Below, one piece after another: positions 1-64,000 of a stretch of 64,000 bases of DNA (position 1 is its first letter; every line of letters starts with the position of its first letter). Source of the stretch: Thermodesulfovibrio sp. 3462-1 (GTDB lineage: Bacteria > Nitrospirota > Thermodesulfovibrionia > Thermodesulfovibrionales > Thermodesulfovibrionaceae). Both the position numbers and the translations under genes were made by a program. Below the pieces are notes generated by a model. That model had not been told where the DNA came from, searched no databases, and saw only the letters and a program-made list of their open reading frames with translations. The stretch covers positions 1,714,501 through 1,778,500 of the forward strand of contig NZ_CP144374.1 of the NCBI RefSeq assembly GCF_040451425.1. Direction: 5' to 3'.

Positions 1-180
1 TACTCCATGGGCAAATATTGTATAAAGCTCCTTTTTTGGTTCATCTATGATAAAGAGACTACAACGGTCAACCTCAATTATCTCCTTTGCAAGATTAGAA
101 AGAATCTCAATAAGATTATTAAGGTTTTTCTCTCTTGTTATCTTTGGAGCAGCTTTAAGCAATATCTCAAGCTTGTCCAT
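1..180 (-). CDS. GAF-domain protein, N-terminal fragment
   Basis: This gene starts with ATG at 180 and runs off the left edge of the window, so only its first 60 residues are visible. They contain the beginning of a GAF-like domain: a helix rich in Leu and Ile, then the pattern EVDRCSLFIIDE and LYTIFAHGV, which matches the first strands of GAF sensory domains. The start overlaps the stop of the upstream ATPase gene as TGATG, so the two are probably translationally coupled. The output domain lies outside the window and its function cannot be stated; GAF domains next to pilus or secretion ATPases often belong to signalling proteins. Confidence 0.7.
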   Translation of the reverse strand, partial: MDKLEILLKAAPKITREKNLNNLIEILSNLAKEIIEVDRCSLFIIDEPKKELYTIFAHGV

Positions 181-1892
181 CAGTCCTCCACAGTAACTCT
201 TAAAACTTCTTCTATGCTTGTTATTCCTGCCATTACTTTTCTTATTCCCGACTGCCTTAAAGTAAGCATACCAAGTTTTATAGCTTCTTTCTTGATCTCA
301 CTTGCAGAAGCACCTGTAAGAATCAATTCTCTAATTTCCTCTTTTATAGGCATCACTTCATAAACTGCAATTCTTCCACGATAACCTGTTTGATTGCACT
401 CATGACATCCTTTTGCTTCATAAATTTTTAATCCATCAAGCCTGTCCTCAGGAAATCCGAATTTTATTAAAGAATCTTTTGAATACTTTTGTTCTCTTTT
501 ACAGTTTTCACATAGTTTTCTTATAAGTCTCTGGGCTACAATCAGAATTACGGAAGAGGAAATTAAAAAAGGCTCTATCCCCATGTTTACTAATCTTGTA
601 ATGGTGCTTGGTGCATCATTTGTATGAAGTGTGCTTAAAACAAGATGCCCTGTGAGTGCTGCTTTTACAGCAATCTCAGCAGTTTCAAAGTCTCTTATCT
701 CACCAACCATGATTATATCAGGATCCTGTCTTAAAAAGGACCTCAATACCTGAGCAAAGGTTTTTCCTATTTCTTCCTGAACCTGAACCTGTGTAATTCT
801 CGGAAGGGTGTATTCAACAGGATCCTCAACAGTCATAATATTTACCTCTGGTCTGTTAAGTTTCATTAAAGCTGAATACAATGTGGTTGTTTTACCAGAA
901 CCAGTAGGACCTGTCACAAGTATCATCCCATATGGTTTACTTAAAGCTTCAAGGAAAAATTCAAGAGATTCTTCTTCAAAACCAAGACGCGTAAGATCAA
1001 GCTGAAGAGAGCCTTTTTCAAGGATTCTTAATACAATTTTCTCGCCAAACATTGATGGAAGAGTTGAGACTCTAAAATCAACTTCTTTTTTACCCACTTT
1101 CATCTTCATTCTTCCGTCCTGGGGAAGCCTTTTTTCTGATATATCAAGATTTGATAGGATCTTTATTCTTGAAGTCAGATTTCCTTTTAATTGTGCTGGC
1201 AAAGTTAAAACATCATGAAGGACTCCGTCTATTCTGTATCTTACATATACACTGTCTTCAAAGGGCTCTATGTGAATATCGCTTGCTCTTTTTGAAAGAG
1301 CATTCAACATTATCTGATTGACAACTCTAACTAAAGGACCCTCTGCTTCTGGTCGAATTTCCTCTTGTGGCTCTGCTGAAGAGGGTTCCTTAGAGACTAT
1401 TTCAACAAGTTCGTGAATATTCTGGGAAGCATAAATTTCATCCTGTTCTCCAAAAAATTGATTTATCAGAGTTTTAAAATCTGAATCCTTTCCTATGTAA
1501 AAAATTATTTTAAAACCACTTAAAAAGAATTTAAGCTGTTCCAGAGCTATTTCATTAGCTGGATCAGTTGTAAGAACCTTTACTATGTTACCTTCTCTAT
1601 AAATTGGCAATATCTTATACTTTCTTATTACATCCTCTGGAAGAAGCTTAATTACTGAATGGTCAATTTTGTGAGAATCCATTTTAAATACAGGGAATCC
1701 ATAAAGCTCACTCATAGCCTGCACAAGCTCATCTTCTGTTATATAACCTAACTTTACCAGTGCGGCACCAATCTTTATACCTTCAATTTTCTGAAGTGCT
1801 TGAGCATCAATTAGTTGTTTCTCAGAAATTTTACCTTTTTTTAGAAGGAAAGCGCCAAGAGGCATTTTTTCTGTAAAAGGTTTTGTTGTCAT
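180..1892 (-). CDS. PilB/GspE family secretion or pilus-assembly ATPase
   Basis: This cytoplasmic ATPase of 570 residues would power type IV pilus extension or type II secretion. An N-terminal MshEN/T2SSE_N-type region covers about residues 10-150. The ATPase core follows, with Walker A GPTGSGKT at about 328-335, an Asp box around MTVEDPVEY (353-361), Walker B-like DIIMVGEIR at about 392-400 and a His box around STLHTND (420-426). A zinc-binding tetracysteine lies at about 461, 464, 496 and 499 (CENC and CHEC), typical of GspE/PilB and absent from PilT. Length is normal for the family. No pilin or secretin gene is in view, so pilus and secretion roles cannot be separated. It is co-transcribed with the GAF gene downstream. 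Confidence 0.9.
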   Translation of the reverse strand: MTTKPFTEKMPLGAFLLKKGKISEKQLIDAQALQKIEGIKIGAALVKLGYITEDELVQAMSELYGFPVFKMDSHKIDHSVIKLLPEDVIRKYKILPIYREGNIVKVLTTDPANEIALEQLKFFLSGFKIIFYIGKDSDFKTLINQFFGEQDEIYASQNIHELVEIVSKEPSSAEPQEEIRPEAEGPLVRVVNQIMLNALSKRASDIHIEPFEDSVYVRYRIDGVLHDVLTLPAQLKGNLTSRIKILSNLDISEKRLPQDGRMKMKVGKKEVDFRVSTLPSMFGEKIVLRILEKGSLQLDLTRLGFEEESLEFFLEALSKPYGMILVTGPTGSGKTTTLYSALMKLNRPEVNIMTVEDPVEYTLPRITQVQVQEEIGKTFAQVLRSFLRQDPDIIMVGEIRDFETAEIAVKAALTGHLVLSTLHTNDAPSTITRLVNMGIEPFLISSSVILIVAQRLIRKLCENCKREQKYSKDSLIKFGFPEDRLDGLKIYEAKGCHECNQTGYRGRIAVYEVMPIKEEIRELILTGASASEIKKEAIKLGMLTLRQSGIRKVMAGITSIEEVLRVTVED

Positions 1893-1966
1893 AATGCTAA
1901 TATAGCATAAAAATTATGCCAAAGTGTATACTAAATTTATTAATCAGCTTTAGTAAAGGAGGATAA

Positions 1967-3364
1967 ATGGTAAGGGTTAGATTTGCACCTTCTCCAACCG
2001 GGCATCTTCATATTGGAGGAGCAAGAACAGCTCTTTTTAACTGGCTTTTTGCAAGACATTACAGTGGAAAATTTATATTAAGAATTGAAGACACTGATAG
2101 GTCACGCTCCACTGAAGAATACATTGAATCAATTATAGAAGCCATGAAATGGCTCGGGCTCAACTGGGATGAAGGCCCATTCAGACAGACTGATAGAATG
2201 GAAATTTATAAAAAATATGCTTACAAACTTCTTAATGAAGGAAAAGCCTATTGCTGCTACTGCACTCCAGAGGAATTAGAAGAAAGAAGGCAAAAAGCAA
2301 TGAAAGAAGGAAAACCACCAAGATATGACCGACGTTGCAGAGAAATTACTGAAAAGCTTGATAAACCCTTTGCAATAAGGTTTAAAATGCCTCTTGAAGG
2401 TGAAACAGTGGTTAATGACCTCGTAAAAGGTGCTGTTACCTTTAAAAACAGTGAGCTCGAAGACCTGGTAATACTGAGAAGTGATGGAACTCCTACATAT
2501 AATTTTTGCGTTGTTGTTGATGACTTTGAAATGAAAATAACCCATGTAATAAGAGGCGAAGACCACCTTAATAATACTCCAAAGCAAATTCATATTTATC
2601 ATGCTCTTGGAATGAATCCTCCAGAGTTTGCTCACATTCCTATGATTCTTGGAAAAGACAGATCTCGTTTAAGTAAAAGGCACGGTGCGACAAGTGTTCT
2701 TGCCTACAGAGATGAAGGATATCTTTCAGATGCAGTTGTCAACTATCTTGCTCGTCTTGGATGGTCTCATGGAGATCAGGAAATTTTTACCAGAGAAGAA
2801 TTAATAAAGTATTTCAATCTACAACAGGTTGGAAAGGCAAATGCTGTTTTTGATCCAGAGAAACTTCTCTGGCTTAATAGTGAATATATAAAATTAACTC
2901 CTGAAGAAAAACTTTTTGAACTTGTAAAACCTTTTCTTATAAAGGAAGGATATTTGAGAGAAAATGAAACTGTTGATTTACAATGGGTGTGTAAAGCTAT
3001 AAAATCCCTTAAAGAAAGATGTAGAACACTTCGAGAACTTGCCCATGCAATGAGATATTATTTTTTAGAGTACGTTGAAATTGATCCAAAGGCAAAGGAA
3101 AAATATATAACTACTGAGACTATTGCAATTCTTAAAGAACTCACAGAAAAACTTGCTCAACTTGAAGATTTTACTCAGGATAAAATTGAAAAAATATTTA
3201 TGGACATGGTAAATGAAAAAGGATTGAAGCTTGCTGAGGTTGCTCAGCCAGTTAGAGTTGCCATAACAGGCAATACTGTAAGTCCTGGAATATACGAAGT
3301 TTTAGAAATTGTTGGCAAGGAAAAAACTCTGAAAAGATTAAGGAGAATAATCAATGCCTCTTAG
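1967..3364 (+). CDS. gltX: glutamyl-tRNA synthetase
   Basis: This class I aminoacyl-tRNA synthetase charges tRNA-Glu. It has 465 residues, the normal length. The HIGH-type motif reads HLHIGG near residue 15 after the family signature RFAPSPTG, and the KMSKS-type loop reads SRLSKRHG near residue 230. The C-terminal anticodon-binding helical domain is present. A good ribosome site (AAGGAGG) precedes the ATG. The last 11 bases overlap the small zinc-ribbon gene that follows. In bacteria lacking GlnRS the enzyme may also mischarge tRNA-Gln; that cannot be judged from this window. Confidence 0.96.
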   Translation: MVRVRFAPSPTGHLHIGGARTALFNWLFARHYSGKFILRIEDTDRSRSTEEYIESIIEAMKWLGLNWDEGPFRQTDRMEIYKKYAYKLLNEGKAYCCYCTPEELEERRQKAMKEGKPPRYDRRCREITEKLDKPFAIRFKMPLEGETVVNDLVKGAVTFKNSELEDLVILRSDGTPTYNFCVVVDDFEMKITHVIRGEDHLNNTPKQIHIYHALGMNPPEFAHIPMILGKDRSRLSKRHGATSVLAYRDEGYLSDAVVNYLARLGWSHGDQEIFTREELIKYFNLQQVGKANAVFDPEKLLWLNSEYIKLTPEEKLFELVKPFLIKEGYLRENETVDLQWVCKAIKSLKERCRTLRELAHAMRYYFLEYVEIDPKAKEKYITTETIAILKELTEKLAQLEDFTQDKIEKIFMDMVNEKGLKLAEVAQPVRVAITGNTVSPGIYEVLEIVGKEKTLKRLRRIINAS

Positions 3365-3557
3365 TAAAGAGCTTCTTGAAATTATAGTCTGTCCAAAATG
3401 CAAAGGAGATTTAATTTATGAAGAAGACAGGGAAAGACTTGTTTGTAAAAACTGCTCTGTCTATTATCCAATAAGAGAAGACATCCCTATTCTTTTGATT
3501 GAAGAAGCTCAACCAGAGAAGACACAGGCATCCTCAACGGATGCAAGGAATCTTTAA
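3354..3557 (+). CDS. Trm112/YcaR-family zinc-ribbon protein
   Basis: A 67-residue protein with two CxxC knuckles (CPKC near residue 13 and CKNC near 31) and the family segment YYPIREDIPILL, typical of the Trm112-like (UPF0434/YcaR) family. Eukaryotic and archaeal Trm112 activates methyltransferases; the bacterial role is uncertain. The tail after about residue 52 (rich in Glu, Gln, Ser and Thr) is not part of the conserved domain. Its DNA contains a small hairpin, GCATCC-TCAAC-GGATGC, that could weakly terminate transcription. The gene starts inside the end of gltX and is likely translated by coupling. Confidence 0.85.
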   Translation: MPLSKELLEIIVCPKCKGDLIYEEDRERLVCKNCSVYYPIREDIPILLIEEAQPEKTQASSTDARNL

Positions 3558-3671
3558 TTGTTTCCAAAACCAATACAAAGGCAAAAAAATTGTTCAAATG
3601 TTCAGAATTTTTCAAAATGACAAAGCAAAAAATTATAAAATACTTCAGAATACCGATTGGAATTCGAATTT

Positions 3672-3701
3672 TTGACAAAAAATTTATTTTAATAATATAC
3701 T
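3672..3701 (+). promoter_or_regulatory. glnA promoter (TTGACA-N18-TATACT)
   Basis: A strong sigma-70-type promoter with -35 TTGACA at 3672-3677 and -10 TATACT at 3696-3701, 18 bp apart. It predicts a leader of about 120 nt before glnA. The promoter closely resembles the one in front of the glutamate synthase genes at 34842-34871. Confidence 0.75.
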
Positions 3702-3705
3702 ATAT

Positions 3706-3720
3706 GGTAACCGTTAGCCG
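3706..3720 (+). promoter_or_regulatory. GGTAACC...GCCG element at the glnA transcription start
   Basis: The 15-base sequence GGTAACCGTTAGCCG begins 5 bp after the -10 box, so it covers the expected start of transcription. Twelve of its 15 bases recur in the same setting before the glutamate synthase operon (34883-34897). A role as an operator or 5'-end RNA element for nitrogen control is inferred from the two occurrences; I do not recognise it as a known site. Confidence 0.5.
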
Positions 3721-3827
3721 TTCAATTAAATTAAAGGTTGTTAAAGTATTATACTTTAAATAGCTTAAATTCGATTTTAAAATTAAGGGGCATTGCCTCA
3801 ATAAAAAATAAAATGTAGGAGGATATT

Positions 3828-5162
3828 ATGACTTACACAAAACCAAGAGATGAAAAGGATGTTATGAAGCTGGTCAAAGAACTGAATGTCAAGTTTGTAA
3901 GACTATGGTTTACTGATATTCTCGGTCAACTAAAAAGTTTTGCTGTTCCAGTGGAAGAGCTTGAAGTTGCCTTTTCAGAGGGCATGGGATTCGACGGTTC
4001 ATCAATTCATGGTTTTGCAAGAATTGATGAGTCAGACATGATTGCAAGACCGGATCCAACAACCTTTGCAATTCTTACATGGAGACCAAAAGAAAGCGCA
4101 GTAGCAAGGATGTTCTGCGACATTTATGAACCTGATGGAACTCCTTACAAAGGTGATCCAAGATATATTTTAAAATTAAATCTTGAAAAAGCTGCGAAAA
4201 AAGGTTATACCTTTTATCTTGGTCCAGAACTCGAGTTTTTCTACTTTAAATCAGACAAAAACACAGAAATTCTTGATGAAGGTGGATATTTTGACTATCC
4301 ACTGGATGCTGCAGAAGATCTTCGTAGAGACACAATCCTTGCACTGGAACAAATGGGTATTAAAGTTGAATACTCCCATCACGAGGTTGCACCATCTCAA
4401 CATGAAATAGACCTGAGATATGCTGAAGCTCTTCAAATGGCTGACATTGTTATGACCTATAGAGTTGTAGTTAAAGAGATTGCAAAACAGCACGGTGTTT
4501 ATGCCACTTTTATGCCAAAGCCTCTTTTTGGCGAAAACGGAAGCGGAATGCATACTCATCAGTCCCTGTTTAAAGGTGATAAAAATGTCTTTTTCGATCC
4601 AAAAGACAAATACTATCTTTCAGATATTGCAAAAAGTTACATAGCAGGACTTTTAACCCATATAAAAGAGATTACCCTTGTTTTGAACCAGTGGGTTAAT
4701 TCATACAAAAGACTTGTTCCAGGTTATGAAGCTCCTGTTTATATCTGCTGGGCAAGAAGAAACAGATCTGCTCTTATAAGAGTTCCACTTTACAAACCAG
4801 GCAAAGAAAAAGCAACAAGAATAGAGTTAAGAAGTCCTGACCCTTCATGCAATCCCTACCTTGCCTTTGCATGTATGTTAAATGCAGGATTGACAGGAGT
4901 GGAAAAGAAATATAAACTACCTGAGCCAATTGAAAAAGATGTTTATCATCTTGATCCAGAAGAAAGAAAGGAACTTGGAATTGATAACCTTCCCGGAAGT
5001 TTAATAGAAGCCATTGAGTATGCTGAAAAAAGCGAATTACTTAGAGAAACTTTAGGAGACCATATATTCACAAATCTCATTGAGAGCAAAAAGAAAGAAT
5101 GGGATGACTATCGCATAAGAATCTTCCCCTATGAAATAGAAAGATATCTCCCCATTCTTTAA
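3828..5162 (+). CDS. glnA: glutamine synthetase, type I
   Basis: This enzyme makes glutamine from glutamate, ammonia and ATP. The protein has 444 residues, the size of the shorter GSI-alpha form. Motifs include FDGSSIHGF near residue 55 (beta-grasp end), the metal/glutamate-site segments GPELEFF and EVAPSQHEID, the ATP-binding NGSGMHTHQS near residue 240, and ELRSPDPSCNPYLAFA near 335. At the position where adenylylated enzymes carry NLYDLPPEE it has DVYHLDPEE, as in GSI-alpha enzymes, so adenylylation control is unlikely. The gene is preceded by AGGAGG, followed by a strong terminator, and stands alone. Its promoter is twinned with that of the glutamate synthase genes. Confidence 0.97.
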   Translation: MTYTKPRDEKDVMKLVKELNVKFVRLWFTDILGQLKSFAVPVEELEVAFSEGMGFDGSSIHGFARIDESDMIARPDPTTFAILTWRPKESAVARMFCDIYEPDGTPYKGDPRYILKLNLEKAAKKGYTFYLGPELEFFYFKSDKNTEILDEGGYFDYPLDAAEDLRRDTILALEQMGIKVEYSHHEVAPSQHEIDLRYAEALQMADIVMTYRVVVKEIAKQHGVYATFMPKPLFGENGSGMHTHQSLFKGDKNVFFDPKDKYYLSDIAKSYIAGLLTHIKEITLVLNQWVNSYKRLVPGYEAPVYICWARRNRSALIRVPLYKPGKEKATRIELRSPDPSCNPYLAFACMLNAGLTGVEKKYKLPEPIEKDVYHLDPEERKELGIDNLPGSLIEAIEYAEKSELLRETLGDHIFTNLIESKKKEWDDYRIRIFPYEIERYLPIL

Positions 5163-5169
5163 TTTCAAA

Positions 5170-5197
5170 GGGGTGGCTTGCACCACCCCTGCTTTTT
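5170..5197 (+). terminator. intrinsic terminator after glnA
   Basis: A perfect 7-bp stem, GGGGTGG paired with CCACCCC around the loop CTTGCA, is followed by TGCTTTTT. It lies between the convergent glnA and rhomboid genes. On the minus strand the tail is only TTTGAAATT, so it works best for glnA. Confidence 0.85.
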
Positions 5198-5918
5198 ACC
5201 ACCTTCCCCATGCACAGTAATAGTCAAAGTGGTCATCGTATATGCGAAGTCGTTTTTTGATTACAAAAATTCTGTGTAAAATAATTCCAAATAGAAAGCC
5301 TCCTACATGTGCCCACCAGGCAACTCCTCCTACATCTGCTGGTGTAAGAAGGGAGCCAAGTCCTGAAAACAGTTGAATTAAAAACCACATGAAAATGTAA
5401 AAAAATGCAGGAAGTGCAAAAAAGAAAGGGAAAAACAGTATTGGCACAAGAGTTATAACCCTTGCATGAGGAAACATCACCATATAGGCACCTAAAACAC
5501 CTGAAATTGCACCAGATGCTCCAACTGTAGGTATAGTTGAAGCTGGATTGATGAGGCAGTGAATCCAGCTTGCTCCAAATCCACAAAGAAGATAAAAAAT
5601 TAAAAACCTGAAAGAACCCATCTTGTCTTCTACATTGTCAGCAAAAATAAACATAACCCACATGTTACTTATAAGATGAAACCATCCTCCGTGAAGAAAC
5701 ATGCTCGTTAAAAAGGGAAGATAATAAAAAGGATCAAAAGGAAGGGATGCTACAAGCATGTATTTTGCAGGAACCACACCAAATATGTGAAATAGATAGT
5801 CTAAATCCTCTCTTGGGAACATGAGTTCAAAAATAAAGATAACTGAATTTAAAGCTATAATTAACCATGTCATATAGGGAGTATATTTTCTTGGAAGACA
5901 ATCTCTTATTGGTATCAT
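5196..5918 (-). CDS. rhomboid family intramembrane serine protease
   Basis: This inner-membrane protease of 240 residues has the expected catalytic pair. The serine lies in GASGAISGVLGAY (about residue 137) and the histidine in WWAHVGGFLFGI near residue 205; FHLISNMW near residue 80 matches the conserved His/Asn helix. At least six hydrophobic segments are visible. Substrates are unknown. The start overlaps the stop of the DedA gene as ATGA. It is the last gene of the threonine/sulfur-carrier operon, probably with no functional link to it. Confidence 0.93.
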   Translation of the reverse strand: MIPIRDCLPRKYTPYMTWLIIALNSVIFIFELMFPREDLDYLFHIFGVVPAKYMLVASLPFDPFYYLPFLTSMFLHGGWFHLISNMWVMFIFADNVEDKMGSFRFLIFYLLCGFGASWIHCLINPASTIPTVGASGAISGVLGAYMVMFPHARVITLVPILFFPFFFALPAFFYIFMWFLIQLFSGLGSLLTPADVGGVAWWAHVGGFLFGIILHRIFVIKKRLRIYDDHFDYYCAWGRW

Positions 5919-6550
5919 TTTGCCTCACTCCTTTTTATTGATATAGCTTTCCATATGCTCGGTATTACTGAAACAATAATAATACCAAGTATGAACATGG
6001 AAAAGTTCTCTTTTACAAAGGGAAGATTTCCGAAAAAATAACCTGTGGCAATTAAAGAGCCACTCCAGAGAATGCTACTAAAAATATTGTAAATCTGAAA
6101 TTTTAGATATCTCATTCTTCCTATTCCTGCTACAAATGGTGCAAAGGTTCTTATAATTGGTAAAAATCTGGCAATTATTATTGTTTTTGTTCCATGTTTT
6201 TCATAAAATTGGGCAGTTGTATAAAGATGCTTTTTATTGAAAAAAAAGGAGTTTTCCTTTGAGAAAACTTTCGGCCCAACAAATCTTCCGATGTGATAAT
6301 TTACAGTGTTTCCCACTGTAGCAGCAACACTTAATACTATTAAAGAACTCCAAGGACAAAGCAGTTGTCTTGAAGACAGGGCTCCTACAGTAAATAAAAG
6401 AGAATCACCAGGCAAAAATGGCGTTATAACAAATCCTGTTTCAGAGAAAACAATAAAGAAAAGGACAACATAAATCCAGTTACCAATTTGAGAAAAAAGA
6501 GTTTCAAGATAAATGTCAATATGAAAGACAATATCTATAAAATTAGACAT
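5915..6550 (-). CDS. DedA family membrane protein
   Basis: A 211-residue integral membrane protein of the DedA (SNARE-associated, VTT domain) family. Visible signatures are the acidic segment FSETGFVITPFLPGDSLLF near residues 35-53 and the FARFLPIIRTFAPFVAG-like stretch near 126-142, both conserved in DedA proteins. Family members act in membrane homeostasis, some as undecaprenyl-phosphate or phospholipid transporters. The exact substrate cannot be read from sequence. It overlaps the mutase-like gene upstream by 8 bp and the rhomboid gene downstream by 4 bp. Confidence 0.9.
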   Translation of the reverse strand: MSNFIDIVFHIDIYLETLFSQIGNWIYVVLFFIVFSETGFVITPFLPGDSLLFTVGALSSRQLLCPWSSLIVLSVAATVGNTVNYHIGRFVGPKVFSKENSFFFNKKHLYTTAQFYEKHGTKTIIIARFLPIIRTFAPFVAGIGRMRYLKFQIYNIFSSILWSGSLIATGYFFGNLPFVKENFSMFILGIIIVSVIPSIWKAISIKRSEAK

Positions 6551-7778
6551 TTTTAAGAATAAATAAATCCATAAGTTTGTAGCCTTCTTCTATAACTAAA
6601 TCAGGATGGTTTAGGATCTCCTCGGAAAATTTTCTTTTGTTTGTATGCTCTTGATGAGATGCTTCGCTTTGCTCAGAATTACTACTATCATAAATTACAA
6701 ATGGGACAGGCTCAGCAGTATGAGTTTTTATGGTTACAGGAGTTGGATGGTCTGGAAGAAGAAGAATTCTAAAATCTTTAAATCTTCTGGGTGCTTCCTC
6801 AAGAATTCTTCCAACTACAATGTTGTCAATATCTTCAATAGCCTTAATTTTTAATTTATAATCACCCTGATGTCCTGCCTCATCAGGTGCTTCTATATGA
6901 ACATAGACAAAATCAACTCTCTCAAGAGCGTTAAGAGCATATTCAGCCTTTCCTGAATAATTTGTGTCTATCCAACCTGTTGCACCTGGAACATTTATGA
7001 TATGAAATCCTGCTAAAATACCAATTCCCTTTGTAAGATCCACTGCAGAAATGAGCGCACCTGAAAGGCCATATTTTTCCTGAAACTTTGGTAAAGAAGG
7101 AGTCCGTCCCTGCCCCCATAGCCAGATACTGTTTGCAGGTTTTTTACCTTCGGAAGTTCTTTTTTTATTAACTGGATGATCTTTAAGAATATCCATTGAT
7201 TTGAAAATAATCTCTTTCAAAAACTGGGCATGCCTGCCTATAGGAAGAAACATTGAAATCTCTCTTCCCGTGATATCATGAGGTGGAGTGCATTCCACCT
7301 CTTCTGAGCCATTTTTCCAAAGCATTATGTGACGATAACTTACACCCGGGTAAAATCTCAAAGTATCACTGCCAAGTTTTTTATCTAAATCTTCAATAAG
7401 AATTTTTGCCTCTTCTGTGGTTATATGCCCGGCTGAGTAATCCTCCATAAAAATTCTCTTCTTATCTGAAAACTTTAATGTTACAAGATTGCATCTGTAT
7501 GCCACATCATTTTTTGATAAATTCAATCCCATGCTAACAGCTTCAAGAGGCGCTCTGCCTGTATAGTAAACTTTTGGATCATAACCAAGAATACTCAGGT
7601 TTGCCACATCACTTCCAGGTGGAAAACCCTGTGGAATATTTCTAACTGAGCCTGCTATTCCATTAGAAGCAAGCCAGTCCATATTGGGAGTTCTGGCAAC
7701 CTGAAGAGGTGTAAGCCCACCAATCTCATTAATTGGATAATCTGCTGCACCATCAGGAATGACTACAATGTATTTCAT
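6543..7778 (-). CDS. phosphoglycerate-mutase-like metalloenzyme, probable homoserine kinase
   Basis: A 411-residue alkaline-phosphatase-superfamily enzyme of the ApgM (cofactor-independent phosphoglycerate mutase) type. The metal site shows in [11 protein letters not shown] at the N terminus, [18 protein letters not shown] near residues 51-68 (serine nucleophile in GSDVAN), [13 protein letters not shown] near 293 and [16 protein letters not shown] near 345-360. A subfamily of ApgM proteins encoded beside threonine synthase has been proposed to be a non-homologous homoserine kinase. This gene overlaps the thrC start/stop as ATGA, so that role is favoured: it would make O-phosphohomoserine, the substrate of ThrC. 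No ordinary thrB is in the window. Codons for the segment [14 protein letters not shown], near residue 370, derive from a dispersed DNA repeat and look like a late in-frame insertion. A glycolytic mutase role remains possible. Confidence 0.75.
6643..6690. repeat. dispersed repeat copy inside the mutase-like gene
   Basis: The stretch around GATGCTTCGCTTTGCTCAGAAT matches the pattern of a common dispersed element (ATTCTGAGC-GAAGC-GAAG-ATCTC on the other strand) that also occurs, decayed, at about 9115-9157, 10748-10930 and 34725-34770. Here it lies in frame inside a coding region, in a polar loop before the conserved C-terminal helix of the protein. Confidence 0.45.
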
Positions 7779-8848
7779 AAAAGCTTCTCCACAAAGGCTC
7801 TTACATTGTCAAGATTTGCTGGTAAAACATGAGGGATGTCTGAGACCTTAAAAACTGTATCAGGATCTTTAAGTCCATTTCCAGTAAGGGTGCATACAAC
7901 AGTGGAGCCTTTTTCAAAATATCCCTGCTTGTAAAGCTTTATAACTCCAGCAACAGAAGCTGCAGAAGCTGGCTCGCAAAATATTCCTTCAAATGAGGCT
8001 ATCATTTTGTAGGCTTTAAGTATTTCTTCATCAGTGACCATATCAATCGTTCCCCCAGATTCATCTCTTGCCTGGACAGCTGTAGCCCAGCTCGCAGGAT
8101 TTCCTATTCTTATTGCTGTTGCAATTGTCTCAGGTTGTTCAACTGGCTTGCCGAGAACAATTGGAGCTGCTCCTGCTGCCTGAAATCCAAGCATTTTTGG
8201 TAAGTTATTAATTTTTCCTTTTTCTTTGTATTCTTTATATCCCTTCCAGTAAGCTGATATATTCCCGGCATTTCCCACAGGCAAAGCATGATACTGAGGA
8301 GCCTGCCCAAGCTGATCGCAGACTTCAAAGGCTGCAGATTTTTGCCCTTCAATCCTGTAGGGGTTAATCGAATTAACAAGAGTAATAGGATACTCTTTAA
8401 CAATTGCTCGGACAATGTTTAAAGCCTGATCAAAGTTTCCTTTAATCTGAATAACTGTAGCTCCATGAACCATTGCCTGAACAAGCTTTCCTGTTGCAAT
8501 TTTTCCTTCAGGAATAATAACAATTGCTTTAATCCCTGCTCTTGCAGCATAGGCTGAAGCTGATGCTGAAGTGTTTCCTGTTGAAGCACATATCACTGCA
8601 CGAGAGCCTTCCTCCAGAGCTTTTGAAATTGCAAGTGTCATTCCTCTGTCTTTAAAAGAACCTGTTGGATTTGCACCATCAAATTTGAGATAAAGCTCAA
8701 GCTCCATATTAAGTTGTTTGGTAAGATTGTTTACCTTTATAAGTGGAGTATTGCCTTCCAAAAGAGTGACAATTGGAGTTTTTTCATTAACAGGGAAAAA
8801 TTCGTAATACTCTCTTATAATTCCTTTCCATGGTGATTTTGTATTCAT
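7775..8848 (-). CDS. thrC: threonine synthase
   Basis: This PLP enzyme converts O-phosphohomoserine to threonine. It has 357 residues and no zinc ribbon, like the short actinobacterial and archaeal form. The start [14 protein letters not shown] and [10 protein letters not shown] are family signatures. The PLP lysine is K66 in [13 protein letters not shown], and GNAGN near residue 193 is the phosphate-binding loop. Its motifs are orthodox, unlike those of its paralog at 9439-10683, so this is the likelier true threonine synthase. It lies 2 bp after the NIL gene and overlaps the probable homoserine kinase gene by 4 bp. Confidence 0.93.
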
Positions 8849-8850
8849 GG

Positions 8851-9099
8851 CTATTCAATTATGTCTCCTTCTATTAATTCAACTACAACTCCCTGCTCAC
8901 GGAGGGAATTAATTCCTTCATTAAGATTTTCCTCCAGCCCTTCAAGTTCAAGTATCATTTCTCCAAATGTATCAGTAACTCTTGCTCTACGAATATTTGG
9001 CATGACATCATATTTTTTTGCCATTCTAAAAAGCACAGGCTCTTTGATCAATTCCTGAGGAAATGTGAGCCTTACTCTTAATTTTTTAATCTCGCCCAT
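8851..9099 (-). CDS. NIL-domain protein
   Basis: An 82-residue stand-alone NIL domain: the start [21 protein letters not shown] and the end [24 protein letters not shown] fit this ferredoxin-like fold, best known from the C terminus of the methionine ABC transporter ATPase MetN and from NIL-ferredoxin proteins needed for homocysteine formation in some anaerobes. There is no ferredoxin domain here. Encoded between a sulfur-carrier gene and thrC, it may sense or bind a sulfur amino acid, or take part in sulfur incorporation; both are inference. Confidence 0.8.
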
Positions 9100-9157
9100 A
9101 AACTCCTCCTTACCGTCATTCTGAGCGATAGTTCAAAAACTTCGCTCAAGATAAAAC

Positions 9158-9436
9158 TCAGCATCTGCCTCCTGCAATGGCAGGAACAATTGAAACTTCA
9201 TCTCCCTCTTTCACCACAGTTTCCTCTGCTTGAAGGAATCTAACATCTTCTTCATTAACATAAACATTAATAAACCTTCTTATCTTACCATCCTGACATA
9301 GCCTTTCTGCAAGCCCTGGATATTGTTTATCAAGCGCATTAATTATATCTATAATTTTTCCAGCTGGTGCCTCTACCACATCTTTTCCACCTGTAAGTTT
9401 TTGCAGTGGTGTTGGTATTAAAACTTTTACTGCCAT
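9158..9436 (-). CDS. MoaD/ThiS-family sulfur-carrier protein with a C-terminal RC tail
   Basis: A 92-residue ubiquitin-fold protein that starts MAVKVLIPTPLQKLTGGKD and has the late strand GDEVSIVPAIAGG, both typical of MoaD/ThiS. Active carriers end in Gly-Gly, which is adenylylated and turned into a thiocarboxylate. Here the frame continues two residues to GGRC before the stop, so a protease would have to expose the diglycine, as known for HcyS-type and QbsE-type carriers. It lies 2 bp downstream of a threonine-synthase-like gene, suggesting it feeds sulfur to a PLP enzyme rather than to molybdopterin. No moaE, thiF/moeB or JAB protease gene is in the window. Confidence 0.85.
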   Translation of the reverse strand: MAVKVLIPTPLQKLTGGKDVVEAPAGKIIDIINALDKQYPGLAERLCQDGKIRRFINVYVNEEDVRFLQAEETVVKEGDEVSIVPAIAGGRC

Positions 9437-9438
9437 TT

Positions 9439-10683
9439 TTACCTCCCTCTTTCATTAATTCTTTTCAAAGCTTCTTCAAAGGAAGCAAGATTTGGTTTTA
9501 TCTGATAGACTTCCGCTGTTCTGCCATTTAAAACCTCTGATGTTTTAAGTCCATTCCCTGTAATGCAAAGCACTGTTGTGTCTTTTTTATCAATTTTACC
9601 TTCTTTTAAAAGCTTAATGTAACATGCAACAGTAACGCCTCCTGCTGTCTCTGTGAAAATTCCTTCTGTTTTTGCAAGAAGCTTTATTGCATCAATTATT
9701 TCTTCATCAGAGACATCCTCCATAGCACCTCCACTTTCCTTTACAGCTTGCAAAGCATAGTATCCATCAGCAGGATTTCCAATGGCAAGAGATTTTGCTA
9801 TAGTATTAGGTTTTACAGGTCTTATAACATCTGTGCCCTGTTTAAAAGCTGTTGAAATTGGAGAGCATCCAGTTGCCTGTGCACCGTATATTTTTGTCTC
9901 AAGATTTTTAAGAATTCCCAACTCTTTAAACTCTTTAAGTGCCTTCCACACCTTTGTAAGAAGTGAGCCACTTGCACAGGGCACTACAATACTGTCTGGT
10001 GCTTTCCAGCCAAGTTGTTCAACTATTTCAAACCCTATTGTTTTTGAACCCTCTGCATAAAAGGGACGAATGTTTATATTTACAAATGCCCATTTGTATT
10101 TGTTTGCAATTTCACTGCAAAGTCTGTTTACATCGTCATAGTTACCATCAACAGCAACAAGATTTGGCTCATAAACAATGGAAGCAACTATTTTGCTCTG
10201 CTCTAAAGTAGCAGGAATAAAAATAAATCTCTTAAATCCTGCCTTTGCACCGTGCGCTGAAACAGCATGGGCAAGATTTCCTGTAGAGGCACATGCAACA
10301 GTATCAAATCCAAATTCTTTTGCTTTTGTAAGTGCTACTGCAACAACTCTATCTTTAAATGAAAGGGTGGGATGGGCAACTGTATCATCTTTTATGTAAA
10401 GCTCTTTTACTCCAAGATATTTTGCAAGATTTTTAGCTTCTACCAGAGGCGTAAAACCTGAATTAAGTCCCACCTGGGGCTCACCATCTATTGGTAAGAG
10501 CTCTTTGTATCGCCATAGTGTTTTTGGTCTTTTTTCTATAGTTTTCCTTGAAAGGGCTTTCTTTATTTTTGCATAGTCATAGACTGCCTCAAGAGGACCA
10601 AAGCAGAATTCACATACATATATAGGCTCTACAGGATATTCTCTGCCGCATTCCCTGCATCTTAGTCCTTTTACATATTTCAT
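9439..10683 (-). CDS. threonine synthase-like PLP enzyme with N-terminal zinc ribbon
   Basis: A 414-residue fold-type II PLP enzyme. Cysteines at 9, 12, 24 and 27 (RCREC and VCEFC) form a zinc ribbon. The PLP lysine is K110 in AHPTLSFKDRVVAVAL, which differs from the usual [11 protein letters not shown] of threonine synthase at several positions next to the lysine. Other landmarks are CASTGNLAHAV near residue 133 and CASGSL near 238. It begins the operon and is followed after 2 bp by the sulfur carrier, while an orthodox thrC lies three genes on. It could be a second threonine synthase, but the context suggests a sulfhydrylase that uses a carrier thiocarboxylate and an O-phospho amino acid. 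Confidence 0.85.
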   Translation of the reverse strand: MKYVKGLRCRECGREYPVEPIYVCEFCFGPLEAVYDYAKIKKALSRKTIEKRPKTLWRYKELLPIDGEPQVGLNSGFTPLVEAKNLAKYLGVKELYIKDDTVAHPTLSFKDRVVAVALTKAKEFGFDTVACASTGNLAHAVSAHGAKAGFKRFIFIPATLEQSKIVASIVYEPNLVAVDGNYDDVNRLCSEIANKYKWAFVNINIRPFYAEGSKTIGFEIVEQLGWKAPDSIVVPCASGSLLTKVWKALKEFKELGILKNLETKIYGAQATGCSPISTAFKQGTDVIRPVKPNTIAKSLAIGNPADGYYALQAVKESGGAMEDVSDEEIIDAIKLLAKTEGIFTETAGGVTVACYIKLLKEGKIDKKDTTVLCITGNGLKTSEVLNGRTAEVYQIKPNLASFEEALKRINERGR

Positions 10684-10747
10684 TTCCCACCTCCTATATT
10701 CTGTGAATTAATTTTTTATTTTAACATTTTTATTCAAATTGCCTACA

Positions 10748-10930
10748 GAATCTCACTTCTTAAAATTGCCAATAGAGGCAACAAAACATTGCGTTTCCTG
10801 TCTTTGCGAAAGACTCAATGCCCTGAGGAATTTCTGACTATTACCAGTGTATAAAAGACAAGAAGATTCCTCGCTTTGTTCAGAATAACAATGAAAAGCC
10901 TCAAAATAACATTTTTTATTGGCAATCTCA
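10748..10930. repeat. decayed dispersed element bounded by inverted repeats
   Basis: This fills most of the 288-bp gap between the divergent thrC-like and dnaJ genes. ATTGCCAATA (10765-10774) is matched in reverse by TATTGGCAAT (10917-10926), with AGAGGC/GCCTC also opposed inside. The interior holds GAGGAATTTCTG facing AGATTCCTCGCTTTGTTCAGAAT, the same theme as copies near 9115, 6643 and 34725. No reading frame is seen. It looks like a non-autonomous MITE-like or extragenic palindromic sequence. Confidence 0.5.
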
Positions 10931-10934
10931 TGAT

Positions 10935-10955
10935 ATTGATATAAATTAACTCAAT
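10935..10955 (+). promoter_or_regulatory. HAIR-like operator for HspR before dnaJ
   Basis: ATTGATA-N7-ACTCAAT has the exact 7-7-7 architecture of the HAIR element bound by HspR (consensus CTTGAGT-N7-ACTCAAG), with the TTGA/TCAA cores kept. It lies directly before the presumed -10 region (TATGTT or TTAAAAT, about 10955-10965) of dnaJ, and the second gene of the operon encodes an HspR-type protein. Autoregulation of the whole chaperone operon is inferred. Confidence 0.65.
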
Positions 10956-10971
10956 ATGTTAAAATGGTTTT

Positions 10972-12039
10972 ATGGAACGCAAAGATTACTATAAAATTCT
11001 CGGTGTAAGCAAGGATGCTACACAGGAAGAGATAAAGAAGGCTTATCGTAAGCTTGCAAGAAAGTATCATCCTGATTTAAATCCCGGAAATAAAGAGGCT
11101 GAGGAGAAGTTTAAGGAGATAAATGAGGCATATGCAGTTCTGAGTGATCCGCAGAAAAGGGCTGAGTATGACAGGGGCGAAACCTTTGATTTTAAGGGCT
11201 TTGATTTTGGTGGCTTTGATTTTACAAAAGGCTTTGACCTTGGAGATATTTTTGGAGATATATTCGGTGAGACATTTACTCAAACAAGAACTGCCTATTC
11301 AAAGGGCGAAGATATAGTTATTCCTGTTATATTAACCTTTGAAGAAGCTTATAAAGGCACTGTTAAGCCAGTTACCTATCAGAGATACATTGAGTGCCAG
11401 CTCTGTCATGGAAGCGGTGCTGATAAAGTGGATATATGCTCAAGATGTGGCGGCACAGGAAGAATTCAAACCTCAAGGGGATTTATGAGAGTTAGTCAGA
11501 CATGTCCTAATTGTGGGGGAACAGGAAGGACTGCCTCATCAAAGTGTAAAAATTGTGGTGGGACAGGAAGAATTTTAATCACAGAGACAGTAAAGGCAAA
11601 AATTCCAGCGGGAGTTGATAATGGTTCAACAGTAAAGGTTAAAGGATATGGAAATGCTGGTAGAGGCGGTGCACCTTATGGTGATCTTATACTTGAGGTT
11701 AATGTTACTGCTCATCCATTTTTCACCAGAAAAGGAGATGACATATACATTGAGCTTCCAGTAACATTCGTTGAAGCTGCATTAGGAGCTAAAGTGGATG
11801 TTCCGACAGCAGATGGAAATACAGTCACAATGAAGATTCCAGAAGGAACACAGGGTGGACAGAAATTCAGAATTTCAGGGAAAGGATTTCCCTCTCCTAA
11901 AGGTGGCAGAAAAGGAGACATGTATGTTGTGATAAAAATAGTAGTTCCCAGAGGATTAACAGCTTCTGAAAAGGAGGAAATCAGAAAAATCGAACGCCTT
12001 TATAAAGAAAATCCAAGAGAATTCATGTTGAGGAGGTAA
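10972..12039 (+). CDS. dnaJ: chaperone DnaJ
   Basis: This 355-residue type I J-protein stimulates DnaK. The J domain (residues 1-70) has the HPD motif in [18 protein letters not shown] Gly/Phe-rich segment follows (about 75-100, with repeats of the GFDFG kind). Four CxxCxGxG-type zinc repeats lie at about 143-205, and the two C-terminal substrate-binding domains come after. The predicted transcription start is very close to the ATG and no clear ribosome site is seen. It heads an operon with hspR, clpB and hsp20; no dnaK or grpE is in the window. Confidence 0.95.
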
Positions 12040-12041
12040 GC

Positions 12042-12380
12042 ATGAGACAGGACGACAGACTCTATATGATAAGCATGGTATGCAGATTGCTCAATGTTCA
12101 TCCTCAGACAGTGAGGCTTTATGAGAGGGAAGGTTTTATAAAACCAAGGAGAATTAAAAGACAAAGAGTTTATACTGATGAAGATCTTGAAAGACTTAAT
12201 TTTGTAATAAAACTTACAAAGGAATTTGGAGTTAACAGAGCTGGAGTGGATATTATTTTAAGAATGCGTGAAAGGATGCAGATAATGGAACAATTCATAC
12301 AGGAATTACTTCGCTATGTTGATGAAGACATAAGACAGCAGATTGAAAAAAGAATTAAAAAAATTTTTGAAGAATTTTAA
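12042..12380 (+). CDS. hspR: MerR-family heat-shock regulator, HspR type
   Basis: A 112-residue MerR-family DNA-binding protein. The winged helix-turn-helix reads SMVCRLLNVHPQTVRLYEREGFIKPRR (about residues 10-36), followed by TDEDLERLNFVIKLTKEFGVNRAGVDIIL, as in HspR repressors of the dnaK regulon. It is encoded 2 bp after dnaJ and upstream of clpB, the usual HspR context, and an HAIR-like site precedes the operon. It probably represses this operon at normal temperature, with release by chaperone titration as known for HspR. Confidence 0.88.
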   Translation: MRQDDRLYMISMVCRLLNVHPQTVRLYEREGFIKPRRIKRQRVYTDEDLERLNFVIKLTKEFGVNRAGVDIILRMRERMQIMEQFIQELLRYVDEDIRQQIEKRIKKIFEEF

Positions 12381-12402
12381 GGAGGAAATTTAAGGAGGAA
12401 AT
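12377..12402 (+). repeat. tandem 13-bp duplication of the clpB ribosome-binding site
   Basis: TTAAGGAGGAAAT occurs twice back to back (12377-12389 and 12390-12402). The first copy contains the hspR stop codon; the second lies correctly spaced before the clpB ATG at 12405. The result is two strong Shine-Dalgarno sequences in tandem. Confidence 0.85.
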
Positions 12403-12404
12403 CT

Positions 12405-15035
12405 ATGAGATTTGATAGACTTACCTATAAAACGCAGGAAGCAATAACACAGGCACAGAGAATTGCCTCTCAGCACGGTAATCAGCAGATAGATGTGGAG
12501 CACCTTATTTATGCTCTAATTGAAGACACTGAGGGGCTTGTTCCCCGTATTTTAAAAGAATGCGGAGCAGATTTAAATACATTAAAAGCAGATTTAAAGA
12601 AAGCCATTGATAGAATCCCAAAGGTTTACGGTGCTCAACCCCTTGAGCAGATTTACATTACTCCAAGACTCAATCAGCTTTTTGAGAAAGCTGAAGCAGA
12701 AGCTGAGCATCTTAAGGATGAGTATATAAGTGTGGAGCATCTTCTTATAGCTCTTTTTGATGTGGGTGGTCCTGCCCTTGATGCCATAAAAAAGCAGGCA
12801 GTTACCCGGCAGAAAGTGCTTGATGCAATGAGGAAAATAAGAGGAGTTCATCAAGTAACTGACCCCAATCCAGAGGAAAAGTATCAGGCACTGGTCAGAT
12901 ATGGTAAAAATCTGACAGAGTTAGCCCGCAAAGGTAAGCTTGATCCAGTCATTGGAAGAGATGAAGAAATAAGAAGAGTTATTCAGGTTCTATCAAGAAG
13001 GACAAAGAATAATCCAGTGCTTATTGGAGACCCTGGTGTTGGTAAAACTGCAATAGTTGAAGGTCTTGCACAGAGAATTGTGGCAGGCGATGTTCCAGAG
13101 TCTTTGAGAGACAAGGAATTGATAGCCCTTGATATAGGAGCACTTCTTGCAGGTGCAAAATACAGGGGAGAATTTGAGGAAAGACTCAAGGCAGTACTTA
13201 AGGAGATTACACAGTCAGAGGGACGGATTATAACTTTCATAGATGAGCTTCACACACTTGTAGGTGCTGGTGCAGCAGAAGGAGCAGTTGATGCTGCAAA
13301 CATGCTCAAGCCAGCTCTGGCAAGGGGGGAACTAAGATGCATTGGTGCAACAACTGTAAATGAATACAGAAAATACATTGAAAAAGACCCTGCCCTTGAA
13401 AGAAGATTTCAGCCTATTCTGGTTAAAGAGCCCACTGTTGAGGATACAATATCAATTTTGAGAGGACTTAAAGAAAGGTATGAAGTTCATCATGGTGTGA
13501 AGATAAAGGATTCAGCACTGGTTGCTGCTGCAGTTCTTTCAGCAAGATACATAACTGACAGATACCTTCCAGACAAAGCCATTGACCTGATTGATGAGGC
13601 TGCAGCAAAGCTCAGAATGGAGATTGATAGCATGCCCATTGAACTTGATGAAATTGAGAGAAAACTCCGTCAGCTTGAGATAGAAAGACAGGCATTGAGC
13701 AAAGAGCCAACTGAGGACGCAAAGGAAAAGATAGAAAAGATTTCCCATGAGATAGAGCAACTCCTTGCAAAAAAAGAGGAATTAAGCAGACAGTGGCAAG
13801 CTGAAAAGGAGATTATTTTAAAAATTAGAGAGATAAAGGCAGAGATTGAGCAAACCCGTATTGCCTCTGAGCAGGCAGAGCGTCAGGGAGACCTTACAAG
13901 AGCAGCAGAACTCAGATATGGCAGACTAATTGAGCTTCAGAAAGCCCTTGATGAGGCAAATGCCCATTTGAAGGAGATTCAGAAAAAAAGAAAGATGCTT
14001 AAAGAAGAAGTTGATGAAGAAGATATAGCAGAGGTTGTGGCAAAGTGGACTGGAATTCCTGTTAAAAAACTTCTTGAAAGCGAAACCCAGAAGTTAATTA
14101 AAATGGAAGAGCGCCTCCGTCAGAGAGTTGTTGGTCAGGATGAAGCTATTCAGGCAGTATCAAATGCAATAAGAAGAGCAAGAGCAGGACTACAGGATCC
14201 TAATCGTCCAATTGGTTCATTTATGTTTTTGGGACCAACTGGTGTGGGTAAAACAGAGCTTGCAAAAGCTCTGGCAGAGTTTCTCTTTGATGATGAAAAT
14301 GCCATGATAAGAATTGACATGTCCGAGTATCAGGAGCGTCATACAGTAAGCAGACTAATTGGTGCGCCTCCTGGCTATGTTGGTTATGAAGAAGGTGGTC
14401 AGCTTACAGAAGCGGTTCGCAGGCGTCCATACAGTGTTGTTCTTTTTGATGAAGTTGAAAAAGCCCATCCAGAAGTCTTCAATGTTCTGCTTCAGGTTCT
14501 TGATGATGGCAGGCTCACTGATGGACATGGAAGAACCGTTGATTTTCGTAACACAATAATAATTATGACATCAAACATAGGAAGTGCCCATATTCAGGAG
14601 TTTCTTGAAAGTGCAGGCTCTGAGCACTGGCAGGATTTGAAAAAGGATTTAAAAACAAAAATTATGGATGACTTAAGAGCTTTCTTCAGACCTGAGTTTC
14701 TTAACAGGATTGATGAGATAATTATATTCAATCCATTAAGCAGGGAAGTAATGAAAGAGATTATAGAAATTCAGATTAACAGAATAAAGCAGTATCTCAA
14801 GCAGAGAAAGATTGATATTACTCTTACAGAAGAGGCAAAAGAATACATTGCAAGAATTGGTTATGATCCTGTATATGGTGCAAGACCGCTGAGAAGGGTG
14901 TTGCAGAAAGAGATACTTGACCCTCTTGCAATAAAGCTTATTGAAGGAGTTTTTAAAGAAGGAGATATTGTGGAAGTTGATTTCAAAGATGGTAAAATTA
15001 TATTTAATAGAGTTGTTATAGCAGAAGCAGCCTAA
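12405..15035 (+). CDS. clpB: ATP-dependent disaggregase ClpB
   Basis: This hexameric AAA+ disaggregase has 876 residues, full family length. It has an N-terminal Clp repeat domain (residues 1-145), AAA-1 with Walker [10 protein letters not shown] near 205, the coiled-coil middle domain at about 410-530 that distinguishes ClpB from ClpA/C, and AAA-2 with Walker [10 protein letters not shown] near 607. The C terminus is the usual small D2 domain. It works with DnaJ/DnaK to recover aggregated proteins. It is the third gene of the HspR-type operon, with a duplicated ribosome site upstream. Confidence 0.97.
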
Positions 15036-15053
15036 AAATTTAGGAGGTGTAAA

Positions 15054-15503
15054 ATGGCTATTGTAAAATGGAGTCCTTTAAAGGAGATTGAAGAAATAAG
15101 AAAGGAAATGGACAGACTCTTTGAAGAGTTTCTTTCACCTGTTCGGAGGAAGAGGACTGTTAGTAGCGAGGGAATTATTTCTCCCAATGTGGATATCTTT
15201 GAAAGAGGGAATGAATTAGTCATTCAGGTTGAGATTCCAGGAGTTGACAAGCAGGATATAGATTTAACAATTACTGATGATAGACTCCTAATCAAAGGAG
15301 AAATTAAAAAACCTGAAGGTGTTTCTGAAGAAGACTATATTTTGAATGAAAGAAGCTATGGCCCTTTTTCAAGAACTATTAATTTACCAGCAGATGTTGA
15401 TAAATCTTCTGTTAAGGCGAATCTAAATAATGGCTTGCTTGAAATAGTTATTTTAAGAAAAGAAGAAGCAAAGCCAAGAGAGATAAAAATTCCACTGGAA
15501 TGA
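15054..15503 (+). CDS. small heat-shock protein, Hsp20 family
   Basis: A 149-residue alpha-crystallin-type holdase. It begins with the bacterial class A pattern (VKWSPLKEIEEIRKEMDRLFEEF), followed by the crystallin domain (about residues 42-140) with PNVDIFERGNELVIQVEIPGV and the late motif NLNNGLLEIVILR (A-x-x-x-NG-L in the family). It lies 18 bp after clpB with AGGAGGTG as ribosome site and closes the chaperone operon before a strong terminator. Confidence 0.95.
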   Translation: MAIVKWSPLKEIEEIRKEMDRLFEEFLSPVRRKRTVSSEGIISPNVDIFERGNELVIQVEIPGVDKQDIDLTITDDRLLIKGEIKKPEGVSEEDYILNERSYGPFSRTINLPADVDKSSVKANLNNGLLEIVILRKEEAKPREIKIPLE

Positions 15504-15522
15504 ATTTAAAGATTCATAGCTG

Positions 15523-15557
15523 TCCTGAGCTTGCCAGTGAGCAGGCTCAGGATTTTT
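15523..15557 (+). terminator. intrinsic terminator after the chaperone operon
   Basis: TCCTGAGC pairs with GCTCAGGA around an inner TGC/GCA stem, then TTTTTC. It separates the heat-shock operon from the thioredoxin promoter about 35 bp downstream. Confidence 0.85.
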
Positions 15558-15590
15558 CATTTGCTCAATTAAAATATAGGAACTCTAACA

Positions 15591-15620
15591 TTGACAAAAC
15601 AAGAGAGAAAAATTTATTTT
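15591..15620 (+). promoter_or_regulatory. promoter for the thioredoxin gene
   Basis: TTGACA at 15591-15596 and TATTTT at 15615-15620 with 18-bp spacing, about 30 bp before the start at 15658. The -35 box is perfect and the -10 box is weak. Confidence 0.5.
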
Positions 15621-15657
15621 AAAAAAAGTTGCTTACAAAATCTTTGTGGAGGTCAAA

Positions 15658-15990
15658 ATGGCAGAAGGCATTGTAGAACTTACAAGTGCTAAATGGGAAT
15701 CAGAAGTTTTAAACTCCAAAGGTATAATAATGGTGGATTTCTGGGCACCGTGGTGTGGTCCATGCAGAATAATTGCTCCAACAATAGAGGAGCTTGCTAA
15801 GGAATATGAAGGGAAAATTAAAGTAGGAAAACTTAATACAGATGAAAATCCTGATATTGCAACGCGTTATGGAATAATGGGAATTCCTACAATTATGTTT
15901 TTCAAAGATGGGCAGAGAGTTGACCAGATAGTGGGAGTTGTTCCAAAATCTATATTAAAAAGTAAACTGGATAGCCTCCTCAATAGTTGA
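15658..15990 (+). CDS. trxA: thioredoxin
   Basis: A 110-residue cytoplasmic thioredoxin. The active site WAPWCGPCR lies at about residues 28-36 and the cis-proline loop reads GIMGIPTIMFFKDG near 70-83. I chose the ATG at 15658 because GGAGGT lies 5 bases before it; the GTG at 15646 would lie upstream of that ribosome site and add four atypical residues. It is followed after 3 bp by an exported thioredoxin-fold protein. Confidence 0.95.
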   Translation: MAEGIVELTSAKWESEVLNSKGIIMVDFWAPWCGPCRIIAPTIEELAKEYEGKIKVGKLNTDENPDIATRYGIMGIPTIMFFKDGQRVDQIVGVVPKSILKSKLDSLLNS

Positions 15991-15993
15991 TTT

Positions 15994-16494
15994 GTGAAAA
16001 AGCTTTTAATCTTAATTCTTATACTGCTAATTCCACAAGCAGGGCAGAGTGCACTTAGAACAGGTGACTCTGCTCCGAATTTTTTCTTAACTGATATAAA
16101 TGGCAAGCCTGTGCAGTTGTATCAAATTAAAGGTAGGGTCATAGTTATAGAATTTCTTTCAAATAAATGTTTTGCCTGCGATTATGTAATTCCGGACATA
16201 AACAAACTTTATGAGAAATTCAAAAATAAAAATGTTCAAATAGTTGGAGTTATATTTAATGACGAAATAGAGGAGCCGCAAAAACTCAACGAATTTGCAA
16301 AAAGCAGAGGAATTCAATATCCTTTATTTATAGCTGATGTAAAGGTAAAAAAATTTTACAATATTTACGGGTTTCCAAATTTTTTTATTTTAAATGAGAA
16401 AAAAAATATTATGAAAATATACAGAGGGATAACACAGGATACTTTTGGTTTATTTAACAAAGAAATTGAAAAGCTCCTCTTAAACAAGAGGTAA
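15994..16494 (+). CDS. exported thioredoxin-fold (TlpA/ResA-like) protein
   Basis: A 166-residue protein with a GTG start and a signal peptide (KKLLILILILLIPQAGQSA). The mature part is an AhpC/TSA-redoxin fold: TGDSAPNFFLTDINGKPVQL, then the redox motif NKCFACDYV (CxxC, near residue 58) and GFPNFFILNE with the cis-proline. It resembles periplasmic thiol-disulfide proteins such as TlpA/ResA used in cytochrome c or disulfide metabolism. No cytochrome maturation gene is nearby. It sits 3 bp from both neighbours (trxA and ffh), so the three are likely co-transcribed. Confidence 0.8.
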   Translation: MKKLLILILILLIPQAGQSALRTGDSAPNFFLTDINGKPVQLYQIKGRVIVIEFLSNKCFACDYVIPDINKLYEKFKNKNVQIVGVIFNDEIEEPQKLNEFAKSRGIQYPLFIADVKVKKFYNIYGFPNFFILNEKKNIMKIYRGITQDTFGLFNKEIEKLLLNKR

Positions 16495-16497
16495 TTA

Positions 16498-17820
16498 ATG
16501 TTTGAGGCATTAACAGATAAACTTGAAGCAATATTTAAAAAACTCAAAGGCAGGGGTATTCTTAAAGAAGAAGATGTTGATTCTGCTTTAAAAGAAATAA
16601 GAATCGCTCTTTTAGAAGCAGACGTTAACTTTAAAGTTGTTAAATCTTTTATTGAAAGAGTCCGTCATAAAGCTATTGGTAAAGAAATTCTTGAAAGCCT
16701 TTCCCCTGCTCAGCAGGTAATAAAGATTGTTTATGATGAACTGTGTGAACTGCTGGGAGGAAGCACTGCAAAGATTCAGCTGAGCCCAAACCCACCAACT
16801 GTAATAATGATGGTTGGACTGCACGGCTCTGGAAAAACAACCACTTCAGCAAAGCTTGCAAGAATTTTCAAAAAACAGGGTCGCAGGCCAATGCTTGTTG
16901 CAGCAGACCTTCAAAGACCAGCAGCTATTGAGCAGCTTGTTACTCTGGGTAAGCAGATAGATGTTACAGTATTTCATTCTTACGAAATTAAAAATCCAGT
17001 AGAGCTTTGTAAGGAAGCGCTTAAAAAAGCTGTAATTGATAGAATGGATCCAGTAATTGTTGATACTGCTGGAAGAATGCATGTGGATGAAGAATTGATG
17101 CAGGAGTTACAAGATGTAAAAGAGATTCTTAAACCCCATGAAGTTCTTTTTGTTGCCGATGCAATGACAGGGCAGGATGCAGTAAACATTGCAAAAAGCT
17201 TCAATGAAAAAATAGGTATTACAGGAGTTATTCTAACAAAAATGGATGGTGATGCTCGTGGTGGTGCTGCACTTTCAATAAAAGAAGTAACAGGTAAGCC
17301 TATAAAACTTATTGGAACTGGTGAAAAACTTGACGCTCTTGAGGAGTTTCATCCTGACAGGATGGCAAATAGAATTCTTGGAATGGGAGATATTCTTACA
17401 CTTATTGAACAGGCACAGAAAGCCTATGATCAAAAAGAAGCTGAAAAGTTAAAGAAAAAAATCGAAAAAGAAGAATTCACATTCGAAGATCTAAAAGATC
17501 AAATAAGAAAAATGAGAAAAATGGGACCTCTTGAAAACATTCTTTCAATGCTTCCAGGAGCCAATAAAATATTAAAGGAAATAAAAATTGATGAGAAAGA
17601 GTTTGTTAAGGTTGAGGCAATAATTAATTCAATGACACCTGAAGAGCGCAGAAATCCGAAAATTTTAAATGCAAGTAGAAGAATTCGTATTGCTAAAGGA
17701 AGTGGAACAACAGTAACAGATGTTAACAGGCTCATTAAACAATTCAATGAGATGAAAAAAATGATGAAACAGTTAAAACACGGCAAGGGCTTTAAACTAC
17801 CGAAGATATTTCCTTTTTAA
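16498..17820 (+). CDS. ffh: signal recognition particle protein Ffh
   Basis: The GTPase subunit of the signal recognition particle, 440 residues. It has the N domain, the G domain with Walker A MVGLHGSGKTTTSAKLA near residue 107, DTAGRMHVDEELM near 190 and TKMDGDARGGAALS near 247, and the methionine-rich M domain (about 300-435, with GSGTTVTDVNRLIKQF). This is normal architecture. The stop overlaps the stop of the convergent ECF ATPase gene by 4 bp, with no room for a terminator between them. Confidence 0.97.
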   Translation: MFEALTDKLEAIFKKLKGRGILKEEDVDSALKEIRIALLEADVNFKVVKSFIERVRHKAIGKEILESLSPAQQVIKIVYDELCELLGGSTAKIQLSPNPPTVIMMVGLHGSGKTTTSAKLARIFKKQGRRPMLVAADLQRPAAIEQLVTLGKQIDVTVFHSYEIKNPVELCKEALKKAVIDRMDPVIVDTAGRMHVDEELMQELQDVKEILKPHEVLFVADAMTGQDAVNIAKSFNEKIGITGVILTKMDGDARGGAALSIKEVTGKPIKLIGTGEKLDALEEFHPDRMANRILGMGDILTLIEQAQKAYDQKEAEKLKKKIEKEEFTFEDLKDQIRKMRKMGPLENILSMLPGANKILKEIKIDEKEFVKVEAIINSMTPEERRNPKILNASRRIRIAKGSGTTVTDVNRLIKQFNEMKKMMKQLKHGKGFKLPKIFPF

Positions 17821-18479
17821 TAGCTCCTTAGAGTAGAAATCATGCCATTTTTAAGAAGATAGACTTTATCAGTTGCTTGTTCTATAAAATCCTTATCGTG
17901 TGAAACAACAACATAGGTCTTTGCATTATTTGTGAGATATTGAAGAAGTCTCTCTTTAGTTTTTTCATCAAGACCATTTGATGGCTCATCTAAAAGATAA
18001 CAGACAGGTCTCATTGCTATAACTGTTGCAAGTGCAACAAGTCTTTTTTCTCCTCCAGAAAGTTTATAGGTTAATCTATCTTCAAATCCATTTAACCCCA
18101 AAATTTCGCAGGTCTCCTTTACAATTTTTAATGCTTCTTGCTTTGATTTCCCAAGATTAAAAGGTCCAAAAGCTATATCTTCTTTTACTGTTGGACAGAA
18201 AAGCTGACTATCTGAATCCTGAAAAAGAAGTCCTATCTTTTGTCTTACTTCAATAAAATCTTTCTCTTTTTGCCTGACTGTCCCAAATATCTCAACTGTC
18301 CCAGAAAAAGGTTTTAACAATCCCATTATGATGTATAAAAGAGTTGTTTTACCTGAACCATTAGGTCCAATAAGACCAATTCTATCTTCTTCATAAACAT
18401 CAAAGTTTACATCCTTTAGCACAGCCCTTCCATCATAATTAAAATTAATATTCCTGAGTCTTATAATCGGCTCTTTCAT
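17817..18479 (-). CDS. cbiO: ECF-type nickel/cobalt transporter ATPase
   Basis: A 220-residue ABC ATPase, the energising A component of the metal ECF transporter. Walker A is GPNGSGKTT near residue 38, the signature LSGGEKRLVALATVIA near 140 and Walker B VCYLLDEPSNGLD near 160; the Q loop QDSDSQLFCPTV is typical of CbiO/NikO. It is slightly shorter than usual (lacking a C-terminal extension). It is last in the operon, about 30 bp after cbiQ, and ends against ffh. Confidence 0.93.
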   Translation of the reverse strand: MKEPIIRLRNINFNYDGRAVLKDVNFDVYEEDRIGLIGPNGSGKTTLLYIIMGLLKPFSGTVEIFGTVRQKEKDFIEVRQKIGLLFQDSDSQLFCPTVKEDIAFGPFNLGKSKQEALKIVKETCEILGLNGFEDRLTYKLSGGEKRLVALATVIAMRPVCYLLDEPSNGLDEKTKERLLQYLTNNAKTYVVVSHDKDFIEQATDKVYLLKNGMISTLRSY

Positions 18480-18508
18480 GTTTCTATCCCTATTGATGAT
18501 TTTTTAAA

Positions 18509-19252
18509 TTATGCCAAAACCAGAATTACAACAAACATAAAAATTGAAACAACACTGAATATTATATCAATTTTTCTTATTTGAAAATGCTCAAAAAGCG
18601 GAAAATATCCTTGAAAGCCTCTGCAAAGCATTGCCCTGTAAATCTCTTCTGCTCTTTCATAGCTTTTAATAAGCATTCCTCCAACAATGTAGGCATAGGT
18701 CCTGTAAGTGTGAAGCGTTGTTTTTGGAACAAAACCCCTGGCAAGCACAGCTCTTTTTATTTTTAAATATTCCTCATGGATAACTATAATGTAACGATAA
18801 AAAAGAAAGAAAACTGTCACAAGCTTTTTCGGAGCTTTAAGATGAAGCATTGCATGGGCTAAAGAATTAACAGAGGAAGTGCTAAGAAGTGTTATTGTTG
18901 CGATAATGATTGCATTAGATTTAAGTGTAATTGATAATGCATAAAAAATTCCTTCCTGGCTAATCTTTAACCCTGCGAATGAGAAATGACTATTGCCAGG
19001 ATAACTCAAAGGAACAAAAATCCAGATAAAAAGAATAAAAAAATTTGCCACACCAAGCCTTGAAAAAAGAGGCTTTATTCTTAATCGAGCAAGAAAAACA
19101 GAAAAAATAGAATAAAGCAAAAACAAAGATGGAGTTTTCAATCCTGAAGCAGTTGCACAGAGGATACTGAATATTGAAAAAACTATGATTTTTAATCTCG
19201 GATCTGCCTTATTTAAAAAAGAACTTCCCTCTGAAAACTCTTCAAGATGCAT
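18509..19252 (-). CDS. cbiQ: ECF-type nickel/cobalt transporter transmembrane T component
   Basis: A 247-residue membrane protein with several hydrophobic helices and the T-component coupling motifs ARGF (near residue 175) and CRGFQG (near 215), in RAVLARGFVPKTTLHTYRT and YRAMLCRGFQGYFPLF. It couples the ATPase to the substrate-binding CbiM subunit. Its first codons overlap the end of the NikL-like gene by 11 bp. Confidence 0.92.
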   Translation of the reverse strand: MHLEEFSEGSSFLNKADPRLKIIVFSIFSILCATASGLKTPSLFLLYSIFSVFLARLRIKPLFSRLGVANFFILFIWIFVPLSYPGNSHFSFAGLKISQEGIFYALSITLKSNAIIIATITLLSTSSVNSLAHAMLHLKAPKKLVTVFFLFYRYIIVIHEEYLKIKRAVLARGFVPKTTLHTYRTYAYIVGGMLIKSYERAEEIYRAMLCRGFQGYFPLFEHFQIRKIDIIFSVVSIFMFVVILVLA

Positions 19253-19844
19253 TTTTCTTTCTTTTAATAAACATTATTACTCCCCAGACCCCAAAGATAT
19301 ATCCTATTCCTCCAATTATGTCTCTTATACTGATTTTATCCAACTGTTTTCTCAAATCCATCATCTCACTTCTTAATCCCTGAAGCTTTGCTTCCATTGC
19401 TTCATCAATAATTTGTTTGAGTTCTTCTTTATTGATTGATGCTGAAGGAATCTGTTGTTTCTGAGTCTCTTTAACAGGTTCTTGCTTTTTTACTTCCTTT
19501 TTTTCAGGCTTTTCAACTGCCTCAAGGATGTATTCTGCTCTGTGACCTTCTCCAGCAGGAATTACTATTTTTAGTTCTCCAGTCTCTGAAGTTTTAAAAT
19601 TAAATCTTCCCTTTTCATCAGTAGTGGTCTCTGTAATTTTTTTACCTCTACTGTCATAAACCTCAACCTTAGAGTTTTTACAGGGCGAGCCATCAACAAA
19701 ATAGCACTCTCCAATTACTTTATCACCCTCCCTGTATGCATAGGCGCTCACCTTATGAGCATAAACATCGCTGGAAAGGAGAAGTTGTAAGCAAACAATT
19801 ATAAAAAAAAGACAAAAATATCCTGGATTGAGCAACTTTTTCAT
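19242..19844 (-). CDS. NikL/CbiL-like accessory component of the metal ECF transporter
   Basis: A 200-residue protein with a signal peptide (to about residue 29, ending VYA), an N-terminal transthyretin-like beta domain (VSAYAYREGDKVIGECYFVDG to about 110), a charged Lys/Glu/Gln linker, a coiled coil (about 140-172) and a C-terminal membrane helix (IGYIFGVWGVIMFI). This matches NikL-type extra components of nickel ECF systems, which replace CbiN. The presence of both this and a DUF4198 protein argues for nickel rather than cobalt. Confidence 0.8.
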   Translation of the reverse strand: MKKLLNPGYFCLFFIIVCLQLLLSSDVYAHKVSAYAYREGDKVIGECYFVDGSPCKNSKVEVYDSRGKKITETTTDEKGRFNFKTSETGELKIVIPAGEGHRAEYILEAVEKPEKKEVKKQEPVKETQKQQIPSASINKEELKQIIDEAMEAKLQGLRSEMMDLRKQLDKISIRDIIGGIGYIFGVWGVIMFIKRKKNAS

Positions 19845-20434
19845 CTCAATGCCTCCGGTTTTACTTTTTTAATATATAATACAACAAAACCCGTTATTAT
19901 TCCCTCCACCAAAGCAATTGGAAGATGCATTGTAAAAAGAGTTATAGCAACTCCCATAAAGCTTTTTTCAGTTTCAATTAAAGCCAGACTTACAAACACA
20001 GTACCAATAAGCACAGAAGATGCTCCACCAAGAGCTCCTCCAATAAAGGCAGTATTTCTACCTTTGTGTAACAACCTTCTAAAGACATAATATGATAGTA
20101 CTGCAGGCATTGCCATTGCAAAGGTGTTTACTCCAAGTGTTGTAAGTCCTCCAAATTGAAAAAGTAAAGCCTGCAAAACAAGTCCCACAAATATAGCAGG
20201 AAATGCTGCCCATCCAAGGAGCATTCCAACAAGCCCGTTTAAAACAAGATGAGCAGAGGTAGGACCTATGGGAATATGAATTAATGATGCAACAAAAAAA
20301 GCAGAAGAAAGGACAGCAACCTTTGGAATATCTTCATTTTTAATTTTTTTAAGCCCAAGAGTAAGCCCTATTAAAGACAAAACAGCGCCGGCAAGCAGAA
20401 CCGGCGCAGAAAGAACTCCTTCAGATATATGCAT
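19841..20434 (-). CDS. cbiM: ECF-type nickel/cobalt transporter substrate-binding subunit
   Basis: A 197-residue membrane S component. The N terminus MHISEGVLSAPVLL is diagnostic for CbiM/NikM: the amino group and the His2 side chain coordinate the metal, so the start is certain. HIPIGPTSAHLVLNGLVG near residue 53 carries further conserved metal-site histidines. It overlaps both the DUF4198 gene upstream (ATGA-like, 1 bp) and the NikL-like gene downstream (4 bp). The choice between nickel and cobalt is from neighbours. Confidence 0.93.
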   Translation of the reverse strand: MHISEGVLSAPVLLAGAVLSLIGLTLGLKKIKNEDIPKVAVLSSAFFVASLIHIPIGPTSAHLVLNGLVGMLLGWAAFPAIFVGLVLQALLFQFGGLTTLGVNTFAMAMPAVLSYYVFRRLLHKGRNTAFIGGALGGASSVLIGTVFVSLALIETEKSFMGVAITLFTMHLPIALVEGIITGFVVLYIKKVKPEALR

Positions 20435-21204
20435 TATTTCATCTCCCTTGCCTTAACCCAGATAATTCCACCAATCTCAACAGGATATTCTTTCCCATCT
20501 TTTTTAATCTTGTAAGGAGCATCAGTGAGTGCTGCAAATCCCCACCATCCAGCCTTAGGAATTGCATAGGTAAATACACCATTTGCATCAGCTTTTATAA
20601 CCTGTGTTATGTAAGGCTCCTTCGGTGCTTTAACCTTACCACCTTCATTAAAGTATTCAACCTCAACATCTGCAAAAGGCAGAGGCTTTCCATTAACTTT
20701 AACAATTCCCTGAAATACATTTCCAACCCAGAGCCCATAAGGTCTTGTAAGTGGAACAATCTCGATGGGAAGTCCAACTTCCTTATCCCATCCTTCTTCT
20801 TTTCCTAAAGCCTGAACAACAACCTTTGGATAGTGGGCTATGAATTTTTCCTCTGCTGGCTCCCAGTAAGGAACTGGTTCAAGATAAAATATGTAGTCTC
20901 CTGGACGCTTGATTGTAAAAGTTGTCTCCCATGCATTTTTGCCCTTTACTTTTTTGTTAACAAGGGTGCTTAGCAGATCAGTTTTTTCATCACCAAGCAT
21001 TACACCAAAAGCCTTTGGTTTTTCCATGTTAAGCCATTCTTGCTCAAAGGGATGCATGAAATATACTTTCAGTGTGATTTTTTTTGAGTCTTTCTCTCCG
21101 ATAATGTCATCAGATGGCATTATTACTCCAAAATGTGCCAATGCTGTGCCTGTAAGAAATAATACTGCAATGATGCTGATTAAAAGACTTTTAAACTTCT
21201 TCAT
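20434..21204 (-). CDS. DUF4198 (NikK-like) periplasmic protein
   Basis: A 256-residue exported protein with a signal peptide (to about residue 23, ...TGTALA) and immediately after it a histidine (HFGVIMPSDD). It has the DUF4198 pattern FMHPFEQEWLNMEKPKAFGVM, LVNKKVKGKNAWETTF, and PYGLWVGNVFQGIVKVNGKPLPFADVEVEYFN. DUF4198 proteins called NikK accompany nickel ECF transporters and are thought to bind or deliver the metal outside the membrane. It lies 15 bp after the porin-like gene. Confidence 0.87.
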   Translation of the reverse strand: MKKFKSLLISIIAVLFLTGTALAHFGVIMPSDDIIGEKDSKKITLKVYFMHPFEQEWLNMEKPKAFGVMLGDEKTDLLSTLVNKKVKGKNAWETTFTIKRPGDYIFYLEPVPYWEPAEEKFIAHYPKVVVQALGKEEGWDKEVGLPIEIVPLTRPYGLWVGNVFQGIVKVNGKPLPFADVEVEYFNEGGKVKAPKEPYITQVIKADANGVFTYAIPKAGWWGFAALTDAPYKIKKDGKEYPVEIGGIIWVKAREMK

Positions 21205-21219
21205 CTTAAACCTCCTCCT

Positions 21220-22341
21220 TTAAAAGTTAATGTTAAATCTTACTCCATATATATGTCCTGCTTTTGTGCCTTCTTGACGGGTTTTGTCCTGTATGTATTG
21301 ATAATCAAGGGTTATGTCAGAGCTTAAAAACTTATAAGCAAACAACTTAAACTTTACATAGGATTCAAATACTTGACTACGACTCAAATCCAGATTCTTT
21401 GATGGACTCTTTAAATATGCATAACCAACTCCCACTTCATCATCCTTTCTCCCCCACACTGATCCATTAAGATTTAATCCAAATGAAATCATTCTGTTGT
21501 AATCCACTGCTGCAGAGTCATCCTGCCATCCTGCACGGAGGAAAGCTCCAAGTGTGTCTTTTATTAGTTGTTGGTCAAAGGATACTCCAATCCCTCTTAA
21601 TGCCTTATATGCATCTGCATCCCAGTTTTCAAACTTCTTGTTTGTTGTATAGGCATAAAGCCTGTAGTTTCCCTCACCAAGTGAGCTTTCAACTTTGTAT
21701 CCAATCTGTGCACCTATCCAGTTATAGTTTTTTACATCCATATTTTCATTTTCATTTTTTGAACGCATTCCTACTAATCTTAAATGAAATCCACCTGCTT
21801 CAAATTCTGCTGCTACACCAGCATCATAGCTTGGTAAATTAGCTAAAGGATTATGAACCAGAGCTTCATTCATAAATTGATGTAATTCATCTGCTGCATA
21901 GGCATTGTCATCAATAAAAGCTGTTGAATCAATTATTCCTGCTGTTAGCTTAATGGACATATCTTTCTGAATTGGAAACTTATGAGAATACCACAACTCC
22001 TGTAAGTGATCCCTTGAATGACCATTAATATTTTGAAGATCAACAAATAAATCATCAGCATTGGGATTAAGCGTAAAAGGATAATCTCCTTTATGAAATC
22101 CGCTTCCTTTTGCAAAGCTTGCCCTTACAAAAAATTCATCGTTTTCAGTTGGTTTAAGGGATACATTAAAATCAATAACTGCAGAGCCACGATCCTTGTT
22201 TTCAACATTACCTTGAGCTTTGTTGAGCCATTGATAAACTGTTGTTGCTGAACCTGAAATTGATAGCCACTCTGTAATGTCAGCTGCATAAGTAAAAATA
22301 GGAAAAAGTAAAAAACTCAAAACAAATAAAACTTTTTTCAT
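21220..22341 (-). CDS. outer-membrane porin-like protein of the metal-uptake operon
   Basis: A 373-residue protein with a signal peptide (MKKVLFVLSFLLFPIFTYAA) and a sequence of alternating amphipathic strands ending in Phe (GVRFNINF), the mark of an outer-membrane beta-barrel. The composition and segments such as LQELWYSHKFP resemble carbohydrate-porin (OprB-like) barrels, but I cannot name the family firmly. As first gene of the nickel/cobalt ECF operon it may be the outer-membrane entry route for the metal or a metal chelate. The ATG has a strong site (AAGGAGGGG). Confidence 0.72.
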   Translation of the reverse strand: MKKVLFVLSFLLFPIFTYAADITEWLSISGSATTVYQWLNKAQGNVENKDRGSAVIDFNVSLKPTENDEFFVRASFAKGSGFHKGDYPFTLNPNADDLFVDLQNINGHSRDHLQELWYSHKFPIQKDMSIKLTAGIIDSTAFIDDNAYAADELHQFMNEALVHNPLANLPSYDAGVAAEFEAGGFHLRLVGMRSKNENENMDVKNYNWIGAQIGYKVESSLGEGNYRLYAYTTNKKFENWDADAYKALRGIGVSFDQQLIKDTLGAFLRAGWQDDSAAVDYNRMISFGLNLNGSVWGRKDDEVGVGYAYLKSPSKNLDLSRSQVFESYVKFKLFAYKFLSSDITLDYQYIQDKTRQEGTKAGHIYGVRFNINF

Positions 22342-22374
22342 GTCCCCTCCTTAAAAAATTTTTTTTAAATAAAA

Positions 22375-22430
22375 AAGCCACGAAAGCTTAAACTCAAGCT
22401 CTTCTGAGCTAAATTAAGCCTTCGTGGCTT
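22375..22430 (-). promoter_or_regulatory. terminator-like leader hairpin of the metal-uptake operon
   Basis: Read on the minus strand, AAGCCACGAA and a further GCTTAA pair with TTAAGC and TTCGTGGCTT; an inner AGCTC-AGAA-GAGCT stem caps it, and TTTTTTATTT follows. The expected transcription start is its first base. It thus resembles an intrinsic terminator placed between promoter and ribosome site, as in attenuators. I see no cobalamin or NiCo riboswitch consensus. The T-run is on the minus strand only, so it is not a terminator for plus-strand transcription. Confidence 0.6.
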
Positions 22431-22436
22431 GGAAAA

Positions 22437-22466
22437 ATGTTATCAAAATAGGAGATACAATGTCAA
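22437..22466 (-). promoter_or_regulatory. promoter of the metal-uptake operon
   Basis: On the minus strand TTGACA (22466-22461) and TAACAT (22442-22437) are separated by 18 bp. The start of transcription falls at about 22430, the base of the leader hairpin. Confidence 0.65.
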
Positions 22467-22531
22467 GAAAAATCTTGCAAAAATGTAAAAGGTATAATTA
22501 TTATAAAAAATTACAGCAACTGGAGGACAGA

Positions 22532-23881
22532 ATGAGAAGAATTTTACTTTCTGAAAAAGATTTACCAAGACAATGGTATAACATACAGGCTGATATGCCA
22601 AAGTTACCTCCTCCACCACTTAATCCAAAAACAAAGAAACCGATTTCTCCTGATGATTTAAAAATTATCTTTCCCGTGTCTCTTATTGAACAAGAAGTTA
22701 CTACTGAAAGATGGATAGATATTCCACAAGAGGTTTTAGATATATATGCAAGCTTTCGTCCAACCCCTCTTTATAGAGCAATTGGACTTGAAAAGGCTCT
22801 TAAGACTCCTGCAAGGATTTATTTTAAACATGAAGGTTTTGGCCCGGCAGGGAGTCATAAGACAAATACTTCAATACCTCAGGCTTACTACAATAAAATT
22901 GAAGGGATAAAAAGAATAGCCACAGAAACTGGTGCAGGTCAGTGGGGTTCTGCCCTTGCATTAGCAGGAGCATTAATGGGAATAGAGATTACCGTCTATA
23001 TGGTAAGAGTAAGCTATGATCAGAAACCGTACCGCAGAATAATGATGGAAACATGGGGAGCACAAGTTTATCCATCTCCCTCTGATAAAACTGAATCAGG
23101 AAGAAAAATTCTTCATGAAAATCCAGATCATCCTGGAACACTTGGAATTGCCATCTCAGAGGCAGTTGAAGATGCAGCAACCCATAAAGATACAAACTAT
23201 GCTCTTGGTTCAGTGCTAAATCATGTTTTGCTTCATCAAACAATTATAGGACTTGAATGCAAAAAACAGCTTGAAATTGTAGGAGACTATCCAGATATTG
23301 TAATTGGTTGCTGTGGAGGAGGAAGCAATCTCGGTGGTATAAGCTTTCCATTCCTTTATGATAAGATTCATGGGAAGGATTTAAGAGTTATTGCTGTAGA
23401 GCCGTCTTCGTGCCCTACACTTACAAAGGGCGAGTTCAGATATGATTATGGCGATACCGCAGGATTTACACCTTTTCTCATGATGTATACCCTCGGACAT
23501 GATTTTGTTCCTCCAGGAATTCATGCAGGAGGTTTAAGATATCATGGAGACGCTCCTCTCATAAGTCAGCTATATCACGATGGCCTGATTGAAGCACAGG
23601 CAGTAGGACAGACATCTGTCTTTGAATCTGCCATGCTTTTTGCAAGAAGCGAGGGAATTATTCCTGCTCCTGAAAGTGCTCATGCCATCAAGGTAGCAAT
23701 AGATGAAGCATTAAAAGCAAAGGAAGAAGGAAAAGAAAGAGTAATACTTTTCAATCTAAGCGGAATAGGATTTCTTGATCTTCCTTCTTATGAGGCATAT
23801 TTATCCGGGAGGCTTTCTGATTTTGAATATCCAGATGAAAAAATAAAGGAAGCTCTGAGAAAACTGCCTGAAATTTTTTGA
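22532..23881 (+). CDS. trpB2: TrpB2-type tryptophan synthase beta chain
   Basis: This PLP enzyme joins serine and indole to tryptophan. The protein has 449 residues, the longer TrpB2 type: [15 protein letters not shown] and [12 protein letters not shown] at the N terminus are TrpB2 hallmarks. The PLP lysine is in [11 protein letters not shown] and the phosphate loop is [11 protein letters not shown] near residue 260. I chose ATG 22532 because GGAGG lies 5 bases upstream; further ATGs upstream lack a ribosome site and lie close to the divergent promoter. No trpA or other trp gene is here, and TrpB2 often stands alone as an indole-salvage enzyme. Confidence 0.93.
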
Positions 23882-23905
23882 TTTCAACTGCTAAAATCAG
23901 GATAG

Positions 23906-23928
23906 TATTCTTCAGAGAATATTTAAAA
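23906..23928. terminator. weak hairpin between convergent genes
   Basis: TATTCT-TCAG-AGAATA followed by TTTAAAAAATC lies between the trpB2 stop and the glcD-like stop. The stem is short and AT-rich, so it is a weak candidate for termination of either gene. Confidence 0.3.
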
Positions 23929-25281
23929 AATCTTTCCTGGATTCATAAATCCCTTTGGATCAAAAATTCTTTTTATAGCCTGCATCAGTTCAATCTGTTT
24001 TTTTTCTAACTGAATATTAATATAAGGTTTTTTTGTTATGCCAATTCCATGTTCTCCTGAAATGGCTCCTCCCAGACTTACTACAAATTCAAAGATTTTT
24101 TTGACAAGTTCAAATCCTCGAGTTTTTTCCTCTTCATTGCCTTTTTCAACGAGAATGTTTACATGAATATTGCCATCTCCAGCATGACCAAAAGATATAA
24201 TTGGAATATTTGATTCATTTGAAAGCTGATTTAACTTTATAAATGTTTTTGAGAGACTGTCTAAAGGAACAACAATATCAATATTGATTTTTTCTTTGTC
24301 CTGCATCTTCAAAATACATGGTGAGATGCTTCTACGGGCTTTCCATAAATTTTCTCTTGCATAGTAGTCTGTGGCAATCTGCGTTTCTCCTTTAAGTTTT
24401 CTCGCAATATTAACAATTTTTTCTCCATCTCTTTTAATAGAGGTTATTTCTCCATCAAGTTCAACAAGAAGCAAAGCTTCCACCTGAGTGGGCAGCCCCA
24501 ATTCATAATTTTTTTCAATTAAGCTTAAACAGGAGCTGTCAAGAAATTCAAGGGTTCTTGGAACAATCCCTGAGCCAATGATTTTTGGAACAGCCTCTCC
24601 AGCAGAATCTATTGAATCAAAACTTATCAAAAGAGTAATTACTTCCTCTGGTTGTGGTAAAACCCTGAGTATTACTTTTGAAATTATTCCCAGTGTGCCT
24701 TCTGAACCAATAAAAAGCTCTTTTAATTCATATCCTGTAACTCTTTTAAGTGTTTTCCCACCTAATGTCAAAACTGCACCATTGGAAAGCACAACTTCAC
24801 ATCCCAGGCAATAGTTTCTTGTAACCCCGTATTTAACAGCTCGCGGACCACCAGCATTTGTTGCTACATTTCCACCAATTGTGCAGTAATCAAGAGATGC
24901 AGGATCCGGAGGATAAAAAAGTTCATGAATCATTAATTCTTTTTGAAGTTCTCCATTTATAACACCAGGTTCTACAATAGAAGTAAAATTTTTTTGATTT
25001 ATTTCCAGAACTTCTCTCATTTTTTCAAGGCTAATTATAATGCTTTTTGAATTAATAGGAATAACTCCTCCTGCCATGCCTGTTCCTGCACCTCGTGGTA
25101 GTATTTTTAACCCTTTATTTGTTGCCCATTTTACAATTTTTACAATTTCTTCAGTGCTTTTAGGCCAAGCAATAAGCTCTGGAAGGCTTCCCTTTGCATA
25201 GGAAGCATCATAGCTGTAGCATATAAGGTCTTCTTTTTCGTCGGATATTTCTATTCCTTCAATTAATGTTAAATCTTTCAT
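23923..25281 (-). CDS. FAD-linked 2-hydroxyacid dehydrogenase (GlcD/D-lactate dehydrogenase-like)
   Basis: A 452-residue flavoprotein of the vanillyl-alcohol-oxidase family. The FAD-binding PCMH domain (about residues 35-215) contains LPRGAGTGMAGGVIPI, EPGV and GGNVATNAGGPRAVKYG. The C-terminal domain carries FGHAGDGNIHVNI and GAISGEHGIGITKKPYI with the conserved substrate-site histidines. The likely substrate is glycolate, D-lactate or a similar 2-hydroxyacid; sequence alone does not decide. There is no iron-sulfur partner (GlcF/LldE type) adjacent. Its start overlaps the smc stop as ATGA, although the two proteins are functionally unrelated. Confidence 0.9.
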   Translation of the reverse strand: MKDLTLIEGIEISDEKEDLICYSYDASYAKGSLPELIAWPKSTEEIVKIVKWATNKGLKILPRGAGTGMAGGVIPINSKSIIISLEKMREVLEINQKNFTSIVEPGVINGELQKELMIHELFYPPDPASLDYCTIGGNVATNAGGPRAVKYGVTRNYCLGCEVVLSNGAVLTLGGKTLKRVTGYELKELFIGSEGTLGIISKVILRVLPQPEEVITLLISFDSIDSAGEAVPKIIGSGIVPRTLEFLDSSCLSLIEKNYELGLPTQVEALLLVELDGEITSIKRDGEKIVNIARKLKGETQIATDYYARENLWKARRSISPCILKMQDKEKINIDIVVPLDSLSKTFIKLNQLSNESNIPIISFGHAGDGNIHVNILVEKGNEEEKTRGFELVKKIFEFVVSLGGAISGEHGIGITKKPYINIQLEKKQIELMQAIKRIFDPKGFMNPGKIF

Positions 25282-28200
25282 ACATATGCCTCTGCTTCTT
25301 TTAGTTCTAAGGAAATTACTGTGGATACTCCTTCTTCCTGCATTGTTACTCCGTAGATATAATCTGCAATCTCCATCATGAGCTTATTATGGGTTACAAT
25401 AAGAAATTGCGTGTTACTGCTTAACTGTTTTATCAATTTTCTTAATCTAAGGGTATTGATATCATCAAGAGGTGCGTCCACCTCGTCAAGAATGCATACA
25501 GGAGATGGACGAATACTTAAACAGGCAAATATAAAAGATAAAGCAGTAAGTGCTTTTTCTCCTCCAGAAAGAAGATTTATGTTGCCTGTCTTTTTGCCTG
25601 GCGGCTGAACATGTATTTCTATCTCTGACTCAAGGATGTTGTTTTCATCAGTGAGAATAATTTCAGCTTTTCCTCCTTCAAAAAGCTCATTAAATAGGCT
25701 GTTAAATCTTTCTTTTAAAAGATTGAATGTTTCTCTTAGTTTCTTTTTCGTGAGGGAGTTAATTTTTTTTATTGCTTCTTGTAGTTCTTCTATGGATGTT
25801 ACAATGTCCTGTTTCTGGTTGATTAAAAAGTTATATCTTTCTTTAACATCTTCATATTCCTTCAAGATTTCAACATCAACAGGGCCAATTTCTTTGAGTT
25901 GATTTTTAAGCTGCGTTATGCGAGATTTAAATGTTTCCGTTTCTTGAGCTAGCTCAATCTGTTCTTTAATTATGTCAATTCCATAAATGCTGTAAATCTC
26001 ATTCCATAGATTTTCAAGCTTTACTTTTTTTTCGCCTTCAATGGTTTTCTTCTCTCCAATTTCTGCTGTAATTTGGTGTAATTTTTCGTTTATGCTATGG
26101 TATTTTTTTTCCAGTTCTGTTAAAGATTCTTTTTCATTCTGAAGTTCTGTATAAAGCTTTTCTATTTGTTCTTTTAGATTGACTGTTTCAAGAGTAATCA
26201 TTTCAATTGCTTTTAATATCTCTGCTTTTTCTTTTTCAATCTGAGATAATCTTTTCTGACTTTGCTCAATCTCTTTTTCATTTTTCTGTTGTTTCATTGT
26301 AAGTTTTTTAATTTCTTCATTCAGCCTGTTTATTTCCTGTCTTTTGTTATTGTATCTTTCCTTTAATGTGGACAGCATAATTTTTTTACTGGAAAGTTCT
26401 TCTTTCTGGCTTTCATTCGCGCGGGATGTCTCTTTTTGTTTATTTTTCAATTCTTCAATTTTTGTTTCTAAATCTTCAATTTCTATAGACAGTTGCTCAA
26501 TTTCAGAGCGGGTTTTTTCCATGATTTTTGTGTTATGAAATATTTCATTTTGCAGAGCTTTTTCTTCATTTTCCATATATTTTGCTCTTTGCTTTATCTG
26601 CTCTATTTCTCTTTGAAGACTTTTATTTTTTTCTTCAGCCTTAAAAATTTCTTTTTGTATTTGAGAAAGCTTCAGTCTTTTACTTTCTATTTCTTTTTTG
26701 AGCTCCTGTTTTGTAGCTTGCATTTTTTCAATTTCTTGCTGTAAATATTCAATTTCCTTTGATATTTCAGACTTTTCATTATTCAAATCTTCAAGCATTC
26801 TTTTTTTCTTAAGAAGATTTGAGGTTTTGCCTGTTTTTATAAATCCATCTGGAAAAATCACTTCACCTTCTCTGGTCACAAAGCAGCAATTGGGAAATTC
26901 TTTTTTTATTTTCATTGCCTCTTTAAGATCGTTTACAATATAAACATTATTAAAAATGTTTTCATTAATCCCTGGTTCTTTTATTTTTATGTAACTTTTA
27001 ATTTTTTTATCACTATGAGGGCTTTCATTTTTTTGATATTCAGAACTTAAAATTTCTTCGTTTTTTAAAAAGAACCAGCCCTTATTTTTAAAATTTTTAA
27101 TTGTTTCAATGTCTTGTATTACTGAGGCTTTAAGCCTTTCTTCCATGAAAATCTCAATTAAGTCCTCAACTTCAGGGCTTACATCAATGCATTCAAAAAA
27201 GAGTTTGTAATTTTTGTTTTCCTGCCATATTTCTGATGAAAGGGCTTCAATTTTTCCATTTATTACTGCTTCTTTTTTCTTTTTTTCAATTATTAGCTGA
27301 GTTTTTGTTTCCAGCTGGTTTTCTAACTGGGAGAGTTGATTCTGAATAATGTTGTTTTTGTTGTTTTCTAATTGCAGGTTTTCTTTTAATTTTTTTATGT
27401 TTTCCTGAATTTTTTGAATTTCTGTTTCCATCTGGTGTATCCTTTGCATTGTTTCTTTTTTTCGTATATAAAGATTGTTTAACCTGTTTTGAGCATTTTC
27501 ACCGGATTTTTTTATTGATTGGTAATAATTTTTCTTGTTCGCCAGTTCAGTGGTAAGATTAAAAAGAATTTTTCTCTGTTTTTCAATCTCCTTTTCAATC
27601 TCATTTATTTCTTTGTAAAAGTTCATTAGTTCTTGTTCTTTCTCAATGATTTCTTTTTGAAGATTGGCAATATTTTCCTCAATTTCTTCGTATTCAATAC
27701 AAACAGCTTTTAAATCATTCTGAGATTTTTCTATTTCTCCTTTTAAAGCAAAGTTTTCTTCATGAAGTTTATTTATTAATTCTTTTTTATTTTTTTCTTC
27801 CTGCCAAATGAGAGTCTGTTGATTTTCTGCCTTTGTCTTTTCTATTTCTTTTTGCTTTAATTCTTTCTGTGTTTCCTGTATGACAGCTTCAATATGGGAG
27901 ATTTTTCTCTTTTGCTCTTTAATCTTTTCTATGATTTTTTCATTTTCTTCTTTTAATTCTAATTGTGTATATTCAAGAATTTGAATATTTTCGTGAAGTT
28001 TTGCAATTTCTTCAAGGAGATTTAAGCTTTCAGCTTTAGAGACTTTTAATTCCAAATTTTTTAATTCTTCTATGGTTTTTTTATACTTTTCAGCTTTTTT
28101 TGCCTGTCTTTCAAGTAAAGAGTACTGTTTTTTTAGCTCGCTAATGATGTCTTCTATTCTTTGAAGATTTTCCTGTGCTGATTGAAGCTTTCCTTCAGAT

Positions 28201-28733
28201 TCATTTTTTTTCATTTTATACAATGAAATTCCAGCACATTCTTCAACAAGAGCTTTTCTGTGAGAAGGCTTTGATAAAATCTCGTTAATTTTAATCTGGT
28301 CAATTATTGAATAACTTCTTATATCAACTCCCTCTGAAAGAAATATTTCTTTTATGTCTTTAAGCCTTGCCTGTTTACCATTGATGATAAAGTAGGATTC
28401 TCCAGTTCTGTAAAACCTTCTTTTTATTTCAGTTAATTCTGGTTCAGGTTGCCCTCCATTTTCTGATTTTTTTAGAGATCTTAATAGAATGGTTACTTCA
28501 GCAATGCCCTTTTCTTTTTTTGATTGAGAGCCTTGGAATATTACTTCTTCCATTTTTTCACCACGAAGAATTCTGGGATTGTGTTCTCCAAGGACCCATC
28601 TGAAGGCATCAACAATATTGCTTTTTCCTGCTCCATTTGGTCCAACAAAGCAGGTTATACCTTCATTGAGCTCTATTCTGGTTTTTTCAGGAAAAGATTT
28701 AAATCCGTTAAGTTCTATCCATTTAATTTGCAT
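25278..28733 (-). CDS. smc: chromosome segregation ATPase SMC
   Basis: A 1151-residue chromosome condensation protein. Walker A GPNGAGKSNIVDAFRWVLGE lies near residue 32, two long coiled coils at about 165-490 and 650-990 flank a hinge at about 495-645, and the C-terminal head has the ABC signature LLSGGEKALTALSFIFA and Walker B CILDEVDAPLDD. Length is normal for bacterial SMC. The coiled coils are extremely rich in Lys, Glu and Ile, as in other AT-rich thermophile genes. Partners scpA and scpB are not in the window. Confidence 0.97.
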   Translation of the reverse strand: MQIKWIELNGFKSFPEKTRIELNEGITCFVGPNGAGKSNIVDAFRWVLGEHNPRILRGEKMEEVIFQGSQSKKEKGIAEVTILLRSLKKSENGGQPEPELTEIKRRFYRTGESYFIINGKQARLKDIKEIFLSEGVDIRSYSIIDQIKINEILSKPSHRKALVEECAGISLYKMKKNESEGKLQSAQENLQRIEDIISELKKQYSLLERQAKKAEKYKKTIEELKNLELKVSKAESLNLLEEIAKLHENIQILEYTQLELKEENEKIIEKIKEQKRKISHIEAVIQETQKELKQKEIEKTKAENQQTLIWQEEKNKKELINKLHEENFALKGEIEKSQNDLKAVCIEYEEIEENIANLQKEIIEKEQELMNFYKEINEIEKEIEKQRKILFNLTTELANKKNYYQSIKKSGENAQNRLNNLYIRKKETMQRIHQMETEIQKIQENIKKLKENLQLENNKNNIIQNQLSQLENQLETKTQLIIEKKKKEAVINGKIEALSSEIWQENKNYKLFFECIDVSPEVEDLIEIFMEERLKASVIQDIETIKNFKNKGWFFLKNEEILSSEYQKNESPHSDKKIKSYIKIKEPGINENIFNNVYIVNDLKEAMKIKKEFPNCCFVTREGEVIFPDGFIKTGKTSNLLKKKRMLEDLNNEKSEISKEIEYLQQEIEKMQATKQELKKEIESKRLKLSQIQKEIFKAEEKNKSLQREIEQIKQRAKYMENEEKALQNEIFHNTKIMEKTRSEIEQLSIEIEDLETKIEELKNKQKETSRANESQKEELSSKKIMLSTLKERYNNKRQEINRLNEEIKKLTMKQQKNEKEIEQSQKRLSQIEKEKAEILKAIEMITLETVNLKEQIEKLYTELQNEKESLTELEKKYHSINEKLHQITAEIGEKKTIEGEKKVKLENLWNEIYSIYGIDIIKEQIELAQETETFKSRITQLKNQLKEIGPVDVEILKEYEDVKERYNFLINQKQDIVTSIEELQEAIKKINSLTKKKLRETFNLLKERFNSLFNELFEGGKAEIILTDENNILESEIEIHVQPPGKKTGNINLLSGGEKALTALSFIFACLSIRPSPVCILDEVDAPLDDINTLRLRKLIKQLSSNTQFLIVTHNKLMMEIADYIYGVTMQEEGVSTVISLELKEAEAYV

Positions 28734-28822
28734 TAAAATATTTTATCTTATTTTGCATTTAAAAGCTTTAATGTAAACATAAAATTTTTTTATTTGACCA
28801 AAAATGTGTAACTATTTTACTG

Positions 28823-28851
28823 TTGATAGACACTAAAATTTGTGGTATAAT
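28823..28851 (+). promoter_or_regulatory. promoter of dsrABD
   Basis: TTGATA at 28823-28828 and a perfect TATAAT at 28846-28851, spaced 17 bp, with TGTGG directly before the -10 box. The same TGTGGTATAAT string occurs before the Fur-family gene (46132-46142). It fits the strong expression expected of dissimilatory sulfite reductase. Confidence 0.75.
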
Positions 28852-28880
28852 TTAAAAAAATTTTAAAGCAGGAGGAAAAT

Positions 28881-30089
28881 ATGACAAAGAAGTATGACAC
28901 ACCTTTATTGGATGAGCTTGAAAAGGGACCTTTTCCAAGCTTTGTTACGGAAATCAAGAAGGCAGCAGAGAAAAATCCAATGGCTGCTGATCTATTAGGA
29001 CAGTTAGAGAAAAGTTACAGAGACAAGATGACTTACTGGAAACATGGAGGTATTGTTACAGTAAGAGGATATGGAGGAGGAGTTATTGGAAGATATTCTC
29101 AATTACCAGAGCAATTTCCGAATGTAGCTCACTTTCATACTTGTCGTATTAATCAACCAGCAGGATTGTTTTATACTTCTGCTGCAATAAGATTTTTCTG
29201 TGATTTATGGGACAGATTTGGAAGCGGGCTGACAAACATGCATGGTTCAACAGGCGATACAGTTTTGCTTGGAACAACAACTAACAATCTTGAACCAATT
29301 GCTACTGTACTTAGTCTTAATGGATTTGATATTGGTGGTTCTGGTTCTGCGTTGAGAACTCCAAGTTGCTGTGTTGGTCCAGCAAGATGCGAGTGGGCAA
29401 TGATTGACACACTTGATATTACTTACGAAATAACTCAGGAGTTTCAGGATGAACTCCACAGGCCGCAGTTTCCATACAAGTTTAAGTTTAAAATAGTAGG
29501 ATGCCCGATTGACTGCAATGCTGCAATAGCTCGTGCAGACTGTTCAATAATTGGAACATGGAAAGGTCCAATAGAGATTGATCAGGACAAGGTAAAAGAT
29601 TATGTTAAAAAGGGCGTAAATATTCAGGAAGAAATAGTGAATATGTGTCCTGGAAAGTGTATAAGCTGGGATGGAAATACATTAAAAATAAATAATGAAG
29701 ATTGTCGTCACTGTTTCCATTGTATTGCAAAACTTCCAGGAGCACTGAAACCTACTCCTCCATTTGGAGCAATGATACTTATTGGTGCAAAAGCACCATT
29801 TGTTATTGGTGCAACTCTTTCCTGGGTAATAATCCCATTTATGGAAATGAAGCCGCCTTATGACGAGCTAAAAGAACTTACAAGAAAATGGTGGGATTGG
29901 TGGAATGAGTATGGAAAGAACAGAGAAAGAATTGGTGAACTTATTCTTCGTCGTGGAATGAGAGAATTCCTTGAGATTTCCGGTCTTGAACCAATACCAG
30001 AGATGGTTAAAGAGCCAAGAAATGATCCGTTCTTCTTCTGGAAAGAGGAAGATCTTGAAAAGAAGCCTTGGGAAGCATGGACAAAATAA
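28881..30089 (+). CDS. dsrA: dissimilatory sulfite reductase alpha subunit
   Basis: The alpha subunit of the siroheme enzyme that reduces sulfite in sulfate respiration. It has 402 residues. The siroheme/[4Fe-4S] ligands lie in CCVGPARC (about 163-170) and CPIDC (208-212), and an inserted ferredoxin domain carries CPGKC (256-260) and CRHCFHC (275-281). [14 protein letters not shown] near 88 and GSTGD near 122 are usual DsrA landmarks. AGGAGG precedes the ATG. The gene forms an operon with dsrB and dsrD. The presence of dsrD marks the reductive type. Confidence 0.98.
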
Positions 30090-30112
30090 TAAAAAAATAA
30101 AGGAGGTTTAAA

Positions 30113-31228
30113 ATGGGTGAAATTCCTGAGAAATTTTTTATTCCTGATGTAGTAGATGTAAAACAAAGAAAAACAGATATAGGACCACCTCATTACAAAA
30201 ACTTTTTACCCCCAGTAATCCAGAAAAACTATGGAAACTGGAAAACTCATGAAATTTTAGGTCCTGGATTAATGGTTCATATAGCAAATTCTGGAGATAA
30301 ACTCTGGACAGTAAGGATTGCCTCTCCAAGACTGTTAAGTACAACTACATTAAGAGATTTTGCTGATATTGCTGATAAGTATTGTGATGGATACTTTAGA
30401 TTTACAACAAGAAACAATGTCGAGTTTCTTGTCTCTGATGAAAGCAAAGTAAAACCTTTGATGGATGAACTCAAGGCAAAAGGATACATGATTGGAGGAA
30501 TTGGTCCAAGAGTAAGCAATATTGTTCATACACAAGGATGGGTTCACTGCCATTCATCAGCAACTGATGCCTCTGGTTTGGTTAAATGCATAATGGATGA
30601 GCTTGCTGACTACTTTACAACAAAAGAACTTCCAAATAAAGTAAGGATTGCAGTTGCATGTTGTACAAACATGTGTGGTGCGGTTCATTGCTCAGACATA
30701 GCGCTTGTTGGCATTCATAGAAAAATGCCAAGGATTGATCATGAAAGCTTTAAAAACCTTTGCGAGCTTCCAACTACAATGGCCGCATGCCCAACAGCTG
30801 CAATAACACCTGATCCAGCAAAGAAATCAGTAAAAATCAATGCAGAGAAGTGCATGTACTGTGGAAACTGCTTCTCAGTTTGTCCTGCCCTTCCAATTGC
30901 AGATCCAGTAAATGATGGAGTTGCAATAGTCGTAGGTGGAAAAGTTGGTAATCTAAGAACTCCACCAAAGTTTTCAAGGCTTGCTGTAGCATATTTACCT
31001 AATAATCCACCAAGATGGCCTGAAGTTACAAAAACAATTAGGAAAATTTTTGATGCCTATGCTGCTGGAGCAAAGAAGCATGAGAGAGTGGGCGAATGGA
31101 TTGATAGGATTGGTTGGGAGAAATTTTTTGCAGTAACTGGGTTACCATTTACATATCAGCATATTGATGATTGGACATACGCTTTCACAACATACAGAAC
31201 TACAGCTCAGGTCAAATGGGTTAAATAA
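30113..31228 (+). CDS. dsrB: dissimilatory sulfite reductase beta subunit
   Basis: The catalytic beta subunit, 371 residues. [12 protein letters not shown] near residue 96 and [14 protein letters not shown] near 139 line the siroheme site; cluster cysteines are C146 and the group in CCTNMCG (183-188). The ferredoxin domain shows [11 protein letters not shown] at 247-257. It follows dsrA after 23 bp with its own AAGGAGG. A small terminator-like hairpin lies after its stop, before dsrD. Confidence 0.98.
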
Positions 31229-31260
31229 TAGGGAGGTTTTTGCCTCCCTTATTTAAATTT
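31228..31260 (+). terminator. leaky terminator between dsrB and dsrD
   Basis: GGGAGG-TTTTTG-CCTCCC with AT-rich flanks that extend the stem, followed by TTATTTAAATTTTT. It would reduce transcription into dsrD and so set a lower dose of DsrD than DsrAB, or act as a 3'-end stabiliser after processing. Confidence 0.55.
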
Positions 31261-31281
31261 TTATGAAGGGAGTGATTTAAA

Positions 31282-31506
31282 ATGGATAAGGAGGAGCTTA
31301 AAAAGCAGATTTATGAGCTTATCAAACAATCAACAGGGAAAAAGAAATACAAACAGATGGATGTAATAAAACATTTTAGAGAAAAGGGAGTTCCTGATGC
31401 TGAGACAAAAGCAGCAATAAGAGAGCTCATTGATGCTGGAGATTTAATATATACTTATTTTGGGGGAAGCTATATAGAACTTGGAGAAAAAGCCAAAGGT
31501 GCTTAA
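31282..31506 (+). CDS. dsrD: DsrD, winged-helix activator of sulfite reductase
   Basis: A 74-residue protein with a winged-helix fold (KKQIYELIKQSTGKKKYKQMDVIKHFREKGVPD ... LIYTYFGGSYIELG). DsrD is found in reductive dsr clusters, and it has been reported to stimulate sulfite reduction by DsrAB rather than to bind DNA. It is 53 bp after dsrB, behind a hairpin, with GGGAG as ribosome site, and is closed by a strong terminator. dsrC and dsrMKJOP are elsewhere. Confidence 0.93.
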   Translation: MDKEELKKQIYELIKQSTGKKKYKQMDVIKHFREKGVPDAETKAAIRELIDAGDLIYTYFGGSYIELGEKAKGA

Positions 31507-31508
31507 TA

Positions 31509-31542
31509 GGAAGGAGGGTTTGGCCCTCCTTTTTTATTTTTT
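31509..31542 (+). terminator. intrinsic terminator after dsrD
   Basis: AAGGAGGG pairs with CCCTCCTT around the loop TTTGG, followed by TTTTTATTTTTT. This is a strong rho-independent terminator that ends the dsr operon. Confidence 0.9.
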
Positions 31543-31571
31543 GTCATTCCCAGCACTTTTTTTGTTATAAT
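31541..31571 (+). promoter_or_regulatory. promoter giving a possibly leaderless cinA-like mRNA
   Basis: TTGTCA at 31541-31546 and TATAAT at 31566-31571 (19-bp spacing). The expected start of transcription is at about 31578, which is the A of the ATG. No ribosome site is present. Confidence 0.5.
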
Positions 31572-31577
31572 TTGTTC

Positions 31578-32060
31578 ATGAGCTTTTTAAATTCTATTGC
31601 GTTTGATATTGTTAAAAATTTTACAGAAAAACAAAAGACTCTATCAACAGCAGAATCCTGCACAGGTGGGCTTGTTGCCTCTTCAATAACAGATATTCCA
31701 GGTGCCAGTAAAGTTTTCCTTGGAGGAGTTGTTGTTTATGCAACAGAGATGAAAAAGCAAATTTTAAAAATTCCTGATGAAGTATTTCATTACGGAGTTA
31801 TTTCAGGAGAAATGGCAGAAGCAATGGCAAAGGCAATAAAATCAATCACCGGCTCAGACTATTCAATTGCCACAACTGGAAATCTCGGACCTGACACAAT
31901 GGAGGGAAAGCCAAAGGGTCTTATATATGTAGCAGTTGTTACACCATCTCATGTTTATGTTAAAGAGTTAAATTTGCAAGGTGACAGACTTTCAAATAAA
32001 AAAGAGGTAGCCCTTGAAGCATTAAAACTTATTATAAAACTCGTAGAAAAGAAAAAATAA
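31578..32060 (+). CDS. CinA C-terminal domain protein (nicotinamide-nucleotide amidase family)
   Basis: A 160-residue single-domain CinA protein: LSTAESCTGGLVASSITDIPGASKVFLGGVVVYA with the catalytic-site AESCTGG is diagnostic, as are GVISGEMAEAMAKA and ATTGNLGPD. The family includes PncC, which hydrolyses NMN to nicotinic acid mononucleotide, so it may recycle the NMN released by the NAD-dependent ligase encoded next (ligA); that link is inference. I chose ATG 31578; a TTG two codons earlier lies against the -10 box. The last part runs into a gene remnant. Confidence 0.88.
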   Translation: MSFLNSIAFDIVKNFTEKQKTLSTAESCTGGLVASSITDIPGASKVFLGGVVVYATEMKKQILKIPDEVFHYGVISGEMAEAMAKAIKSITGSDYSIATTGNLGPDTMEGKPKGLIYVAVVTPSHVYVKELNLQGDRLSNKKEVALEALKLIIKLVEKKK

Positions 32061-32164
32061 ATCTTGCACTGGTCGTTTTTGATGATAGAGTTTACGGTAT
32101 AGATAAAGAAGGTGGTTTTTATCATGAATATCCCTTTGAAAATCCAAATTTACATATCCCATAG
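32057..32164 (+). pseudogene. possible remnant of a small gene
   Basis: After the CinA stop, another frame reads about 34 codons (LALVVFDDRVYGIDKE, then GGFYHEYPFENPN, stop TAG at 32162) without a start or ribosome site. The segment looks like real protein, with the feel of the C-terminal part of small toxin-antitoxin-type proteins, but I cannot name the family. The remaining bases to ligA hold nothing else recognisable apart from the ligA ribosome site. Confidence 0.35.
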
Positions 32165-32235
32165 AAATAGATAAAACGTGTTGAATATTTGGGGGAACTG
32201 GGACTTTTTTAGAGACAATTACAGGAGGTTATATA

Positions 32236-34242
32236 ATGAAAGAGATTCCAGAGGATGTAAAAAAAGAAATTGAAAGGCTTGTTAAAGAAATAAACTATCA
32301 CAACTACCGTTACTATGTTCTTGATAGTCCTGTTATATCAGATGAAGAATATGACATGATGCTACGTAGACTCAAAGAGCTTGAAGAAAGATGGGGATAT
32401 ATTTTGCCTGACTCACCGACTCAGAGAGTTGGAGCAGCTCCATCTGAAAAGTTTGAAAAGGTTGAACACCGTGAACCCATGCTTTCCCTTGATAATGCCT
32501 TTTCTTATGAAGAATTAAGAGATTTTGATGAGAGAGTAAAAAGGCTTCTTGGCATTAATGAGTCTGTTGAGTATACAGTAGAGCCAAAATATGACGGACT
32601 TGCAATAGAGCTTTCCTATAAAAATGGACTTTTGTACAAAGCCTCCACCAGAGGAGATGGATATGTTGGCGAGGATATAACTCAAAACATTAAAACAATA
32701 AAATCAATTCCTCTAAGAATTGAAGGAGTCACTCCAGAAGAGATTGATATTCGTGGTGAAGTTTACATGAATATAGATGAATTTGAAAGAATAAACAGAG
32801 AAAGACAGGAAAAAGGTGAGCCAATTTTTGCCAATCCAAGAAATGCAGCCAGTGGTTCAGTGCGTCAATTTGACCCCTCAATTACAGCAAGTAGAAGACT
32901 TCATATAGCATGTTACGGTGTTGGATACTATCGAGGAGTTGAATTTAAAACTCAGTATGAGTTTATTCAGTGGCTTCGGCAGGCAAGATTTCCTGTTCCA
33001 GCATATGTAAAAGTGGCAAAAGGTATTGATGAAGTAATAGAGGCGATAAAAGAGATAGAAAAACTTAGAGCAGGTTATCCTTTTGAAACAGATGGAGCTG
33101 TTGTTAAAGTTAATAGTTTTGAACTTCAAAAACGTCTTGGTGCAAAAACACGGGAGCCAAGATGGGCTATTGCCTACAAATATCCTGCTCACCAGGGAAT
33201 TACAAAACTGAAGGATATTGTTGCAAGCGTTGGAAGAACAGGTGTTATAACACCTGTGGCAATACTTGAACCTGTAAGAATTGGCGGAGTTACAGTTTCA
33301 AGATCAACTCTTCATAACTGGGATGAGGTAAAAAGAAAAGACATTAGAATTGGTGATTATGTAATTGTGGAAAGAGCTGGAGAAGTAATTCCACATATAA
33401 TTGGCGTTGTTGTTGACCGTAGAACAGGACAGGAAGTGATTCCCAAGATTCCTGAGCATTGTCCTGTGTGTGGCTCAAAAACTGTAAGAGAGTTAGGAGA
33501 AGTTGCATTAAAATGCATTAACTTTAACTGTCCTGCCCAAGTTGAAGAAAGAATAAAGCATTTTGCATCACGCAGAGCCATGAATATTGAAGGATTGGGA
33601 GACAAAACTGTTGAACTTTTACATGAAAAAGGTCTTATAAAAAGTTTTGTTGATCTGTATAAGCTAAGACAGCAGGATATTAAAGGACTTCCAGGATTTG
33701 CTGATCTTTCATCAAAAAAGCTTATTGAGGCAATTGAACGCAGCAAAAAGACAACTCTTGCAAGATTTCTTTATGCTCTTGGAATAAGTCAGGTTGGTGA
33801 GTATGCGGCTAAACTTCTTGCTCAAAATTTTAAAAAACTTGAGGATCTTTATCATGTTAAAATGGAGCGTCTCATTGAGATCCCCCAGATTGGAGAAAAA
33901 ACAGCAAGAGCAATTGAGCAGTTTTTTAATAATGAAGAAAACCTAAAAGCAATAGAGGAGCTTAAAAGTTTAGGATTAACAATTGAAAATCCTGATTATC
34001 AGAAAGAAAAAAAGCCTGCTTCGCTTGAAGGTTTTAGTTTTGTCATAACAGGAACCTTACCTAAACCAAGACACGAAGTCCAGGAAATGATTGAAAAGGC
34101 TGGTGGCAGGGTTTCTTCTTCAGTATCAAAAAATACAGACTATTTGATAGTAGGTGAAGAGCCAGGAAGCAAACTTGCAAAAGCAAAGGAATTAGGAGTG
34201 AAAATTATTTCTTACGAAGAATTACTAAAAATGCTGGAGTAA
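32236..34242 (+). CDS. ligA: NAD-dependent DNA ligase
   Basis: The replicative NAD+-dependent ligase, 668 residues, full length. An Ia domain comes first (INYHNYRYYVLDSPVISDEEYD), then the adenylated lysine in EPKYDGLAIELSY near residue 116. The OB fold is followed by the zinc finger CPVCGS ... CINFNCPAQ near 408-435, helix-hairpin-helix repeats and a C-terminal BRCT domain (about 590-668, with FVITGTL and GGRVSSSVSKNTDYLIVGEEPGSK). AGGAGG precedes the ATG. The next gene, rlmH, starts 2 bp after the stop. Confidence 0.98.
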   Translation: MKEIPEDVKKEIERLVKEINYHNYRYYVLDSPVISDEEYDMMLRRLKELEERWGYILPDSPTQRVGAAPSEKFEKVEHREPMLSLDNAFSYEELRDFDERVKRLLGINESVEYTVEPKYDGLAIELSYKNGLLYKASTRGDGYVGEDITQNIKTIKSIPLRIEGVTPEEIDIRGEVYMNIDEFERINRERQEKGEPIFANPRNAASGSVRQFDPSITASRRLHIACYGVGYYRGVEFKTQYEFIQWLRQARFPVPAYVKVAKGIDEVIEAIKEIEKLRAGYPFETDGAVVKVNSFELQKRLGAKTREPRWAIAYKYPAHQGITKLKDIVASVGRTGVITPVAILEPVRIGGVTVSRSTLHNWDEVKRKDIRIGDYVIVERAGEVIPHIIGVVVDRRTGQEVIPKIPEHCPVCGSKTVRELGEVALKCINFNCPAQVEERIKHFASRRAMNIEGLGDKTVELLHEKGLIKSFVDLYKLRQQDIKGLPGFADLSSKKLIEAIERSKKTTLARFLYALGISQVGEYAAKLLAQNFKKLEDLYHVKMERLIEIPQIGEKTARAIEQFFNNEENLKAIEELKSLGLTIENPDYQKEKKPASLEGFSFVITGTLPKPRHEVQEMIEKAGGRVSSSVSKNTDYLIVGEEPGSKLAKAKELGVKIISYEELLKMLE

Positions 34243-34244
34243 GT

Positions 34245-34685
34245 TTGTATAGATTTAGAATATATTATCCTGGCAAAACAAAAGCAAAATTTATAAAAGA
34301 TGGAGTTTCTCATTATATTAGAATTATTAGTTCATTTGCAAAAATTGAAATCATTGAGCTAAAAGAAGCACATGGCGAAAAAGACAAAGTCATAGAGGAG
34401 GAATCAAGGACAATTTTAAATTCAGTAAAAGGAGATTTTATACTTCTTCACCGAGATGGCAAAAGCCTGAGTTCTTTAGAGTTTGCTGATTTTATTAAAA
34501 ATAAATCTATTCATCAGTTCGTAATTGGCGGAGCTTACGGAGTGAATACAGAGGTTTATAATGCAGCTTCCTTCAAACTTTCTCTTTCCTGTTTAACCTT
34601 TACTCATGAAATGTCAAGACTTATACTTCTTGAGCAACTTTATAGGGCAATGACAATCATACATGGGAAAAACTATCATTATTGA
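34245..34685 (+). CDS. rlmH: 23S rRNA (pseudouridine-1915-N3) methyltransferase RlmH
   Basis: A 146-residue SPOUT-class methyltransferase that acts on helix 69 of 23S rRNA. The knot region is visible in GDFILLHRDGKSLSSLEFADFI, FVIGGAYGVN and SLSCLTFTHEMSRLILLEQLYRAMTIIHGKNYHY, the diagnostic family C terminus. The start is TTG at 34245, 2 bp after ligA, with GGAG 6 bases upstream. An ordinary gene of normal length. Confidence 0.95.
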   Translation: MYRFRIYYPGKTKAKFIKDGVSHYIRIISSFAKIEIIELKEAHGEKDKVIEEESRTILNSVKGDFILLHRDGKSLSSLEFADFIKNKSIHQFVIGGAYGVNTEVYNAASFKLSLSCLTFTHEMSRLILLEQLYRAMTIIHGKNYHY

Positions 34686-34724
34686 GTTTGCCTTTTTCAG
34701 AAACATTTAAATTTTCTCAACTAC

Positions 34725-34770
34725 CTTGTCATTTCGATGTACTCTCTGCCTCTGAGGAATCTCATATGCT
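34725..34770. repeat. decayed copy of the dispersed GTCAT...GAGGAATCTC element
   Basis: In the 226-bp gap between rlmH and the glutamate synthase genes, CTTGTCATTTCGATGTAC and CTGAGGAATCTCAT follow the same pattern as copies near 9115, 10748-10930 and 6643. The remainder of the gap holds the promoter described next and no convincing gene. Confidence 0.4.
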
Positions 34771-34841
34771 ACTGGCCTTGGGCGATTCAAAATTTAAAAA
34801 TAGCTTGATTTTCGTTTGGCAAATTAAGTTTAAAAAAATAT

Positions 34842-34871
34842 TTGACAAAAATGTAGCTTTAGTAATATTCT
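34842..34871 (+). promoter_or_regulatory. glutamate synthase promoter (TTGACA-N18-TATTCT)
   Basis: TTGACA at 34842-34847 and TATTCT at 34866-34871. From -35 to -10 it closely follows the glnA promoter (TTGACAAAAA, then TTTARTAATATWCTA). The expected start of transcription is about 34 bases before the ATG. Confidence 0.75.
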
Positions 34872-34882
34872 AAAAAGTATAA

Positions 34883-34897
34883 GGTAACCTTTTGCCG
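34883..34897 (+). promoter_or_regulatory. GGTAACC...GCCG element before glutamate synthase
   Basis: GGTAACCTTTTGCCG matches the element at 3706-3720 before glnA in 12 of 15 positions. It is 11 bp beyond the -10 box, just downstream of the expected transcription start, and 15 bp before the start codon, so it could act as an operator or as a translational element. It occurs in the two promoters of the glutamine synthetase/glutamate synthase cycle. Confidence 0.5.
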
Positions 34898-34911
34898 ATG
34901 GGGATAAAAAT

Positions 34912-36021
34912 ATGTGTAGATTAGCAGCTATTACATCATCTGAATATTTTTCACCAATTGAGAATATTCTTGCCCTTGAGACCATGAAAGAAGGGCACGA
35001 TGGCTCAGGTCTTGGACTTACGCTTAAAAATCTGGGAGGAGAGTTTAAGGAACTGAAAAAATATCCGATACTTTCAGGAATCTGTTCAAGGAAAGGCAAA
35101 GAAATTCTTGATGATTACATGAAACAGCTTGGATTTAAATTAATCCATGAATGGATGCCTAAGATTAAACCTGTAAGGGGGGTCATTCGAAGAGATTATT
35201 ATTTTGCAAGAGTTTATGATTATCCAGAAGACTGGAAGAATAAATCAGACAGAGAAAAAGAAGACTTTTTGATGAATACAAGAATAACGCTGAGAAAAAT
35301 GGGCGAAGCCGATGAATCAATCTTTGTTTTTTCTTTTTATCCTGATATTGTAACCCTCAAAGAAGTAGGTGATCCTCTTGAACTTGCCGAATTTTTTGGG
35401 CTTGACAAAGACAACCTTGAGGCGAAAATAATATTTGCTCAGGGAAGACAAAACACCAATTATCAAATATATCTTTATGCCTGCCATCCCTTCTTTATTC
35501 AGGGATACTGTACAATGACAAATGGTGAAAATACAGCTTTTGTTCCAATAAGAGAGTTTTTGATGAGTAGAGGATTCCCTGGGTACATGGGATATAACTC
35601 AGACAGCGAGGTGTTCTGCCACATTCTTCATTATTCTGCAAGACAGTTAGGATTTCCGCTTACTTATTATAAAGATATAATTACTCCTTTAAAATGGGAG
35701 GAAATTGAGCAAAGACCTGATAGAGAAGCTCTGTCACTTTTAAAGATGTCCCTTCGTCCGCTTTGTATTGATGGTCCTAATATGGTTATTGGTTTTACTC
35801 CTGATGGCACATGCTTTATGGTTCAAGATGCTAAAAAATTAAGACCTGGAGTTGTTGGAGGAGTAAAAGGCAAATATGCACTTATGTCTGAACTTTGTGG
35901 ACTTGACAAGGTTATCCCAGAAAGAGACAGATTAAAAGATATATATCCAATGAAGTATGACATGGTGATTGTATCACCAGGTGCAAAGAAGGTAAAGGTA
36001 TGGAACCAGCTACCGGCTTAA
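34912..36021 (+). CDS. glutamate synthase, glutamine amidotransferase subunit
   Basis: A 369-residue class II glutamine amidotransferase. Cys2 (MCRLAAITS) is the N-terminal nucleophile once Met is removed, which fixes the start; GHDGSGLGL near residue 25 and YNSDSEVFCHILHY near 225 fit the fold. It corresponds to the first domain of the large glutamate synthase subunit, encoded here as a separate protein as in archaeal-type enzymes. It would release ammonia from glutamine for the FMN subunit encoded next, whose start overlaps its end by 22 bp. Confidence 0.9.
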   Translation: MCRLAAITSSEYFSPIENILALETMKEGHDGSGLGLTLKNLGGEFKELKKYPILSGICSRKGKEILDDYMKQLGFKLIHEWMPKIKPVRGVIRRDYYFARVYDYPEDWKNKSDREKEDFLMNTRITLRKMGEADESIFVFSFYPDIVTLKEVGDPLELAEFFGLDKDNLEAKIIFAQGRQNTNYQIYLYACHPFFIQGYCTMTNGENTAFVPIREFLMSRGFPGYMGYNSDSEVFCHILHYSARQLGFPLTYYKDIITPLKWEEIEQRPDREALSLLKMSLRPLCIDGPNMVIGFTPDGTCFMVQDAKKLRPGVVGGVKGKYALMSELCGLDKVIPERDRLKDIYPMKYDMVIVSPGAKKVKVWNQLPA

Positions 36022-37667
36022 AGCTTGATTTTAATCATAAATTAACTCTGAAAGAGTTTCCTTACATAATCCGTTGGAGAGAAGACCGTTGCAAGCGTTG
36101 CGGACAGTGCACAGCCGTATGTCCTCAGGGAGCGATAAGACCAGCTGTTAAATACATGAGAGTTATTGAATCAAGCGGAGAAACTCCAAAACCAAGACCT
36201 GTCAGAAGAATAATTCATGTAATTGAGCAGGTAAATGATATAGAGCATTATTGCACAGGCTGTGCAATTTGTAGTCTTGTTTGTCCTAATAATGCAATAG
36301 AGCCAGAGTATAATCCTCAGAACAAGTTCCTTTTTTATAAAAATCGTGGAGGCGAAGGATACAAAAGAGGCGGAAGAAGAAATGACCCAGGTGTGTCAAC
36401 CCTTGATAGGCTTAAATTTACGAGAATATCAATGCTTACAGATCCTGCCCTTGATGCTGCAAGACATGAATTTAGACTTCGCTCATACATTGGAAGAATT
36501 CTTCCACCAGAGGAGTTGCCACTTAAGGTTGAAGACGGTAGATTGGTTGTTGATAAATCTTCAGGTAAATTTATTCCACCTGTAAGAGAAATATTCCCAA
36601 TAATGATTGGGAGCATGTCCATTGGCGCACTTTCTCCAACAATGTGGGAAGGACTTGCCATGGGAGTTGCTTATCTAAACGAGGTTGAAGGCATTCCTGT
36701 TGTTATGTGCTCTGGTGAAGGTGGATTTCCGCCAAGACTTCTTAAATCAAGATATGTAAAATATTTTATTTTGCAGATTGCCTCTGGATATTTTGGATGG
36801 GATAGCATAATACATACTTTGCCATATATGCAAGAGGATCCTGCAGCAATTGAAATAAAATATGGTCAAGGAGCAAAGCCAGGCGATGGTGGTCTTTTAA
36901 TGGCTCCAAAGGTTATAAAACTCATTGCTGAAATCAGAGGTGTGCCTCAGTATGTTGATTTACCATCTCCTCCAACTCATCAGACAAAGTATTCAATTGA
37001 AGAGTCTGTTATGAAGATGATTCAGTCAATGTCAATGGCTTTTGGCTTTAGAGTGCCTGTTTATCCAAAAATTTCTGGAACACGCACAGCAAAGGCTGTT
37101 TTAAACAATCTTGCAAGGAATCCCTATGCTGCAGCACTATGCATAGATGGGGAAGACGGTGGCACTGGTGCAGCATACAATGTATCCCTTGACAAAATGG
37201 GGCATCCAATTGCATCAAACATTAGAGAGTGTTATCTTGATCTTGTAAAACAGGGCAAACAGAATGAACTTCCTTTGATCGCTGCTGGAGGAATTGGTAA
37301 GAAAGGAAATCTTGCAGCAAATGCAGCTGCTCTTATTATGCTTGGTGCCTCGGCAGTGGCTGTAGGAAAATACATAATGCAGGCAACAGCTGACTGTCTT
37401 GGAGATGAATACAATCGTTGTAATATATGCAATACTGGAAAGTGTCCAAGAGGAATAACAACACAGGACCCTAAACTTTACAGGCGTCTTGATCCTGATA
37501 AAGTTGCAGAAAGACTTGTAGAGGTATTCAAGGCTGCTGATGTTGAACTTCGTAAGATATTCGCACCAATGGGAAGAAGCACAGAACTTCCAATTGGAAT
37601 GTCTGATGGATTAAGTATAGATGATAAAGCAATGGCAGAAAGGTTGGAGATAAGCTATGCCTGCTAA
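36000..37667 (+). CDS. gltB: glutamate synthase, FMN/ferredoxin-domain subunit
   Basis: A 555-residue protein that joins an N-terminal two-cluster ferredoxin (CKRCGQCTAVC near residue 31 and CTGCAICSLVC near 86) to the central FMN-binding domain of glutamate synthase (about 150-540). Typical motifs are GEGGFPPRLL, IEIKYGQGAKPGDGG, PLIAAGGIGKKGNLAANAA and the 3Fe-4S segment CNICNTGKCPRG. It makes glutamate from 2-oxoglutarate and channelled ammonia. The ferredoxin domain suggests electrons may come from ferredoxin as well as from the flavoprotein in the next gene. It overlaps both neighbours. Confidence 0.93.
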   Translation: MEPATGLKLDFNHKLTLKEFPYIIRWREDRCKRCGQCTAVCPQGAIRPAVKYMRVIESSGETPKPRPVRRIIHVIEQVNDIEHYCTGCAICSLVCPNNAIEPEYNPQNKFLFYKNRGGEGYKRGGRRNDPGVSTLDRLKFTRISMLTDPALDAARHEFRLRSYIGRILPPEELPLKVEDGRLVVDKSSGKFIPPVREIFPIMIGSMSIGALSPTMWEGLAMGVAYLNEVEGIPVVMCSGEGGFPPRLLKSRYVKYFILQIASGYFGWDSIIHTLPYMQEDPAAIEIKYGQGAKPGDGGLLMAPKVIKLIAEIRGVPQYVDLPSPPTHQTKYSIEESVMKMIQSMSMAFGFRVPVYPKISGTRTAKAVLNNLARNPYAAALCIDGEDGGTGAAYNVSLDKMGHPIASNIRECYLDLVKQGKQNELPLIAAGGIGKKGNLAANAAALIMLGASAVAVGKYIMQATADCLGDEYNRCNICNTGKCPRGITTQDPKLYRRLDPDKVAERLVEVFKAADVELRKIFAPMGRSTELPIGMSDGLSIDDKAMAERLEISYAC

Positions 37668-40074
37668 GAAAACATCACAAAGAGAAATGCCAAAAATTGG
37701 TTTACATGAAGCCCTCATCCCATATGAAGAAGTAGTAAAATGGGTTGATGAAAAATCTGTAATTATTTACGGAAATGTTAAAGGAAAAAGAATTCCTTCA
37801 AGAATTCTTGAAGAGTATATTCAGGAAGCTGTCAGAGAAGGTGCAAGAAATTTACATGTCTATGCTGATGGTCAGCACGGAATTGGTGGAAGAATCTATC
37901 CAAGAGGTGAAACTATAAAAGTTACAGTTGAAGGACCTGTTGGGCAGAGATGTGGTTCAATGGGAATGTTTGGCACAGAGATAGTGGTAAAAAACGGAGT
38001 TTCTGATGATGTAGGGTGGCTTAACTGCGGTGCAAAAATTACAGTGCTTGGAGATGCTACAAATGGAGCATGGAATGCTGCGGCACAGGGAATTCTTTAT
38101 GTTCAAGGAAGTGGTGGTGCTCGTTGTGACACAATGACAAAGCATAATCCAAGATTTGATCCTCCTCAGTCATGGTATTTTCGGGATGTGGGAGACTCCT
38201 TTGCAGAGTTTAAGGCAGGTGGTATTGCTGTAGTCTGTGGAGTAAACCCCCGCAATCCAAGAACAGTTCTTGGATACAGACCCTGTGTTGGAATGGTTGG
38301 TGGTGTAATTTATTTTCGTGGAAAAATAGAAGGCTACAGTGAAAGAGATGTAAAACTTCTTGAGTTAAGTGAACAGGATTGGCAGTGGCTCACAGAAAAT
38401 CTTAAACCATTTCTTACTGCAATAGACAGGATGGATTACTATCATGAGCTTACCAGAAGTGCTGACGAATGGCATAAACTTGTTCCTTATACACCTCAAG
38501 AAAGAAGAAGGAGAAGATGGTTTAAGATTGAAATGTCTGAATTCAGGAAAAATTATTGGGAAAAAGAGGTTGGTCAAGGTGGTATATTTGCTGAATACCT
38601 TGACCATGAGCTAACTGTTATTCCATACATTGTAACTGGAAAATATCGCAGATACAAGCCTGTATGGGCAAATGAAAAATATCTACCTCCATGTGCATAT
38701 AGTTGTCCAACCAATATTCCAACACATAAAAGAACAGCCCTTATTAGACTTGGTAAAGTAAAGGAAGCATTAGAACTTGTTCTTGAATACAGTCCTCTTC
38801 CTGCTACAGTTTGTGGAATGATTTGTCCAAATCTTTGCATGCAGGCATGCACTCGTGGAAGAATTGACTCACCTATTTCTGTTAAGGAATTTGGTAAAGC
38901 TTCAGTTTTGCTTCCTCCTCCAAAGAAAGCTGAACCGAAAGGACACAAAATTGCAGTAATTGGTGCAGGACCTGCGGGAATGTCTGTTGCATGGCAACTA
39001 AGCCTTAAAGGTCATCATGTAACAGTATTTGAAGCAACAGATAAAATTGGCGGTAAAATAGAGCTTTGTATTCCTGAGCACAGGCTTGATAAGAAAATTC
39101 TTCATATGGAAATAGAGAGATTTAAAGAAGTTGTGCCAGATATTCGTCTTAATACCAGAGTTACGAAAGAGCTTTTTGAAAGAATATGTAAAGAATACGA
39201 ATTTGTCGTAATAGCAGTTGGAGCTCATAAGCCAAGAAAAATCCCCTTTCCTGGATCAGAACATACTATCTCAGCATATGAATTTTTAAGGGCAATAAAT
39301 GAAGGTAAAACCTTTGATCTTAAAGAAAAAAGAGTTGTTATAATTGGTGCTGGAAATGTTGGAATGGATGCTGCGGTTGAAGCTTATTTATGTGGAGCAT
39401 CAAAGGTAACTGCAGTTGATATTCAAAAACCAGCATCCTTTGGAGCAGAACTTGAGCGAGCACAACAAAAAGGCGTAGAAATCATATGGCCCAAATTTAC
39501 TGAAAAATATGTTCCCGAGGAAAAGAAAATATACTTTAAAGACGGAACAAGCCTCGATGCAGATTTTGTAATCATGGCAATTGGAGATATGCCTGATCTT
39601 GATTTTGTTCCACCTCAGATTCATACTGAGCGTGGATGGGTTGTTATAAATGAGTTTTTCCAAACATCAAATCCAAAGGTTTTTGCAATTGGTGATGTTA
39701 CAGGCTTAGGGCTTGTAACTCATGCAATAGGGCATGGAAGGCTTCTGGCTCAATATTTACATGCAGAAATGATGCATGCTCCTATTACAAGGGATTTAAG
39801 AGCAAGAATTCCTTATGAAAGAATAAAAATTGACTACTACGAAAGATGTCGTGCTACATCATCTCTTGAGCAGGAAGCAGAGAGGTGTCTGTCCTGTGGC
39901 TCATGCAGAGACTGTCATATATGTGAAATGACCTGCTATTGGGGTGCAATAAGCAGAGTTGAAAAGCCTGATGGAAGATTTGAGTATGTCGTGGATGATA
40001 ATAAATGTATTGGCTGTGGTTTCTGTGCTGGAGTCTGCCCTTGTGGCGTGTGGGAGATGGTAGAAAATATTTAA
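37657..40074 (+). CDS. glutamate synthase GXGXG domain fused to a GltD-like oxidoreductase
   Basis: An 805-residue fusion. Residues 1-260 are the GXGXG beta-helix normally at the C terminus of the large subunit (VYADGQHGIGGRIYPRG, GATNGAWNAA-like turns, VQGSGGARCDTM). Residues about 330-750 are GltD-like: a cysteine-rich N-terminal part (CAYSC ... CGMICPNLCMQAC), FAD site VIGAGPAGMSVAWQL near 430 and NAD(P) site VIIGAGNVGMDAAVEA near 570. The C terminus is a ferredoxin pair (CLSCGSCRDCHIC, CIGCGFCAGVC). With the two preceding genes it makes a complete glutamate synthase. The fusion of these two modules is unusual. Confidence 0.92.
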   Translation: MPAKKTSQREMPKIGLHEALIPYEEVVKWVDEKSVIIYGNVKGKRIPSRILEEYIQEAVREGARNLHVYADGQHGIGGRIYPRGETIKVTVEGPVGQRCGSMGMFGTEIVVKNGVSDDVGWLNCGAKITVLGDATNGAWNAAAQGILYVQGSGGARCDTMTKHNPRFDPPQSWYFRDVGDSFAEFKAGGIAVVCGVNPRNPRTVLGYRPCVGMVGGVIYFRGKIEGYSERDVKLLELSEQDWQWLTENLKPFLTAIDRMDYYHELTRSADEWHKLVPYTPQERRRRRWFKIEMSEFRKNYWEKEVGQGGIFAEYLDHELTVIPYIVTGKYRRYKPVWANEKYLPPCAYSCPTNIPTHKRTALIRLGKVKEALELVLEYSPLPATVCGMICPNLCMQACTRGRIDSPISVKEFGKASVLLPPPKKAEPKGHKIAVIGAGPAGMSVAWQLSLKGHHVTVFEATDKIGGKIELCIPEHRLDKKILHMEIERFKEVVPDIRLNTRVTKELFERICKEYEFVVIAVGAHKPRKIPFPGSEHTISAYEFLRAINEGKTFDLKEKRVVIIGAGNVGMDAAVEAYLCGASKVTAVDIQKPASFGAELERAQQKGVEIIWPKFTEKYVPEEKKIYFKDGTSLDADFVIMAIGDMPDLDFVPPQIHTERGWVVINEFFQTSNPKVFAIGDVTGLGLVTHAIGHGRLLAQYLHAEMMHAPITRDLRARIPYERIKIDYYERCRATSSLEQEAERCLSCGSCRDCHICEMTCYWGAISRVEKPDGRFEYVVDDNKCIGCGFCAGVCPCGVWEMVENI

Positions 40075-40113
40075 GCCATTAGATAAATTTTTTCCTTCAT
40101 TTTTAAAGTTTGA

Positions 40114-40144
40114 CTGCTAATTGAATTTAGCAGCCATTTTTTTA
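40114..40144 (+). terminator. intrinsic terminator after glutamate synthase
   Basis: CTGCTAA-ATTGA-like loop-TTTAGCAG (arms 40114-40120 and 40126-40133), followed by CCATTTTTTTATT. The rest of the gap to 40320 contains a TATAAT at 40287-40292 without a good -35 box and a fragment CAGAGGAGCGAAG that may be a trace of the dispersed repeat. Confidence 0.75.
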
Positions 40145-40320
40145 TTCAACTGAAGCCTGTCACATAAGATTGCTCATTATGATTAGGCTTAATTGAAAAT
40201 TTTAGAGGCTGGTAATAATCCCAGAGGAGCGAAGTGTTAAAGAAGTTACGATTTTCGATTTATGGTAAATATTGCTTGAATTATTTTATAATTGTAAGAT
40301 TTTCTTAAAGGGAGCTTAAA

Positions 40321-42033
40321 ATGAAAATACCCATCTGTATTCCTGCTGAAACATTTAAAGTAAGAGCAATTGATGTGGCAGTATTTTTGATTGTTCTGGG
40401 AATTCTCTCTTTCATTATATATATTGCCTCTCAGTGGAGCACTCCTTATGAAAAGACTTTGGAAATAGATCTAAATCCTTCAAATATTCCAGAATATGCC
40501 CTTCAGTCTCTGGCAAGAATTTTTTCTGCCTATTTACTGTCGCTCCTTTTTTCAATATGGTATGGATATACTGCATCAAGAAGTAAGATTCATGAAAAAA
40601 TAATGATTCCCCTTCTTGATATTCTCCAGTCAATTCCAGTGCTTTCTTTTTTACCAGGAGTGGTTTTAGCAATGATATCTCTATTCCCAGGCAAAAGAAT
40701 AGGACTTGAACTTGCCTGTGTTCTTCTTATTTTTACTGGACAGGTATGGAATATGACCTTTAGCTTTTATCATTCCATCAATACCATTCCAAAGGAATTA
40801 AGAGAAGTAGTAAAAGTTTTCAAAATGAATAAATTTTCAAAGTTCTTAAGACTTGATCTTCCCTTCAGTGCCATAGGCCTTATCTGGAACAGTATGATGA
40901 GTGTAGCAGGTGGCTGGTTTTTTCTAATGGCATGTGAGATGTTCATTCTTGAAGATAAAGATTTCAGACTGCCAGGCATTGGCTCTTATATTCAGACCGC
41001 GGCGAATAAAGGAAACATTGAGCATGTAATTTATGGGCTTGGCACTATGATTTTTTTGATAATTATTCTTGACCTGTTTGTATGGAGACCTCTCATTGTA
41101 TGGTCGCAAAAATTTAGACTGGAAACAGTTCCACCAGAAGAAGAAAGAGAATCCCTTATATTAAATCTCTTTTCCGGCTCTGTTTTTATTAAAAAAGTAA
41201 GAGAATTTATTACCAGCGCAATTAATAAAATGGAAAAAATGAGTTACAGGAAATTTGCTTTTTCAGAAAGTCTATTGATTAATAAACTAAGCAAAATAAT
41301 GGGGATGGTTTCATTATTAATCATTTTAATGGTAATTATATGGGCTATTTTGAAGGCTTCCAATCTTATTTCCTCTGTCAGTTTAACTGATATTTTAACT
41401 ATAATAAAAGCTGCCTTTTATTCATTGCTGAGGGTTTCAGTGGCTTTATTAATAGCTCTTGCATGGACTCTTCCAGTTGGTGTTTATATTGGACTGAATC
41501 CAAGGGCTGCGAAAATCCTACAAGGAATTGTCCAAATAGCGGCAAGTGTTCCTGCAACAGCAGTTTTCCCTGTTATTCTTTTATTTTTAATTAAACTCGG
41601 TGGAGGACTTGATATTGGAGCAATATTTCTGATGCTTCTCGGAACTCAGTGGTATCTTCTTTTTAATATAATTGCTGGAGCAAGTGCTATTCCAAAAGAT
41701 TTGATTGAGATCTCTAAAGCCTATGGAATTAAAGGACTGAGAAGATGGAAAACTCTCATACTTCCTGGAATATTTCCCTATCTTGTTACGGGCTTGATTA
41801 CTGCCAGTGGAGGCGCATGGAATGCTACAATTGTAAGTGAGTATGTCTCTTTTGGTGGAGAAATAATGCATACAACAGGACTGGGTTCATTAATAAGTCA
41901 GTCTTCTGCTTCTGGAAATTTTGGAGTTTTATTGCTATCCACTGGCTTTATGTCATTAATTGTTGTTGGAATAAACAGAATGCTCTGGAAAAGACTTTTT
42001 ATTTTAGCTAAAACAAAATATATTCTGGAGTAA
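40321..42033 (+). CDS. ABC transporter permease, two fused membrane domains
   Basis: A 570-residue inner-membrane protein made of two BPD-type permease domains of the nitrate/sulfonate/taurine class in one chain. Each half has about six helices and an EAA-like loop: IPKELREVVKVFKMNKFSKFLRLDLP near residue 158 and IPKDLIEISKAYGIKGLRRWKTLILPG near 457. The substrate is unknown: no binding-protein gene is nearby, and the class includes nitrate, bicarbonate, sulfonate and thiamine-precursor carriers. It is followed 3 bp later by its ATPase. Confidence 0.88.
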   Translation: MKIPICIPAETFKVRAIDVAVFLIVLGILSFIIYIASQWSTPYEKTLEIDLNPSNIPEYALQSLARIFSAYLLSLLFSIWYGYTASRSKIHEKIMIPLLDILQSIPVLSFLPGVVLAMISLFPGKRIGLELACVLLIFTGQVWNMTFSFYHSINTIPKELREVVKVFKMNKFSKFLRLDLPFSAIGLIWNSMMSVAGGWFFLMACEMFILEDKDFRLPGIGSYIQTAANKGNIEHVIYGLGTMIFLIIILDLFVWRPLIVWSQKFRLETVPPEEERESLILNLFSGSVFIKKVREFITSAINKMEKMSYRKFAFSESLLINKLSKIMGMVSLLIILMVIIWAILKASNLISSVSLTDILTIIKAAFYSLLRVSVALLIALAWTLPVGVYIGLNPRAAKILQGIVQIAASVPATAVFPVILLFLIKLGGGLDIGAIFLMLLGTQWYLLFNIIAGASAIPKDLIEISKAYGIKGLRRWKTLILPGIFPYLVTGLITASGGAWNATIVSEYVSFGGEIMHTTGLGSLISQSSASGNFGVLLLSTGFMSLIVVGINRMLWKRLFILAKTKYILE

Positions 42034-42036
42034 ACT

Positions 42037-43329
42037 ATGGAAAAAGAAATTATCCTTGAGACCATAGGCATTAAAAAATCTTTTTTAGTGGGCAAAGGAA
42101 GAGAAATCACAGTTTTACAAGATATTAATCTCAAAATATATTCAGGTGAGTTTGTATCAATTCTTGGACAGTCTGGTGCTGGGAAATCAACCCTTTTAAG
42201 AATCATTGCAGGAATTGTGGAACCAACTGAAGGAGAGGTCTTATATAAAGGAATACCTCTTAAAAAAGCCAGAGCTAAGATAGCAGTAGTTTTTCAGAGT
42301 TTTGCTCTTTTTCCATGGTTTACTGTTCTTGAAAATGTTAAAGTTGGACTGGTAGGACAGGGATTAAACGAACAGGAAATGAATGAAAAAGCTTTGAGAG
42401 CAATTGATCTTGTTGGACTCGACGGATTTGAGGATGCCTATCCAAGAGAACTAAGTGGTGGAATGCGCCAGAGAGTTGGAATTGCAAGAGCACTGGCAGT
42501 TGAACCTGAACTTCTTCTTATGGATGAACCTTTTTCAGCCCTTGATGTGCTTACAGCTGATAATTTACGTGGAGATATTATTGATTTATGGAAAAATGGA
42601 AAAATGCCAGCAAAGGCAATTATTCTTGTAACACACAATATTGAGGAAGCTGTAAGCATGTCAAGCCGTGCTATTGTGTTAAGTCATAATCCAGGAAAGG
42701 TGAAAGCTGAAATACCCATTGAAATGCCCTATCCAAGAGACAGAAATTCAAGAGATTTCAAATTTTTACTGGATAAAATATACACTGTTCTTATAAAATC
42801 ACCGGAGGAAATTCCCTTTCTCCTTGCTGCAGGCAGATACCAGTTCCTTCCCCATGCAAAAGTTGGAGCAATTGCAGGACTTATTGAACTTGTTCATGAT
42901 AAAGGTGGAAGAGTAGATATTTATGCTCTGAGTTCAGAGCTCAGTATGGAAGTGGATGATATTTTCCCATTGATAGAAGCCTCTGTAATACTTGATTTTG
43001 GAGAGATAAAGGAAGGTGACTTTATTCTCACTGAAAAAGGTAAAAAATGGGCAGAGGCTGATACTCTTGAGAAAAAAGAAATATTTAAAGAAGTTGCTCT
43101 TCAGAATGTTCAGCTTATTAAACAAATTATGCAGGTTCTGTCAACGATTTCAAAACATAGAGTATCTGAGGAGTTTTTCCTTGATATTCTTAAGAATCAT
43201 TTTACACCTGAGGAATCATGGAATCAGCTTGAGACAGCCATAGACTGGGGAAGATATGCAGAACTTTTTGCCTATGACTATGATGCTGGAGAACTTTACC
43301 TTGAAACAGCTGAAACAATTGATATGTGA
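42037..43329 (+). CDS. ABC transporter ATPase with C-terminal AAA-associated domain
   Basis: A 430-residue ATPase of the NrtD/SsuB class. Walker A GQSGAGKSTLLR is near residue 46, signature LSGGMRQRVGIARAL near 145, Walker B LLLMDEPFSALD near 165. After about residue 265 there is an extra domain (KVGAIAGLIELVHDKGGRVDIYALSSEL ... ILDFGEIKEGDFILTEKGKKWAE) of the AAA-associated type seen in a subset of these ATPases; it looks like a winged-helix regulatory domain. It pairs with the fused permease upstream and overlaps the start of malQ. Confidence 0.88.
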   Translation: MEKEIILETIGIKKSFLVGKGREITVLQDINLKIYSGEFVSILGQSGAGKSTLLRIIAGIVEPTEGEVLYKGIPLKKARAKIAVVFQSFALFPWFTVLENVKVGLVGQGLNEQEMNEKALRAIDLVGLDGFEDAYPRELSGGMRQRVGIARALAVEPELLLMDEPFSALDVLTADNLRGDIIDLWKNGKMPAKAIILVTHNIEEAVSMSSRAIVLSHNPGKVKAEIPIEMPYPRDRNSRDFKFLLDKIYTVLIKSPEEIPFLLAAGRYQFLPHAKVGAIAGLIELVHDKGGRVDIYALSSELSMEVDDIFPLIEASVILDFGEIKEGDFILTEKGKKWAEADTLEKKEIFKEVALQNVQLIKQIMQVLSTISKHRVSEEFFLDILKNHFTPEESWNQLETAIDWGRYAELFAYDYDAGELYLETAETIDM

Positions 43330-45310
43330 GCTTTCAGATTTAGCTGGAATAATTCCTTTTTACTATAACTGTAAAGGCAATTACATTGAAATATCTGTTG
43401 AAACGAAGGCTCAGCTAATTTCTGCTATGGGAATTACCCCTGAAGAGTCTCTGCACTGGATTGAATATTTTAAGAATTATCCTGATTTTTTAGAACCCGT
43501 GTATGTTATTAAGCCAGGTTTCCCTGTAGAGATTTATCTAAAAGAGAATCTTATTAGGAAAAACTCTTCAATGAAAGAGGCTCTGATTGAAATTTTTCCT
43601 TTTGAGGAATTGGCTAACAAAGGTGATGCTCTTTGTTTTAAGGTAGAGCTATCACCTGTAGCAGAGAAAAAATACAGCATTCCCATTCCTTTTTTGCCAA
43701 TTGGTTATTACAGATTACGAGTTTCTTTAGAAAAAACAGCCGGTGAAACTGTTTTAATAGTTGTGCCAGAGAATTGTTTTGTCCCTTATAAAAATAAAAT
43801 ATGGGGGCTTCAATGCAATCTCTGGAGCTTAAAAGAAAGTGCAGAAGGAAATTTTTCCCATTTGAGGAAATTGGCTGAATACATAAACAGTATTGGAGGA
43901 TTTATAGGCATAAATCCTTTACATTTTAATGATCCTGAGGATATATATGGAATAAGTCCCTATTCAGCCATATCAAGGCAGTTTAATACACCTCTTTATT
44001 TATCAAAGTGTCCAGTGCAACTTAAAAATGAGAAGATTTTTGAGTATCCCTATGTCTGGAAAGAAAAAATGGAATGCCTCAGAAAAGACTTTGAAGCATT
44101 TTACAGGGATTACATCAATGCAAATGCTATGGATTTCATTGCTTATAAAAATAAGCTTTGCCCAGCGATTAGAGATGATTTAAAATACTTTTCAGTTTTT
44201 TGTTTTCTGAGAGAAAGATTTGGAAAAGACTGGCAAAGCTGGAGTCCTGAACTTCGCCATCCCAGCAAAGAAATCCTAAATAAAATTTACAGAGACAATG
44301 AAAAAGAAGTGCTTTTCTATGAATATCTTCAATGGCTTGTGGATAGTGAACTTGATGAAATTAAAAAATATCCAGTTTTACTTGATATGGGTTTTTGCTC
44401 AATTAAATCAAGCTTTGATGTGTGGATTAATCAAGAGATTTATGCCCTTAAGGTAGAATATGGCGCACCTCCCGATGATTTTAATCCAAAGGGACAGAAA
44501 TGGGGAGCACCTCCTGTGATTCCCTTTAAATTAAAGGAAAAGGCTTATCTTCCATTTATAAAGATTTTAAGAGCCAATATGAAAACAAAACTTCTCAGAA
44601 TTGATCACGCTCTTGGTTTATTCAGAGCATTCTGGATTCCTGAAGGTTCTTCTCCAGACAATGGTGCCTATGTAAAATATCCATGGAAAGACCTCCTTGG
44701 AATTATTGCCCTTGAAAGTCAGTTAAACCAGACAGGAGTCATAGGAGAAGACCTCGGAACAGCCGAGGAATGGATGAAGAATGAGTTAATAAAAAGGAAA
44801 ATATGCTCATGGAGAGTTTTTTATTTTGAAAAAAGTCAGGAAAGATATAAGTCATCCAGTATTTATCCTGAAGATTCTTTATGTAGCATAACAACCCATG
44901 ATTTGCCAACACTTAAAGGATTCTGGAATGGAAAAGACATAGAATTGAGAAATAAATTTAAAATTTACGATGAAAAACAAGCTCATAATGCTTTTATGGA
45001 AAGGCAGAACGATATAAAAAAAATCATTGCTCTTTTAAAAGAAGAAAATTTGCTGGAAAGAGACTCTCTGACAGAGCTTTTTTTAGCCATATTAAAATTT
45101 CTTGCAAAAACTCCCTCAAAATATCTTCTTTTATATCCTGAGGACATATTACTTTTAGAAGAGCAGATAAATTTTCCTGGGACAACCACTGAATACCCTA
45201 ACTGGCAGAGAAAGCTTCCTTTTGCAATTAATGAAATTATAAAATTGCCAATCTTCAAAGAAATTGAAGCTATTTTGAAGGAGGCTGGTCGGGTTCATTC
45301 TTTTGATTAG
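43256..45310 (+). CDS. malQ: 4-alpha-glucanotransferase
   Basis: A GH77 amylomaltase of up to 684 residues that transfers maltosyl units between glucans in glycogen/maltodextrin metabolism. Catalytic segments are LLRIDHALGLFRAFWIPEG (Asp nucleophile), GVIGEDLG (acid/base Glu) and TTHDLPTLKGFW (third Asp). The N-terminal extension resembles the E. coli MalQ form. The start is uncertain: ATG 43256 overlaps the ATPase gene by 74 bp and has GGGGA 5 bases before it; TTG 43301 (GGAG upstream) is an alternative. Its 3' end overlaps the convergent mtgA gene. Why it follows an ABC transporter is unclear. Confidence 0.92.
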   Translation: MQNFLPMTMMLENFTLKQLKQLICELSDLAGIIPFYYNCKGNYIEISVETKAQLISAMGITPEESLHWIEYFKNYPDFLEPVYVIKPGFPVEIYLKENLIRKNSSMKEALIEIFPFEELANKGDALCFKVELSPVAEKKYSIPIPFLPIGYYRLRVSLEKTAGETVLIVVPENCFVPYKNKIWGLQCNLWSLKESAEGNFSHLRKLAEYINSIGGFIGINPLHFNDPEDIYGISPYSAISRQFNTPLYLSKCPVQLKNEKIFEYPYVWKEKMECLRKDFEAFYRDYINANAMDFIAYKNKLCPAIRDDLKYFSVFCFLRERFGKDWQSWSPELRHPSKEILNKIYRDNEKEVLFYEYLQWLVDSELDEIKKYPVLLDMGFCSIKSSFDVWINQEIYALKVEYGAPPDDFNPKGQKWGAPPVIPFKLKEKAYLPFIKILRANMKTKLLRIDHALGLFRAFWIPEGSSPDNGAYVKYPWKDLLGIIALESQLNQTGVIGEDLGTAEEWMKNELIKRKICSWRVFYFEKSQERYKSSSIYPEDSLCSITTHDLPTLKGFWNGKDIELRNKFKIYDEKQAHNAFMERQNDIKKIIALLKEENLLERDSLTELFLAILKFLAKTPSKYLLLYPEDILLLEEQINFPGTTTEYPNWQRKLPFAINEIIKLPIFKEIEAILKEAGRVHSFD

Positions 45311-46073
45311 ACTCTAAAGGAGTTTCCTGTAAAACAGGCATAGAATCTTTTTCCTCTGGCTCTGTATACTCTTGCTTGATTATCCCTCTTTTCTGCATTA
45401 TAAAGTAAATAAGATTTGCACGTCTTTCAACAAATCTTGAATTTCCTACAGGACTGTATCTCAGAGGATTTGGCAAAGACGCAGCCAGCCTTGCCGCTTC
45501 CATTGCTGTAAGCTCTGATGCTGATTTCCTGAAGTAATGCCTTGATGCAGCCTCTGCACCAAAAATTCCCTCACCCCATTCAGCAACATTAAGATATAGT
45601 TCAAGAATTCTCTTTTTGGGTAGAGTTTTTTCAAGCCTCCATGTAATTATTGCTTCCTGAATTTTTCTTATTGGATTTTTTGATGGATTGAGATAAAGAT
45701 TTTTTGCAAGCTGTTGAGTAATTGTACTTCCTCCGTATTTAAGTTTTTTTTCTTTTATGTCTTTTTCAATTGCCTTTTTTATTCCTTCAATATCAAAGCC
45801 TGAATGTCTGTAAAATTTGTCATCTTCACCAATAAGCACAGCTTTGACAAGATAGGGAGAAATTCTATTAAGAGGCATCCATATTTTTTTGATTTTTATT
45901 TTTCTGCCTTCCTTTTGCCATTGCTCAATCCGATACTTCATCATTGCAGTCAACTCTGGATTTTTCCTTTTTAAAAATGAAACATCCACGATAAAAGGAT
46001 AAACAATTATGTAAATAAAATAAACCAAAACCGCAAAAATTAAAATTCTAAAAAACCATTTAAGCATCTTCAT
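45270..46073 (-). CDS. mtgA: monofunctional peptidoglycan transglycosylase
   Basis: A 267-residue GT51 enzyme that polymerises lipid II. It has an N-terminal membrane anchor (FFRILIFAVLVYFIYIIVYPFIV) and the transglycosylase motifs IGEDDKFYRHSGFD (catalytic Glu) and KYGGSTITQQLAKNLYL near residue 115, then KRILELYLNVAEWGEGIFGAEAASRHYF. There is no transpeptidase domain. The C-terminal tail after about 235 is polar and unconserved, and its codons overlap the end of malQ by about 41 bp on the opposite strand. Confidence 0.94.
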   Translation of the reverse strand: MKMLKWFFRILIFAVLVYFIYIIVYPFIVDVSFLKRKNPELTAMMKYRIEQWQKEGRKIKIKKIWMPLNRISPYLVKAVLIGEDDKFYRHSGFDIEGIKKAIEKDIKEKKLKYGGSTITQQLAKNLYLNPSKNPIRKIQEAIITWRLEKTLPKKRILELYLNVAEWGEGIFGAEAASRHYFRKSASELTAMEAARLAASLPNPLRYSPVGNSRFVERRANLIYFIMQKRGIIKQEYTEPEEKDSMPVLQETPLESNQKNEPDQPPSK

Positions 46074-46112
46074 ATTTTATCATTCAAAGCATCATATCCC
46101 TCAAATCACAGA

Positions 46113-46142
46113 TTAATGATGGTGATATTTCTGTGGTATAAT
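46113..46142 (+). promoter_or_regulatory. promoter of the Fur-family gene
   Basis: TATAAT at 46137-46142 preceded by TGTGG, identical over 11 bases to the dsrA -10 region; the -35 box (TTAATG at 46113-46118) is weak. An AAGGAG ribosome site lies 6 bases before the ATG. Confidence 0.5.
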
Positions 46143-46174
46143 TAAAAAAACAAAGCTGGTAAAAAGGAGTTTTT

Positions 46175-46645
46175 ATGTCCTTTGAACAAAGATGGTGCTG
46201 CAGGAAAAGATTTAGAGAATGCGGTTTAAAATGGACACAGACCCGAGAAGCCATAATAAATCTTCTGTCTTCAAAAAAAGGCCACTTAAGTGCTGAAGAA
46301 ATTTTTCTTGAAGTCAAAAAACTTTATCCAGGAATAGGACTTGCAACAGTTTACAGAACTCTTGAACTTCTTACAGAACTTGGAATTTTAAGAAAGTTTG
46401 ATTTTAAAGACGGAAGAGCACGCTATGAATTTATAGCTGGAAGACAAACAGTAGAACACTACCATCTTATCTGTAGAATTTGCGGAAAAATTATTGACTA
46501 CGAAATAGACCTTGAAAACCAGCAGGATCCTCTCAAAGATTTAAAAAGTACTCTCATAGAAAAATTTAATTTTTCTATTGAACGCTCAGATATTCAGTTT
46601 TTCGGGCTCTGTGAAAAATGCAGGCATCATTTAGAAAAGGATTGA
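46175..46645 (+). CDS. Fur-family metal-dependent repressor
   Basis: A 156-residue Fur-family regulator. The winged helix shows LKWTQTREAIINLLSS, HLSAEEIFLEV and ATVYRTLELLTELGIL. The dimer domain has HYHLICRICGKIIDYE and the second structural zinc pair in CEKCRHH near the C terminus. Whether it senses iron (Fur), peroxide (PerR) or zinc (Zur) cannot be decided by eye. It stands alone between mtgA and a minus-strand transporter operon. Confidence 0.9.
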   Translation: MSFEQRWCCRKRFRECGLKWTQTREAIINLLSSKKGHLSAEEIFLEVKKLYPGIGLATVYRTLELLTELGILRKFDFKDGRARYEFIAGRQTVEHYHLICRICGKIIDYEIDLENQQDPLKDLKSTLIEKFNFSIERSDIQFFGLCEKCRHHLEKD

Positions 46646-46662
46646 TTTAATGTGAATTCCCT

Positions 46663-47805
46663 CTAAAAAAGAGAGATTGACAATACTGTGCCCATGCTAA
46701 TTATATAAACAAGACTAACTTTTCTAAAAAGACCAATAAAAGCTGCTGTTAATAAAAGAATTTTAAGCCAGTTCCAGCTTACTGCACCAGCAAACTTTAT
46801 AGTTGCAAAAAGTAAAAGTCCTGAAAAGGATGCTAAGAGTCCTTTTTTCGCTCTGAGGAATAACTTTGAATTTTTTATTTTTTCACCTATTTCTGAAGCA
46901 AAAGCCATAATTAAAAAAGAAGGTGTAAAAACTGCCACAGTACCAACAGCAGCTCCTGCAAAACCTTTTAAAAGATATCCTACAAAAGTCGCTGTAATAA
47001 CAATTGGACCTGGAGTTATCTGTCCAAGAGCTATTCCATCCATAAATGTCTTTCCATCTAACCATTGAAGTCTGTCAACAACCTCATGCAACATCAATGG
47101 CAGAGAGGCATATCCTCCACCAAAGGCAAAAATATCTATTTTTATCATAAGCAAAGCAAGAGTTAAAAGATCTTTGTCAAAGAAAAAGAGAAAAATTAAT
47201 CCTGAGATTACAATCAAAATGAGAATGCCAATACCTTTAAAATTTAATCTCTTTGAATTCTTATTTTCAGAGTTTGCTCTGTCTTTGAAAATTAATTGAG
47301 AAAGAAAAAAGCAAACTATAATTATCAAAAAGGGATTGATTTTAAAGAAAAAAAGTAAGAAAGAAAAAACAGCCACTGCTATTTCACCAATTGATTTAAT
47401 CACAGGTTTTGCAAAACTTAATGTGGCATTGGCAACTATTGCTACAACAATCACCTGTAGCCCCGTAAAAATCGCTGTTATCTGAGAAACTGAGTGTGTC
47501 TTTTGGTATAATGCTGAAAGAATAAGCATAAGTATGAATGCAGGCAAACCAAATCCTATAAAACTTGCAATTCCGCCAAGAATTCCTCTTGTTTTAAGTC
47601 CTACATAGGCTGCAACCTGCATGGCTGTTGCTCCTGGAATTGCCTGAGCAAGTGCAACCCCTTCCTGAAATGTTTTTCCATCAAGCCATTTATTTCTGTC
47701 CACAGCAAGTTCTTTAATGTAGGCAACCATTGCAGGACCACCAAAAGCTGTAAGCCCGAGTTTTAAAAAGGAGAAAAAAAGGACTGTTACTTTATCAAAT
47801 CCCAT
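46663..47805 (-). CDS. chrA: chromate/anion transporter, ChrA family
   Basis: A 380-residue membrane protein built of two homologous halves, each opening with the CHR signature: FLKLGLTAFGGPAMVAYIKEL ... QAIPGATAMQVAAYVG in the first and MIKIDIFAFGGGYASLPLMLHEVV ... QITPGPIVITATFVGYL in the second. ChrA proteins move chromate and possibly sulfate. I chose the ATG at 47805 because upstream in-frame codons overlap the TauE gene and give unlikely Cys/Trp-rich sequence. It overlaps the TauE stop by 19 bp and ends an operon with TauE and FmdE. Confidence 0.9.
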   Translation of the reverse strand: MGFDKVTVLFFSFLKLGLTAFGGPAMVAYIKELAVDRNKWLDGKTFQEGVALAQAIPGATAMQVAAYVGLKTRGILGGIASFIGFGLPAFILMLILSALYQKTHSVSQITAIFTGLQVIVVAIVANATLSFAKPVIKSIGEIAVAVFSFLLFFFKINPFLIIIVCFFLSQLIFKDRANSENKNSKRLNFKGIGILILIVISGLIFLFFFDKDLLTLALLMIKIDIFAFGGGYASLPLMLHEVVDRLQWLDGKTFMDGIALGQITPGPIVITATFVGYLLKGFAGAAVGTVAVFTPSFLIMAFASEIGEKIKNSKLFLRAKKGLLASFSGLLLFATIKFAGAVSWNWLKILLLTAAFIGLFRKVSLVYIISMGTVLSISLF

Positions 47806-48530
47806 ATCATTTTTGCTGCTATGATATATAATACAACACCAATCACCTTTTTTACCTGCGGAGCAGAAAGCTTTTTTCTCATAAGATAATTTCCTAAAAC
47901 AGCACCAGCAATTGAACCAATTGCACATAGTATTAAAAGATTGTGGTCAATGTTTCCGAGCGAGATATGACCCAAAAATCCTGAAAAAGATGAAAAAATA
48001 ACGATAAAAGAAGTGGTAGCTGAAGCTTTCTTAGGGTCAAAGCCAAGCCATACAAGGGCAGGAACTATGAGATTCCCTCCGCCAACACCTAAAAGACCTC
48101 CAACATAACCTGCAAATCCACCAACTCCAACTCCGTAGATAATCAATTTTTTATGCTCTGAAATCTCTCTTTTCTTTGGTTTATACCATAGCATCATTGA
48201 GCCTGCAAAAATGAGAAATCCAACAAAAAGCCATAAAAGAAGGGTTCTTGAAAGATGTTCTGCTGTAATTGCACCAACAGGTGAAAGCAATGCAGCAAAG
48301 ATTAAAATTGGCAGGGCTGTTTTATAAACTATCAGCCCTGCTTTGGCATTATAAAAAGAAGCAACAGCCATGGCAATGCTGTTTAAAAGCAATGCAGTTG
48401 ACATGGCTGTAAGAAGAGGAACTCCAAGAGCTACAAAAACTGGAATAAGAATAAAAGCAGCTCCAACTCCTGCTATTGTCAGCACTGTTGTAAAGATAAA
48501 GGTGATTAGAGATGCTATGAAATAGGTCAT
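47787..48530 (-). CDS. TauE/SafE family anion exporter
   Basis: A 247-residue membrane protein with about eight helices and the repeated family motifs GVGAAFILIPVFVALGVP and GLLGVGGGNLIVPALVWLGFDPKKASATTSFIVIFSS. The family exports sulfite, sulfonates or sulfoacetate and similar anions. In a sulfite-reducing organism a sulfur oxyanion is a reasonable guess. It overlaps the FmdE gene as ATGA and the ChrA gene by 19 bp. Confidence 0.92.
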   Translation of the reverse strand: MTYFIASLITFIFTTVLTIAGVGAAFILIPVFVALGVPLLTAMSTALLLNSIAMAVASFYNAKAGLIVYKTALPILIFAALLSPVGAITAEHLSRTLLLWLFVGFLIFAGSMMLWYKPKKREISEHKKLIIYGVGVGGFAGYVGGLLGVGGGNLIVPALVWLGFDPKKASATTSFIVIFSSFSGFLGHISLGNIDHNLLILCAIGSIAGAVLGNYLMRKKLSAPQVKKVIGVVLYIIAAKMIWDLIK

Positions 48531-49165
48531 TTTTCAAAACCCTCTTCATATCCTGAACAGTCTATGCATACTTTTTTAAGCTCTCCAACCTCGCAAGCCT
48601 GTCCAGAACCAATAAGTCTGAGATAAGGTCTTGCCACCATTTCTCCACAAATGTCGCAGATTGCCATTCCCATGACTTCATGCGGTGGATCAAAATGGGA
48701 GTCTTCAACATTTCCAATTAAAAGCACTTCTTCCACTGGAGAATCAAGAACAAGATTTACAACTTCCATGACTTCTTCAGGAGAAATCTCAGTTGGCGGA
48801 ACTCCTGCTGATCTTTTCTTCATAAAACTTGAGTTCGCAATCTTTTCTCTTATTTTTGGATTAAAGCACATCCTTATTTGTTTGCCCTGCTTGGGATCAA
48901 TAAGTGTGAAAGCAAGTTTACCTCTCGGTTTTTTAATAAGATTACCTTTGCCTGCAGTGCAACCTGTAGCAAACTGAACTCCATCTCCAAAACAGCCTGC
49001 TGCATGATTGTATCCTGTTTCAAGAATTACAAAAAGCTCCTTTACATTGGCCCGTTTAACACCAAGTTTTTCTAATGCAAGCAGTCCTGCTCTCAAGCCC
49101 AATGCAGAAGCCCAGCATTTGTGACCATGAAACTCAAACATTTTGTTTAATAATTCCCTGTCCAT
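48527..49165 (-). CDS. FmdE-family protein with C-terminal zinc finger
   Basis: A 212-residue protein. The FmdE domain (about 1-145) has FEFHGHKCWASALGLRAG with the conserved His/Cys pair and GCFGDGVQFATGCTAGKGNL; the C terminus is a zinc finger (CDICGEMVARPYL ... CEVGELKKVCIDC). FmdE proteins were named from formylmethanofuran dehydrogenase operons, but many occur in non-methanogens next to molybdenum or tungsten genes and may handle metal or formyl groups. I chose ATG 49165, 7 bases after GGAGG; a TTG two codons earlier abuts the ribosome site. Confidence 0.88.
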   Translation of the reverse strand: MDRELLNKMFEFHGHKCWASALGLRAGLLALEKLGVKRANVKELFVILETGYNHAAGCFGDGVQFATGCTAGKGNLIKKPRGKLAFTLIDPKQGKQIRMCFNPKIREKIANSSFMKKRSAGVPPTEISPEEVMEVVNLVLDSPVEEVLLIGNVEDSHFDPPHEVMGMAICDICGEMVARPYLRLIGSGQACEVGELKKVCIDCSGYEEGFEK

Positions 49166-49199
49166 TACCAAACCTCCTTTGTTTAATTTTGTTAAATGC

Positions 49200-49229
49200 A
49201 GTTTAAAATTTTTAAAGAGATTTTGTCAA
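49200..49229 (-). promoter_or_regulatory. promoter of the FmdE-TauE-ChrA operon
   Basis: On the minus strand TTGACA (49229-49224) and TAACT-like TAAACT (49205-49200), 18-bp spacing, about 35 bp before the FmdE start. The surrounding sequence is very AT-rich. Confidence 0.5.
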
Positions 49230-49264
49230 GAAAAAATAAAAAATTTTTATTATGAGAAGAATTT

Positions 49265-49516
49265 TCAATTAAGTAATCCGCCTGCTATTGGGGGAAAAAG
49301 ACTTAATTCATCTCCATCTTTAAGCTTTATTGTTAGGTCATGAAGAATGACTCCATTGAGGACAATTATAAAAGGTTTCTTATTTAATGAAAGCTCATCA
49401 ATCAGCTGACCAACAGAACTCTCTGCTGTAAGTTCTACAAAAAGATCTCCCTCTTCATTCTTTGGAAAATCTTTTGCTGATGTTATTCCTCCAAATAGTT
49501 TTACTGTGACTTTCAT
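49265..49516 (-). CDS. MoaD-family protein encoded with tungsten oxidoreductase
   Basis: An 83-residue ubiquitin-fold protein (MKVTVKLFGGITSAKD ... LKDGDELSLFPPIAGG) of the MoaD family. It is the usual small companion of tungsten aldehyde oxidoreductases, presumably supplying the dithiolene sulfur for the pterin. The frame does not end at the diglycine but continues GGLLN, so trimming would be needed for activation. It lies about 40 bp after the AOR gene, behind a perfect hairpin. Confidence 0.87.
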   Translation of the reverse strand: MKVTVKLFGGITSAKDFPKNEEGDLFVELTAESSVGQLIDELSLNKKPFIIVLNGVILHDLTIKLKDGDELSLFPPIAGGLLN

Positions 49517-49525
49517 AAAGGTGCT

Positions 49526-49560
49526 GGAGCCTGCATATAATGCAGGCTCCTAATTTTTTA
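49526..49560. terminator. perfect hairpin between the AOR and MoaD genes
   Basis: GGAGCCTGCA and TGCAGGCTCC form a perfect 10-bp stem around TATAA. The T-run (TAATTTTTTA) is on the plus strand, opposite to the operon; on the minus strand the hairpin is followed only by AGCACCTTT. It may stabilise or process the AOR message, or reduce expression of the small downstream gene. Confidence 0.55.
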
Positions 49561-51282
49561 CCAATTAAAAACCTGATCAAGCTCTTCGTCTTTTACTTGA
49601 AATACAACATTATGTGGTGGAATCGGCTCTTTATAGAAGAATCTCGGAAGTCTGTCATGCTGTTTTGTAAATCCTGCACGAGTATTAAAATCTCTTTCAA
49701 ATTTGAGAACCTTTTTACCATATTCAACAACATCTTTATCAGTCATTGTCCAGCCATAAAAGGCATTTAGCATGTCAAGAAGTGCCTGATTTGTCTCTGG
49801 CTGATCAAGTAAAGCAAAGGCTATAAACAGGCACATTCCTGTTGAGTCAATAAAGGCTGTTGCAATCTGAAGATTACGGGAGAGATCAACCTGTCCTTCT
49901 GGTTTTAGAGGATCAATAAACCCACCTGTTTTTAAGACATTAAGTGCAATTGAATATCCTGCTGTATGATCTGCGCCCATAGGACTTGTTGCATAAGTAA
50001 CTCCTATGCCTTGAACTGCTCTCGGATCATAGGCAGGAAGAGCCTGTCCTTTGACAACAGGAACTCTTTCAACTCCAAAGGCTCTGCCTGTGAAAGCTGC
50101 ACCATTGCCGATAATCCTTCCAAGAGGAGTTCCTTTGCCTACTTCATGAAGCAGATTTATTGCACCATCAGCATCACCCCAATTAAGAAGTCCTGCTTCC
50201 ATAGCAACTGCTATTGTCGCACCCATTTCAATTGTATCCAATCCGTAGTTATCGCATAAAAAATCCATCATCGCAATTTTGTCTATGTCATCAATCCCGC
50301 AATTTCCACCCAATGCCCAGACTGTCTCATACTCAGGCTGTTTTGTAAGGTAGTGACCATCTTTATCATGATAAATTCCTGAGCAGCGAATTACGCATCC
50401 ACGGTGACAGCCATGAGTTGGATTTCCACCTCTTTGTTTTTCAAGCTCTGCCTCAACTTCACCACTGATTTTCCTTGCTCCTTGAAATCTTCCTTCTTTA
50501 AAATTGTAAGTTGGATATGCACCAACTTCATTTATTATGTTCGTGAGCACATTAGTTCCATAGGCAGGAAGACCTTGTCCGGTTACAGGATGTTTCTGAA
50601 GCCCGGCGACAAAGCGTTTGTTTGCATCTTTAAAGGCTTCGGCATCCTTTGGCTGTCTTGGAGTTGTTCCCGTATCATCAAGAACAATGACTTTTACTCC
50701 CTTTGATCCCATTACAGCTCCAACACCACCACGGCCTGCATGCCTGGTAGGTCTTATTTCCATATCTGTTATTGCTACTGAGGCTCCTGAGAGTTTCATC
50801 TCTCCCGCAGGACCAATGCTCACACAAGCTATTTTTTCACCATATTCCTTTTTCATCTTTTCAATTAAATCATAATTAGAAAGCATCTTAAGGGAGTTGT
50901 CCTTTTCAATCTTGACTCCCTCTTTGTTAATGTAAATTTTATATGTGTCATCTCCTTTTGGTTTGCCTTCAAGAACAATTGCTGCGATTCCGAGTCTTCC
51001 AAGAACCTGTCCAACCTGTCCACCAGCATTTGCCTCTTTAATTCCTCCTGTAAGAGGACTTTTGCAACCAACAGAAGTCCTTCCTGACATGGCAGCAGCT
51101 GTTCCACCAAGAAGTCCACAGGCAATTACAAGTTTATTGTCAGTGCTCAGGGGATGACACAGAGGATCAACTTCTTTTGAAATAATTGCTGATGTAAGAG
51201 CTCTTCCACCAAGTCCTTCATACTCACCCAATTCTTCAAACTTTGCTACTAAGTCACTCATGTCAATTCTTAAAATCTTCAT
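49558..51282 (-). CDS. tungsten-dependent aldehyde:ferredoxin oxidoreductase family
   Basis: A 574-residue AOR-family enzyme that oxidises aldehydes to acids with ferredoxin and a W-bis-pterin. Landmarks are RIDMSDL ... EGLGGRALTSAII at the N terminus, GCKSPLTGGIKEANAGGQVG near residue 73, RHAGRGGVGAVMGSKGVKVI near 185 (pterin loops), cluster cysteines in CHRGCVIRC near 295 and a later Cys in DSTGMCLFIAF near 490. The substrate is not evident. It lies in an operon with a radical SAM protein of the type linked to tungsten enzymes and with a MoaD protein, which supports W over Mo. Confidence 0.93.
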   Translation of the reverse strand: MKILRIDMSDLVAKFEELGEYEGLGGRALTSAIISKEVDPLCHPLSTDNKLVIACGLLGGTAAAMSGRTSVGCKSPLTGGIKEANAGGQVGQVLGRLGIAAIVLEGKPKGDDTYKIYINKEGVKIEKDNSLKMLSNYDLIEKMKKEYGEKIACVSIGPAGEMKLSGASVAITDMEIRPTRHAGRGGVGAVMGSKGVKVIVLDDTGTTPRQPKDAEAFKDANKRFVAGLQKHPVTGQGLPAYGTNVLTNIINEVGAYPTYNFKEGRFQGARKISGEVEAELEKQRGGNPTHGCHRGCVIRCSGIYHDKDGHYLTKQPEYETVWALGGNCGIDDIDKIAMMDFLCDNYGLDTIEMGATIAVAMEAGLLNWGDADGAINLLHEVGKGTPLGRIIGNGAAFTGRAFGVERVPVVKGQALPAYDPRAVQGIGVTYATSPMGADHTAGYSIALNVLKTGGFIDPLKPEGQVDLSRNLQIATAFIDSTGMCLFIAFALLDQPETNQALLDMLNAFYGWTMTDKDVVEYGKKVLKFERDFNTRAGFTKQHDRLPRFFYKEPIPPHNVVFQVKDEELDQVFNW

Positions 51283-51314
51283 ATAGCACCTCCTTTTTTT
51301 TCATAGATGTTCAA

Positions 51315-54996
<3,682 letters not shown>

Positions 54997-55026
54997 TTAT
55001 ATCCTCCTCGTTTTAATTGATTCAAT

Positions 55027-56049
55027 CTATTTTACCATTTTTATTAGCTCTTCTGCTATCTGAACAGCATTCAAAGCCGCACCTTTACGAAGATTGTCTG
55101 ATACAATCCACATATTTATTCCATTTTCAATTGACTCATCCTCACGAATTCTTCCAACAAAAACCTCATCCCTTCCTGAAGCATAAATTGGCAGAGGATA
55201 CTCATTTTTTTCAGGATTGTCCATAACAACCACACCAGGTGCTTTACTGAGAAGTTCTCGCACTTCTTTAGCAGTAATCTTTTTTTCAGTTTCTATATTA
55301 ACGCTTTCACTGTGCCCTCTAAAAACAGGAACTCGGACTGTAGTAGCAGTAACCCTGATTGTCGGATCTCCCATTATCTTCTTTGTTTCATTAACCATTT
55401 TCATCTCTTCTTTTGTGTAACCATTTTCAAGAAACTTGTCTATGTGAGGCAAAACATTAAAAGCAATCTGATGGGGATAAACTTCTATTTTTATTTCTCT
55501 GAAATTAAGTAGATCTACTGTTTGCTGAAGAAGCTCATCCATTGCTTTTTTCCCTGTTCCAGAGACTGCTTGAAAAGTAGTAACCACAACTCTTTTTATT
55601 TTTGCCACATCATGAATTGGCTTCAATGCAACAACCATCTGAATCGTGGAACAATTGGGATTTGCAATTATTCCTTTGTGCCATTTAAGATCATGAGGAT
55701 TTACTTCAGGAACAACAAGAGGAACCTCAGGATCCATTCTCCACTGGCTTGAGTTGTCAATAACAACACATCCACTTTTTGCAGCAATTGGTGCCCATAT
55801 CTTAGACCTTTCTGCACCCGCTGAAAAAAGAGCTATATCTATGTCTTGAAAGGAATCTTCTTTCAAAGTCTCAACTGCGATTTCCTCTCCTTTAAAATTA
55901 AGCTTTACTCCTTCACTTCTTTCTGAAGCAAAAAGCCTTAATCTTTCAACTGGAAAATCTCTTTCCTCAATAACAGCAATCATCTCATTTCCAACTGCTC
56001 CTGTTGCACCTACAACTGCTACAACATATTTTTCCTTCTTTTTAAGCAT
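55027..56049 (-). CDS. asd: aspartate-semialdehyde dehydrogenase
   Basis: This NADP enzyme makes aspartate semialdehyde, the branch point to lysine, threonine, methionine and, in some anaerobes, direct homocysteine synthesis. The protein has 340 residues. NADP site VVGATGAVGNEMIAVIEERDFP, catalytic cysteine in IIANPNCSTIQMVVAL near residue 131, and later VPVFRGHSESVNIE near 238. It lies 2 bp after leuB and 30 bp before metK in the same operon. Confidence 0.96.
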   Translation of the reverse strand: MLKKKEKYVVAVVGATGAVGNEMIAVIEERDFPVERLRLFASERSEGVKLNFKGEEIAVETLKEDSFQDIDIALFSAGAERSKIWAPIAAKSGCVVIDNSSQWRMDPEVPLVVPEVNPHDLKWHKGIIANPNCSTIQMVVALKPIHDVAKIKRVVVTTFQAVSGTGKKAMDELLQQTVDLLNFREIKIEVYPHQIAFNVLPHIDKFLENGYTKEEMKMVNETKKIMGDPTIRVTATTVRVPVFRGHSESVNIETEKKITAKEVRELLSKAPGVVVMDNPEKNEYPLPIYASGRDEVFVGRIREDESIENGINMWIVSDNLRKGAALNAVQIAEELIKMVK

Positions 56050-56051
56050 TT

Positions 56052-57128
56052 TTATCCCTCCAAAGGCAATTCTGTTACATATTTTGCAACCAAATCGCCA
56101 ACTTCCTGGGTTGTATATCCCATTTTGCCTGCTGCAAGACTTTTAAGATGTTTGCTTGTGACTTCAATAACTGCCATTTCAATAAGTTTTCCTCCAGCTT
56201 CCTCACCAAGATGCTCAAGCATCATCCCACCTGCGCATATGGCAGCTAAAGGATTTATTACATTTTTACCTGTGTATTTCGGTGCAGAGCCGCCAATTGG
56301 CTCAAACATTGAAACACCCTGAGGATTTATATTCCCTCCTGCAGCAATACCCATTCCACCTTGAATCATTGCACCAAGATCTGTAATGATATCTCCAAAC
56401 ATATTGTCAGTTACAATAACATCAAACCACTCAGGATTTTTTACAAACCACATTGTTATGGCATCCACATGGGCATAATCTGTTGTAATATCAGGATATT
56501 CTTTTGCTACTTCATAAAAAGTTCTTTCCCACAGGTCAAAGGCAAAGGTTAAAACATTTGTTTTACCGCACAGGGTAAGTTTCTTCTTTTTATTACGCTT
56601 TCTGCAGTATTCAAAAGCAAATCTTATACATCTTTCAACACCCTTACGGGTGTTTATTGAAACCTGAATCGCTACTTCATCTGGTGTTCCTTTCTTAAGA
56701 AAACCACCTGAACCTGTATAAAGCCCCTCTGTATTTTCTCTCACAACAACAAAATCTATGTCTTCAGGCTTTTTATCTTTAAGAGGACAATCAACTCCTG
56801 GGTAAAGCTTTACAGGACGAAGATTTACGTACTGGTCAAGTTCAAATCTGAGTCTCAAAAGTATCCCTTTCTCAAGAATGCCTGGTTTAACCTGAGGATG
56901 ACCAATTGCTCCGAGATATATGGCATCGAATTTTTTAAGCTCTTGTATTGCGCTGTCAGGAAGAGTCTCACCTGTGCGAAGATATCTCTCGCCACCAAAA
57001 TCATAATAAGTGTAATCAAGCTTAAATCCCAGCCTCTGGCTTACTGCATCAAGAACTTTTATTCCCTCACGAATAACTTCAGGTCCTGTTCCATCTCCTG
57101 GAATTACAGCAATTTTGTAGGTCTTCAT
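56052..57128 (-). CDS. leuB: 3-isopropylmalate dehydrogenase
   Basis: This enzyme catalyses oxidative decarboxylation in leucine synthesis. The protein has 358 residues. Signatures: [16 protein letters not shown] at the N terminus, the substrate-binding [10 protein letters not shown] segment near residue 130, and [31 protein letters not shown] near 240-270. Related homoisocitrate and tartrate dehydrogenases are possible by fold, but adjacency to leuD (ATGA overlap) supports LeuB. Confidence 0.93.
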
Positions 57129-57631
57129 TTTATTACCTCCTTAGCTAATCTCTTTTTTGTCCATTCAACAAGTCCACCAGCTTTAATTAATTCCTGCATA
57201 AAAGCTGGAATTGGTTTTGTTTTGTATCTTTTACCTTTTGCTAAATTAACAATCTCACCACTATCCATATCAATCTCTATTTCATCTCCTTCAGTTGCCT
57301 CATCAATAAGCTCAGGAACCTCAAAAATTGGTAACCCGATATTGAAGGCATTCCTGAAAAATATTCTTGCAAAGCTTTTTGCAACAACTGCCTTAATTCC
57401 AGCTGCCTTAATTGCAATCGGAGCATGCTCACGGGAGGAGCCACATCCAAAGTTTTTTCCTGCAATGATTATATCTCCGGGCTTTACTTTTGAAGGAAAA
57501 TCCTTATCCGCATCTTCCATAACATGCTTTGCAAGCTCTTTTGGATCAGATGTATTAAGGTATCTGGCAGGGATAATGGCATCTGTGTCAATGTTATCAC
57601 CAAATTTCCAGACTTTTCCTCTTATTTTCAT
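57125..57631 (-). CDS. leuD: 3-isopropylmalate dehydratase small subunit
   Basis: The swivel domain of isopropylmalate isomerase, 168 residues, of the short archaeal/clostridial type: GKVWKFGDNIDTDAIIPARYLN, then NFGCGSSREHAPIAIKAAGIKAVVAKSFARIFFRNAFNIG. I chose ATG 57631 because AAGGAGAAGC lies directly before it; an ATG 10 codons upstream lacks a site. The large subunit leuC is not in the window. It heads the leuD-leuB-asd-metK-ahcY operon. Confidence 0.94.
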   Translation of the reverse strand: MKIRGKVWKFGDNIDTDAIIPARYLNTSDPKELAKHVMEDADKDFPSKVKPGDIIIAGKNFGCGSSREHAPIAIKAAGIKAVVAKSFARIFFRNAFNIGLPIFEVPELIDEATEGDEIEIDMDSGEIVNLAKGKRYKTKPIPAFMQELIKAGGLVEWTKKRLAKEVIK

Positions 57632-57662
57632 AAGCTTCTCCTTAATATTAAAGTAATTCATA

Positions 57663-57692
57663 ATTTTACTGCATAAATCAAATAGTAATCAA
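57663..57692 (-). promoter_or_regulatory. promoter of the leuD operon
   Basis: On the minus strand TTGATT (57692-57687) and TAAAAT (57668-57663), 18-bp spacing, about 25 bp before the leuD start. It may serve the whole eight-gene operon down to moaD, since no other good promoter was seen inside. Confidence 0.6.
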
Positions 57693-57712
57693 CTATCATT
57701 TTAAAGTTCATC

Positions 57713-57742
57713 TTGACATTGTATTTTTTCTTGGTGTATGTT
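57713..57742 (+). promoter_or_regulatory. promoter of the TetR-efflux operon
   Basis: TTGACA at 57713-57718 and TATGTT at 57737-57742, 18-bp spacing. The expected start of transcription is at about 57749, only about 7 bases before the ATG at 57756. Confidence 0.65.
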
Positions 57743-57753
57743 AGTAATTACTA
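57742..57753. promoter_or_regulatory. palindrome TAGTAATTACTA, candidate TetR operator
   Basis: A perfect 12-bp palindrome overlaps the end of the -10 box and the predicted transcription start, the usual place for an autoregulatory TetR-family site. A related half site, TAGTAAT, occurs at 57683-57689 inside the leuD promoter. Binding is inferred. Confidence 0.5.
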
Positions 57754-57755
57754 CC

Positions 57756-58334
57756 ATGAGAGATACGAAAGGAAAAATTCTTAAAGCTGCATTAAAGCTT
57801 TTTTCCCAGAAGGGATATCTTGGAACAACTACAAAGGAAATAGCAAAGGAAGCAAATGTTGCAGAAGTGACTCTTTTCAGGTATTTTATTTCAAAAGAAA
57901 AGCTTTTTATAGAAGTGCTTGAAAGTCAATCGTTCCTGCCCACACTTAAAGACCTTCTTCCAAGATTGAAAAATATGGAGTATAAAGAAGCCCTGCAGAC
58001 TATTGCCAAGTATTATTTTGATTTGCTAAAAAAAAAGAGAGACCTTATATGTATAATGCATACAGAAATTTTTCAATATCCTGCTGAAATAAGAGCAATC
58101 CATAGCAAAATGATTCATGAAGTTTATCTTGTTTTTGCTTCTTATTTGGATGAGCTTAAAAATAATGGAATAATAAGAAAAGATTTAAACACCATATATG
58201 CCTCTCTTGCATACTTTGGAATGCTCTTTAATCTTTTCATTAAAAAAGAGATTTTCAGGAAAAAAATAGATTCAAAAAAAGCCTTACAAACTTACATTGA
58301 AATATTTTACGAAGGAACTAGGAGGAATGAATGA
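57756..58334 (+). CDS. TetR/AcrR-family transcriptional regulator
   Basis: A 192-residue TetR-family repressor. The N-terminal helix-turn-helix reads KILKAALKLFSQKGYLGTTTKEIAKEANVAEVTLFRYFISKEKLF (about residues 5-50); the rest is an unrecognised all-helical ligand domain. It precedes and overlaps (ATGA) the first TolC gene, so it very likely controls the efflux genes. I chose ATG 57756 since an earlier ATG lies inside the -10 box. Confidence 0.92.
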   Translation: MRDTKGKILKAALKLFSQKGYLGTTTKEIAKEANVAEVTLFRYFISKEKLFIEVLESQSFLPTLKDLLPRLKNMEYKEALQTIAKYYFDLLKKKRDLICIMHTEIFQYPAEIRAIHSKMIHEVYLVFASYLDELKNNGIIRKDLNTIYASLAYFGMLFNLFIKKEIFRKKIDSKKALQTYIEIFYEGTRRNE

Positions 58335-59647
58335 AATTTAAAATATTACTTTTTTTGTTATTTTTTATTTTTTCTGAGCAGGCATTTGCAGAGCAAAATT
58401 TAACAATTTCAGATGTTTTCTCCCTTGCTCTTAAAAAAGCTGAAAAAGTAAGAATTGCTGAAGAAAATATAACAATCTCAAAGGAAGGAAAATACAAAGC
58501 TCTGGCAGGGCTTCTTCCCACTTTAACAGCTTCTGGCAAATATACTGATTACAGTAAAGAAAAGCTTGTGAACAATCAGATAATTCAACCTGACAAAAGC
58601 TTTTTATGGGCAGTGAGCATAGAAGAAAAGCTTTCTCTTGGAGGTAAAGAATTTACAAATTATTCAATCTCAAAGGATGCTTTTACAAAAACAGAATTTG
58701 AAGTGAATTCATTTAAAGAGCAGTATCTTCTCAGGGTTGCTACTGACCTTTATAACTATCTCAAAGCAAAAAGAGCAGTGGAGATTGCTGAAAGTAATGT
58801 TCAGAGATTAAAAAAACACAGAGACGCAGCAAAGATTAGGCTCAAGGTTGGAGAAGTTACAAAAACTGACCTTTTAAGAGCAGAGGCTGAGCTCAGTGGA
58901 GCAGAAGCTGATTTAATATCAGCAAAAAATAACCTGAAAGTGGCAAAAGCTGTTTTAGCAAGAGATGCAGGAATTGAAGGAGATTTTGAAATACTGGAGG
59001 GAAAGCTCAATGATCCTTATTTAAACCTTAATGTTCAGCATGTTAAAGCTCTGGCAAAAGAATTAAGACCAGAGATTAAAGCTGCTTTAATTTCAAAGGA
59101 AATAGCTAAAAAAAATGTAAACTATGTAATTGGCTCCTTTTTTCCTTATTTAAGTCTTTCTGCTATCTATCAAAAACTTAACCAGACTCCCTCAAATCAA
59201 ATGACAAATAAAGAATCAACCTATGCCATTGCCTCAATTAACTTTCCAATATTTGAAGGAGGACTAAGAAGAGCAGAACTTTCAGAAGCTAAAGCAAAAC
59301 TAAAACAGGCTGAGCTTCAGTATGAAGATACAGTTAAGGAAGTTTTTATAGATGTTGAAGCAGCTTATCATGATTACATAACCCAAAGAGATACGATTAA
59401 ATCTCTTCAGGATGAAGTAACATACGCAAGAGATAACTTTAACTCTGTATTCAAGCAATATCAATTTGGGCTTGCTTCAAGCCTTGATGTAACTGATGCA
59501 AATACATTTCTTGTAACTGCTGAGAAAAAGCTTATGGAAGCCCAGTATAACTATCAGCTTGCTATACTTAGGCTTAGACAGGCAACTGGAACATTGCTTA
59601 AAGCATTTGCCAGTAATGAACTCGTTGTTCAGGGGGTAAATAAGTGA
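58331..59647 (+). CDS. TolC-family outer-membrane efflux protein (first copy)
   Basis: A 438-residue outer-membrane factor with a signal peptide (MKFKILLFLLFFIFSEQAFA). Two TolC repeats of alternating coiled coil and barrel strands are visible, with segments such as TKTDLLRAEAELSGAEADLISAKNNL (near residues 178-203) and ASSLDVTDANTFLVTAEKKLMEAQYNYQLAILRLRQATG near the end, the usual OEP signatures. It forms the exit duct for adaptor-linked pumps. It overlaps the EmrA-like gene as GTGA. Confidence 0.92.
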   Translation: MKFKILLFLLFFIFSEQAFAEQNLTISDVFSLALKKAEKVRIAEENITISKEGKYKALAGLLPTLTASGKYTDYSKEKLVNNQIIQPDKSFLWAVSIEEKLSLGGKEFTNYSISKDAFTKTEFEVNSFKEQYLLRVATDLYNYLKAKRAVEIAESNVQRLKKHRDAAKIRLKVGEVTKTDLLRAEAELSGAEADLISAKNNLKVAKAVLARDAGIEGDFEILEGKLNDPYLNLNVQHVKALAKELRPEIKAALISKEIAKKNVNYVIGSFFPYLSLSAIYQKLNQTPSNQMTNKESTYAIASINFPIFEGGLRRAELSEAKAKLKQAELQYEDTVKEVFIDVEAAYHDYITQRDTIKSLQDEVTYARDNFNSVFKQYQFGLASSLDVTDANTFLVTAEKKLMEAQYNYQLAILRLRQATGTLLKAFASNELVVQGVNK

Positions 59648-60738
59648 GCTTTAAAGGCTTAAGGGAGAAATTCAAAAATTCAAAAAAGATTAAAATTGCT
59701 TTACTGATTGTTCTTGCTGTGGGCGTTTTGATTTTTATGGCAAAAGAAATTTATTACTACATTGTTTACGAAAGCACAGATGATGCGTATGTTGAAGGAA
59801 CAATAGTGCCAATCTCTCCTCAGGTTTCAGGAAAAGTTGTAAAAGTTTATGTTGACTATAACCAGAGAGTCAAAAAAGGAGAGCCTCTTGTTGAGATAGA
59901 ACCAGATGATTATTTAGCAGATGTAAGAGCGAAAAAAGAAAATGTAAATACATTGTCTAATCAGTTAAAAGAACTAAGCTCTCAGTTAAATGAAGCAATG
60001 GCAAAACTTAAGACAATGCAAGCCAATCTTCAGGCAGCCCAGGCACAGAGAGAGCTTGCTGAAAAAGAGTTTCAAAGAATCAAAGGCCTTTATGAGGAAG
60101 ACCTTGTTTCAAAAAGCAGATTTGATTCTCAACAAGCAGCCCTGAAAGTAGCAATTGCACAGGAGAAAGCTGCAGAAAGTCAAATAAAAGAAGTTAGATC
60201 CTTAATAAATACCCTTACAGTAAAATTAAAAACCCAACAGTATCAAATAGGAAAAGCTCAGGAAGAACTGAAAATTGCTGAAATAAACTTAAAAAGAACT
60301 TTGATTGTTTCTCCAAGAGATGGAAGAGTAGCAAAAAAATCAGTTGAGGCAGGACAATATGTTCGTCCAGGACAACTTCTTATGGCAATTGTTGATGAAC
60401 AGGATATATGGATAGGTGCTAATTTTAAGGAAACTCAAATAGAAAAAATGAGAGTTGGGCAGCCTGTTAAAATCAGGGTAGATGCCTATCCTGGCAGGGT
60501 TTTTAAAGGTCATGTTGCAAGTTTTCAACCTGGCACAGGTGCTGTTTTTAGCCTTTTCCCACCTGAAAATGCTACTGGAAACTTCGTAAAAGTTGTTCAA
60601 AGAATTCCAGTGAGAATAATAATTGACACCCCCTTTGATCCGAATTATCCTCTCTGGCCAGGCATGTCAGTAATTCCATATGTGGATGTTACAGTTAATA
60701 CAGGAGCAAAGTTGAAAGATGTTATAGGAAAGCAATGA
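59644..60738 (+). CDS. EmrA/HlyD-family membrane-fusion adaptor
   Basis: A 364-residue periplasmic adaptor with one N-terminal membrane helix (IKIALLIVLAVGVLIFMAKEIYYYIVY). STDDAYVEGTIVPISPQVSGKVVKVYVDYNQRVKKGE is the EmrA-type biotinyl-lipoyl start; a long coiled-coil hairpin (about 95-205) and the second lipoyl half (RTLIVSPRDGRVAKKSVEAGQYV) follow. EmrA normally works with the MFS pump EmrB, but no emrB lies here. The start is GTG overlapping the tolC stop; its stop overlaps the next tolC as ATGA. Confidence 0.92.
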   Translation: MSFKGLREKFKNSKKIKIALLIVLAVGVLIFMAKEIYYYIVYESTDDAYVEGTIVPISPQVSGKVVKVYVDYNQRVKKGEPLVEIEPDDYLADVRAKKENVNTLSNQLKELSSQLNEAMAKLKTMQANLQAAQAQRELAEKEFQRIKGLYEEDLVSKSRFDSQQAALKVAIAQEKAAESQIKEVRSLINTLTVKLKTQQYQIGKAQEELKIAEINLKRTLIVSPRDGRVAKKSVEAGQYVRPGQLLMAIVDEQDIWIGANFKETQIEKMRVGQPVKIRVDAYPGRVFKGHVASFQPGTGAVFSLFPPENATGNFVKVVQRIPVRIIIDTPFDPNYPLWPGMSVIPYVDVTVNTGAKLKDVIGKQ

Positions 60739-62012
60739 AATTAAGAACAGGATTTTTCTTAATTGTACTATTGACTTTGCAATCTTTAGCCTATGGCATT
60801 GACTCTTTAGAGTCCACCAATAAGCCTGTTTATACTCTTACAGATTGCATTAATATAGCATTAAAAAAAAATCCTGAGATCCTTGCATCTAAGGCTAATG
60901 TTAATAAAAGTTTTTTTAAGATTGGACAAGCCCGTTCTGGTTATTTTCCTCAAATAGATTTATCTTTAGGATATCAAAGAAGTTATCAAGAGGATAGAAT
61001 CCCAAGGGAATACTCAAAAGAATACTCAGCCCAGCTTGGTCTTACTCAAACTATTTTTGACTTTGGGAAAACTTCTAAGCAGATACAGGTACAAAAGCAG
61101 CTGTATAAAGCAACACAGTGGCAGGATAAAGACACTGTTTTACAAACAATTTATAATGTTAAAGAAGCTTATTACAGCGTGCTCAAGGCAAAAAAACAGA
61201 AGGAAACAGCCAAGGAAGTGCTCAAGCAGGCTCAAAAACATCTTCAGCTTGCAAAAGGATTTTATGATGTAGGACTTAAGCCAAAAATTGAAGTAACAAA
61301 GGCAGAGGTTGAAGTAAGCAATGCAAAACTTAATTTGATTACAGCTGAAAAACAACTTACTCAAGCAATTTTAAATCTGAAAGTAGCAATGGGAGCAGTA
61401 GATATGCCAGAGTTTGACATTAAAGAAGAAGATTATGCAATAAGAAAACTTGATGAAAATGAGGCAATCAAAATAGCCATTGAAACAAACCCTCAACTTC
61501 AGGCAATAAGATTTAATAGGAAAGCGTCAATTTCAACAGAAGAACTGGTAAAAAAAGAATACTTTCCTGTATTTACAGCTTCAGCAAATTATGGATATGT
61601 TAATGAAGATTTTCCTCTTAATAAACAATGGAGTTTGTTTTTCAAAATGAGTCTTCCTCTTTTCAGTGGATGGTCAACAAAATATAAACTTTCTGAAGCA
61701 AGGGCAGATACAGAATATTATTCTTACAAAGAAATCTCCTTGATCCAGCAAATAACATCACAAATAAAAAATCTCTTTGCCCAGTTAAAAGAAGCTTCCC
61801 AAAAAATAGAAACTCTTAACCTAACATTAAAACAATCAAAGGAAAATCTTGATCTTGCAATGGCAAGATATGAGGTTGGAATTGGAAGTTCTATAGAAGT
61901 TGTTGATGCCATAGTTCTTTATGAACAGACAAACACTCAATACTGGCAGGCAATTTATGACTACAATGTAACATATGCACAAATCCAAAGATATGTAGGA
62001 TGGGTAGAATGA
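60735..62012 (+). CDS. TolC-family outer-membrane efflux protein (second copy)
   Basis: A 425-residue outer-membrane factor with a signal peptide (to about residue 22, LQSLAYG). It has the OEP repeats, e.g. LTDCINIALKKNPEILASKANV at the start of the mature protein, and VGLKPKIEVTKAEVEVSNAKLNLITAEKQL and VGIGSSIEVVDAIVLYEQTNTQYWQAIYDYNVTYAQIQRYVG in the two halves. It is clearly diverged from the first TolC two genes upstream, so it is not a recent duplication. It precedes the MacA-like adaptor. Confidence 0.92.
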   Translation: MKLRTGFFLIVLLTLQSLAYGIDSLESTNKPVYTLTDCINIALKKNPEILASKANVNKSFFKIGQARSGYFPQIDLSLGYQRSYQEDRIPREYSKEYSAQLGLTQTIFDFGKTSKQIQVQKQLYKATQWQDKDTVLQTIYNVKEAYYSVLKAKKQKETAKEVLKQAQKHLQLAKGFYDVGLKPKIEVTKAEVEVSNAKLNLITAEKQLTQAILNLKVAMGAVDMPEFDIKEEDYAIRKLDENEAIKIAIETNPQLQAIRFNRKASISTEELVKKEYFPVFTASANYGYVNEDFPLNKQWSLFFKMSLPLFSGWSTKYKLSEARADTEYYSYKEISLIQQITSQIKNLFAQLKEASQKIETLNLTLKQSKENLDLAMARYEVGIGSSIEVVDAIVLYEQTNTQYWQAIYDYNVTYAQIQRYVGWVE

Positions 62013-63169
62013 AAGGAAAGAAAAAAATAGCATTGGTTTCCTTAGGATTTTTAATTATCATTTCAGGCGTTTTAATCATTCTTTTTTCAGGATCAAAGAA
62101 AACAGAATTTAAAACAGTTAAAGCTCAAAGAGGAGATATTATTCAGACAGTAACTGCAACAGGAAATGTAAATCCAGTAACAACAATTCTTGTTGGAACA
62201 AGGGTCTCTGGAACAATTATAGCCCTTTATGCTGATTATAACTCCATAGTTAAAAAAGGGCAGCTTATTGCTCAGATTGATCCAACTCCTTTTGAAAATG
62301 ATCTAAAACAGGCTGAAGCAGACCTTTACAATGCAAAAGCAAATCTTTTAAAAGCTGAAGTTACGCTAAAAGATGCTCAGAGAACCTTCAAAAGAAAGCA
62401 AGAGCTTTTTAAGCGTGACCTTATTGCTCGTAGTGAGCTTGATGATGCGGAGACAGCATACAATACTGCAAAAGCTCAATATGAAATTGCTCTTGCACAG
62501 GTTAAAAAAGCTCTGGCAGGAGTAAAACAGGCAAAAACAAATCTTGGATATACAAGAATAGTTTCACCGGTCAATGGTATTGTTATTGCAAAAAATGTTG
62601 AAGTTGGTCAGACAGTGGCTGCAACCTTTCAAACTCCAACACTTTTTACAATAGCTCCAGATCTCACAAAAATGCAGGTTGATACAAATGTAGATGAAGC
62701 AGATATATCAAAAATAAAAAAGGGAATGGAAGCAACCTTTACAGTAGATGCCTATCCTGACAAAAAATTTAAAGGAACTGTAGCTCAAATAAGACTTTCT
62801 CCAACAATTACTCAAAATGTTGTAACCTATGATGTTGTAATAGCAGTTGATAACTCTCATCTGCTTCTTAAGCCAGGTATGACTGCAAATGTTACTTTTG
62901 TTACTGAAGAAAAAAAGAATGTTCTTAAAATTCCAAATGCTGCTTTAAGATTTAGAATGCCAAACACTCCTCCATCAAAACAACAGGCAGTATGGGTTTT
63001 AAGAGGAGGCAAACCTGTAAAAGTTAAGATAAAAACAGGAATAGGAGATGGTGAATGGACTGAAATTGTGGAAGGAGATATAAAAGAAGGTGAAGAAATT
63101 ATCGTAGAAATTCAAAGTGGTAAGAAAACTTCTTCTACTTCTACAGGACATCCTCCACCGCGCTTTTAA
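62009..63169 (+). CDS. MacA-like periplasmic adaptor of an ABC efflux pump
   Basis: A 386-residue membrane-fusion protein. The N-terminal anchor ([22 protein letters not shown]) is followed by [55 protein letters not shown], the RND/MacA lipoyl start, then a coiled-coil hairpin and the second lipoyl and beta-barrel domains. I prefer ATG 62009, which overlaps the tolC stop and lies 10 bases beyond AGGA; ATG 62000 directly abuts AGGA. It is followed by a MacB-type ATPase and permease. Confidence 0.92.
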
Positions 63170-63188
63170 ACCCGGGACAACACAAGAT

Positions 63189-63872
63189 ATGTCAATTATA
63201 AGAGTTGAAAATATAACAAAAATTTATAAAATTGGACAGCAGGAATTGATTGTTCTTAACGGAATTTCTGTTACAATTGAAAAAGGAGAATTTGTTTGCA
63301 TTATGGGGCCAAGTGGATCAGGAAAATCAACATTTATGAACATTATTGGATGTCTTGACACCCCAACAACTGGAAAATGCTATCTTGAAGGAATAGATGT
63401 TTCAACAATGGATGTAAACGAACTTGCTGAAATAAGAAATAAAAAAATAGGCTTTGTTTTTCAACAATTTAATCTTCTTGCAAGAGCTACTGCCTTAGAG
63501 AATGTTGAACTTCCTCTTATTTATGCAGGAATTCCTGCAAAAGAAAGAAAACAAAGAGCACTTGAGACTCTTTCCTGGGTTGGACTTAAAGATAGAGCAA
63601 ATCATTATCCAAGACAGCTAAGTGGTGGACAACAACAGAGAGTTGCAATTGCCCGGGCACTTGTAAACAATCCATCAATAATACTGGCTGATGAACCAAC
63701 TGGAAATCTTGATTCCAGAGCAAGCATGGAAATAATGGAAATTTTTAAAAAACTTAATGAAGAGCAAGGACTTACAACAATTATTGTTACTCATGAGCCA
63801 GACATTGCAGCCTTTGGAAAAAGACAAATACGCTTCCTTGATGGCAAAATAGTAAGTGATACAGCATCATGA
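63189..63872 (+). CDS. MacB/LolD-type ABC transporter ATPase
   Basis: A 227-residue ATPase. Walker [20 protein letters not shown] is near residue 40, signature [19 protein letters not shown] near 143 and Walker [14 protein letters not shown] near 163, with [22 protein letters not shown] as in the MacB/LolD group. Here the ATPase is separate from the permease, unlike fused E. coli MacB. I chose ATG 63189 (family N terminus [12 protein letters not shown]). Its stop overlaps the permease start as ATGA. Confidence 0.93.
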
Positions 63873-64000
63873 TAGCTCTTTCATCAATAATTAACATTGC
63901 AGTGCGCTCTCTCATAGCGAATGCTATGCGCTCTTTCCTTGCTATACTGGGAATTATCATAGGTGTTGGTGCTGTTGTAACAATGATTGCAATTGGTCAA
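63869..64000 (+). CDS. MacB-type ABC transporter permease, N-terminal fragment
   Basis: The gene starts with ATG at 63869 and is cut by the right edge after 44 codons. The visible part ([20 protein letters not shown], then [20 protein letters not shown]) is the typical first cytoplasmic helix and first membrane segment of MacB-family permeases (MacB_PCD/FtsX). It overlaps the ATPase stop by 4 bp, so the two form one pump together with the MacA-like adaptor and the second TolC. Confidence 0.85.

Follow-up and report, generated by a model that had tools for sequence, protein, structure and literature searches.

A conserved leader hairpin with two alternative folds before nickel/cobalt uptake genes in Thermodesulfovibrio and its order, a possible antitermination switch in place of NikR

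The window analysed here, a stretch of 64,000 nucleotides from Thermodesulfovibrio sp. 3462-1, carries on its minus strand a nickel/cobalt uptake operon with the gene order porin, nikK, nikM, nikL, nikQ, nikO. The first gene encodes an outer-membrane porin of the OprB family (21220..22341, profile search) and is followed by a DUF4198 gene that we take to be nikK (20434..21204, domain assigned by profile). Behind these lie nikM/cbiM, the substrate-specific ECF component (19841..20434), nikL (19242..19844, NF058648), nikQ/cbiQ, the ECF transmembrane component (18509..19252), and nikO/cbiO, the ECF ATPase (17817..18479), with nikM, nikQ and nikO identified by profile searches. A second porin gene in the same genome (L029, C1:1191089-1192198) is 98% identical to that of the window and sits in another context, where the 200 nt upstream contain no hairpin of the kind described below.

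The leader of the operon, also on the minus strand, begins with a promoter-like sequence recognised by eye and by a promoter scan: a -35 hexamer TTGACA (22461..22466), an 18-nt spacer and a -10 hexamer TAACAT with TG in front (22437..22442). Six bases separate the -10 hexamer from the foot of a hairpin at 22430, and transcription is predicted to start at this position or within about 2 nt of it. The hairpin, AAGCCACGAAGG...CTTTCGTGGCTT (22375..22430, 56 nt), was delineated by folding and covariation and comprises an outer stem, P1, and at its tip the mini-hairpin H2, AGCTC-AGAA-GAGCT (22397..22410), which is marked by two-sided changes in all five of its pairs and by a loop rule set out below. 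The 5' arm of P1 doubles as a second mini-hairpin, H1, AAGCC-ACGAA-GGCTT (22416..22430), recognised by its near-invariant GCC/GGC and loop and by the minimum free energy (MFE) fold of the nascent RNA. A T-tract TTTTTT, followed by ATTT and seen in the alignment as well, adjoins the hairpin (22371..22376), giving it the stem-loop and U-tract of an intrinsic terminator, and the ribosome site AAGGAGGGG (22344..22352) precedes the porin ATG at 22341. The gene upstream of the leader is TrpB-like and divergent, so that the hairpin is not the end of an upstream gene.

The promoter is one of three sites with 10 of 12 matches between 18000 and 25000, a region in which promoter-like sites show no excess over shuffled sequence (20 found vs 23.2); taken alone it is therefore weak evidence, and judging from the sequence comparisons the conservation of the hairpin is the stronger. 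The region 22340-22437 folds with an MFE of -37.9 kcal/mol against -18.8 +/- 2.9 kcal/mol in 200 shuffles (z -6.6, none as good). A simple terminator scan of 18000-25000 did not list the 56-nt hairpin, probably because that scan accepts loops of 3-8 nt only. The layout proposed in the sequence-only reading, TTGACA-N18-TAACAT followed by a 56-nt hairpin and six T's ahead of the porin ribosome site, is thus confirmed by the folding energy and by the conservation of the hairpin.

A DNA search of 61 genomes recovered this leader in front of orthologous porins within the genus; in other families it found hairpins related to it. The hairpin precedes the orthologous porin in 12 of 16 genomes of the genus, nine of these 12 with a -35 of TTGAC type; the porin copies fetched from G005, G007, G010 and G014 lie in other contexts and lack it, and one further copy in G014 has N's in front. 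In an alignment of 17 copies (A1), GCCA.GAAGGC is invariant on the 5' side, and 17 cells are changed on both sides of the stem vs 4.6 in shuffles. The larger alignment A3, of 118 rows, has 96.4% of its cells paired and 225 two-sided changes vs 55.6 in shuffles; four of its rows are other-strand matches, which leaves 114 for column counts. The sequence-only reading had suggested looking for stem covariation in related leaders and had allowed that the hairpin might prove absent from relatives with the same operon; the stem is instead conserved, with compensatory changes, in the genus and the wider order. Promoter spacing was surveyed in 108 distinct leaders of the order. Of the 62 scored leaders that lack an upstream hairpin, 45 have their best promoter-like site 4-7 nt (18 leaders) or 13-15 nt (27 leaders) ahead of the hairpin; of the 37 scored leaders that have one, 27 have this site 4-10 nt ahead of the hairpin (raw counts in both cases).

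A covariance model, R1, built from the 17 aligned copies matched 138 of 176 genomes of the order (E<=0.01) and 137 of 395 genomes of the phylum (E<=1e-3). Of these 137, 19 belong to other orders of the class and a further 19 to other classes. Genomes often hold more than one match, some of which are the other strand of the same palindrome. The genome of the window itself has four distinct sites at E<=2e-4. One is the porin leader; the others lie before a TonB gene (27164), before a methyltransferase gene (1048511) and in front of a conserved RNA that precedes mfd (1013256). Three further matches in this genome are weak (E 0.01-0.4). Weak R1 matches are not all genuine; that at L218 was rejected as an ordinary G+C-rich terminator. 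No Rfam family matched the element, either in the window at gathering score or at six loci with relatives of the element at E up to 5, and the starts of abstracts returned by literature searches held no description of it, nor did a term search of PMC2864571 give an occurrence. As far as Rfam and these literature searches tell, the window hairpin is an instance of an undescribed leader family. At one locus, a selenocysteine tRNA (L120:2127-2219) adjoins two copies of the element.

The copies were compared in a set of 109, obtained from 168 R1 matches by removing other-strand duplicates and two loci that were present twice; they come from 92 loci, are the best-scoring among the matches listed and include orthologues. 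The terminator has a near-constant 5' arm, GCC-AYGAA-GGC, which by itself can form H1. In the 114 rows used for column counts, its bases G8, A9, A10, G11 and G12 are identical throughout, and the pairs 4-12 (C4-G12) and 5-11 (C5-G11) of H1 can form in all 114 and pair 3-13 in 110. The bases on the 3' arm that pair with it in P1 vary (opposite G8, C in 95 and T in 14; opposite G11, T in 60, C in 44 and A in 8; opposite G12, C in 91, T in 15 and A in 3), with only the partners of A9 and A10 hardly changing, and 58 of 1254 cells in P1 columns 3-13 are unpaired or gapped, spread over 50 of the 114 rows. An invariant 5' arm whose H1 pairs are kept despite varying 3' partners must therefore be conserved for more than the terminator.

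An inner hairpin is present in 98 of the 109 copies (82 distinct). Its loop is NGNA or NNGNA in 87 of these 98, the other 11 breaking the rule, and is closed by C-G in 76. The 11 copies that lack one are exclusively leaders of TonB type, and each of them carries an upstream hairpin with an NGNA/NNGNA loop. Such upstream hairpins occur in 47 of the 109 copies vs 8.8 expected from dinucleotide shuffles, although a few of them are weak and could have arisen by chance. Since R1 was trained on such loops and arms, the uniformity inside the element is partly a matter of ascertainment, a bias from which the upstream hairpins, lying outside the model, are free. In another class (L217, L220-L222) the loops of H1 are AUGUA or ACGGA, with the other arm changed to match and the G and A kept. 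Folding of the window leader gave two alternative structures: for nascent nucleotides 1-38 the MFE fold is H1 plus H2 (-11.6 kcal/mol at 37 C, -3.5 at 65 C), and for the 64-nt leader it is the terminator (-33.2 kcal/mol at 37 C, -17.1 at 65 C).

In family f10 (L120-L123, L125, L128, L130-L132, L135, L136 and others) a GCCGCGGGAA-type segment follows the T-tract and can pair with the 3' arm of the terminator, in part with matching changes; this pairing could account for an A-C mismatch within the stem of the terminator, and the segment may touch the ribosome site. At L058, L061 and L062 the hairpins are shorter (GCCACAAAG..CTTTGTGGC or a G-rich variant), end in TTTTTTA-type tails and have no GAA-type loops. 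They precede genes that look cold-shock-like by eye and are probably a different element.

The genes behind the copies were surveyed from element to gene. An operon could be called downstream of 88 of the 109 copies; the 21 without a called ORF include several at the end of a contig or of the fetched stretch. ECF genes of the nickel/cobalt type are present in 50 of the 88 operons; in three of these, TonB/ABC genes stand alongside, and a different ATPase may have been taken for an ECF component. The other 38 comprise 25 with TonB, receptor, binding-protein or ABC genes, three with outer-membrane genes only, two with methyltransferase genes only and eight of other content. The copies examined precede cbiM/nikM, porins, tonB/exbB, TonB receptors and other uptake genes. 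Pfam and NCBIfam searches back the names of representatives of the TonB, receptor, binding-protein, methyltransferase and Phenol_MetA_deg types and of the window genes; ExbB, ExbD, FecCD, UbiX and CspA, and the CbiM, nikL and porin genes of other orders, were named by eye. In other orders of the class the element stands before cbiM-like genes and before a NicO-like gene, a weak name given its 16.7 bits to the nickel/cobalt efflux model (cut-off 195) and 22.4 to DsbD_2 (cut-off 24.9). In another class it stands before nikL-like and porin-like genes, often two copies in a row. In family f28 or its neighbours (L216, L219-L222), two elements follow each other directly before porin-like genes, with a further one before nikL-like genes.

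Clusters of methyltransferase, TonB receptor and NikA-like binding protein genes lie behind the element at L142, L155, L156 and L167, and at L142 an FmdE gene adjoins a receptor gene. We regard these as candidate loci for the uptake of metal complexes. Against TIGR02294 the NikA-like protein reaches 184.7 bits where the cut-off is 393, which makes nickel no more than a hint at these loci.

Control of nickel uptake has been described mainly in terms of DNA-binding repressors such as NikR. A profile search for NikR_C was negative for the genome of the window and for all 16 genomes of the genus, and positive for 36 of 175 genomes of the order and for five of 14 control genomes, E. coli included. 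Across the order (176 genomes in this comparison), element matches at E<=1e-6 divide the genomes into one with both element and NikR, 91 with the element only, 35 with NikR only and 49 with neither (Fisher p 2e-12, genomes taken as independent although they share ancestry), and at E<=0.01 into 14, 124, 22 and 16, respectively (p 3e-9, on the same assumption). The single genome with both at the stricter threshold holds the only strong match of family f5. Among 261 genomes outside the order (G176-G436), NikR was found in 163 overall and in none of the 14 with a strong element match, leaving 84 with neither (p 6e-7); at E<=1e-3 the counts are 12 with both, 26 element only, 151 NikR only and 72 neither (p 4e-5), genomes again being treated as independent. 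In family f28, ten genomes match the element at E<=1e-3, whereas none appears among the genomes with NikR. Families f2, f3 and f13 hold both kinds of genome, so the exchange between NikR and the element was not one single event. From these distributions the element system appears to take the place of NikR.

Two mini-hairpins, one of them overlapping an arm of the terminator, are a layout that the element shares with the targets of ANTAR antiterminators (EutV, NasR, AmiR), described in PMC3369931 as two small stem-loops with conserved loop bases, one overlapping the 5' base of the terminator. However, its loops have 4-5 nt (NGNA and AYGAA) and do not follow the hexaloop rule given there, with A at position 1 and G at position 4 (PMC3369931), and unlike in the ANTAR targets its second hairpin usually lies inside the terminator loop. 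A Pfam search for ANTAR found none in the genome of the window, and 12 of 175 genomes of the order gave matches, five of them over the cut-off; as the 14 control genomes were also silent, the sensitivity of these searches is uncertain and the absence of ANTAR is a weak point. A 61-aa protein with the motif HWxEHNxEH was rejected as the factor because it occurs in 127 of 175 genomes of the order, NikR-bearing ones included, and in none of the 16 of the genus. This protein, or a CbiO-type C-terminal extension, is common in element operons (L124, L126, L134, L206 and others). Its alignment (A4) shows an invariant W, HN, H, Y and W (LLxHWxEHNxEH); one member tested against Pfam and two against NCBIfam gave no match, and it is perhaps a metal-binding accessory.

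The NiCo riboswitch is a further case of RNA control of nickel/cobalt transport genes, has a four-helix architecture, is linked to exporters and is present in Rfam. The element is built instead from a row of mini-hairpins, and neither the window nor the six loci matched the NiCo model; the sequence-only reading had seen no NiCo consensus. That reading had also judged the leader too short for a cobalamin riboswitch; the window leader has only about 90 nt and gave no Rfam match. PMC545781 reports a B12-regulated cbi cluster with cbiMNQO in Geobacter, and control by NikR of nikMQO-type uptake in delta-proteobacteria, including clusters with nikK and nikL, from which the name nikK was in part taken. 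NikR and its operator likewise control nickel uptake, but act on DNA, and NikR_C was found in none of the 16 genomes of the genus.

We consider it probable, with some reserve, that the element attenuates the nickel/cobalt uptake operon in an ANTAR-like manner, with a factor that would hold the mini-hairpins when nickel or cobalt is scarce and so allow read-through. RNA polymerase would start at the foot of the hairpin, and the first ~38 nt of nascent RNA would fold into H1 (GCC-ACGAA-GGC) and H2 (C-AGAA-G). Unaided, the terminator should win: its 3' arm would pair with the 5' arm and open H1, leaving an RNA of ~60 nt as the default product. Read-through would require a trans-acting factor that keeps H1 closed by binding the paired GNA-type loops, since the terminator could not form while H1 is held. 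Similar loops recur on hairpins of free sequence and in variable order, which suggests that the factor is a protein contacting at least two loops, most likely an RNA-binding protein that is dimeric or multivalent. We infer the direction of the response from the genes, most target operons looking like import of nickel, cobalt or metal complexes, so that the factor would act under metal scarcity and be inactive under plentiful supply. The element probably decides whether the uptake genes downstream are transcribed. The earlier suggestion of a new metal-responsive attenuator or protein-bound antiterminator is supported by the covariation, the uptake genes downstream, the lack of an Rfam match and the near-exclusion with NikR; the comparison adds to it the mini-hairpin layer, which suggests a route to read-through, and a regulon that extends past this operon. 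Against the ANTAR-like reading weigh the searches for ANTAR and the 61-aa protein, neither of which yielded a factor, the 11 of 98 inner loops that break the rule, the 49 of 176 genomes with neither a strong match nor NikR, and the genomes with both at looser thresholds (14 in the order at E<=0.01, 12 of 38 outside it at E<=1e-3).

A rival account is a ligand-binding riboswitch that would need no protein, its mini-hairpins or terminator themselves binding Ni2+, Co2+ or a metabolite; the small conserved loops, the nickel/cobalt genes downstream and the failure of the searches for ANTAR and of the 61-aa protein to yield a factor all fit. An aptamer can consist of two small hairpins, as in Guanidine-II, and the mini-hairpins may resemble those of Guanidine-II as well as AGNN-type loops and boxB. 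However, the number and order of the hairpins vary (upstream plus H1, H1 plus H2, or all three), the stems vary freely and it is mainly the loops that recur, a pattern more suggestive of a binding site in several copies than of a single compact pocket. Rfam offers no match, and a ligand controlling uptake genes would need to disrupt the antiterminator; we regard a riboswitch as rather unlikely. It is improbable that the short terminated RNA is itself the product, either as a small RNA or as a decoy titrating a factor: one copy in the genus does precede a conserved C-rich RNA and not a fixed gene, but many copies are followed immediately by uptake genes, the start codon lying some 10-30 nt further on.

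The remaining readings dispense with regulation by RNA. An unregulated 5' stabiliser or partial terminator, or a terminator of an upstream transcript, might be suspected from the 54 of 109 copies in which the upstream neighbour is an ORF on the same strand. In 47, however, the copy of the window included, an opposite-strand ORF lies upstream, and promoter-like sites stand close in front; nor would such a role account for the uptake genes downstream or for the near-exclusion with NikR. We hold it to be very improbable. We give hardly any credence to a DNA operator, with a repressor bound to the palindrome at the transcription start. The palindrome does overlap the predicted start, and the TrpB-like gene upstream is divergent, yet the element ranges in length from 39 to 75 nt, its inner stems covary while the loops stay, a T-tract lies behind the hairpin on the strand of the gene (the other strand being inspected and uncounted), and NikR_C is absent from the genome of the window.

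If attenuation by a loop-binding factor is correct, many genomes would use a regulon-wide RNA switch in lieu of NikR, and its recurring loop would offer a direct bait for a new kind of metal-sensing RNA-binding protein. The shared leader would then also mark candidate nickel/cobalt uptake genes, among them those for the Phenol_MetA_deg-type outer-membrane protein and the clusters of methyltransferase, receptor and binding protein. More tentatively, and as a conjecture that we hold to be somewhat doubtful, we suggest a new antitermination system of GNA-loop mini-hairpins and a metal-sensing, non-ANTAR RNA-binding protein that replaces NikR for nickel/cobalt import in much of the order and parts of the phylum, the same switch in Thermodesulfovibrio driving a C-rich small RNA, which may block ribosome sites and thereby save nickel.

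The candidate for this small RNA lies in the genome of the window at C1:1013199-1013384 (+) (loci L103 and L226-L236) and is conserved. Its layout is a promoter, three GNA-loop hairpins, the terminator and a C-rich hairpin (CACCCCUUAG..GCCCCCUAAGGGGUG, YCCCYYCC), and it looks able to pair with ribosome sites. It was found in 11 of 16 genomes of the genus (10 aligned), before mfd in three of them and before a UbiX-like gene, named by eye, in others.
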